From: Acidobacteriota bacterium
Lineage (GTDB): Bacteria > Acidobacteriota > Vicinamibacteria > Vicinamibacterales > UBA823
Length of the DNA: 39,632 nucleotides
Direction: 5' to 3'
Assembly: GCA_002730525.1 (NCBI GenBank)
Contig: PCAK01000025.1
Coordinates: 1 to 39,632 of the forward strand
Each line of letters begins with the position of its first letter. Position 1 is the first letter of the stretch. The position numbers and the translations under genes are program-made. Under the pieces are notes generated by a model that saw only the letters and a list, made by a program, of their open reading frames with translations, did not search any database and was not told the origin of the DNA. This document shows positions 1-39,632 of this stretch, in pieces.

Positions 1-108
1 GCAGGAGACCGCAGACCGGGCTGGCTGATGAGAGGGGAAATCTAACCCGATCTCTCTCATAATAAGTGGACCATCATTGGGGGCAGGTCACTTGTTTCCC
101 TTCTCGGA
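1..108. other. Left-edge intergenic stretch with an imperfect inverted repeat
   Basis: No coding region is supported here. Bases 28-34 (ATGAGAG) and 54-60 (CTCTCAT) are perfect inverted repeats around a 19-base loop. This could be the terminator of a gene beyond the left edge or the end of upp transcription coming from the right, but there is no clean T tract on either strand, so the role is unassigned. Confidence 0.3.
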
Positions 109-732
109 TCAGTCGGTTCCATACAACCGATCGCCGAAGTCGCCGAGGCCGGGCACGATGAACTTCTGCCCGTTCAGCGTCGGGTCCACCGAGGCGGTGT
201 AGATCGCGGCTTGCGGATGCGCCGCCTCCACGGTGGCGATGCCCTCGACGGTGGCCACGATGCAGAGGACTTGCGTGTCCCTCACGCCGGCGTCCGACAG
301 CAGGTCGAGGGCGGCGACGGCGCTGCCACCCGTGGCGAGCATCGGGTCGACGAGCAGGACCCGCGCGCCGGCGATCTGCTCCGGTAGCTTCGAGTAGTAC
401 GTCGATGCAACTGCCGTCTGCTCGTCGCGCTGCAGCCCGATGTAGCCGACGCGCGCCGAGGGTAGCAGGTCCAGGATCGCGTCGAGCATGCTCAGGCCGG
501 CGCGCAGCACCGGGACCACGACAATCTCGCCGTCGACCAGCTGTGCCGGCGCCTGTCCGAGCGGCGTGTCCACCGTCGCGTCGCGCGTTGGTAGCGTCCG
601 GGTCGCCTCCACGGCCAGCGCGGTCGTGAGCCGGCCGGCGTGGCGTCTGAACTCGGCGGCGTCGGTGGCGGTTCGACGGAGCGTGGCGAGAGCGTCCTGC
701 ACGATCGGGTGGGTTATGACGTGGACGGGCAT
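109..732 (-). CDS. upp: Uracil phosphoribosyltransferase (207 aa)
   Basis: The enzyme makes UMP from uracil and PRPP in cytosolic pyrimidine salvage. The PRPP-binding loop is visible at residues 127-137 (LVDPMLATGGS), followed by the family-typical C-terminal uracil-binding region (GQKFIVPGLGDFGDRLYGTD) at the very end. The length equals the usual 205-210 aa. An open frame continues upstream of residue 1, but the ATG at 732 gives the canonical N-terminus (MPVHVITHP) and lies 6 bases from a TATAGT hexamer, so the longer reading is rejected. The gene is divergent from the MtaD-like deaminase with only 63 bases between them. With hpt, rpiB-like and deoC nearby, the context is nucleoside and base salvage. 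Confidence 0.96.
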   Translation of the reverse strand: MPVHVITHPIVQDALATLRRTATDAAEFRRHAGRLTTALAVEATRTLPTRDATVDTPLGQAPAQLVDGEIVVVPVLRAGLSMLDAILDLLPSARVGYIGLQRDEQTAVASTYYSKLPEQIAGARVLLVDPMLATGGSAVAALDLLSDAGVRDTQVLCIVATVEGIATVEAAHPQAAIYTASVDPTLNGQKFIVPGLGDFGDRLYGTD

Positions 733-738
733 CGCGCC

Positions 739-744
739 ACTATA
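739..744 (-). promoter_or_regulatory. Probable -10 element of upp
   Basis: Minus-strand TATAGT lies 6 bases upstream of the upp ATG. A start site 6-8 bases downstream would fall on or beside the ATG, so the transcript is probably leaderless. No convincing -35 is seen. Confidence 0.5.
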
Positions 745-782
745 GCGCACCGTCGCGGGCGCCGCGGGGCTCTGCCTTCGGG

Positions 783-788
783 TAAGAT
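783..788 (+). promoter_or_regulatory. Probable -10 element of the MtaD-like gene
   Basis: TAAGAT lies 7 bases upstream of the ATG at 796 and there is no Shine-Dalgarno sequence, again suggesting a leaderless or nearly leaderless message. The divergent upp promoter is about 40 bases away, so the two may share regulation. Confidence 0.4.
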
Positions 789-795
789 CCGGATC

Positions 796-2226
796 ATGCA
801 AGCGATGACGCGTGTGCACGCCACGACGTGCCTCAGGGTGGTCGGAGTGCTGGCGTGGGCCAGCGTCACCGTGGCCCAGCCGGTCGACCCGGTGCGCCAG
901 GTCGATCTGCTGCTCACGGGCGGAACGGTCGTCACAATGGATGCTGCGGGGCGCGTCATTCCGCAGGGTGCGGTGGCCGTGGCTGGTGCCGACATCGTCG
1001 CGGTCGGGCCTGCTGCCGAGCTTGGCTCGACAATCGTGGCGGCGACGACGATCGACACCTCCGGCCAGATCGTGCTGCCCGGCCTGGTCAATAGCCATAC
1101 GCACGCGGCGATGGTGATGTACCGCGGGCTAGCCGACGACCTGGCGCTCCTCGAGTGGCTCGAGCAGTACATTTTTCCAGCTGAAGCCCAGACGCTGACG
1201 CCGGAGTTCGTCCGCGTGGCGTCCGAGCTGGCCGCGCTGGAGATGATCCGCTCGGGGACGACGACCTTCGTCGACATGTACTACTTCGAGGAGGTGGTCG
1301 CCGAGGTCGCGGCGGCGGCCGGTCTGCGGGCCGTACTGGGGCAGACGGTGATCCAGTTTCCCGTGCCCGATGCCGCCACGCCGGCCGACGCGCTGGCGCG
1401 AGCCGAGACGTTCATTCAGGCGTGGGCCGGGCACGAGCGGATCACGCCCGCCCTGGCACCGCACGCCATGTACACCCTGGACGAGGCGACGTTGCTGGCG
1501 GTCAGGGATCTGGCCCGACGCCACGACGTGCCGGTGCTGATCCATCTGGCCGAAACCGAGGACGAGTTGCGCATTGCCGAGGAGCGTCATGGCACCACGC
1601 CCACCGGGTACCTGGAGGCCATCGGCTTCTGGGGCCCGTCGGTGCTGGCGGCCCACGGCGTCTGGGTGTCTGCGGCCGACATCGACATCCTCCGGCGCCA
1701 CGACGTCGGGGTGTCGCACAACCCGGAAAGCAACATGAAGCTGGCGAGTGGCACGGCGCCCGTGCCCGGCTATCTGGCAGCAGGCATCGATCTTGGACTC
1801 GGGACGGATGGCGCCGCCAGCAACAACGACCTCGACATGTTCGAGGCGATGCGGCTGGCGTCGCTCCTCCACAAGCTGCAGGCACGGGACCCACGGGTGG
1901 TCAGTGCCGGGGATTCGCTGCGACTGGCAACGGTCGGGGGGGCGCGCGCGATCGGCCTCGAGTCGGAGATCGGCTCACTGGATCCGGGGAAGCGCGCCGA
2001 CCTCATCGTCGTTTCGATGGCGGCCGCGCGGCAGACGCCGATGTACGATCCGATCTCGCACCTGGTCTACACCACTCGCGGTGACGATGTGGTGACCACG
2101 ATCGTCCATGGCCGCGTCCTCATGCGGGATGGGCGCGTTGTGACGTTGGATGAGCCGGCGGTGCTGGCCGCCGCGCACCAGCTGGCCGCGGAGGTCAGCG
2201 CGGCGGTGGGGCCGGCGGCTCGATGA
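796..2226 (+). CDS. Exported MtaD/SsnA-like amidohydrolase (methylthioadenosine/S-adenosylhomocysteine deaminase family, 476 aa)
   Basis: The core is a metal-dependent amidohydrolase that deaminates adenosine-type substrates. Visible landmarks are the HxH metal motif at H101/H103 (NSHTHAAM), a third metal histidine in HLAETEDE, the histidine in SHNPESNMKLASG and the aspartate in GLGTDGAASNND, in family order. The C-terminus closes the small beta domain (GKRADLIVV). Unlike ordinary cytosolic MtaD there is an N-terminal extension of about 28 residues with a hydrophobic core ending in VTVAQ, consistent with a cleaved signal peptide. Start 796 was chosen for the -10 hexamer just upstream; ATG 805 is an alternative. 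The 3' end overlaps hpt convergently by 32 bases. The exact substrate (MTA, SAH, adenosine or a related base) cannot be read from sequence. Exported location is inference. Confidence 0.85.
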   Translation: MQAMTRVHATTCLRVVGVLAWASVTVAQPVDPVRQVDLLLTGGTVVTMDAAGRVIPQGAVAVAGADIVAVGPAAELGSTIVAATTIDTSGQIVLPGLVNSHTHAAMVMYRGLADDLALLEWLEQYIFPAEAQTLTPEFVRVASELAALEMIRSGTTTFVDMYYFEEVVAEVAAAAGLRAVLGQTVIQFPVPDAATPADALARAETFIQAWAGHERITPALAPHAMYTLDEATLLAVRDLARRHDVPVLIHLAETEDELRIAEERHGTTPTGYLEAIGFWGPSVLAAHGVWVSAADIDILRRHDVGVSHNPESNMKLASGTAPVPGYLAAGIDLGLGTDGAASNNDLDMFEAMRLASLLHKLQARDPRVVSAGDSLRLATVGGARAIGLESEIGSLDPGKRADLIVVSMAAARQTPMYDPISHLVYTTRGDDVVTTIVHGRVLMRDGRVVTLDEPAVLAAAHQLAAEVSAAVGPAAR

Positions 2227-2743
2227 CTGCGATGTGCGGTAGATGGCGGAACCGTTCGGCGTGATCGAGGCCGTATCCGACGACGAAGCGGTCGTCGATC
2301 TCGAAGCCGACATAGTCGACGGGAGCGTCGACGGCACGGCGAGTGGGCTTGCTCAGCAGGCAGGCCGTCTTGAGGCTCGACGGCGCTCGCGCGCGCAGCA
2401 CGGCGTGCAGGTAGTGCAGCGTCCGCCCAGTGTCAACGATGTCTTCGACGATCAACACGGGCCGGCCCTCGATTGCCGAGTCGAGATCCTTCAGGAGCTG
2501 GATCTCGCCCGACGAGGTCGCGCCATCGAGGTACGAGGCGATGACGATGAAGTCGAGCGTCAGCGGCGTCCGCATCGCGCGGATCAGGTCGGCGGCGAAG
2601 ACGAAGCTGCCTTTCAAGACGCCCACCACATGCAAGGGGTCGTCGGTCTGGTGATCCGCATCGATCGCGCGTGCCATCGCGCGGACGCGAGCCTGAATCT
2701 CTTCCGCGGTGTACAGGATCGTGTCGATGGCAGGCGGGGGCAT
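2195..2743 (-). CDS. hpt: Hypoxanthine phosphoribosyltransferase (182 aa)
   Basis: Converts hypoxanthine or guanine plus PRPP to IMP or GMP in purine salvage. The PRPP loop with paired acidic residues (LIVEDIVDTGRTL) and the upstream VGVLKGSFVFAADL segment are both typical of bacterial HPRT. The ATG at 2743 gives a standard-length protein. An upstream ATG at 2788 would add 15 hydrophobic residues (MLAISIVIVCGV), which would be odd for a cytosolic enzyme. A minus-strand GATAGT hexamer about 17 bases above 2743 also supports the shorter start. The 3' end overlaps the MtaD-like gene tail to tail. With upp it equips the cell to recover both purine and pyrimidine bases. Confidence 0.93.
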   Translation of the reverse strand: MPPPAIDTILYTAEEIQARVRAMARAIDADHQTDDPLHVVGVLKGSFVFAADLIRAMRTPLTLDFIVIASYLDGATSSGEIQLLKDLDSAIEGRPVLIVEDIVDTGRTLHYLHAVLRARAPSSLKTACLLSKPTRRAVDAPVDYVGFEIDDRFVVGYGLDHAERFRHLPHIAVIEPPAPPPR

Positions 2744-2829
2744 GTCGTCGGCGACGCCGCAGACTATCACAATCGAGATCGCCAGCATGGCGCGGAGCCG
2801 GTGCCCGGCCGGCCGCGGGATCGCCTGAG

Positions 2830-3489
2830 ATGAAGCGCTTCCAGATCATCACCGAGGACGTGGCGCGAGACCTCGAGCCTGGTACTACCGTCGAGCTGGC
2901 GCGCGAGGGGCAGATCACTCCGCTGGCGCGCGACACGCTGTCAGCCCGCCGGGTGACCGTCGTGCGGCAGGGCGAGGTCGGCGCTGATGAGCTGAGCCGC
3001 GCGGCGACCCGGGAGATTCGGGTCGTCGCCGTGGGCGCGGACCACACCGGGGTGGACCTGAAGCGTGAGGTTCTGGCGCACCTGCGGTCGCGGGGCCTGA
3101 CGGCACGCGATCTCGGCACCCACTCCTCGGATCGGGTGGACTACCCGGATGTGGCGGCCGACGTCGCCCGGGCGGTCGCGCGGGGAGACGCTGATGCCGG
3201 GGTCGTCATCGACGGAGCGGGTGTCGGCTCGGCGGTTGCCGCGAACAAGATCGCTGGCATCCGCGCGGTGATGGCGACCGAGCCGCTGGTCGCCCGCTAC
3301 GCCCGCGAGCACGTCGGGGTCAACGTGCTGACGCTAGGGGCGACGCTGGTGGACGCCCAGCGCGCCGCGGCGGTGATCGATGCCTGGCTGTCGGCAAGGA
3401 TGGCAGAGGCCCGTTATCTGAGGCGCGTAGCGAAGATCCGACGGTTGGAGCAACTCGGCGCCGCGGGAAAGGGGCGGTTAGATCGATGA
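2830..3489 (+). CDS. RpiB/LacAB-type sugar-phosphate isomerase with N-terminal extension (219 aa)
   Basis: Residues from about 62 match the RpiB fold that interconverts ribose 5-phosphate and ribulose 5-phosphate: [13 protein letters not shown], the [10 protein letters not shown] segment, [18 protein letters not shown] and NVLTLGA. About 60 extra residues precede the fold, including a [16 protein letters not shown] segment that I recall from proteins tied to bacterial microcompartments. The position of the E. coli catalytic cysteine (ICGTGVG) is aspartate here (IDGAGVG), and the whole protein has no cysteine. The conserved histidine survives in AREHVG. So it may use a different base, as reported for mycobacterial RpiB, or act on another substrate. 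The stop overlaps the deoC start (ATGA), showing translational coupling. ATG 2830 begins right after hpt's divergent start region. Confidence 0.82.
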
Positions 3490-4172
3490 AGACCAGCGAC
3501 GTGGCGAAGGCGATCGACCACACCCTGCTTCGCCCCGATGCCACCGACCGGGAGATCGACATCCTGTGCGACGAGGCGATGCAGCATGGTTTCGCCACGG
3601 TCTGCGTGAACCTTGCCTGGGTGGCTCGGGCCCGCCGGCGTCTGGCCGGTAGCGCCGTGGGGGTCTGCTCGGTCGTTGGGTTTCCGTTCGGAGCGACTAC
3701 GCCCGACGTCAAACAGTACGAGACACGCCGCGCACTGGCGGACGGGGCCTCGGAGATCGACATGGTGATCAACGTCGGTGCGCTGAAGAGCGGTGACCGC
3801 GCTCTGGTGCAGTGCGACATCGAGGCCGTCACCGCGGTGTGCAGAGACCAACAGGCGCTCAGCAAGGTCATCATTGAGGCCGCGTCGTTGGCCGATGACG
3901 AGAAGCGGGCCGCGTGCACGTTGGCCAAGGCGGCCGGCGCCGATTTCGTGAAGACCTCGACCGGATTCGGCGCCGGCGGCGCGACGGTGGCGGACGTGGC
4001 GCTCATGCGGGCGGTCGTGGGCGCGGAGATCGGCATCAAGGCGGCCGGGGGGATCCGCGACCTCGAGGCGTTCCAGGCGATGACTGGCGCCGGCGCTACC
4101 CGTATCGGTGCGAGTGCCGGCGTCAAGATTGTCCAACAAGCGAGTCGCCTCCGGGAAGGGCGGTCGCCATGA
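3486..4172 (+). CDS. deoC: Deoxyribose-phosphate aldolase (228 aa)
   Basis: Cleaves 2-deoxyribose 5-phosphate to acetaldehyde and glyceraldehyde 3-phosphate in deoxynucleoside breakdown. The Schiff-base lysine is K156 in FVKTSTGFG; the partner acid D92 (EIDMVINVG) and second lysine K185 (GIKAAGGI) are present. The N-terminus ([12 protein letters not shown]) and length are typical. The ATG lies inside the rpiB-like stop (ATGA), so the two proteins are probably made in a fixed ratio. Established knowledge links DeoC with RpiB-type isomerases in sugar-phosphate microcompartment loci, but no shell protein gene is present here, so ordinary nucleoside salvage is the simplest role. Confidence 0.95.
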
Positions 4173-4264
4173 CCCTGAGGTGGTGGACCGGTCTGGCCCT
4201 CGCCGTTGCGCTCGGTGGGATGGCGCCCGCGAACGGACCGGTCGTGGCGACGAGCCAGGCGTAG
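4169..4264 (+). CDS. 31-residue ORF resembling only a signal peptide; likely gene stub
   Basis: The ATG overlaps the deoC stop codon (ATGA), the arrangement of a third gene in the rpiB-deoC operon. The product has two basic or polar residues, a hydrophobic core ([12 protein letters not shown]), an Ala-rich end, and then TAG. This is what remains if a secreted protein gene was cut just after its signal sequence. It borders the decayed regulator/kinase region, so a deletion that removed the rest is plausible. It could also be a genuine tiny peptide. No function is assigned. Confidence 0.35.
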
Positions 4265-4276
4265 GCGGTCCTTCAG

Positions 4277-5159
4277 TCAGGCGGGCAGGCGCAGCCGCGC
4301 GACGCAACCGGTCACGCCCGGCCGGTTCTCGAGCGTCAACGATCCGCCGTGGGCCTCGGCGATCTGGCGGCAGAGCACCAGACCGATGCCGCTGCCGCGC
4401 GGCTTGGTCGTGAAGAACGGCACGAACAGATTGGCTGTCTCGGCCAGGCCAGGGCCCTCGTCTTCGATGTCAATCTCGACCGACGTGGTCCCGCCCGCCG
4501 GCCGGGACCAGGCGACGTGGATCCCGCCGCCCGTCTCGAGCGCCGCGTCAGCGGCGTTGTGGAGCAGGTTGATCAGGAGTTGCTCCAGTGCCGTTGTCAC
4601 CCGTGATCAGGACGTTCGCGTCGGCCGGGCCCATGCGGGCGATGAGCTGGAGCACCGGCTGCATCGCCGGCGATTCGGCGATCAGCGTCGGGCCTTTGCC
4701 GCGGAGCAGCCAGTTCTCGGCCTCCAGCCGTTGGCCACGGCGCAGCGGCTGGCCGAGTTCGGCCTGGGTCCCGACGATGGCGAGCAGCCGGGCGTTCTCC
4801 TACGGCTTCTGAATGAAATCTCGGGCCCCTCGCCGCATCGGTTCTACCGCCAGCTCGACGCTGCCCCAGGCGGTCATGACGACGATCGGAAGGGTGGCGT
4901 CGACCGCCTGCAGGCGGCCGAGCAAGTCGAGCCCCTCCTGGCCGGACGTCGTGTCGCGGGCGTAGTTGAGGTCCATCAGCAAGACGTCGAAGTGCTGCGC
5001 CTCGGCGGCGGTGAGGACCGCGGCCGGCGAGCGGGCCTGCTCGCACTGGTAGCCGGCGCCCTTAAGCAAGAGGCGCAGCGCCTCGAGGACATCGGCCTGG
5101 TCGTCGGCGATCAGGGCGCGTGTCGGGCGCGGCGTCGAGGCATCGGACGTGTCGGTCAT
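4277..5159 (-). pseudogene. Remnant: NtrC-type response regulator fused by deletion to the ATPase domain of a histidine kinase
   Basis: Read on the minus strand, 5159 to about 4803 encodes a receiver domain with acidic pocket D19/D20, phospho-acceptor D63 (LLMDLNY), the conserved Thr (VVMTAWGS) and Lys (FIQKP). At 4802-4800 a TAG replaces what in relatives is a Trp codon, and the same frame then continues with a typical NtrC-family linker and the start of the AAA+ domain (ESPAMQPV, then ANVLITGDNGTG, a Walker A missing its end). At about 4590-4585 the sequence switches frame into a histidine-kinase HATPase domain: N box LLINLLHNAADAA, G1 DEGPGL, F box FVPFFTTK, G2 GSGIGL, ending at 4277. The missing parts are most of the AAA+ domain, the Fis-type HTH, and the kinase sensor, HAMP and His-acceptor domains. 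A GTG at 4600 could start a 107-residue orphan ATPase domain. Non-function of the pair is inferred. Confidence 0.85.
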
Positions 5160-5279
5160 GCTGGACAGGGCTGGTCGTCGTCGACGGAAGGTTACGAGGG
5201 GGGCGGGGCAGATTCAACTGCCGTGGCGGGTGGAGCGGTGCCGGAAGCGCCAACGGGCGCTCCCGGCGTGTGCGGGACG

Positions 5280-5984
<705 letters not shown>

Positions 5985-6024
5985 TGCCGCTCCTTGTTCC
6001 TGTTGTGAGTCTCTGGTGCGCCAG

Positions 6025-7281
6025 TCAGCGCAGCCTGACGCGGTCGAACGCGTCCCACGCCGACATGTCCGAGAGAACGACCTGGTCGCCTTCGTTCAGC
6101 CCTTCGAGAATTTCGATCGTGTTGACCGAGCTTCGGCCCAGCCGAACGGCGACGCGTGCGGCGTCGCCGTCCTCGTTGAGCATGCGGAATAGGCCGATGG
6201 TGCTCTCTTCCTGGCCGAACGCCGGCCGCCCCACGTAGAGCACATCCACGAGGCGCTCCAACTCGACCGTGCCGTCGACCGTCAGATCGGGTCGCGCGCC
6301 GCGGGGCAGGTCGTCCTCGAGAATGACGTCCACCGTCACGGTGCCGTTCTGGACCGCCGGGTCGATGCGCGAGACGTGCCCACCGATGACGCCGTTACGC
6401 GTATCGACGCGTGCGACCTGGCCGATCTGGATGTCCTTGGCCTGGGTCTCGGCGATGCGCAACTCCGCCTTGAGATTGGTCGGGTCGGCGACGCGCGCGA
6501 GATTCATGCCCGGCGTGACGCTCTGGCCCACCTCGACCGGCACGACCTGCAGCACGCCTGGATCCCCGGCGCGCACATGCAGGCGCTCCACCTGGTCGAT
6601 TCGCAACTGGTAGGTCGATCGCACCTGTTCGACCCGCGCGTCCTGGGCCGCGAGCTGGGCGGCCGCGGACTCCGAGGCGATGCTCAGCCGCTCCTGCTCG
6701 ATGCCGGTCCGGGTCCCGAGTTCCTGGGCGCGCGACACCGAGATCCTCATGATGAGATCGGAGGTCAGGCCATCGGCCGCGAGCTGCGTGTCGGCTTCCG
6801 CCTGCAGCCGCGCCTGCTGGTACTCGGCCTCGACCGTCGCCGCACCGGCGCGCTGCGTGAGCAAGTCGCTGTCGAGCTTGACCCGCAGGTTCTCGTAGTC
6901 GGCTTCGGCCGCGCGCAGCAGTAATTGGGCTTCGGCGAGCTGCTGCTCCAGTTCCGGGTTGCTCAGTTCGAGGATGACGGTGTCGGGCTCGACCGTGACG
7001 CCGGGCCGGAGGATGATCCGCTCGACGCGGCCGTCGGTCAGCGCCGGAATCCAGCGGATCTCTTCGGGTACCAGCGTGCCGGTGCCTCGGACCTGGCGGA
7101 GCATCGAGCCGCGCTGCACCGTGTCCATGTAGACGACGGCGCGGTCGACCGACGGAGCGGCCGGCTGAAGTCGCGACACGCCCAGCGTGATGAGCGCCAC
7201 CGCCGCGACGGTCACGACCGTGTAAATGATTCGTCGAACCTTACGCTTGCGCGCGAGTTCGGGGCGCGGGATATCGACCAT
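6025..7281 (-). CDS. HlyD/MacA-type periplasmic adaptor of an efflux system (418 aa)
   Basis: A single N-terminal membrane anchor (about residues 18-38, IIYTVVTVAAVALITLGV) is followed by a lipoyl/barrel-sandwich half (VRGTGTLVPEEI), a long alpha-helical hairpin rich in Glu, Ala and Gln (about 105-235), the returning lipoyl half (VQVVPVEVGQSV-like region) and a beta-barrel domain with AETQAKDIQIGQ. That order defines membrane-fusion proteins that bridge an inner-membrane pump to an outer-membrane channel. The start has a GAGGAA ribosome-binding site 6-7 bases upstream. It leads the operon with the ABC ATPase. No outer-membrane TolC gene or permease is in the window. Confidence 0.92.
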   Translation of the reverse strand: MVDIPRPELARKRKVRRIIYTVVTVAAVALITLGVSRLQPAAPSVDRAVVYMDTVQRGSMLRQVRGTGTLVPEEIRWIPALTDGRVERIILRPGVTVEPDTVILELSNPELEQQLAEAQLLLRAAEADYENLRVKLDSDLLTQRAGAATVEAEYQQARLQAEADTQLAADGLTSDLIMRISVSRAQELGTRTGIEQERLSIASESAAAQLAAQDARVEQVRSTYQLRIDQVERLHVRAGDPGVLQVVPVEVGQSVTPGMNLARVADPTNLKAELRIAETQAKDIQIGQVARVDTRNGVIGGHVSRIDPAVQNGTVTVDVILEDDLPRGARPDLTVDGTVELERLVDVLYVGRPAFGQEESTIGLFRMLNEDGDAARVAVRLGRSSVNTIEILEGLNEGDQVVLSDMSAWDAFDRVRLR

Positions 7282-7617
7282 GCTCGTTCCTCAATACTCA
7301 GCGGCCGCGCGGCGCTGCCCCGTATCAGCGGGTTCGGTCCAGCACGACTCCTGATAGGTGCAAAGCCACAGGCGTGCCAGATGTGATGCCTAGGGTAACC
7401 GGTGTCTTTCAAACATGTTAGCCGAATCACCCGTGCCGCGTGAACACCGCGCCTGTTCGCCTCCGGGACGGCTGCGTCCCGATTCTGGGCAGCGCCACCG
7501 CGGAGGTACCGGCCAATTCGTGATGCGGCCCGAACGGCCGGATCATCGTATTGAGGCGGGTATCAGCGCCGATAAGTTCGCGATCTCGGCGAATCGGTCG
7601 CCGAGGCGGGCCCGCAG
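7282..7617. other. 336-base intergenic region
   Basis: This is the only stretch over 300 bases without a convincing gene. It separates the start of the adaptor gene from the 3' end of the aldehyde dehydrogenase gene. It holds the GEMM-like RNA candidate described separately and a short perfect hairpin CGGGAC-GGCTGC-GTCCCG on the plus strand near 7466-7483. A 69-codon plus-strand frame at 7415-7624 has no ribosome-binding site and no recognisable protein, so it is not called. Confidence 0.6.
7341..7403 (+). ncRNA. Candidate cyclic-di-GMP-I (GEMM) riboswitch, orphan
   Basis: The plus strand carries GCAAAGCCA (7360-7368), then a stem AGGC (7370-7373)/GCCT (7388-7391), then A and GGGTAACCG (7393-7401). 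This order matches the conserved 3' half of GEMM-I RNAs, where GCAAAGCC, the P2 stem and GGGTTACCG are the most constant parts. The 5' half is less convincing: a bulged hairpin GCAC...GTGC (7342-7360) replaces the usual longer stem with a GNRA loop. It points away from the adaptor gene and toward the 3' end of the aldehyde dehydrogenase gene, so no gene lies under its control. It could be a relic left by a deletion or a chance match. Confidence 0.35.
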
Positions 7618-9096
7618 TCAGTAGAGGTTTCCAGCCCTGGCCGAGCCAGTGTAGTCCAGGTAGACGACCTTCAGCTCGGTGTAGAACGCGACTGCCTCGC
7701 GTCCCATCTCGCGGAGGCCCACGCCCGTCGCCTTCATCCCGCCGAACGGGATGTGCGCCTCGCCGCCGACGGTGGGCGAATTGACATGGACAATCCCGGC
7801 TTCGAGGTGGTCTACGAGCTTGAACGCCCGCGACACGTCGCGGGTATATACGGAGGCGGCGAGGCCGTAGCGGACGCCGTTGGCGACCGATAGGGCCGAC
7901 GCCACGTCGGGCACCCGGAGGACCGAGAGCACCGGGCCGAAGATCTCCTCCTGGGCGATTCGCATGTCGGGCGTGACCCGATCGAAGATCGTGGGCTCGA
8001 GAAAGTAGCCCCGGTCGTGGGCGTCGCCGGTCAGGCGGGTGCCGCCGGTGACGAGCTGAGCGCCCTCTTTCTGCCCCACGGCGAGGTAGTCGAGCACGGT
8101 ATTCATCTGGGTCTCATCCACCGACGGGCCGACGTCGGTGGCCGGGTCGAGGCCGTTGCCGACGACCAGCGACTTGACCCGGGCCTCGAGCCGCTCGACG
8201 AACTCGTCGGCGACGGCGTCGACGACGATCGCCCGGCTGGTCGCGGTGCAGCGCTGGCCCGAGGAGCCGTAGGCGCCCTGGGCGGCGCTGGCGACGGCCA
8301 ACTCGAGGTCGGCGTCGTCGAGAACGACGATCGGGTTCTTGCCGCCCATCTCACACTGGCACTTGATGCCGCGCGCGGCGCCCGCCCCGTAGAGGCGGCT
8401 GCCGATGTCGTTCGATCCGGTGAACGACACACCGCGAATTGCCGGGTGAGCGAGCAAGGCCTCGCCGACGTCACGACCGCTGCCGTAGACCACGTTGAGG
8501 ATGCCCGGCGGAGCGTCGCACTCGGTGAAGATGTCGGCGAGGAGGGCGACCGAGAGCGGCGTCAGCGATGCGGGCTTCAAGACCACGGTATTGCCACACG
8601 CGAGCGCCGGGGCCAGTTTCCAGACCGGGATCGCGACGGGGAAATTCCAGGGTGTGATGAGGGCCAGCGGTCCGATCGGCTCGCGGACCGTGTAGCAGAA
8701 GTTGTAGGGCAGTTCCGACGGAATCGTCTCGCCCAGCAAGCGGCGGCCCTCGCCCGCGTAGAACTCGACGACGTTGATGGCCCGCTGCACCTCGCCTTTC
8801 GACTCGGCGAGGGTCTTGCCTTCCTCACGGGTCAGCGCTTCCGCGAGTTCGTCGCGCCGCGCCTCCATCCGGCGCTGCACCCGGTAGAGCAGCTGGCCGC
8901 GCTGCGGGGCGGGCGTGGCGCGCCAGCCCAGATACGCCCGTTCGGCCGCCTTCACGGCGGCCGCCGCATCGGCGGCCGTCGATCTGGGCGACTCGGCGAC
9001 AATCTCGGTCGTGTCCGCTGGGTTGATGTCAGGCTGCCGGGCGGTGTCGGCAGCCGCGCGGCACTGTCCGTTGATGAAGTTCTCGAGAGTGCGCAT
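7618..9096 (-). CDS. NAD(P)-dependent aldehyde dehydrogenase, succinate/2,5-dioxovalerate semialdehyde type (492 aa)
   Basis: Oxidises an aldehyde to its acid in the cytosol. Catalytic residues are visible: N151 (TPWNFPVA), K174 (VVLKPAS), E249 (CEMGGKNP) and nucleophile C283 (GQRCTATSR). Length is typical for the superfamily. The sequence style (GGKNPIVVLDDADLELAV, GQRCTATSR) is nearest to the ketoglutarate-semialdehyde/succinate-semialdehyde group as I recall them, but substrate cannot be fixed from motifs. A TATAAT hexamer lies 50 bases above the ATG. Divergent from a HAD phosphatase gene, and close to an aminotransferase, which would supply semialdehyde-type substrates if they share a pathway (inference). 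Confidence 0.92.
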   Translation of the reverse strand: MRTLENFINGQCRAAADTARQPDINPADTTEIVAESPRSTAADAAAAVKAAERAYLGWRATPAPQRGQLLYRVQRRMEARRDELAEALTREEGKTLAESKGEVQRAINVVEFYAGEGRRLLGETIPSELPYNFCYTVREPIGPLALITPWNFPVAIPVWKLAPALACGNTVVLKPASLTPLSVALLADIFTECDAPPGILNVVYGSGRDVGEALLAHPAIRGVSFTGSNDIGSRLYGAGAARGIKCQCEMGGKNPIVVLDDADLELAVASAAQGAYGSSGQRCTATSRAIVVDAVADEFVERLEARVKSLVVGNGLDPATDVGPSVDETQMNTVLDYLAVGQKEGAQLVTGGTRLTGDAHDRGYFLEPTIFDRVTPDMRIAQEEIFGPVLSVLRVPDVASALSVANGVRYGLAASVYTRDVSRAFKLVDHLEAGIVHVNSPTVGGEAHIPFGGMKATGVGLREMGREAVAFYTELKVVYLDYTGSARAGNLY

Positions 9097-9146
9097 GATG
9101 TGTCCGGTCGGCGAGGGCGGTGTGGTACAAGGCCTGTGTCGCTGGG

Positions 9147-9152
9147 ATTATA
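9147..9152 (-). promoter_or_regulatory. Probable -10 element of the aldehyde dehydrogenase gene
   Basis: A perfect minus-strand TATAAT, giving a leader of about 40-45 bases before the ATG at 9096. The overlapping plus-strand sequence TTATAGC may serve the divergent HAD gene, but that is weaker. Confidence 0.45.
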
Positions 9153-9221
9153 GCAGTCGTGGCGACTGTGGAGGCCGACGCCGACGGCGTTGGCCCCTGT
9201 CCATCTCGTGGAGCCCGTCGC

Positions 9222-9944
9222 GTGGCCGATATCGACATTCCGTACCGACGCCTGACAACGATCTTTCTCGACGCCGGCAATACGATCGTCGCGATGGAGC
9301 TGGGCTACATCGTCGAGGCGCTCGAGGCGGCCGGCATCACCTGCGACCCGGTCGCGCTGCGGCGAGCCGAGGCCGCGGCTCGGCCCGTTGTGTCGGCGGC
9401 GCTGCCGACGCTACGTTCGACCGAGACGATGGGGACGTTCGAGTTCTACGTTCGAGAGATGCTGGCGCGCGCGCCGCTGACGCCGGAACAGGACCGCGAG
9501 GCCCTGGCGCGGCTCGCGCACGACCTGGCCCCCCTCATGGACCGCGTCGGCCGCGTCGCGTTCTGGTCGTATGTCCTTCCCGGTGTGCCCGAGGCCCTGG
9601 CCGGCCTCCGCGAGCGCGGCCTGAATCTCTCCGTGGTGAGCAATTCCGACGGCACGGTCGAGCGGCTGCTGACCGAGGTGGGGCTCCGCCCATTCTTCGA
9701 TACGGTCGTCGATTCGCACGTTGTCGGCTACGAAAAGCCGGATCCAAGAATCTTCACGCACGCGATGGAGACTGTCGGGGCGACCGCGGGCACGACGCTG
9801 CACGTCGGCGACCTCTATGAGGCGGATGTGGTGGGTGCGCGCGCGGCGGGCCTGCATGCGCTGCTGCTCGACCCGTTCGATGACTGGCCGGACGTTGACT
9901 GCGCTCGGGCGGTCGATCTGACGGCCCTCGTCGCGCGGCTGTAG
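9222..9944 (+). CDS. HAD-family phosphatase (240 aa)
   Basis: A haloacid dehalogenase-type hydrolase. Motif I is FLDAGNTIV: the nucleophile Asp is present and the usual second Asp is Gly, a form known in GNTL-type members. Motif II is the Ser in VVSNSDG, motif III the Lys in GYEKPDPRIF, and motif IV HVGDLYEADVVGA. The cap is the four-helix kind between motifs I and II. GTG 9222 is preferred since it puts the hydrolase core near the N-terminus; an in-frame ATG at 9120 would add 34 residues unlike the family. Substrate unknown. It converges on the aminotransferase gene. Confidence 0.88.
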   Translation: MADIDIPYRRLTTIFLDAGNTIVAMELGYIVEALEAAGITCDPVALRRAEAAARPVVSAALPTLRSTETMGTFEFYVREMLARAPLTPEQDREALARLAHDLAPLMDRVGRVAFWSYVLPGVPEALAGLRERGLNLSVVSNSDGTVERLLTEVGLRPFFDTVVDSHVVGYEKPDPRIFTHAMETVGATAGTTLHVGDLYEADVVGARAAGLHALLLDPFDDWPDVDCARAVDLTALVARL

Positions 9945-10034
9945 CGGTTACCGCTCCATCATCTTCGCCAGACCGCCGAGCCCCGATCCCTCGCCTCCGA
10001 GCCGAGGTCGAGGACGACGATCTTTCCCGGGATG

Positions 10035-11342
10035 TCAGGCGCCGACCGGCACCGTGTCGGCCACCTGGGCAAGCGAGCGATCGAGGATGTCAACCGCGGC
10101 GCCGACGTCGGCCTTCCCGATGTTGAGCGGCGGCGACAGCCGAACGACATTGCCGTGCAGACCGCCCTTCCCGATGAGCAAGCCGTGCTCGCGGGTCGCC
10201 TCCAGGAGCGCGTTCATGGCGGCCGGCGCAGGTTGCTTCGACTCCTTGTCGGCGACCAGCTCGATGGCTTGCATCAGCCCCTTGCCCCGCACGTCGCCAA
10301 TGATGCCGTGGCTCGCCTTGAGCTGCTCGAGGCCCGAGGCCAGCTCGCGTCCCATCGACGCGGCGTTGGCCAGCAGGCCTTCTTCCTCGATGACCTCAAT
10401 CGTCGCGAGCGCGGCGGTCGCGGTTACCGGATTGCCCCCGAACGTCGAGATCTGCGCGCCCTTGATCGCGCTCGCAATCTCGGGCGTGGTGACCGTCGCA
10501 CCGACCGGCGTGCCATTGGCCATCGCCTTGGCGCACGTGATGATGTCCGGCTCGATGCCCCAGTGCTCGACCCCGAACCAGTGATCCCCGGTGCGGCCGA
10601 AGCCTGTCTGGACCTCGTCGCTGATGATCAGGCCGCCGTGGGCGCGTACGATGGCCGCGAGTTCCCGCAGGTAGTCCTCCGGCGGCGTCACGAAGCCGCC
10701 CACGCCCTGGATCGGCTCCGCAATCAGCGCGGCGATCTTCCCCGACGTGGCGGTCTTGATCAGTTCTTCGACGTCGCGGGCGCAGAGCAGTTTGCACTCG
10801 GGGTAGGTCTGCTCGAAGGCGCAGCGGTAGCAGTAGGCGTTGTGGGCGTGCACGACGCCAGGATCGACGACCGGGCTCAGCCGCCAGTTGGCGTGCGCAG
10901 TCAGGGACATCGCGGTCTGTGACCGGCCGCTGTAGCCGTGGCGCAGCGCGATGATTTCGGTGCGGCCGGTGTGGAGCCGGGCCAGCAGGACTGCCGTTTC
11001 GTCGGCCTCGGTGCCGCTGTTCGTGAAGTAAGTCTTCGACAGCGCGCCGGGTGCGATCTCCGCCATCTTCTCGGCGAGCCGCACCGTCACTTCGTGGGGA
11101 AAGAAGGTCGACGTGTGCTGCAGCGTTCGGACTTGCTGTGCGATCCGGGCGGTCACCTTGGGGTGGCAGTGTCCGATGCCGACCGTCACGATGCCGCCGA
11201 AGAAGTCGAGGTACTGCTTGCCGTCGACGTCCCAGACGTGCTGCGCCTCGCCGCGGGTCAGCGGGAGCGGGTCGGTGTAGAACGTAGCCACCGACGGGAA
11301 CAGGAACTCCTTGTGCTTGGCGACGATTTCAGCTCGGTTCAT
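10035..11342 (-). CDS. Class III PLP aminotransferase, alanine-glyoxylate/AGXT2-like (435 aa)
   Basis: Transfers an amino group between an amino acid or omega-amine and a keto or aldehyde acceptor. The PLP lysine is K272 (TCAKAMANGTPVG) and the ring-binding aspartate is D242 (IISDEVQTGFGR); the phosphate-binding NSGTEADE segment is also present. The closest group I recognise is the alanine-glyoxylate/beta-alanine type. An insertion with four cysteines (C171, C174, C183, C187) sits before the middle of the protein and might bind a metal. A TATACT hexamer lies about 45 bases above the ATG. Neighbouring aldehyde dehydrogenase genes often complete omega-amino acid breakdown with such enzymes, which is a plausible but unproven partnership here. 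Confidence 0.9.
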   Translation of the reverse strand: MNRAEIVAKHKEFLFPSVATFYTDPLPLTRGEAQHVWDVDGKQYLDFFGGIVTVGIGHCHPKVTARIAQQVRTLQHTSTFFPHEVTVRLAEKMAEIAPGALSKTYFTNSGTEADETAVLLARLHTGRTEIIALRHGYSGRSQTAMSLTAHANWRLSPVVDPGVVHAHNAYCYRCAFEQTYPECKLLCARDVEELIKTATSGKIAALIAEPIQGVGGFVTPPEDYLRELAAIVRAHGGLIISDEVQTGFGRTGDHWFGVEHWGIEPDIITCAKAMANGTPVGATVTTPEIASAIKGAQISTFGGNPVTATAALATIEVIEEEGLLANAASMGRELASGLEQLKASHGIIGDVRGKGLMQAIELVADKESKQPAPAAMNALLEATREHGLLIGKGGLHGNVVRLSPPLNIGKADVGAAVDILDRSLAQVADTVPVGA

Positions 11343-11386
11343 GTGAGTGTCTCGCTGATGATGAAGAACGCGTGTCGGAAACGTGA

Positions 11387-11392
11387 AGTATA
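11387..11392 (-). promoter_or_regulatory. Probable -10 element of the class III aminotransferase gene
   Basis: Minus-strand TATACT with a leader of about 38 bases to the ATG at 11342. No clear -35 was identified. Confidence 0.4.
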
Positions 11393-11415
11393 TCGCACCG
11401 GATCGACCCGGACGG

Positions 11416-11844
11416 CTACGGGCGCAAGCTCATCTCGACGTAGCCGCCGGCCTCGGTCCACTGCACGCGGCGATCGGGCAGGCCATTCTTGCCGCCGGTC
11501 GGGTAGAAGTACACGAGCACCTCGGTGTACGAATCGGTGACTGGCCCGGTGAGCCGTTGCGCGATCGACTTGGCGTCGCTCAGGTTCTCGGCCTCGACCT
11601 TCAAGACGAGCGCGAAGTGCGCCGAGAGCTGGTCGACCAGACGCCAGCCGGCGCCGGCCAGGCGCACGCGGGGTCGGCCCGACAGGACGTCCACCTGGGG
11701 TGTGAGCGCCCGATCGAGACCGGGTCGGGGCGCGGCCGTCGCGGTCGGCGCGCGCCCGTCACGCTCCATGACCCAGAGTAGCAAGGCGATCAGGACGATC
11801 TGGGCGGTGAAGGCGCCGCCGATCACGAGGACGCGGGTAGGCAT
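11416..11844 (-). CDS. Membrane-anchored hypothetical protein (142 aa)
   Basis: I do not recognise the family. The protein starts with one membrane segment (about residues 5-24, VLVIGGAFTAQIVLIALLLWV), then a Pro/Ala linker and a periplasmic domain of about 95 residues with alternating hydrophobic strands (FALVLKVEAENL, YTEVLVYFYPTGG). That topology fits an envelope protein anchored at its N-terminus. ATG 11844 is chosen because it puts the membrane segment right after MPTR; the frame stays open upstream but would overlap the next gene's end. Same direction as the Arg/Asp-rich gene upstream and 22 bases from it, so they are probably cotranscribed. Confidence 0.72.
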   Translation of the reverse strand: MPTRVLVIGGAFTAQIVLIALLLWVMERDGRAPTATAAPRPGLDRALTPQVDVLSGRPRVRLAGAGWRLVDQLSAHFALVLKVEAENLSDAKSIAQRLTGPVTDSYTEVLVYFYPTGGKNGLPDRRVQWTEAGGYVEMSLRP

Positions 11845-11866
11845 CAGGTTGGCCCGGGCCGTGAGA

Positions 11867-12115
11867 TCACTTCGCCGGCGGATCGCGCCGGTCGATCTTG
11901 CGGCGATCAACGCCCTGTCGGCGGCCGCTGGGCCCCTCGAGGCCAGGCTTCGTTTGCCGCCGGTCGGTGACCTTGCGGCGCGCGTCCGAGCTGCGGTCCT
12001 CGGCAGTCCGCCGGTCGGCCGCGGATCGGCCGGCGGTGGGGTCGGTCTTCGTCTTGCGGGTCACGTCGGTTTCCGCGGCAATGTCAATGCTCGGCAAAGG
12101 GCCGAAGCGTGTCAA
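11867..12115 (-). CDS. Small Arg/Asp-rich hypothetical protein (about 82 aa)
   Basis: The product is dominated by charged repeats of the DRR kind (ADRRTAEDR, TDRRQTK, GVDRRKIDRRD) and is predicted to be disordered. No domain is recognised. The first available start is TTG at 12115; internal GTG codons could also be used, so the N-terminus is uncertain. The gene is in line with the following membrane-anchored ORF. Low-complexity sequence in GC-rich DNA can keep a frame open by chance, so the call is moderate. Confidence 0.5.
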   Translation of the reverse strand: MTRFGPLPSIDIAAETDVTRKTKTDPTAGRSAADRRTAEDRSSDARRKVTDRRQTKPGLEGPSGRRQGVDRRKIDRRDPPAK

Positions 12116-12158
12116 GCGGGCAATTGACCGCCCTTTTTCCCCTCGCCCCGGGCCGAGT

Positions 12159-12164
12159 TATCAT
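12159..12164 (+). promoter_or_regulatory. Possible -10 element of the selenoprotein peroxiredoxin gene
   Basis: TATCAT about 80 bases above the ATG at 12243. The leader would be roughly 70 bases and ends in a ribosome-binding site GAGAGGA about 7 bases before the ATG. No strong -35 hexamer is seen. Confidence 0.3.
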
Positions 12165-12242
12165 GCAGATTCTTCGACGGACAGGCTGAACCGCGGATCT
12201 TTTTGGGCTCGCCCGAGACGGGGGCGCGCGAGAGGAATCGAA

Positions 12243-12773
12243 ATGATGAAGCTGATGTTGCTCGCGGGGATCATGGTGGGCGTGCTAGCCATCTCGACTG
12301 TCGCGAACGCCCAGGAACTGAGCCCTGGCGATGCCGCGCCGGCGTTCTCGCTCATCGGATCGGACGGCGAGACGCATTCGCTGGTGGACCATGCCGGTCG
12401 GACCGTCGTGTTGGCCTGGTTCCCCAAAGCCTTTACCGGTGGTTGAACGGCCGAATGCAAGTCGTTCCGTGAGAACAGTGATTCCATTCGTGAGTACGAC
12501 GCCGCGTATTACATGGTCAGCGTCGACGATGCCGAAACCAATCGCAAGTTCGCCGAGTCGCTCGACGCGGACTTCCCCCTACTGAGCAACCCCGAGGGTG
12601 ATGTCGCGCGGGCCTACGGCGTCGTGTCGCCCGAGCGGGAGTTCCCGCAGCGCTGGACGTTCTACATCAGCGGAGACGGGACGATTCTCCACATCGACAA
12701 GGAAGTGAATCCGGCGATGGCCGGGGAGCAGTTGGTCGAGAACTTCGCCAGGCTCAACGTGCCGAACCGGTAG
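12243..12773 (+). CDS. Secreted peroxiredoxin-type selenoprotein with in-frame TGA at the catalytic position (176 aa)
   Basis: The frame from ATG 12243 runs 67 codons to TGA (12444-12446) and then stays open in the same frame to TAG 12771-12773. The upstream half has a signal peptide (hydrophobic LMLLAGIMVGVLAI, cleavage after ANA) and a thioredoxin-fold start. The residues around the TGA read PKAFTGG-(TGA)-TAEC, which is the peroxiredoxin PxxxTxxC motif with TGA exactly at the peroxidatic cysteine, residue 68. The downstream half is the rest of the fold (YMVSVDDAETNRKFAES, FPLLSNPEG, GVVSPEREFPQRWTFYI). Selenocysteine peroxiredoxins are known in bacteria, so recoding is the best reading. C72 is the only other Cys/Sec-like residue. 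Role: periplasmic thiol-dependent peroxide reduction. sel genes are not in the window. A TGC-to-TGA error or pseudogene is the alternative. Confidence 0.85.
12453..12484 (+). promoter_or_regulatory. Candidate bacterial SECIS hairpin in the peroxiredoxin mRNA
   Basis: Starting 6 bases after the UGA, GAAT (12453-12456) pairs with ATTC (12481-12484), CA (12458-12459) with TG (12479-12480), and GTTC (12464-12467) with GAAC (12473-12476), closing a CGUGA loop at 12468-12472. The loop begins 22 bases after the UGA and has G as its second base, matching the published general model of bacterial SECIS elements (loop about 16-37 bases from UGA, early loop G, a U nearby). A shorter alternative hairpin (GAATG/CGTTC) also exists. 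Folding was done by eye. Confidence 0.5.
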
Positions 12774-12793
12774 GCCGAGCGTCCGGTCATTCA

Positions 12794-12881
12794 ACGACGC
12801 CGCGGGGTGGCCCGATGAGCCGCCTCGCGGCGTTCGTCTGTACACGCGGGTGTCTCGTGAGCGCGCGGCGAAAGCCGCGCG
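12794..12881. repeat. Two hairpins between convergent peroxiredoxin and tatA genes
   Basis: The first is a long imperfect inverted repeat (12794-12807 with 12823-12837, ACGACGCCGCGGGG against its near complement). The second is a perfect eight-pair stem with a GAAA loop (CGCGCGGC at 12862-12869, GCCGCGCG at 12874-12881). They sit where transcription from both sides should end and may act as bidirectional terminators or an RNA-protecting structure, although neither is followed by a T tract. Confidence 0.45.
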
Positions 12882-12912
12882 AGGAGGCGGTCGAGGACCG
12901 GGGAGGGGGCGC

Positions 12913-13077
12913 CTAGGAGTCCTCGGACGGGCCGTTCGGGTCCTTGACCTCGTCCTTGAAGCCCCGAATCGCCTTGCCCATCCCTTTCCCGATTCCCGAC
13001 AGCCGGTTCGCGCCGAAGATCAGGAGCAGGATGAAGAAGATGACGACCAGTTCCATCAGGCCGATTCCAAAGGGCAT
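12913..13077 (-). CDS. tatA: Sec-independent translocase subunit TatA (54 aa)
   Basis: Forms the pore-building part of the twin-arginine export system. The layout is typical: a short periplasmic start, one membrane helix (MELVVIFFILLLIFGANRL), the FG hinge, an amphipathic helix (GIGKGMGKAIRGFKDEV) and a charged tail. The length is at the short end of the family. A minus-strand TATCTT lies 6 bases above the ATG, suggesting a leaderless message. No tatB or tatC is beside it. At least six Tat substrates are encoded in this window, one of them divergently 86 bases away, so the location is meaningful but not proof of shared control. Confidence 0.93.
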   Translation of the reverse strand: MPFGIGLMELVVIFFILLLIFGANRLSGIGKGMGKAIRGFKDEVKDPNGPSEDS

Positions 13078-13163
13078 GTGCCAAGATACCACGGGGGGGG
13101 CGCGGGCCGAAAGCGGGCGGGGCGCGCGAGCGAATTCGATCAGCGGGAATTTACTGGAGGCAT

Positions 13164-13871
13164 ATGGATCATTCAGCGAAGACTCCACGGCGTGTCTTTC
13201 TCGGGCGGGCGCTGAGCGGTTCCGCCCTGGCGTGGGTGGTCGGCGGTGGGGCCGGCGGCACGGCGGCCGAGCAGCGGGCCGAACTGCCCCGGCGGCGTCT
13301 GGCCGAGCCGGGTCCGATGCTGCCGCCCGTGCCGGCGATCTTCATGACGGTCAACGGCCGGCCGGGCGATCCGGAGGAGATCTCGGTGACTTGGACGTTC
13401 GTCGTCAACGGCGAGCCGCCCCAGGTGGGCATCGCCGTCGGCGACGAGCACATCGCGCGGGATCTCGTCGCGATGCACCAGGAGTTCGTCCTGAACGTGC
13501 CGACCGCCGGCCTCGTCCACCCGTTCGACGTCGTTGACATGAACTCGAGCCGAGTGGCCGACAAGTTCGCTATGGCCGGGCTGAGTCGGGGTACTGCAGC
13601 GGTCGTGGACGCGCCGACGATCAACGAGTCGCCGATCCAACTCGAGTGCCGGGTGTTGCACACGCTCAGGGTGCCGCCCGAGCGGACGATCTATGTCGCC
13701 GAGGTGGTGGCCACCTCGGTGCACGAGGGGATCTGCGACGAGGCGGGCCGCCTTAACGTCAACGCGGCGCGGTTCTTCGGGATGACCGCCGGCAGCGGGG
13801 AGTTCTACACACTCGGTCGGAAGGTCGGACACATCGGCCAGTCGGTCGGCCGAAGCGACATCCGCTACTAG
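13164..13871 (+). CDS. Tat-exported flavin reductase-like (FMN-binding split-barrel) protein (235 aa)
   Basis: The N-terminus carries a twin-arginine signal (TPRRVFLGRALSG) followed by an Ala/Gly-rich hydrophobic stretch. From about residue 55 the sequence looks like a flavin reductase-like domain that binds FMN: FMTVNGRPGDPEEISVTWTF, then VGIAVGDEHIARDLV, EFVLNVPT, and the NESPIQLECRVLHT strand. Tat export suits a protein that folds around a cofactor before transport. The ATG has a GGAGG ribosome-binding site 5-6 bases upstream. Electron donor and acceptor are unknown. It is divergent from tatA. Confidence 0.75.
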   Translation: MDHSAKTPRRVFLGRALSGSALAWVVGGGAGGTAAEQRAELPRRRLAEPGPMLPPVPAIFMTVNGRPGDPEEISVTWTFVVNGEPPQVGIAVGDEHIARDLVAMHQEFVLNVPTAGLVHPFDVVDMNSSRVADKFAMAGLSRGTAAVVDAPTINESPIQLECRVLHTLRVPPERTIYVAEVVATSVHEGICDEAGRLNVNAARFFGMTAGSGEFYTLGRKVGHIGQSVGRSDIRY

Positions 13872-13914
13872 TGGCGCCCGTCGCTTCCTGGTCAATGCTC
13901 GAATAGGTGCAGGG

Positions 13915-15432
13915 GTGAGTCTGCGATCGCGATTATCCGATCCCCCGACGATCCGGCGCGCCGCGCGGTTCGCCGGCCCCGTCCTCGCCGTCCTCGTCTA
14001 TGTCCTCCTGCCCGAGGCCTACGCGGCGGAAGGGGCGCGCGTCGCGTTCAGCCATGCGGGGCGGGCGACCACCGCCCTGGCTGCCTGGATGGCGCTCTGG
14101 TGGCTCACCGAGGCGATCGAGATTCCCGCCACAGCGCTCCTGCCGCTGGTCGTGCTGCCGCTCGTCGGTGCCGGTCCGATCCGGGAGGTCGCGGCGCCCT
14201 ACGCCCACGATCTCATCTTCCTCTTCATGGGTGGGTTCGTCCTCTCGATGGCGATGCAGCGTTGGGAGTTGCATCGGAGGATCGCGCTGGTGACATTGTC
14301 GATCGTTGGCACGAACCCGCCAAGGATCGTCGCGGGCTTCATGATCGCCACCGCCGGCCTGAGCATGTGGCTGTCGAACACGGCGACGACGATCATGATG
14401 TTGCCGATCGCCCTGAGCGTCGTTGCGATGGTCGGGGATCGGCAAGGCGGTGCCATCGCCGAGGAGCGACATCGGCTGGCGGTGTGCCTGATGCTCGGGA
14501 TCGCCTACGCGGCGTCTATCGGCGGTGTCGGAACGATCATCGGATCGCCGCCGAACCTGTTCCTCGTCTCGTACATCCGCGAGTCGCTCGGCCGTGACAT
14601 CACTTTCGCGCAGTGGATGGCGATGGGGCTGCCGCTCGTGCTCGTCTTTCTGCCGGTCACCTGGTGGCTCCTGACCAGGGTGCTCTTTCCACTGCCGTCA
14701 CGCGCGCTCGGCGGCGCCGACGCCATCCGGGCGGCACACGTGGCGTTGCCGCCGATGAGTGTGGCGGAGCGGACGGTGACCGTTGTCTTTGGCGCCGCGG
14801 CACTGGCCTGGATCGGGCGGGCGTGGCTGACGGGCGTCACCGTGGCGGGCGTCCGTCCCCTCGCCGGCCTGACCGACTCCGGAATCGCGATGACGGCGGC
14901 GCTGAGCCTCTTCGTCCTGCCTTCGCGGTCGGCCGGGGCAGGTGCCGTCATGCGGTGGCGCGATCTGGACGCGATGCCATGGGGGATCCTCGTGCTGTTC
15001 GGCGGCGGGTTGAGTCTGGCCGCGGCGATTCAGGCGAACGGCGTGGACGCGTTCCTTGGCCGCCAGGCCGCGGCGTGGCAGGGGATCCCGAGTTGGCTAC
15101 TCATCGTCCTCGTGACGACGCTGGTGATCTTCCTGACCGAGTTGACGAGCAACACGGCCACCGCGGCGACGTTCGTGCCGATCCTCGGAGGGATCGCGCC
15201 TGGCCTCGGCGTTCACCCGTATCTCCTGATCGTCCCGGCGGCGCTCGCCGCGTCCTGGGCGTTCATGCTGCCGGTGGCGACGCCGCCCAACGCGATCGTC
15301 TTCGGCTCGGGCCACGTGTCGGTAGCAGATATGCGCCGCGCGGGCGTCCGCCTCAACATCGCGGGCATCGTTATTCTGACCGGTCTCACCTACTTCATCG
15401 CGCTGCCGCTGCTCGGCGTGCCGCTGGCCTGA
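13915..15432 (+). CDS. DASS/SLC13-type sodium-dependent anion or dicarboxylate symporter (505 aa)
   Basis: An inner-membrane transporter for C4-dicarboxylates, citrate-like anions or sulfate. It has about a dozen hydrophobic segments and the two SNT sodium-binding motifs that define the family (WLSNTATTIMM in the first half, TSNTATAATFVP in the second), placed symmetrically as in the VcINDY structure. The C-terminal LPVATPPNAIVFGSG motif is also typical. The start is GTG 13915, preceded by a G-rich stretch; an ATG alternative is not near. It lies 43 bases after the flavin-reductase-like gene, same strand. Substrate is not decided by sequence. Confidence 0.93.
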   Translation: MSLRSRLSDPPTIRRAARFAGPVLAVLVYVLLPEAYAAEGARVAFSHAGRATTALAAWMALWWLTEAIEIPATALLPLVVLPLVGAGPIREVAAPYAHDLIFLFMGGFVLSMAMQRWELHRRIALVTLSIVGTNPPRIVAGFMIATAGLSMWLSNTATTIMMLPIALSVVAMVGDRQGGAIAEERHRLAVCLMLGIAYAASIGGVGTIIGSPPNLFLVSYIRESLGRDITFAQWMAMGLPLVLVFLPVTWWLLTRVLFPLPSRALGGADAIRAAHVALPPMSVAERTVTVVFGAAALAWIGRAWLTGVTVAGVRPLAGLTDSGIAMTAALSLFVLPSRSAGAGAVMRWRDLDAMPWGILVLFGGGLSLAAAIQANGVDAFLGRQAAAWQGIPSWLLIVLVTTLVIFLTELTSNTATAATFVPILGGIAPGLGVHPYLLIVPAALAASWAFMLPVATPPNAIVFGSGHVSVADMRRAGVRLNIAGIVILTGLTYFIALPLLGVPLA

Positions 15433-15472
15433 GCCCGAGCCTCGCCGAGTCGGGAGCCTGACTGTCGGGCAC

Positions 15473-15478
15473 TATAAT
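15473..15478 (+). promoter_or_regulatory. Probable -10 element of the MhpD-like lipoprotein gene
   Basis: A perfect TATAAT, giving a leader of about 65 bases before the ATG at 15552. A strong -35 hexamer was not found at the 17-base spacing. Confidence 0.45.
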
Positions 15479-15551
15479 CTCGTTAAGCCAAGTGAGTGGT
15501 GGGGTTAGCGCCCGGTCGGCGGCCGGCCAGAGCGCGGAACGGAGATCTCCG

Positions 15552-16535
15552 ATGACACTCGAGAAAACGGCCGGACGGATGGCGGGTGGGCGGTTCATCC
15601 AGATCGTGGTGGCGGCGGCGCTCCCGGTTCTGCTATCGGGATGCGGCGCCGGGGCGCCGGAGCCGGCACCCACCGGGGGGTCGGCCGAGGTTGAGGCCGC
15701 GCCGGCGGTGGTGCCTGAGCCAGAAGTCGTGGTCGATCCATTGACACCCGAGGCGACCGACGAAGAGATCGTCGACCACCTGGTGGCGGTCGAGCGTCAG
15801 GGTGTAGTGTCGGTCGAGCTGTCCCGGCACTTTCCGAACCTCGACCGCGCGCGTGCCTATCGGCTGCAGCGGATCCGGCGCGACCGGAAGGCGCCGGCCG
15901 ATCCGCAGGTCGGCTGGAAGATCGGTTGGTCGCGCCAGACCGACCCGCGGGTGCCGATCGACCCGGTGTTCGGTCATATCCTGCAGTCGCACGTCTACGC
16001 CCCCGGGCGTCCGATATCGACCGAGGGCTTCGTCGGTGGCGAGGCGCTCGTCGAGGCCGAGGTCGCCGTCTGGCTGGGCCGGGACCTGCCTGGCCCGGAC
16101 ATCACCCGGGACGACGTCCTGGCGGCGGTCACGGAAGTCGGCGGCGTCATCGAACTCCTGAATCCGCGTGTCGGGCCTGACGGTGACGGTCCGAACACCC
16201 ATGACCACGGCATCGTCGACAACGTCTTTCACATCGGGGTCATGCTCGGGGAGCAGCGTGCGACGCCGATCGACGTCGACTGGCCCGCGGAACGCGTGGT
16301 GGTCGAGGTCGACGGTGAGACGCGCGGCGAAGGCCGGCTGTCGTCGGTGATGGGACGGGATCCGATCGCGGGGGTCGTCTGGCTGGCGAACGAGCTGCTC
16401 GCCTACGGCGAGCAGTTGCGCGCGGGCGAGTTCGTCATCACGGGCACGGTGGTGACGCCGCCGCCGGTCGCGGCCGGAGGCTCGGCTAGGCTTACCTTCA
16501 CGACTCTGGGTACGGTCGAGTTGGCGGTGGAGTAG
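15552..16535 (+). CDS. Lipoprotein with a 2-keto-4-pentenoate hydratase (MhpD/FAH-fold) domain (327 aa)
   Basis: The N-terminus has a lipoprotein signal ending in the lipobox LLSGCG (Cys about residue 35), then a Pro/Glu/Val-rich linker of about 30 residues. From about 75 onward the sequence follows the hydratase/decarboxylase family: AYRLQRIRR, GWKIGWS, GHILQSHVYAPG, EALVEAEVAVWLGRDL, then DHGIVDNVFH and a C-terminal GEFVITGTVVTPPPV. The acidic metal ligands of the EAEVA segment are kept. Normal members are cytosolic enzymes of aromatic meta-cleavage pathways, so a surface-tethered one is unusual. No other meta-cleavage gene is near. ATG 15552 follows a GGAG-like site; a longer frame starting at 15492 is less likely. 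Confidence 0.8.
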   Translation: MTLEKTAGRMAGGRFIQIVVAAALPVLLSGCGAGAPEPAPTGGSAEVEAAPAVVPEPEVVVDPLTPEATDEEIVDHLVAVERQGVVSVELSRHFPNLDRARAYRLQRIRRDRKAPADPQVGWKIGWSRQTDPRVPIDPVFGHILQSHVYAPGRPISTEGFVGGEALVEAEVAVWLGRDLPGPDITRDDVLAAVTEVGGVIELLNPRVGPDGDGPNTHDHGIVDNVFHIGVMLGEQRATPIDVDWPAERVVVEVDGETRGEGRLSSVMGRDPIAGVVWLANELLAYGEQLRAGEFVITGTVVTPPPVAAGGSARLTFTTLGTVELAVE

Positions 16536-16551
16536 GCGGCCGGGACGCGGC

Positions 16552-17496
16552 TCACGGCGTGCGCGGAAATCGATCAGGGTTGTCGGTGAACAGCGCGTCG
16601 ACACCGAGCGTGAACAGGAAGTGGCGCATCTCCGCTTCCATGGTGGGGAAGCGGCCGGTCGCGTTCGCATTGAACGTGTAGGGCGTGACCGTCAGACCCA
16701 GACGGTGTGCCCGGTCGACGAGGTCGGGCTGTGCCGCGACGATCGCCTTGGCCGGCCCGATGCCACTCGCGAAGGTTGCGATCTCCCGGAGCCGGGTATT
16801 CGTGATCTCGGCGCGTGGGTCCCGCGCGGCGACGAGGAAGACGCGCGGGAGCGTCGGCAGCGCCTCGGCGAGTTGGCGCAGGCTGTTCTCGTCGAACGAC
16901 TGCAGGATCACCGGCGTGGCGGGGTCGGCGCCGGCCATGTCGAGACCGTTGCGACGCAGGGTGTCGGCGACCAGTGCGACCATGTCGATGCCGAGGGCGT
17001 CGTACGCGGCTGGTGACTTGAGTTCCGGAAACAGCCCGGCGTCACCGCGAATGAAGTCGATCGCCTCCTGCCATGATGGGACTTGCACGCCGGCGAACTC
17101 ATCGCCGAACCAACCTCCGGCGTCCAGCTGCTTGATTTCTGCCAGCGTGAAATCTCGAACGCGCCAGCGCTGACGCAGCCGTCCTCCGGTGACGCGCTCC
17201 TCGACGAAGCGGCCCGGGAAGATGCTTCGCACGTTCGTCGTGCGTTCGAGACTGGTGTCGTGGAGGCAGATGAGGGCGCCGTCCCGCGTGACGCCGAGAT
17301 CCTGTTCGACGTAGTCGGCGCCCTGTTCGATGGCGAGCCGGTAGGCCGCCAGCGTGTGCTCCGGCGCGTAGGCCGACGCCCCGCGGTGGGCGATGAGCGT
17401 CTTCTCGTTCGACTGGGCGAGCATGAGCGGCACCGAGCCGAAGGCGACCACCGCCCCGGCGAGGAGACGTCGGCGGGGCCAGGCAAAGATCGCCAT
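16552..17496 (-). CDS. Exported glycerophosphodiester phosphodiesterase, GlpQ-like (314 aa)
   Basis: Hydrolyses glycerophosphodiesters to glycerol 3-phosphate and an alcohol. Catalytic and metal residues are visible: H37/R38 in IAHRGASAYAPEHT, E64 and D66 in YVEQDLGVTRDG, and H79/D80 in CLHDTSLERTT; the later FPELKSP and the C-terminal DALFTDNPD segment are also canonical. The N-terminus (WPRRRLLAGAVVAFG) looks like an export signal, possibly Tat-type because of the arginines. Length is close to the periplasmic GlpQ group. It ends 16 bases from the MhpD-like gene (convergent) and is divergent from fxsA. Confidence 0.93.
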   Translation of the reverse strand: MAIFAWPRRRLLAGAVVAFGSVPLMLAQSNEKTLIAHRGASAYAPEHTLAAYRLAIEQGADYVEQDLGVTRDGALICLHDTSLERTTNVRSIFPGRFVEERVTGGRLRQRWRVRDFTLAEIKQLDAGGWFGDEFAGVQVPSWQEAIDFIRGDAGLFPELKSPAAYDALGIDMVALVADTLRRNGLDMAGADPATPVILQSFDENSLRQLAEALPTLPRVFLVAARDPRAEITNTRLREIATFASGIGPAKAIVAAQPDLVDRAHRLGLTVTPYTFNANATGRFPTMEAEMRHFLFTLGVDALFTDNPDRFPRTP

Positions 17497-17576
17497 CGAT
17501 CGTCGTGTCGGTCGTTGTCGTCCCGGACGTTACCCGGCCGTTCGATTACCGCAGGATCTGTGCGAGGATCAGGGCG

Positions 17577-18020
17577 ATGGCCTGGCTGGTCCTGCTGTTC
17601 ATCGTCGTGCCCGCGACCGAGCTGGCGCTACTGATCGAGGTAGGCACGCGCATCGGCACCGCGAACACGTTGCTCCTGATCGTGGTCACGGGCGTCCTGG
17701 GCGCCTCGCTGGCCAGGCGGCAGGGCATGGGCGTGCTCCGCCAGATCCAGGCGGAGACGGCAGTCGGCCGGATGCCCGCCGGCGCCATCGTTGACGGCCT
17801 CCTCATCTTCGTGGCCGGGGTCGTCCTGATGACGCCGGGGCTGCTCACCGACCTCGCGGGGTTCCTCTGCCTCATTCCGACGACACGGCGTGCCATCAAG
17901 GCGGTCGTGCGGCGGCGGCTGGAGCAGGCGGTGCGGCACGGTCGTGCGCAGGTCGTCGTCGACGTCCATCCGGTCGACCGATCACGCGGTCCGGGTCGAT
18001 CGCCGCCGACACTGCCGTAA
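17577..18020 (+). CDS. fxsA: FxsA-family membrane protein (147 aa)
   Basis: A small integral membrane protein; in E. coli overexpression of FxsA relieves F-plasmid exclusion of phage T7, but its normal role is unknown. Family marks are visible: the first membrane segment (WLVLLFIVVPATELALLIEVG), GVLGASLARRQG and the GLLIFVAGVVLMTPGLLTD segment, then PTTRRAI. The tail after the last helix is basic. The ATG at 17577 begins the canonical N-terminus; the frame stays open upstream but adds no family sequence. Confidence 0.9.
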   Translation: MAWLVLLFIVVPATELALLIEVGTRIGTANTLLLIVVTGVLGASLARRQGMGVLRQIQAETAVGRMPAGAIVDGLLIFVAGVVLMTPGLLTDLAGFLCLIPTTRRAIKAVVRRRLEQAVRHGRAQVVVDVHPVDRSRGPGRSPPTLP

Positions 18021-18038
18021 CCGTCGAGGTCAAGTGAG

Positions 18039-18114
18039 CCTGCGGTGGCGCAGGACTTCAGTCCCGCGATGCGTGACCCGGAAGGGTCACGAACAGGTTG
18101 GCGCGCAAGGCGCC
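18039..18114. repeat. Array of short hairpins, REP-like, between convergent genes
   Basis: Three or four perfect stems follow each other: CCTGCG-GTGG-CGCAGG (18039-18054), GACTTCAGTC (a 10-base palindromic core, 18054-18063), GTGACCC-GGAA-GGGTCAC (18073-18090) and GGCGC-GCAAG-GCGCC (18100-18114). The block ends fxsA transcription from the left and the hydrolase gene from the right. I recall similar GGACTTCAGTCC elements as dispersed palindromes in Acidobacteriota-type genomes. Only one copy is present in this window. Confidence 0.5.
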
Positions 18115-18124
18115 CCGTCTAACC

Positions 18125-19441
18125 TCAATAGTGGAACTCGGCGAAGACGACGTGCTGCTGCGCGAGCCGATAGGTGCGGACCGCGAGCGTCTCGTTGTTC
18201 AAGACGACACGGACCGTCCGGTCGACGGCGAAGGCCAGGGTGGCGGCCGAGGTCGTGGGTACGCCGGTGACGACACCGTCGGGCACCCGGCCGTCCATCG
18301 TGAACGTGTCGCGGCCGTGGCCGAAGTAGCCGCGCGGTCGGTTCATCGTGACGATGGCGGGCGCCGAGGGGGCACCTCCGGAGAGTGGCTCGAGCCGGAG
18401 CCGGATCAGGCCGGTCGGGCGGGGGAACGGCGAGCGGTAGACGTGGGTTGTCGGGTAGCCCGCCGCCGACGTGACGAACTCGTAGGGCGCTGTCGGCGCA
18501 CCGGCGAATGGCCCCCAGTGGCCGTCGGCACCCGTCGTCGTGCGGAGGACCGGTTCGCCGAGCCGTGCGCCGGTCTCCGGGTGCACTGCGTACACCACGA
18601 CAAGCGCGCCTGCGACGGGCAGGTTGGTCGGCTCGCCGTTGGCGAAGCCGCTGACGACGCCGCCTAGCCGCACGTTGGTCTCAGGCGTGATGCCGGGGGT
18701 GGGGGCTCGGCCCGTCACGGCTCGATAGATCGCGTCGAACGCCTGGGGAGCGAACGCGACTTCGCGGTGATCGAGACCATCGATAACGAGGTTGAGGGCG
18801 CCCGCCAGTGCCGGACTGTCGTAGCCGCCCCCCGATATGTCCTCGCCGCCGTCAACGGCCACGGTCGGCTGGGCGTACTTGTCGTTGGCGTCGCTACGAA
18901 TCGTGACGAACTCGACATCCGGGTGGATCTCGCTGCCCGCGTTGAGACCGGTGAGGAACTCGCCGCGCCGGTTGTATTCGCTGCCGGGCGCATCGTCCGA
19001 TGCGAAGATCCCGTGGTTGGGCGTGCCGCACAGCACGGCGAGCGCGACGGTGGCGTGGCCGCCGGCGGTCTTGATGTAGTTGCGGATCGTGTTGCCGCCC
19101 CGCGACGAGCCGATGAGGATGACGCGCGTCTGGTCCGTCTCGGCCAGGATGCGGGCGACGGCCGCGGCCAGTTGGTCACGCTGCTCGGTCGTCGTGCTGC
19201 GGTTCGGCTCGTCGACCCGGTCGTCGGCCGGCGCCGCCGGCGCCACCATGTCCAGCGCGAACAGTCGCGATCCGTCGTAGCCGTTCGACTCGAAGCGCCA
19301 CAGTGTCGTGTGCCAGAGGGCGGCGCTGTCACCATTGCCGTGGACGAAGACGATCGGTCGATCGCCGGTCTGAGTCGACGTCTCGGACATGGCGGCGACG
19401 GTGAGCATCAGCACGGCGAGGAGGAGGTGCCTCGGAAACAT
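18125..19441 (-). CDS. Secreted alpha/beta hydrolase (lipase/depolymerase-like) with a C-terminal Ig-like domain (438 aa)
   Basis: The signal peptide (LLLAVLMLTVAAMS) is followed by an alpha/beta-hydrolase core. VFVHGNGD supplies the oxyanion loop, GSSRGG holds nucleophile S113, and the later GLDHREVAFAP fits the histidine region. After about residue 245 a beta-sandwich module begins (RLGGVVSG, VAGALVVVYAV, RTTTGADGHWG, YEFVTSAAGY), a carboxypeptidase-regulatory-like fold often used for binding. A final domain of about 100 residues is not recognised. The role is extracellular or periplasmic ester hydrolysis; polyester or lipid substrate is undecided. ATG 19441 begins at the signal peptide; the open frame upstream is not signal-like. 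Confidence 0.82.
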   Translation of the reverse strand: MFPRHLLLAVLMLTVAAMSETSTQTGDRPIVFVHGNGDSAALWHTTLWRFESNGYDGSRLFALDMVAPAAPADDRVDEPNRSTTTEQRDQLAAAVARILAETDQTRVILIGSSRGGNTIRNYIKTAGGHATVALAVLCGTPNHGIFASDDAPGSEYNRRGEFLTGLNAGSEIHPDVEFVTIRSDANDKYAQPTVAVDGGEDISGGGYDSPALAGALNLVIDGLDHREVAFAPQAFDAIYRAVTGRAPTPGITPETNVRLGGVVSGFANGEPTNLPVAGALVVVYAVHPETGARLGEPVLRTTTGADGHWGPFAGAPTAPYEFVTSAAGYPTTHVYRSPFPRPTGLIRLRLEPLSGGAPSAPAIVTMNRPRGYFGHGRDTFTMDGRVPDGVVTGVPTTSAATLAFAVDRTVRVVLNNETLAVRTYRLAQQHVVFAEFHY

Positions 19442-19536
19442 GTGACGCGGAGTCCAGGTCCCTGGAACGCCGAAGGATAGCACGCGGCTTGCGGGAGCGG
19501 TCCGGACGGACAGGTGTGCTAGCATGCGCCGCGATC

Positions 19537-19683
19537 ATGCTGGCGGGTCTACCTCTCACCACGTGGGCGCTTTTCGTCGTGGCCGTCGGTCTGGGGCTGG
19601 GGGTGGAACTTCGGTTCTACCTGGCCCATCGGCGCCGTGGGCGAGCCCGTGCGGAGTCGCCCGAACCGCCCGCGTCCGGGTGA
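19537..19683 (+). CDS. Small one-helix membrane protein, possible partner of the symporter (48 aa)
   Basis: One membrane segment (LTTWALFVVAVGLGLGVELRFYL) is followed by a basic tail rich in Arg (HRRRGRARAES). The stop is 3 bases before the symporter ATG, so the two genes are cotranscribed and probably made together. Small membrane proteins encoded beside SSS symporters are known in other bacteria as accessory subunits, but this one matches none that I recognise. The start could also be the upstream codon at 19489 in frame; the ATG at 19537 better fits the membrane topology. Confidence 0.55.
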   Translation: MLAGLPLTTWALFVVAVGLGLGVELRFYLAHRRRGRARAESPEPPASG

Positions 19684-19686
19684 GTC

Positions 19687-21150
19687 ATGGCGTCGGCCAC
19701 GATCATCTCCGTCCTCCTCGTCTACCTGGCGATCCTGCTCGCGATCGGCGGCTGGGGTGCGCGCGATTCCGGGACCCTGGCAGGCTACTACCTGGCTGGC
19801 AAGCGGCTGCCGGCCTGGGTCATCGCGTTCAGCTCGAATGCCACCGGTGAAAGCGGCTGGCTCCTGCTCGGCCTGACCGGTATGGGCTACGTCGTTGGGG
19901 TGCATGCGCTCTGGGTCGTTCTGGGCGAGGTGCTCGGCGTTGCGCTGGGGTGGGCCTTCGTGGCGCTGCCGTTCAAGCGACGCACCGATCGCTACGGGTC
20001 GATCACCGTAACGGACTACCTCGTCTCGCGGTTCGACGATTCGACCAATGCGCTGCGCTTCGTCAGCACAGCCATCATCTGCAGCATGGTGCTGGCCTAT
20101 ACGGCCGCGCAGTTCACGGCATCCGGCAAGGCGTTCGATGCATTCCTGGGGACGGGCTACACCGGCGGGGTGCTCATCGGTGCGGCCGTGATCTTCTATT
20201 ACACGACGGTCGGAGGGTTCAAGGCCGTCGCCTACAGCGATCTGCTTCAGGGCGTCCTGATGCTGGGCGGCCTGTTCGTCCTGCCGATCGTCGGTGTGGC
20301 CGCCGCCGGCGGGTGGACGTCGATGGTCGCGACGCTGCGCGCCGCCGATCCGACCCTGCTCGAGCCGATGGGCGCGCTCGGCTGGTCGACGGCCGGCGTG
20401 ATCAGCGCGGCGAGCTTCGCCGGTATCGGCCTGGCGTTTCTCGGCGTGCCGCAGTTACTGACGCGCTTCATGGCCGCGCGGTCGGAGGATGAGATTGTCT
20501 CGGGCAGCTTGCTCGCGGTGTTCTGCATCATCGTGTTCGACATCGGCGCCGTGTTGACCGGGATGGCGGGCCGGGCGCTGACGCCAGGTCTCGCGGATCC
20601 CGAGACGATACTTCCGGTGATGAGCGCCGACCTGCTGCCAGCGCTCTTCACGGGGATCTTCCTCGTGATCGTCCTGGCGGCGATCATGTCGACGGCCGAT
20701 TCGCTCCTCATCCTGGCGTCGTCGGCCGTCGTGCGCGATGTGGTCCAGCAGGTGTTTCGACCCGACCTCGACGACCGCCGCCTGGCGCGCTACGGCAAGC
20801 TGACGACGGTCATCATCGGCTTGGGCGCCCTCGGGTTCGCACTGACGGAGGCGCGGCTCATCTTCTGGTTCGTGCTGTTCGCCTGGTCCGGCCTCGCCTC
20901 GGCGTTCACGCCGGTCGTCGTCTGCTCGCTGTTCTGGCGGGGCACGACCCGGACCGGGGCGGTCGCGGGGATGATCGCGGGCTTTCTGGCGGCGGTCGTC
21001 TGGGTCATCGCGTTCAAGTCGAGGTTTTACGATCTCTACGAGATGTGGCCGGGCTTCATCGCCGGATTCGGGGTCACGATTACTGTGAGCCTGTTCACAC
21101 GTTCGCCCGATTGTTCGGCGAATGACACGCCCGGATCGCCCTCCGAGTAG
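19687..21150 (+). CDS. Sodium:solute symporter, SSS/PutP-like (487 aa)
   Basis: Couples sodium entry to uptake of a small organic solute such as proline. Thirteen hydrophobic segments are visible. The early GYYLAGKRLPAWVIAFSSNATGES region and the GSITVTDYLVSRFDD and IMSTADSLLILASSAV segments carry the PutP family pattern, including the Ser/Thr sodium-site residues in STADS. The tail (about 20 residues) is hydrophilic. It follows a small membrane protein gene by 3 bases. PutP-like substrate assignment is by resemblance only. An ornithine cyclodeaminase-like gene downstream would fit amino acid use, but on the other strand. Confidence 0.93.
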   Translation: MASATIISVLLVYLAILLAIGGWGARDSGTLAGYYLAGKRLPAWVIAFSSNATGESGWLLLGLTGMGYVVGVHALWVVLGEVLGVALGWAFVALPFKRRTDRYGSITVTDYLVSRFDDSTNALRFVSTAIICSMVLAYTAAQFTASGKAFDAFLGTGYTGGVLIGAAVIFYYTTVGGFKAVAYSDLLQGVLMLGGLFVLPIVGVAAAGGWTSMVATLRAADPTLLEPMGALGWSTAGVISAASFAGIGLAFLGVPQLLTRFMAARSEDEIVSGSLLAVFCIIVFDIGAVLTGMAGRALTPGLADPETILPVMSADLLPALFTGIFLVIVLAAIMSTADSLLILASSAVVRDVVQQVFRPDLDDRRLARYGKLTTVIIGLGALGFALTEARLIFWFVLFAWSGLASAFTPVVVCSLFWRGTTRTGAVAGMIAGFLAAVVWVIAFKSRFYDLYEMWPGFIAGFGVTITVSLFTRSPDCSANDTPGSPSE

Positions 21151-21227
21151 ACCTTTTCCGTTTTTTGGCGCCTTATCTGGGAGATGGCTTTCCGAGGGGG
21201 AAGGTCGGCGAAGCGAGGAGAAGAATC

Positions 21228-21455
21228 TTGCCACGAACGGCGATCGACATCATGAACCGTCTACGCGTGCTGAGGGCTGAACGGCGGCTCTCGCAGGTCG
21301 ACACGGCGCTGAGCGCCGGCATCGGGCCGACGCGTTACTGGAAGATCGAGAACGACTACACGAAGCCGACCGACGTGGAGCGTGAGGCGCTCACGCGGGT
21401 GTTCGGCGTGTCGACGGACGAGATCTTCCCGAGCCCAGACTCGACGACGGCGTAG
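21228..21455 (+). CDS. Small XRE-family HTH regulator (75 aa)
   Basis: A single helix-turn-helix DNA-binding domain: RLRVLRAERRLSQVDTAL is helix 1 and start of helix 2, and GIGPTRYWKIENDYTKPT spans the recognition helix region; then LTRVFGVSTDEIF closes the fold. No second domain exists, so it probably acts as a dimer or with a partner. A TTG start at 21228 has a GAGGAG site 7 bases upstream, while the ATG at 21252 has none, so the TTG is preferred; the difference is 8 residues. Its target is unknown. Confidence 0.82.
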   Translation: MPRTAIDIMNRLRVLRAERRLSQVDTALSAGIGPTRYWKIENDYTKPTDVEREALTRVFGVSTDEIFPSPDSTTA

Positions 21456-21592
21456 ACGGGCACCATCGGCGGCGTATCGGCGTCCGGTCGATTTCGGTCG
21501 GTATCTCCCCAGGGCAGCGTCAAGAACTTGGCGGCCATCCAAGAAAATGGTTGGGCTGGGGAGGCGTGCGCCGGCGGTCCGAGGCCGCTCCC

Positions 21593-22132
21593 TCAGGAGG
21601 AGGCAGGCGCCGCGGGTGCTGGAGTGACAACGACCGGCTCGGGTGGCGCAGGCATGACGAACCAGGCGACCAGATACGCGGCGATGCCGCCGAGCACGAA
21701 GCCCGGGATGATCGACAGCACCGCCCAGAGCAGCCTGGCGGCCGTCGCGTCGACGCCGAAGTACTCCCCGAGTCCGCCGCAGACACCGGCGAGCTTTCGG
21801 TCGGTCGCGGAGCGCGTGAGTTGCCGTTCCGGGCTGACGGCCGGCCGGATCTCGACCTCGGGCATGAGCAGCCAGGCCAGCAGATAGGCGATCACGCCGC
21901 CGAAGACCGCGCCCGGCACGATCGCCACGATGACCCACAGCAGCCGGACTACCGTGACCTCGACACCGAGGTACTCGGCGAGACCACCGCAGACACCCGC
22001 TATCTTTCGGTCGCTTACCGACCGACGCAGCGGCCGCCCGGCGGCTCTCGTGGCCACCCGCTGGTTCGTTCCGCACTTCGGGCAGAAATTCGCGTCGTCA
22101 GGGAGATCGTGCTGGCAGCGGCTGCACGGCAT
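21593..22132 (-). CDS. Zinc-ribbon protein with two tandem PspC domains (179 aa)
   Basis: Residues 3-20 hold a Cys4 zinc ribbon (C3, C6, C17, C20; CSRC and CPKC). Two near-duplicate PspC units follow: each begins with a basic DRK(I/L)AGVCGGL(A/G)EY motif and then a hydrophobic hairpin (VVRLLWVIVAIVPG and ARLLWAVLSIIPG). PspC proteins sit in the membrane and act in envelope-stress response in enteric bacteria. Double copies in one chain are seen in some taxa; the zinc ribbon may gate signalling or binding partners (inference). No other psp gene is nearby. Confidence 0.88.
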   Translation of the reverse strand: MPCSRCQHDLPDDANFCPKCGTNQRVATRAAGRPLRRSVSDRKIAGVCGGLAEYLGVEVTVVRLLWVIVAIVPGAVFGGVIAYLLAWLLMPEVEIRPAVSPERQLTRSATDRKLAGVCGGLGEYFGVDATAARLLWAVLSIIPGFVLGGIAAYLVAWFVMPAPPEPVVVTPAPAAPASS

Positions 22133-22262
22133 CGGTTCCTCCTCCGTGGGTTCGGGCCTGAATCGCCGTTCTCTGTCGGATACGGTCCGATGCGACGCGG
22201 AGTTCCACGGGTCGTGGTCCCTGGCGAAAGTGCCGCGGCCCTTTCACCGGAGGCTACTGGGC

Positions 22263-23246
22263 TCAGAACTCCACGTCGCGGCCCAGGCCGAGGGCCCGTG
22301 CCCGTGTCACGGCATGCTGCGCGGCGGCGAGGTCCTCGACGGCCAGCCCCAGGGACTTGAAGAGCGTGATCTCGTCTTCGCTCTGCCGTCCGGGCGCCTG
22401 ACCGGTGAGCACCTCTCCCAACTCCGCCAGGAGGTCGTCCGGACCGACGAGGTCCTCGCGCGCGGCGGCGAGGTAGTCGCCAGACTCGTTGAGCGTGGAC
22501 TCGCGGCGGTCGACGTAGAGCGACGCGGCAGCCATCGTGGCGCCGTCGATCTCCCTCGCCTTCGGAATGCTCGACCCGACGGCGTTGACGTGGGTCCCCG
22601 CGGCGAGCCAGTCACGGTTCAGGACGGGTGTCTTCGAAGACGTGGCGGTGACCACCACGTCGGCCCCGCGAACCGCCGCCTCGGCGGCAGCGACCGGTTC
22701 GATAGCGATGGAGGCGGCGTGGGATTCGGCCGCGAAGCGCTCCGCTTGCTCGAGCCGCCTGGAGCAGACCCGGACATGCCGGAACCGGCGGACCGCCAGC
22801 ATCGCGTCGAGGTGCGACCGGGCCTGCACGCCCGCGCCGAGGATAGCCAGCGTGTCGACCGGGTCACGTGCCAGGAGGCGGGTGGCCACGGCCGAGACCG
22901 CGGCCGTGCGGATGGCGGTGATCGCCGATGCGTTGACGAGCGCAGTCGGCCGGCCGGTCAGATCGTCGAAGAGCAGGACGCCTCCCTGGTGAGCGTCGAG
23001 TCCGCGCGCGGGGTTCTCGGGTTCGACGACGACAGCCTTGAGGCCGTATCCTCCCGCCTCGCCCGCCCGATGCGCCGGCATGAGGCCGAGCAAACCGGAT
23101 GCCCTGGGTGGCCGCACGACGAAGCGTAGGGGGTTGTGCGACTCGCCACGGGCGAGCGCGGCGAGCGCATCCGCCATGACCTCGATGCATTCGGCCATCG
23201 GCAGCGCGCGCTCGACGTCGGCTTGGCTGAGGATCAAGAGCGACAT
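22263..23246 (-). CDS. Ornithine cyclodeaminase/mu-crystallin family dehydrogenase (327 aa)
   Basis: An NAD(P)-dependent enzyme of the family that includes ornithine cyclodeaminase, alanine dehydrogenase (archaeal) and ketimine reductase. The Rossmann motif is LAILGAGVQARSH, the N-terminal substrate region includes GGYGLKAVVVEPEN (catalytic-type Lys), and the family-typical GGVLLFDDLTGRPTALVNAS and NAVGSSIPKAREID segments are present. The short start at 23246 sits 10 bases below a TATAAT, which favours it over a start at 23258. Substrate is not decided. Confidence 0.9.
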   Translation of the reverse strand: MSLLILSQADVERALPMAECIEVMADALAALARGESHNPLRFVVRPPRASGLLGLMPAHRAGEAGGYGLKAVVVEPENPARGLDAHQGGVLLFDDLTGRPTALVNASAITAIRTAAVSAVATRLLARDPVDTLAILGAGVQARSHLDAMLAVRRFRHVRVCSRRLEQAERFAAESHAASIAIEPVAAAEAAVRGADVVVTATSSKTPVLNRDWLAAGTHVNAVGSSIPKAREIDGATMAAASLYVDRRESTLNESGDYLAAAREDLVGPDDLLAELGEVLTGQAPGRQSEDEITLFKSLGLAVEDLAAAQHAVTRARALGLGRDVEF

Positions 23247-23256
23247 GCGACCTCGC

Positions 23257-23262
23257 ATTATA
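23257..23262 (-). promoter_or_regulatory. Probable -10 element of the cyclodeaminase-like gene
   Basis: A perfect minus-strand TATAAT lies 10 bases above the ATG at 23246, so the leader would be only a few bases and the message close to leaderless. No Shine-Dalgarno sequence fits in that space. Confidence 0.55.
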
Positions 23263-23436
23263 GCGGTGGTGCCGGGTGGCCCGTGGTCATGTTATGCTCC
23301 GACCTCCAATTGAAAAGGCCGGTCCGGCCAGCAGTCCGTGGTGAAAGGGCCGGGACGCATCGGCGGTCGCATGCGGCGGGGACTGTCGCCACGGGCTATC
23401 GGCCTGTCGACCGACGTGTGGAAAGGAGCACGAGGG

Positions 23437-23997
23437 ATGACGAGACAGATTGTGGGAGGAGTGGTCGTCGCGTTCGTGGTGGGGCTGACGCCGACCGGTG
23501 TGGCCGCGCAGCCCGTGTCGCCCGAGCAGCAGATCGAGGAGGGCCTCAGTCCGCTGCCCGAGGCGATGCGCGATGACGCGGAGGTCAAGGGCTACGACGA
23601 GTCTGGGGCGCTCGTGACACTGCGCGAGGGCGCTGGCCTCCTTACGTGTATTGCCGACGATCCGGCAGTCCGCGCCTACACCGTGACCTGTTTTCATCGG
23701 GACATGGAGGCCTACGTCACGCGCAGTCTCGAGTTGACGAAGGAAGGTGCCGATACGCCAGGGCGGTTGCAGACGCTGCAAGCCGAGATCGACTCTGGCG
23801 CGCTGACGCTCCCGGATCGCGGCGTGGTCTATCAGCGATCCGGATTGGACGTCGACATCAATGATGCGGCGATGCTCATCTTTCTTCCGAACGCGACCGC
23901 CGACGGCACGGGGCTGACCTCATTGCCGAGCCCGCAGCATCCGTGGCTACGTGAGCCGGGGACGGGCCAGGCCCATGTGTCGATTTCGATGCGTTAG
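23437..23997 (+). CDS. Secreted hypothetical protein (186 aa)
   Basis: The start has a strong ribosome-binding site (AAAGGAG, 23422-23428) and a signal peptide (VGGVVVAFVVGLTPTGVAAQ). The mature part of about 160 residues is unrecognised; it has a CIADDPAV...CFHRD pair of cysteines about 17 residues apart that could form a disulfide in the periplasm. The palindrome GGCCGGTCCGGCC at 23317-23329 in its leader may be a regulatory or structural element. The frame is open upstream but gives no better start. Confidence 0.72.
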   Translation: MTRQIVGGVVVAFVVGLTPTGVAAQPVSPEQQIEEGLSPLPEAMRDDAEVKGYDESGALVTLREGAGLLTCIADDPAVRAYTVTCFHRDMEAYVTRSLELTKEGADTPGRLQTLQAEIDSGALTLPDRGVVYQRSGLDVDINDAAMLIFLPNATADGTGLTSLPSPQHPWLREPGTGQAHVSISMR

Positions 23998-24006
23998 TCG
24001 TGAGCG

Positions 24007-25263
24007 CTACGGCAGCGCCGTTCGGATCGTCTCGAGGCTGACGCCGAGCACGCTGCGGGCGATCGCGTCGAGGTCGCCCTCGGCGCCCTCGAAGTGATAG
24101 GTCGTGTGGGTGTGGGTGAGGGTCTCGGCGGGGCCGAGGGCCGCGGCGGGTGACGAGGTTTCCAGTTCGTAGAACGGGCCGAGCGGCGCGGCCCCCGGTG
24201 CCGGCGGCCCGTCGTTGTAGCTGTTGACGACGTCCCCGGCGTACGGCTCGTCCTGCATCTCCCACATCGAGTTCACGTACTGCGTGGCGTTCTCGGGCCG
24301 GTCGTACGTGACGAGCGTCAGCAGTTGCCGGGTCGGGTCGTAGCTGCCCAGTGCCGGTTCGGCACGCGAGGGGCCGAGGCCGATCTTGCTTCGATAGGTC
24401 CCGTCGGCGCGGAAGAACAGGCGGCCGTCGGCGATCACCAGACGGTCGTCTGGTACTTTGCCGAAGTAGGCATCGTTGACGATCGGCCCGAGTTCGTCCT
24501 CCGGACCCGGGCGGAACGGAATCACGACGACTGATTCGGCCGAGTGCTTGAACATCCCCAGAATCCAGATCGACAGCAGCCCAGAGTCGGCCGTCCAGGA
24601 CTCGGGACCCACGTTGGTGATCGTGTTGACGGACTGGTAGGCGACGCGCAGCACCGTGGCCGGAACGGCCGCATCGAGACCTGCAGTGTCGATCAGGCGG
24701 ACGGTGCGATCGATGCGCACGTCGAACTCGGTGCCCGAATGGTTCGTCAGCGCCGCGCGGTGGGTCAGCGTGACCTGCGAGGCGTCCTGCTCTTGAATCA
24801 CGTAGGGTTCGCTGTCGAGGGCGGCCGGCGTCTGCCAGTGGTCCAGGTCGAACGGGTCGCCGTCAGCGAAGAAGATCGAGAACTGTCCGCCTTCGGGGCC
24901 GAGCCAGAATCGGTCTTCGCCGCCGATGGCATTGATGTGCGGCTGCAACTCGCCGGACGTGATGAGCGCCTCGTTGATCCAGCCGTAGCCGATCCCACGG
25001 GCCCCGGCTGCGGCGCTCGTCATCACGCGGCCCTGCCAGCGCGGGGCCACGGCGACGCGCGGGCCGCCGTCGACGTCACCCAGGACGACCAGGTCCATGT
25101 GACGCTCGAGGAACGCGACGTCGTCCTGGAAGGACCTGATCGAAGCGGCCGCCGAGGCGGAGTCGTCCTGTGCGGGGGGTGGGTCGGGCATCGGTCGGCA
25201 CGCGGCGGCGATGAGCAGGGTCCCGACCGCCAGTGCGGCCGGCGCCAGTCGAATCTCGAACAT
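24007..25263 (-). CDS. Lipoprotein of the DUF6786 type (418 aa)
   Basis: The signal ends in a lipobox-like segment (LIAAACRP, Cys about 23), so the protein is probably membrane-tethered. The body resembles uncharacterised proteins I recall as DUF6786, through segments such as RVMTSAAAGARGIGYGWIN, GGEDRFWLGPEGGQFSI and DLDHWQTPAALD. The later domain is a beta-rich sugar-mutarotase-like fold by impression only. No catalytic motif is identified, and function is unknown. An in-frame ATG at 25284 exists, but 25263 starts at a normal lipoprotein signal. The next gene in line is also a lipoprotein, 26 bases upstream, so the two are probably cotranscribed. Confidence 0.78.
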   Translation of the reverse strand: MFEIRLAPAALAVGTLLIAAACRPMPDPPPAQDDSASAAASIRSFQDDVAFLERHMDLVVLGDVDGGPRVAVAPRWQGRVMTSAAAGARGIGYGWINEALITSGELQPHINAIGGEDRFWLGPEGGQFSIFFADGDPFDLDHWQTPAALDSEPYVIQEQDASQVTLTHRAALTNHSGTEFDVRIDRTVRLIDTAGLDAAVPATVLRVAYQSVNTITNVGPESWTADSGLLSIWILGMFKHSAESVVVIPFRPGPEDELGPIVNDAYFGKVPDDRLVIADGRLFFRADGTYRSKIGLGPSRAEPALGSYDPTRQLLTLVTYDRPENATQYVNSMWEMQDEPYAGDVVNSYNDGPPAPGAAPLGPFYELETSSPAAALGPAETLTHTHTTYHFEGAEGDLDAIARSVLGVSLETIRTALP

Positions 25264-25289
25264 CGAATCAGCCTCCCCGGGCACGCCGC

Positions 25290-25763
25290 CTACCAGTGAA
25301 TCGTCTGGCTCAGCTCCACGCGCTTGCTGTCGTCGTCGTGGGCGCTCACATTGGCGCCCTCCAGCAGTTCACCACGCGCGCCGAACTGCCGGACGATCGA
25401 ACCTGGCTGCATCCGATCGCTGTTGATGAACCGCATCTGGAAGGAGACCCAGACCTCGATCTCGCCGGGTTCGAACGACGAGAGGTTGACCTCAGCCTCG
25501 AATCCGCCGTCCGAGACGGTCGTCAAGCCCTCGAGGAACAACATGTCGCGCGGGGTCTCCGGGTCGTAGGCCAGATCCTCGTGCCGCAGCTCGTAGGCGA
25601 GGATGGCGCCGTCGGCCAGGTCGGTCGTGCCGGAGATCTGAACGCGGGCGCCCTCACGCTCCACACCCATGGTCAGTTCGACCGTCGGCGGCGGAGTGGC
25701 GCAGCTCAGCGCCAGGAGCGGCGCCAGGACCACGACGAGGATGCCGCGGCGGGGCGACGTCAC
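25290..25763 (-). CDS. Lipoprotein of unknown function (157 aa)
   Basis: Basic N-terminus, hydrophobic stretch and lipobox LALSC (Cys about 21) indicate a lipoprotein. The mature part is beta-rich, with short strands such as VELTMGVE, ARVQISGTT and FEAEVNLSSF that suggest an Ig-like sandwich. No family is recognised. It precedes the DUF6786-like gene on the minus strand with 26 bases between, so they probably form an operon and may act as a surface complex. Confidence 0.75.
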   Translation of the reverse strand: MTSPRRGILVVVLAPLLALSCATPPPTVELTMGVEREGARVQISGTTDLADGAILAYELRHEDLAYDPETPRDMLFLEGLTTVSDGGFEAEVNLSSFEPGEIEVWVSFQMRFINSDRMQPGSIVRQFGARGELLEGANVSAHDDDSKRVELSQTIHW

Positions 25764-25791
25764 CGAGCACGTCCCTGGGGACCGTGGAGCC

Positions 25792-28700
25792 TCATCGGAG
25801 GATGGCCTCTAGCGTGGCGCCCTCGGCGTCTCGGAAACTGAACGTCGCGCGGTCGGCGTTGCCCCGATTCAGGAGGAACAGCTGCGTGGCGCGTTCGGGG
25901 CCATCGGCGTATGCCGGGAAGACGACGGCGTCGACTGTCTGGCCACCCGAGGATCGCGTCATCGACGGGACCGTCGCCGTGATCGCTTCCTGTCGGACGT
26001 TGACGGTCTGCTGCTCGGCCGTCACGGCGATCGGGATGTCACTGGCGACGCGGATGCTCCCGCGGAACTTGCCGCGGTCGGTGAGTTCGACGTGTGACAG
26101 CTCGACCTGCCGCCCACCGGGCAGGATCTGGTAGGTGCGGTCTAGCAGGTTGCCGTCCTCGTCGTAGACCAGAAGTCGGACGTCCGCGGTGCCTTCGGTG
26201 GCGTTCGTCAGCGTCAGGCGGAAGCTGGTCTGGCCGTGGCGAACCACGCTCGGGTAGGTGTCGACCGGGAACCACGCTTCCGCCGTGCTGCCGCCGACCG
26301 AGGTGCGCTCGGAGATGAGCGTCGCGCCTTTCGAGGCGGAGACAATCGCCCCCGCGAGCGGGTGCCCCGAGAACGCCTCCACCATGGCGAAGCCTCTCGC
26401 GATCGCCGGGGTAGTGCCATCGGCCGACCAGACCGCCGTGCCATGCGGTGGCAGATCGAGCGGGACCTCGCTCGCCCCGTCGATCGTGACCGGCTCGCCG
26501 CTGAACGCGAAGAAGGTCAAGCGACCGGTCAGCGCGTCGTCGCTGGGATTTACCATGACGAACTCGGTCGAGGTGCCGCCGCCGATCTCGTAGCGCGGTA
26601 GGGCGACCGTGCCGCCGCCGCCCACGCTGGCGCCGTAGGCGACGGGCACGGCCGTCACGATCTCCTCATCCCGATCGTTGGTGATGATCCGGGTAGCGAC
26701 GACCGCTAGCGGTCGGTCGGCCTGGATCCCGACCGAGCCCGGTCCGGCCGCCTGCAAGCCGTCGAGGGGCCAGACGGCGCTGCCATTGGCGGCGATCCGA
26801 CGCTCTGACGCGGCGCCGACGCCGTCGCCTGCCGCGTCTCGAAACACGAGCGAGACCGTCAGGGCCTGGTCATTCGGATTCGACAACCTCAGCACCGTGG
26901 TCCGGCCGGTCCGGCCGTCCGTGAAGACGGTGGCCTGATCCGCCAACGGAGGTGCCGATAGCCCGGTCTCGCTGATGAGCACGCGACTCTCGCGCTGCGA
27001 CAGTTCGTCGAACACCGTCGTCATGTGCGTCAGCATCGCGGCGCCGCCGCCGAGGGCGCTTGGGCCCGTCGCGACCGCCCAGCCGCGCTGGGTGGTCTCC
27101 TCCGTGTCGGCGCTGCTGGACTGGTAGCGCTGGACCGCCAGGGCCGGTAGGTCGGCCTCGTAGCTCGAGCGGGCCATGTCGTGAATCATGATGTTCGAGG
27201 CGAAGCCCTGCGAGACGTAGAGCCGCTGGTGGTCGCTGTCGAACGTCAGGCCGCGCGGGTCCCAGATCTCGTTGGCGCGAACCGGGCCCAACTGCCGCGT
27301 GTCGAAGTCGGGCTGTCCGATGACATGCTGGGCCTCGGGTCCGTTGTCGAGCCGGGCCGGGTGGGCGTCGAACACCAGGATGCGATCGCTGCCGTGATCG
27401 GAGACGAGCAGCCGGTCGTTCGCGTAGTCGTACGCAAGTCCGTCCGGGCCGTCGATGGCGCTCCGCGAGCGGCCAGCCTCGAACGTGTCGAAGTCGCCCT
27501 GGCCGATCACGACCGAGGGGGTGGCGCCATTGGCCAGACGGTCCGGCGCGGCGTCGAACACGAGCACCCGGTTGTTGTTGCCGTCGGCCACGAAGAGCCG
27601 GTGCTGCTCGGACTCGTAGAACAGCGCGGCCGGCTGGTACAGCCCGGTCGGCGTGGAGTTGCGTCCGCTCGTCGTGAAGTCGGGCTGCCCGAGAACAACC
27701 GAGGCAGCCATGCCACTCCGCAGCCGGTCGGGCGCCACATCGAAGCCGAGAACGCGGTGGTTGCCGCCATCAGAGACGAACAGGCGGTCGTGCACCGGGT
27801 CGTAGGCGAGGCCGGTCCCGCGCGGGCGCGACGGCGTGATGCCGGTGCCGACGCGCGTGTCGAGGTTGATGCCGGTCTGCGTCGTCGCCGGCGTGATGCT
27901 CGTGAAATCGGCCTGGCCCAGGACAGCGATGGCTTCGGGACCGTTTCGCAGCCGAGCCGGATCGGCGTCGAAGACCAGGATCCGATTCCCCCATCCATCA
28001 CTGACGAAGGCGCGCTTGTGGCGCGCGTCGTAGGTGACTGCCAGCGGGATCTTGATGGTGGTCGGACCGATCGGATACAGCTCGCCGGAGTAGAGGTCGG
28101 GCTGGCCGAGGACGAAGTGCGCGTCGCGATCCTTCACGCGATTCTGGCGATCGAGCTGCCAGACGAGCACACGATTGTTGTACTGGTCGATGGCGAAGAG
28201 GCGATGGTCGACCGGGTCGAGCACGACGTCGCGTGGATAGATGTTGCTCGGCGTCGCGCGGTCGTTGGCCGACCGGCGCTCGAAGTCCGAGCGCCCCTGG
28301 TCGTCGAGGTGGCCGATCACCTCGACCGCCGGCATACCGGTCCGCAGCCGTTCCGGCGAGATGTCCCAGATGATGCCTCGGTTGCCCCCCGGATAGCCCT
28401 CGGTGGCCACGAGGAGTTGTCGCTCGGAGTCGATCGACGCCGATCCGAGCCGGGGCCAGACCGACTGCTCCCGCGAGACGATCGGGTCGTAGGCGCCGAA
28501 GCCCGGTTTCCCGAGGACCGCAAGCGGCTCGGCCGCGCGCAGGGAAGCGTCTGGGCCGACATCGTAGACGGTGATGCGCATATGTTCGATGCGCGAGACC
28601 TGCTCCGCGATGAACAGGCGCGCAGTCCGGTCGTCGTAGGCCAGGCCGCCCGTCGCGAATCCCCGCATGTCGGTGCGGGGCGCTGCGGTTTCGAAGTCGG

Positions 28701-29625
28701 GCTGGCCCATGACCTCGTCGGCCGTCGCGAACGTCTCGAGCCGTTGCGGCGCCGCGTCGAAGACCAGGACGCGGTTGTTGCCGCTGTCGGACACGAACAG
28801 GCGCTGTCCGGTGGCGTCGTACGCGAGCGAGCCTGGACGGCTCATCCGGCGCGCGCTCAGGCCGGGTTCGCGCGCGGTGAAGCTCTCCTGCCCCAGCACG
28901 ATCGCGGCGTCCATTCCGGTGGCGATCCGATCGGGCGCGATATGGAAGACCAGAATCCGGTTATTCGAGCCGTCGCCGACGAACAGCCGCTGGTTGGCCT
29001 CGTCGACCGCCAGGCCGAGGCGTCGCCCTGCGTGGTTGGCGGCGAGCCCGCTCGTCTTCGTCTTGGCGTCGGGCTGACCGAGAACGAAGAGTACGTTCGC
29101 ACCCGTCGCGATCCGATCCGGATGGATGTCGAAGACCATGATCTGGCTGCCGCCGCCGGGCAGGCTCTGCCCGTTAGTGTTGTCCACCAGAAACAGCCGC
29201 TGGTTGATGTGCTCGATGGCGAGCGTGCCAGGGAACTCAGTCTGACTCTCGCTCCAGGCGCCGGCGTGCGACCGGCGGGCGTGCTCGCTCGGCTTACCGA
29301 GAATGTACGCAGCCGTGGGCTGCGCCAGGGTGCCGTCGTCGTTGAGATTGAAGACTTCAACGCGACCGTTGCCGTTCCCGGCGACGAACAACCGACCATG
29401 GACGCGCTCCAGCGCCCCCTGGGGCGGTCACCAAATGCTGTGGCCGGCCGCGCCACCGTTGGTCACGCCACCGACGAAGGTCGGATTGCCCCAGATGTCC
29501 TCCTGGCCGATCTGGTCACTCGCCGGCTGGCCGTTCCGTTGCGCGGCCGCAGCGGTCGGGAGCGCCAGCAGTAGCGCCGAAACGAGAGCCAGGTGGGCGG
29601 CACGCGGAATGTGGAATCGAGTCAT
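25792..29625 (-). CDS. Very large secreted beta-propeller (NHL-like repeat) protein with an in-frame TGA at codon 66 (1277 codons)
   Basis: The start at 29625 has an AGGAGG site 6 bases upstream and a signal peptide (LALVSALLLALPTAAAAQ). The frame then meets TGA at 29430-29428 (codon 66), after GGAAGHSIW, and continues in the same frame to 25792. About eleven repeat units follow, each ending in a motif like VLGQPDF with companion strands RLFVSDGGNHRVLGFD, so probably one or two propellers. The last ~400 residues hold three full and one cut-off beta-sandwich repeats (ending EGATLEAILR). TTG 29391 is the only restart candidate and has no ribosome-binding site. A CGA-to-TGA mutation, sequencing error or recoding are all possible; a hairpin (loop UGGA, 17 bases after the UGA) resembles a SECIS, weakly. 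Confidence 0.8.
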
Positions 29626-29712
29626 CGTAACCTCCTCGAGAACACGTGGTGGCGGCGGCGGCGGCGATGGCGTGCCGCGCCGTTCCGATGGTCGATAGCT
29701 GGAAACCGGGGG

Positions 29713-29718
29713 ATTATA
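29713..29718 (-). promoter_or_regulatory. Probable -10 element of the propeller-repeat gene
   Basis: Minus-strand TATAAT (within TATATAATCC) about 90 bases above the ATG at 29625. The leader ends in a consensus AGGAGG site, unlike the near-leaderless promoters of other genes here. Confidence 0.4.
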
Positions 29719-29797
29719 TAGCAGCCGGCGGTGGTCGCGATACCATGACGCCGGAGGCCCCTGGCGTCGCTTTGGGGCGACTGACCCCGCGCCATCC

Positions 29798-30181
29798 ATG
29801 GAAACCCGACCGTATTTCATCGCCGGCGATCTGTTGTGCAGCCTGCTCGTGGGCGGCGTCACGGGGGTCGCGGCCATCGCGACCTTCAGCGAGGCATGGC
29901 CGATGCCGGCGGCGATGCTCGTCGGCATGTTGCTCGGCATGGCGGTGGCAGCCGTGGGCATCCTGGCGTTCGGACGCTTCTTCGGCATGATCGAGCTGCA
30001 GATGCCGGCGATGCTCAGCGGGATGCTGGCGGGGATGATCGTGGCAATGATCGTGACACGCCGTCCGCTGCCGCCGAGCACCGGCGCGATCCTCGGCGGC
30101 GTGCTCGGGCTGGCGACCTTCGTGGCGGTGTGGCTTGCGGACGCGTGGCTGAGCGGCGACGGAGCACGATGGACGCGCTGA
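29798..30181 (+). CDS. Four-helix integral membrane protein of unknown function (127 aa)
   Basis: Four hydrophobic segments are visible, with a repeated Met/Gly/Ala-rich pattern (AAMLVGMLLGMAVAAVG, AMLSGMLAGMIVAMIV). No family was recognised. The 3' end overlaps the methyltransferase start by 13 bases, so the two are translated together, hinting at a paired function such as a modified membrane lipid or a cofactor, but nothing in the sequence decides it. Confidence 0.72.
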   Translation: METRPYFIAGDLLCSLLVGGVTGVAAIATFSEAWPMPAAMLVGMLLGMAVAAVGILAFGRFFGMIELQMPAMLSGMLAGMIVAMIVTRRPLPPSTGAILGGVLGLATFVAVWLADAWLSGDGARWTR

Positions 30182-30861
30182 CGCGGAGGAAGTGGGATCG
30201 CGCCGCGGGCGCCTTCGATTTCATCAACGGCCTCGGCGCCGAACGCAGATGGTGGCCGGTGAAGCACGAGTTCTTCAGCGCCATGCGCGGCAAGGTACTG
30301 TTTGTCGCGGTCGGCACCGGACTCGATATCGGGCATTTTCCACCTGGGCTGGAAATCGTTGGCATCGACATCAGCGACAAGATGCTCGAGAAGGCGCGTC
30401 CCCGCGTCGAGGCTTATGCCGGCGCGATGACGCTCCGGCATCTCGATGTGCACGACCTGGATTATCCGGCGGGCACGTTCGACCAAGTGTTCACGTCGTG
30501 CACGTTCTGTTCGGTAACCGATCCCGTTCGCGGCCTCGAGGCCGTCCGGCGGGTCCTGAAGCCGGCCGGCGAACTGCACATGTTCGAGCACACCGGCAGC
30601 CGGTACTTTCCGTTCAACGCCTTGCTGCACCTGATGAATCCGATCGCGAGACTGACCGGTCCGGAGATCAACCGGGACACCGTGGACAACGTGCGGCGCG
30701 CCGGCTTCGACCTGGTCGAGGTGCGGCACGCCTTCCTCGACGTGGTCAAGACGATTCACGCCGTGGCCCCGTCGCCGCGGGTCGCGGATCCGCTACATCC
30801 CGAACAGATTCCGCTGCAGCTTGACGAGCCCCTGCTCGTCGCACCAAGCGATGGGCTTTGA
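30169..30861 (+). CDS. Class I SAM-dependent methyltransferase (230 aa)
   Basis: A Rossmann-type methyltransferase. Motif I is LFVAVGTGLDIGHFP, the acidic end of strand 2 is VGIDISDKML, motif post I includes HLDVHDLDYPAGTFD, and the VRRVLKPAGELHMFEH segment is the typical small-molecule type pattern. The C-terminal tail after IHAVAPSP does not look like a normal ending and runs into the kinase remnant in another frame; the native stop may have been lost. The 5' end overlaps the membrane protein gene, so they are coupled. Substrate is unknown; quinone, lipid or small metabolite are possible. Confidence 0.82.
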   Translation: MDALTRRKWDRAAGAFDFINGLGAERRWWPVKHEFFSAMRGKVLFVAVGTGLDIGHFPPGLEIVGIDISDKMLEKARPRVEAYAGAMTLRHLDVHDLDYPAGTFDQVFTSCTFCSVTDPVRGLEAVRRVLKPAGELHMFEHTGSRYFPFNALLHLMNPIARLTGPEINRDTVDNVRRAGFDLVEVRHAFLDVVKTIHAVAPSPRVADPLHPEQIPLQLDEPLLVAPSDGL

Positions 30862-30925
30862 ACTCGTGGTCGAGAGCGAGATCGGGGTGGGCTCGACGTT
30901 CGCCGTCGGGCTCGAGCCAGACGGT
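30842..30925 (+). pseudogene. Fragment of a histidine kinase C-terminus
   Basis: In a frame different from the methyltransferase, about 28 codons read AMGFELVVESEIGVGSTFAV, which matches the end of the HATPase domain of many sensor kinases (the VESExGxGSTF segment). No upstream kinase sequence is in frame, so only the tail survives. It sits between the methyltransferase and the ParA stub, in line with deletion debris. It is too short to be certain. Confidence 0.5.
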
Positions 30926-30975
30926 TCGCCGGGGCGCGTGCCCTGGCTTTCCCGCGACCACGCTCGACCGACGTG

Positions 30976-30981
30976 TACAAT
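30976..30981 (+). promoter_or_regulatory. Probable -10 element of the ParA stub
   Basis: TACAAT lies 10 bases above the ATG at 30992, giving an almost leaderless message like other genes in the window. Confidence 0.4.
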
Positions 30982-30991
30982 TCTGCACCGA

Positions 30992-31213
30992 ATGTCAGGC
31001 ACGATCGTCGCCATCGCCACGCACAAGGGAGGAGTCGGCAAGACCGTCATCACGATGGCCATGTCCGCGGCGTTCGCCCGCGCCGGTCAGCCGGCGCTCG
31101 TGGTCGACATGGATCCGCAAGGACACGCGTCGATTGGGCTCGGGGTCGAGGTGCTCGACAACGAGTTGACGCTGCGTGACTTCTTTCTCGACGCGGCGAC
31201 GCCGATAGACAAG
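30992..31213 (+). pseudogene. Truncated ParA/MinD-type ATPase (N-terminal ~73 residues)
   Basis: The start is a normal ParA N-terminus: deviant Walker A KGGVGKT at residues 12-18, then LVVDMDPQGHASIGLG, the switch region, and TLRDFFLDAATPID. Family sequence stops at about 31213; the reading frame runs on as nonsense to 31342. The frame directly after the break belongs to a Pro/Ala-rich linker of the next ORF. So most of the ATPase (Walker B, dimer surface) is missing. ParA proteins segregate DNA or position cell components; no parB or parS-like site is seen. Confidence 0.75.
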
Positions 31214-31437
31214 TCGAGCTGCCGCCGTCAGAGACCGGCGAGACGGCCGGGGCCTCGAAGCCGCTCGCACCCGCACCGTCGACGCCACCCCAAGATGCCC
31301 GCAGGGCGGGGTCGACCTGGGGATTTCTCGAGGATGAGCTGAGCGCGAAGGCCAGGCCGCCCACGGCCCCGGAGGGGGCCGGCCCGGCCCGACCGACCCT
31401 TCCGGCGTCGTCCTACGAGCCTCTGGCTGCGCCTCCG

Positions 31438-32109
31438 TTGAAGGTGGTGGACTTGCCCGCGTTCAGATCGCCGCTGTCGCCGCGACCCTCGGCATTCGGG
31501 GGCGTCGACGACGCGGAGTTCGCAGCCAGAATCGACAGCGTGGCCGGCATTGCGAAGCTCGTCGACGAACCGGCGTACGTTCTCGCCGCGACGCCGAATC
31601 GCACGTCGCGGACGCCGGGCGCGCTCGATCTGAACAGCCCCAGGGTGACGAAGCTGGTGACCGAACCACCACAGCTGAGGAACTTTGGGTTCGATCTGGA
31701 TGCGGGAGGTGCCGCTCAGGCCGTCGACGGCTGGCTCAGGCGGGTGGAAGGGGAGCGGTACAAAGCCCTTGCGCTGTGGGACGACGGGACGGTGATCTTC
31801 GTCGCCACGGCCGGCGAAGAGTTCCTCTGCTGGGGCCGCCAACTGACGGAGCACGGCCTGCTCATGAATGAGTCGGCCCTCGTGGAGTCGACGTACCTGT
31901 TCGCCGAATTGGCGCGGCGGCTGCACGCTGGTCTGCGGCTCACGATGCCCGAGATCGAGTTTCGGCTTGTCCTGCGCGACTTGATGCCGGAGGGCTCGCC
32001 CATCAGCATCTCGACGAGCCGGGACACCGGTTTCGCCGACGAGGTCGAAGAGGACGTGCGCGCCGGCTTGGCCGGCGCGCCCAGGCGAATCCGCCGAATG
32101 GCGTCCTAG
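31438..32109 (+). CDS. Hypothetical protein, probably truncated or fused at its 5' end (about 223 aa)
   Basis: The frame is open from 31180, where it overlaps the end of the ParA stub in a different frame; the first 85 codons are a Pro/Ala/Gly-rich linker (PLAPAPSTPPQDARR). TTG 31438 is the first usable start, but the true start was probably lost in the deletion that cut ParA. The body (LRNFGFDLDAGG, RYKALALWDDGTVIFVATAGEEF, LTMPEIEFRLVLRDLMPEG) has regular alpha/beta spacing but no family that I recognise. The stop overlaps the convergent aminotransferase stop by 4 bases. Confidence 0.55.
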   Translation: MKVVDLPAFRSPLSPRPSAFGGVDDAEFAARIDSVAGIAKLVDEPAYVLAATPNRTSRTPGALDLNSPRVTKLVTEPPQLRNFGFDLDAGGAAQAVDGWLRRVEGERYKALALWDDGTVIFVATAGEEFLCWGRQLTEHGLLMNESALVESTYLFAELARRLHAGLRLTMPEIEFRLVLRDLMPEGSPISISTSRDTGFADEVEEDVRAGLAGAPRRIRRMAS

Positions 32110-33269
32110 GTCTCGAGAATCCGCTTGAAGACCTCGACCGCCCGCTGCATCTCTTCCATCGTGCCCAGCGAGATACGCGAATGGCTGTTCTCCATCGGCG
32201 GGAAGTCGCGCCCGACCATGACACCCTGCTCGGCTGCGGCGTCACGGAAATCGGACGCGGGCTGCCGGATGTTCACGAACAGGAAGTTGGTCTGCGAGTC
32301 GGTCGCCTCGTAGCCCATCTCCTTGAACGCATTGATCGTGAACTCCCGGATCCGCCGGTTCTCCTCGCGCTCCGCCACCATGTGGTCCGGGTCGTCCAGG
32401 GAGGCCAGCGCGCCCGCCGCGGTCATCACGTTGATGTTGCCCAAGCCCCAGGCGGCCTGTAGCTTGGCGAGCGTGGCCGGACGTCCGGCGGCCCAACCGA
32501 GCCGCATGCCGGCCATGCCGTAGGCCTTCGAGAACGTCCGAGTGATGAAGACGTCGTCGTACTCGAGCGCCTCTGCGGCGGCCGTGTCGACGGCGGGGTC
32601 GGTGGCGTACTCGATGTAGGCCTCGTCGACCAGGATGGCCGTGCTGGGCGAACTGGACTTCACCTTCCGGATGAACGCCGCGATGTCGCCGTGCGAGTGG
32701 GCGGTCGCCGTCGGGTTATTCGGGTTGCACAGGAACACCATGCCAGCGCCATTCGCGGCCTCGGCCATCCCGTCCAGATCGATGCTCAGATCGGCGAGGA
32801 CCGGGACTAGGCGAATGTCGGCGCCCAACGTCTCGGCCGTCCGGTTCGTGCTGAGGAACGACGGCGTGGCGTTAACGAGCGGCCGGGAGGGCGAGACGTA
32901 GGCCCGAGTGCCGGCTTGCAGCAGGGCGCCCGACCCGGTGGACGTGATGACGTTCTCCGACGTCAGCCCGTGGCCGACGCTGCGTGAGAGCGCCTCGGCC
33001 AGGTCGGCCGGTGCGCTGAAGCCGTAGCGGCCGACGTTGCCGTGGAGCACCTCCTCCATTGCTTCGACCGCCGCCCGGCCCGGGCCGCGGGCGTTCTCGT
33101 TGCCGCTGATGCGGATGATTTCCTGCGTGGCGGCCTGCGCCGCGGCCGCGAGCGGGTCCGGGCTCCAGGCCAAGGCTTCCTGGTTTCGCCCAAACACCCA
33201 GCCGGTCGACAGCGCGCCCGCGCCCCCGATTCCGAGCGAACGAACGAACGCGCGACGTGACAGTGACAT
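32106..33269 (-). CDS. Tat-exported HisC-like PLP aminotransferase, copy A (387 aa)
   Basis: The N-terminus is a Tat signal (SRRAFVRSLG) with a Gly/Ala-rich core. The rest is a class I/II aminotransferase like histidinol-phosphate aminotransferase: NENARGPG, the CNPNNPT segment (180-187), the aspartate in LVDEAYIEYA, and PLP lysine K248 in RTFSKAYGMAGMRLG. Export of such a PLP enzyme is unusual, but Tat moves folded, cofactor-loaded proteins. The GAGGAG site 7 bases above the ATG supports the start at 33269. The window has no other histidine biosynthesis genes, so it is unlikely to be HisC proper. Copy B lies upstream on the same strand with its own terminator between. Confidence 0.87.
   Translation of the reverse strand: MSLSRRAFVRSLGIGGAGALSTGWVFGRNQEALAWSPDPLAAAAQAATQEIIRISGNENARGPGRAAVEAMEEVLHGNVGRYGFSAPADLAEALSRSVGHGLTSENVITSTGSGALLQAGTRAYVSPSRPLVNATPSFLSTNRTAETLGADIRLVPVLADLSIDLDGMAEAANGAGMVFLCNPNNPTATAHSHGDIAAFIRKVKSSSPSTAILVDEAYIEYATDPAVDTAAAEALEYDDVFITRTFSKAYGMAGMRLGWAAGRPATLAKLQAAWGLGNINVMTAAGALASLDDPDHMVAEREENRRIREFTINAFKEMGYEATDSQTNFLFVNIRQPASDFRDAAAEQGVMVGRDFPPMENSHSRISLGTMEEMQRAVEVFKRILET
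32287..32366. repeat. 80-base identical block shared with 33628-33707 (copy A)
   Basis: The block lies inside the coding region of aminotransferase copy A and is identical, base for base, to the block in copy B at an offset of 1341 bases. Flanking coding sequence differs at many positions, which suggests recent gene conversion or local selection rather than a uniform old duplication. Confidence 0.85.
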
Positions 33270-33383
33270 GCAGTGCCTCCTCATCGGCAGGCCGGCGCTT
33301 TGGCCGGTTCAGGTTTCAAGGACTGAGTGTCGGCCGTGCGTCGCATCAAGTCAAGAGCAAACGCCTGCGACCGTACAGCCACG

Positions 33384-33415
33384 AAAAAGGGCGCGCCGGA
33401 CTGGCCGGCGCGCCC
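33384..33415 (-). terminator. Intrinsic terminator after aminotransferase copy B
   Basis: On the minus strand an 11-pair perfect stem (GGGCGCGCCGG with CCGGCGCGCCC, loop of 5 bases) is followed by TTTTT. It lies 32 bases past the copy B stop codon and before copy A, so the paralogs are separate transcription units. Confidence 0.88.
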
Positions 33416-33446
33416 CTGGCGCAGCTTCACGAACGTGTCGAGATTC

Positions 33447-34616
33447 CTAGGTTTCGAGGATCCGCTTGAAGACCTCGACCGCCCGCTGCATCTCGTCCAT
33501 CGTGCCGAGCGAGATGCGAGCGTGCGTCTGCTCCATCGGCGGGAAGTCGCGGCCGACGATGACCCCATGCTCGCGCGCGGCATCGCGGAACTCGGCCGCG
33601 GGCCGGCGGATGTTCACGAAGAGGAAATTGGTCTGCGAGTCGGTCGCCTCGTAGCCCATCTCCTTGAACGCATTGATCGTGAACTCCCGGATCCGCCGGT
33701 TCTCCTCACGCTCGGCGTCCATATGCGCCGGGTCGTTCAGCGACGCGACGGCGCCGGTCGCGGTCAGCATGTTGATCTCACCGAGACCCCACGCTGACGC
33801 GATCTTCTCGAGGGTGGCCGGGCGGCCGGCGGCGTAGCCGATGCGGAGGCCCGCCATGCCGTAGGCCTTCGAGAACGTCCGTGCGATGAAGACGTCGTCG
33901 TACTCGAGACTCTGCGCCGCGGCCGTTTCGATGGCCGTATCCGTGGCGTACTCGATGTAGGCCTCGTCGACGAGAATCGCCGTATCGGGTGAACTGGACT
34001 TCACCCGCCGGATAAACGCCGCGACGTCGCTCAGGGCGTGTCCGGTCGCCGTCGGGTTGTTCGGATTGCAGAGGAAGACCATCCCCGCGCCGTTCGCTGC
34101 GACCGCCATCCCGTCGAGATCCAGCTTCAGGTTCGGGAGGAGCGGAACCGCGCGCACGCTGCCGCCGACAGTCTGGGCGGTGCGGTTCGGGCTGGAGTAC
34201 GACGGCGCGCCGTTGACCAGCGGACGATCCGGCGACACGAACGCGCGGACCGAGGCCTCCAGAATGTGCCCGGAACCGGTCGTCGTGAGGATGTTCTCGG
34301 CCGTCAGGCCGTGCCCGACCCGGCGGGCGATCGCCTCGGGGAGTGCGACGCGGACCACGTCGCGGCCGTACCGACCGACGCGGCCGTCGATCACCTCGCG
34401 CATCGCTTCGAGCGCGGCGTCACCGGGGCCGCGCGCGTTCTCGTTCGAGCTGATCCTGATCACATCTTGCTGGGGCGCAGCCTGCAGGGCCGCTTCGAGC
34501 GGGTCCGGTCCCCACGCCAGGGCTTCGTGCCCCCGACCGACGACCCACGCCGTCGACAACGCCCCCGCGCCGCCGACTCCGAGGGAACGAACGAACGCGC
34601 GACGTGACAGTGCCAT
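33447..34616 (-). CDS. Tat-exported HisC-like PLP aminotransferase, copy B (389 aa)
   Basis: A paralog of the gene downstream on the same strand. It has the same Tat motif (SRRAFVRSLG), NENARGPG, CNPNNPTATG, LVDEAYIEYATD and the PLP-lysine region RTFSKAYGMAGLRIG. The first third has diverged (for example RYGRDVVRVALPE against RYGFSAPADLAE), while the last third is almost identical, including an 80-base perfect match. A G-rich site stands before the ATG at 34616. A rho-independent terminator follows. The substrates of the pair may differ because the variable region includes the substrate pocket (inference). Confidence 0.87.
   Translation of the reverse strand: MALSRRAFVRSLGVGGAGALSTAWVVGRGHEALAWGPDPLEAALQAAPQQDVIRISSNENARGPGDAALEAMREVIDGRVGRYGRDVVRVALPEAIARRVGHGLTAENILTTTGSGHILEASVRAFVSPDRPLVNGAPSYSSPNRTAQTVGGSVRAVPLLPNLKLDLDGMAVAANGAGMVFLCNPNNPTATGHALSDVAAFIRRVKSSSPDTAILVDEAYIEYATDTAIETAAAQSLEYDDVFIARTFSKAYGMAGLRIGYAAGRPATLEKIASAWGLGEINMLTATGAVASLNDPAHMDAEREENRRIREFTINAFKEMGYEATDSQTNFLFVNIRRPAAEFRDAAREHGVIVGRDFPPMEQTHARISLGTMDEMQRAVEVFKRILET
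33628..33707. repeat. 80-base identical block shared with 32287-32366 (copy B)
   Basis: The partner of the block in copy A, at an offset of 1341 bases. It encodes the region INAFKEMGYEATDSQTNF of the C-terminal half. Confidence 0.85.
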
Positions 34617-34733
34617 GGGATCCCCCTGTTTCAATACCGGGCGCATCAGTCGCCATCGACTGACCGCCTGAGACCCTGAGTGTCGGCCCTGGCGCGTGTG
34701 CTGTCAAGAACGATCGGCCTACTCGCGGTGGGA

Positions 34734-34739
34734 TAGAAT
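34734..34739 (+). promoter_or_regulatory. Possible -10 element of the glyoxalase-like gene
   Basis: TAGAAT about 35 bases above the ATG at 34775; the leader has an AGGAGG-like site (CAGGAGGCACG) 6 bases before the ATG. Confidence 0.35.
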
Positions 34740-34774
34740 CGGCGCCCGACGGAGCCGATGGGGCAGGAGGCACG

Positions 34775-35524
34775 ATGCGACCAGAACGTACGAACCAGCC
34801 GACGCGGCGGGACGTCCTGGCGGTTGCCGGGGCGCTGGCTGGGGCCTGGGTGGCACGGCCCGGTATCGGGTCGGCGCGGGTGCGAGCGCAGGCCGCGGCG
34901 GTCCCCGATGTCGATCATCTGATCTGGGGAGTGGCCGACCGCGACGCCGGCATAGACTACCTTGAGGCGCTGACTGGCGTGCGCGCCGTCGTCGGGGGCA
35001 GTCACCCCGGCCGCGGGACCCGCAACGGCATCCTCTCGATGGGCCACCGCCAGTACATCGAGATCCTGGCGCCCGATCCGGAGCAGCCCGAGGTCGACAC
35101 CGAGCGCATCGCGACGTTGCGCCGGTTGGCGACGCCACGGTTGCTGACCTGGTGCGCGGTGGCCGGTGACGCCGACACGATGGCCGGCCGAGTGGGCGCG
35201 GCGGGAGTGCGGGTCCGCGAGATCCGGGACGGCGCCCGGGAGCGACCCGACGGCGTGACCCTGCGCTGGCGCAACCTCTACGTCGAAGGGCCCGAGGACG
35301 ACGTCATCCCGTATGCGATCGAGTGGGCCGTCGGCACACCGCATCCGAGTAGCGACGCGCCGCTCGGCGGCAGCCTCCAGTCGCTGCGGCTCCAGCATCC
35401 CGAGGCAGCGCGGATGAGCGCGCTCCTGGCCGCCATGGGCCTCGGCCTGCGCGTCGAGCCGGGGCCGGAGACGAAGTTGGCGGCCGTCCTCGACACGCCG
35501 CGGGGCGAGGTGGTGCTCCAGTAG
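34775..35524 (+). CDS. Tat-exported glyoxalase-like (VOC fold) protein (249 aa)
   Basis: The N-terminus is a Tat signal (TRRDVLAVAGALAGAWV). The mature part resembles the glyoxalase-like domain: VDHLIWGVADRDAGIDYLE, a GGSHPGRGTRNGILSMG segment and YIEILAPDPEQ. A second half-domain begins near LQSLRLQHPEAARMSALL, as expected for paired beta-alpha-beta-beta-beta modules. Metal residues cannot all be assigned, so its reaction is unknown. The AGGAGG site fits the ATG at 34775. It is divergent from aminotransferase copy B. Confidence 0.75.
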   Translation: MRPERTNQPTRRDVLAVAGALAGAWVARPGIGSARVRAQAAAVPDVDHLIWGVADRDAGIDYLEALTGVRAVVGGSHPGRGTRNGILSMGHRQYIEILAPDPEQPEVDTERIATLRRLATPRLLTWCAVAGDADTMAGRVGAAGVRVREIRDGARERPDGVTLRWRNLYVEGPEDDVIPYAIEWAVGTPHPSSDAPLGGSLQSLRLQHPEAARMSALLAAMGLGLRVEPGPETKLAAVLDTPRGEVVLQ

Positions 35525-35718
35525 TCGGCGCCCCCCGCAGTCGGCCAGTTCACGACCCTCCTTCATTGGCCCTGGCGGGCCCGAAATCTGGCTTTTCCGG
35601 GCGAGGGCTGTGGCATAATGCCCGCCTCTTCGAATCACTCGGTTCGGGGACAACCACGCGGGGGCCGTCCGGTCATCTCGGCCTCGGAGGCGGATCTCGT
35701 CACACTGGGGGTTTGCAG

Positions 35719-36405
35719 ATGATTTCGAACGACAAGACACCCAGGCGCGGCTTCCTCGGCACGATGGCTGCGGCTGCCGCCGCCGTCACACTGCCCTGGA
35801 CCGGCAAGCGCGTCGCCGCGGCCCAGGGCGGTCCCGACGACTGGCTCGCGCAGCAGACCGGCGAACATCGATGCTTCTTCGATTTCCCCGCGGCGAAGGC
35901 GGGTGCGGGACTGGTCCACATCCGGAACTACATCTTGACCTACGGCGGCGCTTACGGCGTCGATCCTTCCGACATCAGCACGGTCGGGACGTTCTACAGC
36001 TTGGGGCGCGAATGCAGCATTCCGATGGCGTTCAACGATGCGATGTGGGAGAAGTATGCCATCGGCGAGTACATCGGGCTCGGCGACCCGGCCACGATGG
36101 CGCCGGCGACGCGGAACATGTACAACGCCGATGATACGAACAATCCGGTTCTCTATGTCGGCCCGATCGGTCCATTCCCTGACGCGCGCATCGAGAGCTT
36201 GCAGGAGATGGGCACGACGTTCCTGCTCTGCAACAACGCGCTGGTCGGATGGTCGATGGAACTCGCCGGAGCAGGCAGGGGAACAGCAGCGGAGATCGAG
36301 GAAGACCTGAAAGCCAACACGTTGCCGGGCGTCGTCCTGGTGCCGGCGATGGTCATTGCCATCGAGCAGGCCCAGGTCGCGGGTATCTCGTACAACAAGC
36401 AGTAG
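35719..36405 (+). CDS. Tat-signal protein with a DsrE-like domain (228 aa)
   Basis: The signal is TPRRGFLGTMAAAAAAVTL followed by AAAQ. The mature protein contains segments typical for periplasmic DsrE/DsrF-like proteins: FLLCNNALVGWSM and the terminal LKANTLPGVVLVPAMVIAIEQAQ, as in sulfur-related small-protein families. The catalytic Cys of that fold would be the one in LLCNNAL (by family resemblance). The role in sulfur transfer is only an inference. A strong terminator follows 36 bases after the stop. The 193 bases upstream include CATAAT (35614-35619), a possible -10, and a GGCCC/GGGCC hairpin. Confidence 0.6.
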   Translation: MISNDKTPRRGFLGTMAAAAAAVTLPWTGKRVAAAQGGPDDWLAQQTGEHRCFFDFPAAKAGAGLVHIRNYILTYGGAYGVDPSDISTVGTFYSLGRECSIPMAFNDAMWEKYAIGEYIGLGDPATMAPATRNMYNADDTNNPVLYVGPIGPFPDARIESLQEMGTTFLLCNNALVGWSMELAGAGRGTAAEIEEDLKANTLPGVVLVPAMVIAIEQAQVAGISYNKQ

Positions 36406-36440
36406 CCGGTCCTGCGTGACGCCGGATCGAGTGTCGTTAG

Positions 36441-36480
36441 CGGGGTGTCCGGCTGCGGCCGGGCACCCCGTGTTTTATTT
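36441..36480 (+). terminator. Intrinsic terminator after the DsrE-like gene
   Basis: A long stem (CGGGGTGTCCGG, loop with TGC, then CCGGGCACCCCG; 36441-36470) is followed by TGTTTTATTT. It ends transcription of the DsrE-like gene before the TldD gene. Confidence 0.88.
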
Positions 36481-36496
36481 CGCAGCGAGGCACGCC

Positions 36497-38146
36497 ATGC
36501 GCCAGCCGACCCAGCGACTCCCGCGAGCCGTCAACCACCATCGCGTCGTCGTCGACCCAACGCGCCGAGACTTCCTCCGGACGTCGGGCGCGCTCGGCGT
36601 CTCGGCCGCAGCGCTGGCAGCGGGCGCCGGCCAATGGGCTTGCGGGCCGGCGGGTGAACCGAGCGTCGCCGATCCCGCCGAGCGCGAACTGGCGCTCCGC
36701 GCCCTGGACGAGGCGACCGGGGCCGGTGCCAGCTACGCCGACGTCCGCGTCTCGCGCCACTGGTTCGAGTCGGTGCGGACCCGGGAAGAGCAGATCACCG
36801 GCGTGAACTTCACCGAGTCGTACGGCATCGGCGTTCGGGCGCGCGTCGGCGGCTCGTGGGGGTTCAGCGGAACACGCGACCTCGCGCCTGACGCCGTAGC
36901 GGCGGCGGCACGGAGCGCGACGGCGACCGCGGCGGCCAACGATCGCATCGCGCCGCAGACGACCGAGCTGGCGCCGGTCGAGGTCTACCCGAACGCCGCC
37001 TGGGAGACGCCGCATCGGATCGACCCGTTCGACGTCTCGCTCGAGGAGAAGGCCGCCGTCCTCTTCGACGCCAGCCGCGCGGCGCTGGCTGTGGATGGCG
37101 TGCAATTCGTGTCGGGCCGTCTGTCTGTCGTCAAGGAGCGGCGGCTGGTGGCGACGAGCGAGGGGTCGCTCGTGCAGCAGACCTTCATCCGCCAGAATCC
37201 CTTCGTGACCGTGACGGCGGTTTCACCCGATCGATCGGACTTTCAGAGCCGGGTTAGCGATGTCGCCGCGGCGGCGCGCGGCTGGGAGTACATTGCCGAC
37301 CTCGATTGGCCGGCGCTGGCGACGCGCTGGGCCGAAGAAGCGGTCATGAAGCTGACGGCGCCCTCGGTCGAGCCGGGGGCGTGGGACCTGGTGCTGCACC
37401 CGTCCAATCTCTGGCTGACGATTCACGAGTCGATCGCGCATCCGACCGAGCTGGACCGCGCGCTCGGCTACGAGGCGAACTACGCGGGGACATCGTTCCT
37501 GGCGCCGCCGGCCGAGGTGCTGAACACGACCCGGCTCGGGCCCGACTTCATGACGTTCATGGGGAACCGGACCGAGGTCGGGGGCTGCGCGACGTGTGGG
37601 TGGGACGACGAGGCGGTGCCCGCCTTTGAGTGGCCGATTATCGACGACGGCATCTTCGTGAACTATCAGACGACCCGCGAGCAGGCCGCGTGGATCGCCG
37701 AGTACACTGGCATGACGCGCAGCCAGGGCTGCGCCTACGGCCAGAACTGGGCGAGCATCCCATTCCAGCGGATGCCGAACGTCAGCCTGATGCCGGGCGA
37801 AGAACCGCTCAGCGAGGACGGCGTGATCGCCCAGACGGATCATGGGATCCTCATCGAAGGTGACGGCTCCTACTCGATCGATCAACAGCGCTACAATGCC
37901 CAGTTCGCCGGGCAGGCCTTCTGGGAGATCCGCGATGGCCGGAAGTATCAGATGCTGCGCGACGTGGCTTACGTCATGCGGACGCCCGACTTCTGGAACT
38001 CACTGGCTGTCCTGGGTGGGCCCGAGACCTACTGGCTCGGCGCGACGTTCGGCGACGCCAAGGGCCAGCCCGGGCAGGCGAACGCGGTCTCGCACGGCTG
38101 CCCGATGGCGCTGTTCCGCGACGCGACGATCATCAACACGGCGTAG
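36497..38146 (+). CDS. Tat-exported TldD-type metalloprotease (549 aa)
   Basis: TldD is the zinc-carrying half of the TldD/TldE protease, which in E. coli matures microcin B17 and degrades CcdA. The zinc motif HESIAH is at H310, E311 and H315. Other segments fit the family, such as GVRARVGGSWGFSGTRD, GDGSYSIDQQRYNAQFAG and the C-terminal SHGCPMALFRD. The length is about 70 residues above the E. coli protein because a Tat signal (TRRDFLRTSGALGVSAAALAAG) precedes it. So this copy is probably periplasmic. The start at 36497 lies just beyond the terminator. TldE follows by 9 bases. Confidence 0.92.
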   Translation: MRQPTQRLPRAVNHHRVVVDPTRRDFLRTSGALGVSAAALAAGAGQWACGPAGEPSVADPAERELALRALDEATGAGASYADVRVSRHWFESVRTREEQITGVNFTESYGIGVRARVGGSWGFSGTRDLAPDAVAAAARSATATAAANDRIAPQTTELAPVEVYPNAAWETPHRIDPFDVSLEEKAAVLFDASRAALAVDGVQFVSGRLSVVKERRLVATSEGSLVQQTFIRQNPFVTVTAVSPDRSDFQSRVSDVAAAARGWEYIADLDWPALATRWAEEAVMKLTAPSVEPGAWDLVLHPSNLWLTIHESIAHPTELDRALGYEANYAGTSFLAPPAEVLNTTRLGPDFMTFMGNRTEVGGCATCGWDDEAVPAFEWPIIDDGIFVNYQTTREQAAWIAEYTGMTRSQGCAYGQNWASIPFQRMPNVSLMPGEEPLSEDGVIAQTDHGILIEGDGSYSIDQQRYNAQFAGQAFWEIRDGRKYQMLRDVAYVMRTPDFWNSLAVLGGPETYWLGATFGDAKGQPGQANAVSHGCPMALFRDATIINTA

Positions 38147-38155
38147 GAGGCTGGA

Positions 38156-39529
38156 ATGCAGGACTCGACAACCCCCGCAGCGAGGCGTGCCGGCCTGTCG
38201 GCCGATGAGGCGCGAACGCTGGCGGACCGTACGCTGGCTGGGTCCCAGGCCGACGCCGCGCGCGTGACGATCGACGCCCGCACTCGGCCGTTCATCCGGA
38301 GCGCCGACAACCGGATCACGACGGCAGGCGCCAGTTCTGACGTGGCGGTGACGATCATGAGTGCGTTCGGTCAGCGCGTGGCATCGGTTACAACGAACCT
38401 GATCGACGAGGCCTCACTGGCCGCGGCCGTGCGCCGCTCCGAGGAACTTGCGCGGCTGGCGCCGGAGAATCCGGAGTACCTCGGCGAGCTCGGATCGCAG
38501 ACCGACGCGCCGGTCAGCGGATACTACGCGACGACCGGCGGCGTGTCACCGGAGGCGCTTGCTTCGGCGGCGGCGCTCGGGATCGCCCGGGCCCGGGAGG
38601 CGGGGAACGTCGCGTCGGGCTTCATCGACGTCCAGAACGGATCGCGGTCGGTCTCGACCTCCGAGGGCCTGTTCGCGCACCACAGCAGCACGGGTGTGGC
38701 CTCCACGCTGACCGTGCGCGCACCCGACGGGTCGACCTCCGGCTGGGCCGGCGACGAGGCGGCCGACTGGGATCGGATTGCGACGGAGCGGATCACGGCC
38801 GATGCCGTCCGAAAGTGCGACGCCTGGCACGAGAAGACGGCGCTGGAGGCTGGCGCCTACGACGTCGTCCTGGAGCCGACCGCGGTTGGGATGCTGATGC
38901 TCAGGATGCGCGGCGCGTTCGACGGCCGAGCCGCCGACGAGGGCCGCTCGTTCTTCTCGGCGCCCGGCGGCGGCGGCCGGATCGGTGAGGCGCTGTTCGA
39001 CCCGCGGATCACGATCCGCAGCGATCCGGCTGCGGAGGACGCCGAGGCGGCGCCGTTCGACGGGGAGGGAGCGGGCCGCGGCGCGGAGACCTGGGTCGAG
39101 GACGGCGTGCTGCGCAACCTCGGCTACTCCAGGTTCTGGGCGGACCGGCAAGGCGTCGATCATCGACCGGCACCGGCGAACCTGCTCATGGCTGGCGGGT
39201 CCGATTCGGTCGAGGAGATGATTGCCTCCACGCAGCGTGGCGTCCTGATCACCCGATTCTGGTACATCAGGGGGCTCAATCCCCGCACGATGTCGTACAC
39301 CGGCCTGACGCGGGACGGGACCTTCCTGATCGAAGAAGGGCGGATCAGCCGGCCGGTGAACAACTTCCGGTTCAACCAGTCGCTCGTCGAATTGCTCCAG
39401 AACGTCGAGATGCTCGGCGAGCCTGTGCGCGTGGCGGCGGGAGAGAACAGCTCGGTCGGCCTGCCGGTCGTCGTCCCGCCGCTCAAGGTGCGCGGCTTCA
39501 ACCTCGCCAGCGTCTCCGACGCGATCTGA
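38156..39529 (+). CDS. TldE/PmbA-type partner of the metalloprotease (457 aa)
   Basis: The regulatory half of the TldD/TldE heterodimer, which lacks the zinc motif and shapes the cleft. Segments that match include SSDVAVTIMSAFGQRVAS, YDVVLEPTAVGMLMLRMRG, and the end VVPPLKVRGFNLASVSDAI. The ATG has a GGAGG site 6 bases before it, inside the 9-base gap. The N-terminus (MQDSTTPAARRAGLSADEA) is hydrophilic with no signal peptide. Since TldD has a Tat signal, TldE would have to ride with it through the translocase, or the two would be in separate places. The final 100 bases of the window hold a short AGGGC/GCCCT hairpin and no other gene. Confidence 0.92.
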   Translation: MQDSTTPAARRAGLSADEARTLADRTLAGSQADAARVTIDARTRPFIRSADNRITTAGASSDVAVTIMSAFGQRVASVTTNLIDEASLAAAVRRSEELARLAPENPEYLGELGSQTDAPVSGYYATTGGVSPEALASAAALGIARAREAGNVASGFIDVQNGSRSVSTSEGLFAHHSSTGVASTLTVRAPDGSTSGWAGDEAADWDRIATERITADAVRKCDAWHEKTALEAGAYDVVLEPTAVGMLMLRMRGAFDGRAADEGRSFFSAPGGGGRIGEALFDPRITIRSDPAAEDAEAAPFDGEGAGRGAETWVEDGVLRNLGYSRFWADRQGVDHRPAPANLLMAGGSDSVEEMIASTQRGVLITRFWYIRGLNPRTMSYTGLTRDGTFLIEEGRISRPVNNFRFNQSLVELLQNVEMLGEPVRVAAGENSSVGLPVVVPPLKVRGFNLASVSDAI

Positions 39530-39632
39530 ACTAGGCGCAGGGCAGGGCTTTGGCCCTTCCATGAGAGAGCCAGCCGGTGTCAAGGCCGCCGGTCGGTCAG
39601 GGGGCACACGCTTCCATCCGCACTCTCGAGGA

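Follow-up and report, generated by a model that had tools for sequence, protein, structure and literature searches.

The peroxiredoxin locus

The window, the whole stretch of 39,632 nucleotides analysed here, belongs to a Vicinamibacterales genome (G000) assembled to 3.31 Mb in 45 contigs with a completeness of 99.2%. It carries a gene for a predicted selenocysteine (Sec)-containing peroxiredoxin, and a second gene interrupted by TGA lies on the opposite strand (Table 1). The peroxiredoxin precursor starts with MMKLMLLAGIMVGVLAISTVANAQELSPGD, and its single in-frame TGA lies in the active-site context FPKAFTGG-U-TAECKSFR. The sequence-only reading had described an intact frame around one TGA at codon 68; this frame was present as claimed, and it was kept at full length in the alignment of homologues. 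The translated protein matched the Pfam families AhpC-TSA (PF00578; 1.4e-29, 103 bits against a gathering score of 26) and Redoxin (2e-18). No conserved partner gene was found in the peroxiredoxin neighbourhoods, and hence no electron donor was indicated by them. The SLC13-like transporter located downstream in 16 loci represented synteny among near relatives.

Table 1. Positions of the peroxiredoxin gene, the NHL-repeat gene and their features in the window
Feature	Position	Strand	Description and evidence
Predicted Sec-containing peroxiredoxin gene	12243..12773	+	176 aa, stop TAG; translation with TGA as U, Pfam, homologue-wide frame
Shine-Dalgarno-like GAGAGGAA	12230..12237	+	Upstream of the peroxiredoxin ATG; sequence
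Predicted Sec-type signal peptide, residues 1-23 (...VANA/QELS)	12243..12311	+	No twin arginine; heuristic rule
TGA for predicted Sec68, peroxidatic position (P61-x3-T65-x2-U68)	12444..12446	+	Translation, homologue codons
Cys72, putative resolving thiol (Sec+4)	12456..12458	+	81/81 family members have Cys at +4
SECIS-like hairpin, apical loop CGUGA at +22 from UGA	12461..12479	+	4 bp upper stem, C12463-A12477 mismatch in the window copy
Arg137, invariant	12651..12653	+	Alignment with mycobacterial AhpE Arg
Candidate exported NHL-repeat propeller protein, 1277 aa	25792-29625	minus	TGA at 29428-29430 = putative Sec66; Pfam NHL 4.5e-23
Hairpin after the NHL-protein TGA	29401-29416	minus	Loop at +17; nearly frozen

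Selenocysteine at the peroxidatic position

Codon 68 was compared across 80 homologues from other genomes, which were the best 80 of 293 matches in one-genome-per-species data, so that the Sec/Cys ratio is weighted towards near relatives; 71 of them carried TGA and 9 carried TGC or TGT, encoding Cys. The claim that the TGA replaces the catalytic Cys of a PxxxTxxC motif, and the proposal that an alignment should show Sec or Cys at this position, were thus both borne out. The TGA was kept in homologues down to about 50% identity. All Cys forms among the 80 best homologues came from Planctomycetota and Verrucomicrobiota, and the peroxiredoxin tree required about five changes between Sec and Cys, with no direction assigned. 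Only distant peroxiredoxin homologues (<60% identity) were found in the plasmid collection, and none near in the phage collection. Genes of this branch are known here almost solely from metagenome-assembled genomes. A base error at the TGA is implausible because the same TGA was present in the 71 homologues from other genomes.

The genes for Sec insertion, for which the sequence-only reading had suggested a search, were all found in the window genome. The selA (552 bits), selB (331.7 bits) and selD (351.5 bits) matches exceeded their curated cut-offs, and tRNA-Sec scored 61.6 bits against a cut-off of 47, with the anticodon UCA given by ARAGORN. SelD of this genome is itself a selenoprotein, with an in-frame TGA in CAGUAS (L103, G000:C10:38726-39655), and Sec-containing SelD is an arrangement already known.

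The peroxiredoxin gene was present in 131 of 162 genomes of Vicinamibacterales. Among the genomes listed, 103 had a TGA copy and selA was detected in 95 of these, compared with 11 of the 23 lacking a TGA copy, whose peroxiredoxin genes were recognised by the absence of a stop and may not all be Cys forms (Fisher p 4e-6, with genomes counted as independent of kinship). Most of the eight TGA genomes with no detectable selA were incomplete assemblies, and one, G075, is listed as 100% complete. The absence of any selA match at E<=1e-50 from G075, which has a TGA peroxiredoxin, may mean that the gene was lost in assembly or that Sec is made by an unusual route. Two related genomes (G055:C174:14304-15391 and G115:C223:11913-13105) have tandem peroxiredoxin genes, of which one contains TGA and the other is free of in-frame stops; these perhaps represent a natural Sec/Cys pair within one genome. 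Judged from the homologue codons, the sel genes, the co-occurrence with selA across the order and the hairpin described below, the active site of the window peroxiredoxin almost certainly contains selenocysteine.

The SECIS-like hairpin

The bacterial SECIS element is a hairpin 3' of the UGA with its apical G 16-37 nt from the UGA. The peroxiredoxin family as a whole conformed to this rule, with the loop at +22 and covariation in the stem, and the window copy did so weakly. The loop started 22 nt after the UGA in 71 of 72 TGA genes, including that of the window, and at +23 in the remaining one, and its sequence was CGUGA or a close variant, whereas none of the nine Cys genes had a hairpin at that position. 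In a marine subgroup the hairpin occupied the same place with a shifted register and an eight-base loop.

Comparison of 43 sequences showed that 95.3% of the cells in the paired columns were standard pairs and that four of the seven pairs were changed on both sides. Such double changes occupied 21 cells against 4.5 (sd 1.7) in shuffles, and none of 500 shuffles reached this number, while sliding the register by one to three columns reduced pairing to 32-70%. The Sec genes formed 6.88 of the 7 pairs against 4.57 (sd 0.15) expected from protein-preserving synonymous recodings, and the Cys genes formed 5.11 pairs against 4.17 (sd 0.37).

The window hairpin is the weakest copy of the family. Its upper stem consists of the four base pairs of GUUC/GAAC with a free energy of -2.3 kcal/mol, compared with -5.6 in the genus-mate L049, and position 12477 is A in the window where L049 has G, which produces the C-A mismatch under the stem. 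As many as 68% of synonymous recodings of the window sequence equalled its hairpin, the global fold of the region by single-sequence folding (z -0.16) did not contain it, and an Rfam scan of the window gave no match. The single-sequence fold by itself would have spoken against a SECIS; the reality of the hairpin was established by the family comparison, the window sequence alone being insufficient. The sequence-only reading had placed a hairpin with loop CGUGA at +22, starting 6 bases after the UGA, and had considered it a fit to the bacterial SECIS model. Its loop and position were correct, and the fit holds for the covarying family hairpin; yet the proposal was unsupported by the window sequence on its own, the conserved stem starts 14 nt after the UGA instead of 6, and the outer pairs that it had probably used are not conserved.

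Export

A home-made heuristic, which looked for a hydrophobic stretch followed by a small-x-small site, was used to predict signal peptides. By this simple rule a signal-like N-terminus, which had been claimed for the window protein, was seen here, as in 78 of the 81 family members, against 25% of shuffled controls. Among the three exceptions, an upstream ATG restored the signal peptide of L056, and an upstream lipoprotein-like LIGC stretch was found in L057. Lipobox-like sequences occurred in a few members (L030, L068 and, as LIGC, L057). The predicted signal peptide and the second Cys at Sec+4 are both family-wide features.

A small TatA/E-like protein is encoded beside the peroxiredoxin gene (about 12916-13080, minus strand), with no functional link apparent. 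Tat export was considered on account of this neighbour and rejected, since a twin arginine is missing from the window protein and, in the family, the pattern was found only in L080 and L081.

Export of a selenoprotein had been presented as an oddity that would need a folded selenoprotein outside the cytosol. This point is softer than stated, because other exported selenoproteins exist, namely the Tat-exported formate dehydrogenases and the periplasmic [NiFeSe] hydrogenases; it is the exported peroxiredoxin branch that seems unrecorded.

Active site, fold and relation to known peroxiredoxins

P61, T65, U/C68, C72 and R137 were invariant in an alignment of 33 members. The description of Cys72 as the only other thiol, in a U-x3-C arrangement, was true of the precursor; Cys was present at Sec+4 in 81 of 81 family members, in 68 of which it was the sole other mature thiol, and the +5 position was occupied by Lys, Arg or other residues. 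The AF2 model of the peroxiredoxin had a pLDDT of 90.9, and its nearest folds were Sulfolobus Bcp1 (3drn), mycobacterial AhpE and BcpB, and Xanthomonas PrxQ. R137 aligned with Arg116 of mycobacterial AhpE in the PDB alignments (numbering from the title of the R116A mutant structure 4xih).

PrxQ/BCP proteins, represented by Bcp1 (3drn) and Xanthomonas PrxQ, were the closest in sequence and fold, being small one-domain peroxidases with the second Cys in helix 2. Typical PrxQ carries its resolving Cys at CP+5, and the second Cys of 2ywn was at +5 in the profile alignment. The window branch departs from this pattern in having the second Cys at +4, in its predicted Sec and in its predicted export, and its scores lay below the NCBIfam cut-offs for PrxQ (73.1 of 260 bits) and BCP (69.5 of 140 bits). 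Mycobacterium tuberculosis AhpE shares the FPxAFTG active-site stretch, the catalytic Arg and the fold (Z about 22), but it is a 1-Cys enzyme, whereas in the window branch a second Cys is invariant and both Sec and a signal peptide are predicted.

The likeness to the TxxU family (PF00578/COG1225; PrxU and the marine Prx groups) consists of the peroxidatic Sec after T-x-x and the same Pfam domain, and the window branch differs from it by a near-universal signal peptide and the Cys at Sec+4. The score was 38.8 bits against a cut-off of 270 for the PrxU model (NCBIfam NF040737) and 21.5 bits against 298 for the thiol peroxidase Prx-SUH model (NF045827). Sec peroxiredoxins with TxxU form a well-known family of bacterial selenoproteins; the Sargasso Sea set contributed 43 of them (PMC1088965) and GOS 253 (PMC2398784), and PrxU of Eubacterium acidaminophilum is the reference Sec peroxiredoxin in a 2026 review (PMC13188914). 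The Sargasso Sea and GOS groups may include the window branch, which is set apart from them here by their descriptions and not by their sequences. Within what was searched for in each of the three papers, no mention of a signal peptide, periplasm or secretion was found (PMC1088965, PMC2398784, PMC13188914), and the open-access literature yielded no report of a Sec peroxiredoxin that is exported. The Prx-like thiol:disulfide oxidoreductase selenoproteins also share PF00578 and an active-site Sec; their motif is UxxC, and that of the window protein is TxxU with U-x3-C.

The NHL-repeat protein, a further selenoprotein candidate

The NHL-repeat gene, the second strong candidate for a selenoprotein in this DNA, was located by scanning for TGA codons with coding-type composition on both sides. 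Readthrough of its TGA joins a signal peptide and the conserved segment W-G-N-P-T...G-G-V-x-N-x-G...H-S-x-W-U to an NHL propeller. The TGA was kept in 13 of 13 matches, all within the bacterial family of the window genome, which comprised 8 orthologues, the window gene among them, at 73-99% identity and 5 paralogues at 43-45%; the gene was otherwise missing from 396 genomes sampled across the phylum. Sec66 would be the sole Cys/Sec in the full-length copies, and a partial paralogue carries two additional Cys, which lie in its signal peptide. No Cys homologue was found in the 396-genome phylum sample, the plasmids or the viral contigs. Nine sequences had the hairpin GGCGC-UGGANC-GCG(U/C)C in common, and its codons GCG CTG GAN CGC GTC were nearly frozen while the adjoining codons varied. 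The AF2 model had low confidence around Sec66. A C-terminal Sec was also considered, as all full copies end in TGA, and was rejected because the residues after it are not conserved, which indicates a plain stop.

NCBIfam had no model covering the protein, no described selenoprotein resembling it was found, and neither NHL nor propeller proteins are mentioned in the 2026 review (PMC13188914). From the conserved TGA and hairpin, we infer Sec insertion at this site, and the protein seems to represent a family of exported selenoproteins that has gone undescribed, possibly new and limited to the bacterial family of the window genome.

Discussion

The TGA finding in the peroxiredoxin is real, and the sequence-only reading of it was supported. 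The protein is likely an exported one-domain Sec peroxiredoxin on the PrxQ/BCP-AhpE side of AhpC/TSA, with hairpin-directed UGA decoding, resolution by Cys72 and reduction fed by DsbD. The UGA would be decoded as Sec by SelB and tRNA-Sec(UCA) with the help of the hairpin just downstream, and the precursor would exit via the general secretory route and fold outside the cytoplasm. Sec68, positioned by Pro61, Thr65 and Arg137, would then attack hydroperoxides, and Cys72, which lies one turn of the helix away, would resolve the resulting selenenic acid to give a selenenylsulfide. Reduction of the selenenylsulfide would fall to a thioredoxin-like partner outside the cytoplasm that receives its electrons from DsbD. 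The window genome encodes a full-length DsbD (623 aa), whose C-terminal domain contains WATWCKNC, as well as a TlpA-like exported protein with WCGPC, and these could carry out the reduction. The catalytic UGA, its conservation, the sel machinery, the hairpin covariation, the predicted signal peptide and the invariant Cys+4 and Arg are read from the sequences themselves, and Sec insertion, export, peroxidase activity, the selenenylsulfide and the DsbD route are what we infer for the working enzyme.

Other explanations of the TGA find little room. The window genome is represented by a single assembly, which would allow a sequencing error or nonsense mutation in a dead or misassembled peroxiredoxin, but the TGA is shared by 71 of the 80 homologues and, within the order, by 103 genomes, with the frame continuing downstream, so that the chance of such an error is practically nil and at the level of the family the idea is already refuted. 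Decoding by a recoded genetic code or leaky readthrough, for which nothing speaks beyond the open frame, is highly improbable in a genome with selA, selB, selD and a UCA tRNA-Sec, where the alternate at the codon is Cys and not Trp or Gly and the position-specific hairpin is confined to TGA genes.

The function and location of the Sec protein allow two further readings. It is unlikely that Sec is inserted into a protein other than a peroxidase, such as a U-x3-C envelope thiol-disulfide oxidoreductase, a peroxide sensor or a chaperone. The weak matches to ResA (a thiol-disulfide oxidoreductase) and PrxQ, all under the NCBIfam cut-offs, would agree with such a role, and no assayed member of the branch was found; against it stand the complete peroxidatic set P-x3-T-x2-U with the invariant Arg137, the nearest folds (Bcp, AhpE and PrxQ), and the UxxC, not TxxU, carried by the oxidoreductase families (PMC1088965, PMC13188914). 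Retention of the N-terminal hydrophobic stretch as an anchor or lipid attachment, with the enzyme bound to the outer side of a membrane instead of being soluble and secreted, might be expected for the few members with lipobox-like sequences, but is quite unlikely for the window protein, which has an A-N-A/Q-type cleavage site and in which no Cys precedes Sec68.

Sec peroxiredoxins as such were already known, and the new part is the predicted exported lineage spanning several phyla, of which no description was found in the literature or annotation models examined. Since standard gene prediction ends the frame at the TGA and no NCBIfam cut-off is reached, annotations of most genomes in this common soil and marine lineage probably contain just a fragment of the enzyme. 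The family also offers an alignment of a bacterial SECIS element that is deep and free of gaps. The system would allow a clear test of how a selenol enzyme stays active outside the cytoplasm, and the Cys forms that occur naturally in Planctomycetota and Verrucomicrobiota are available for comparison. Somewhat short of an even chance, in our estimate, is the broader proposal that Vicinamibacterales, Planctomycetota and Verrucomicrobiota use Sec as a standing component of their defence against peroxides outside the cytoplasm, by means of a distinct exported U-x3-C lineage supplied with electrons through DsbD, and that at least one further exported selenoprotein family, the NHL-propeller protein, for which the literature searched gave no description, occurs in the bacterial family of the window genome.
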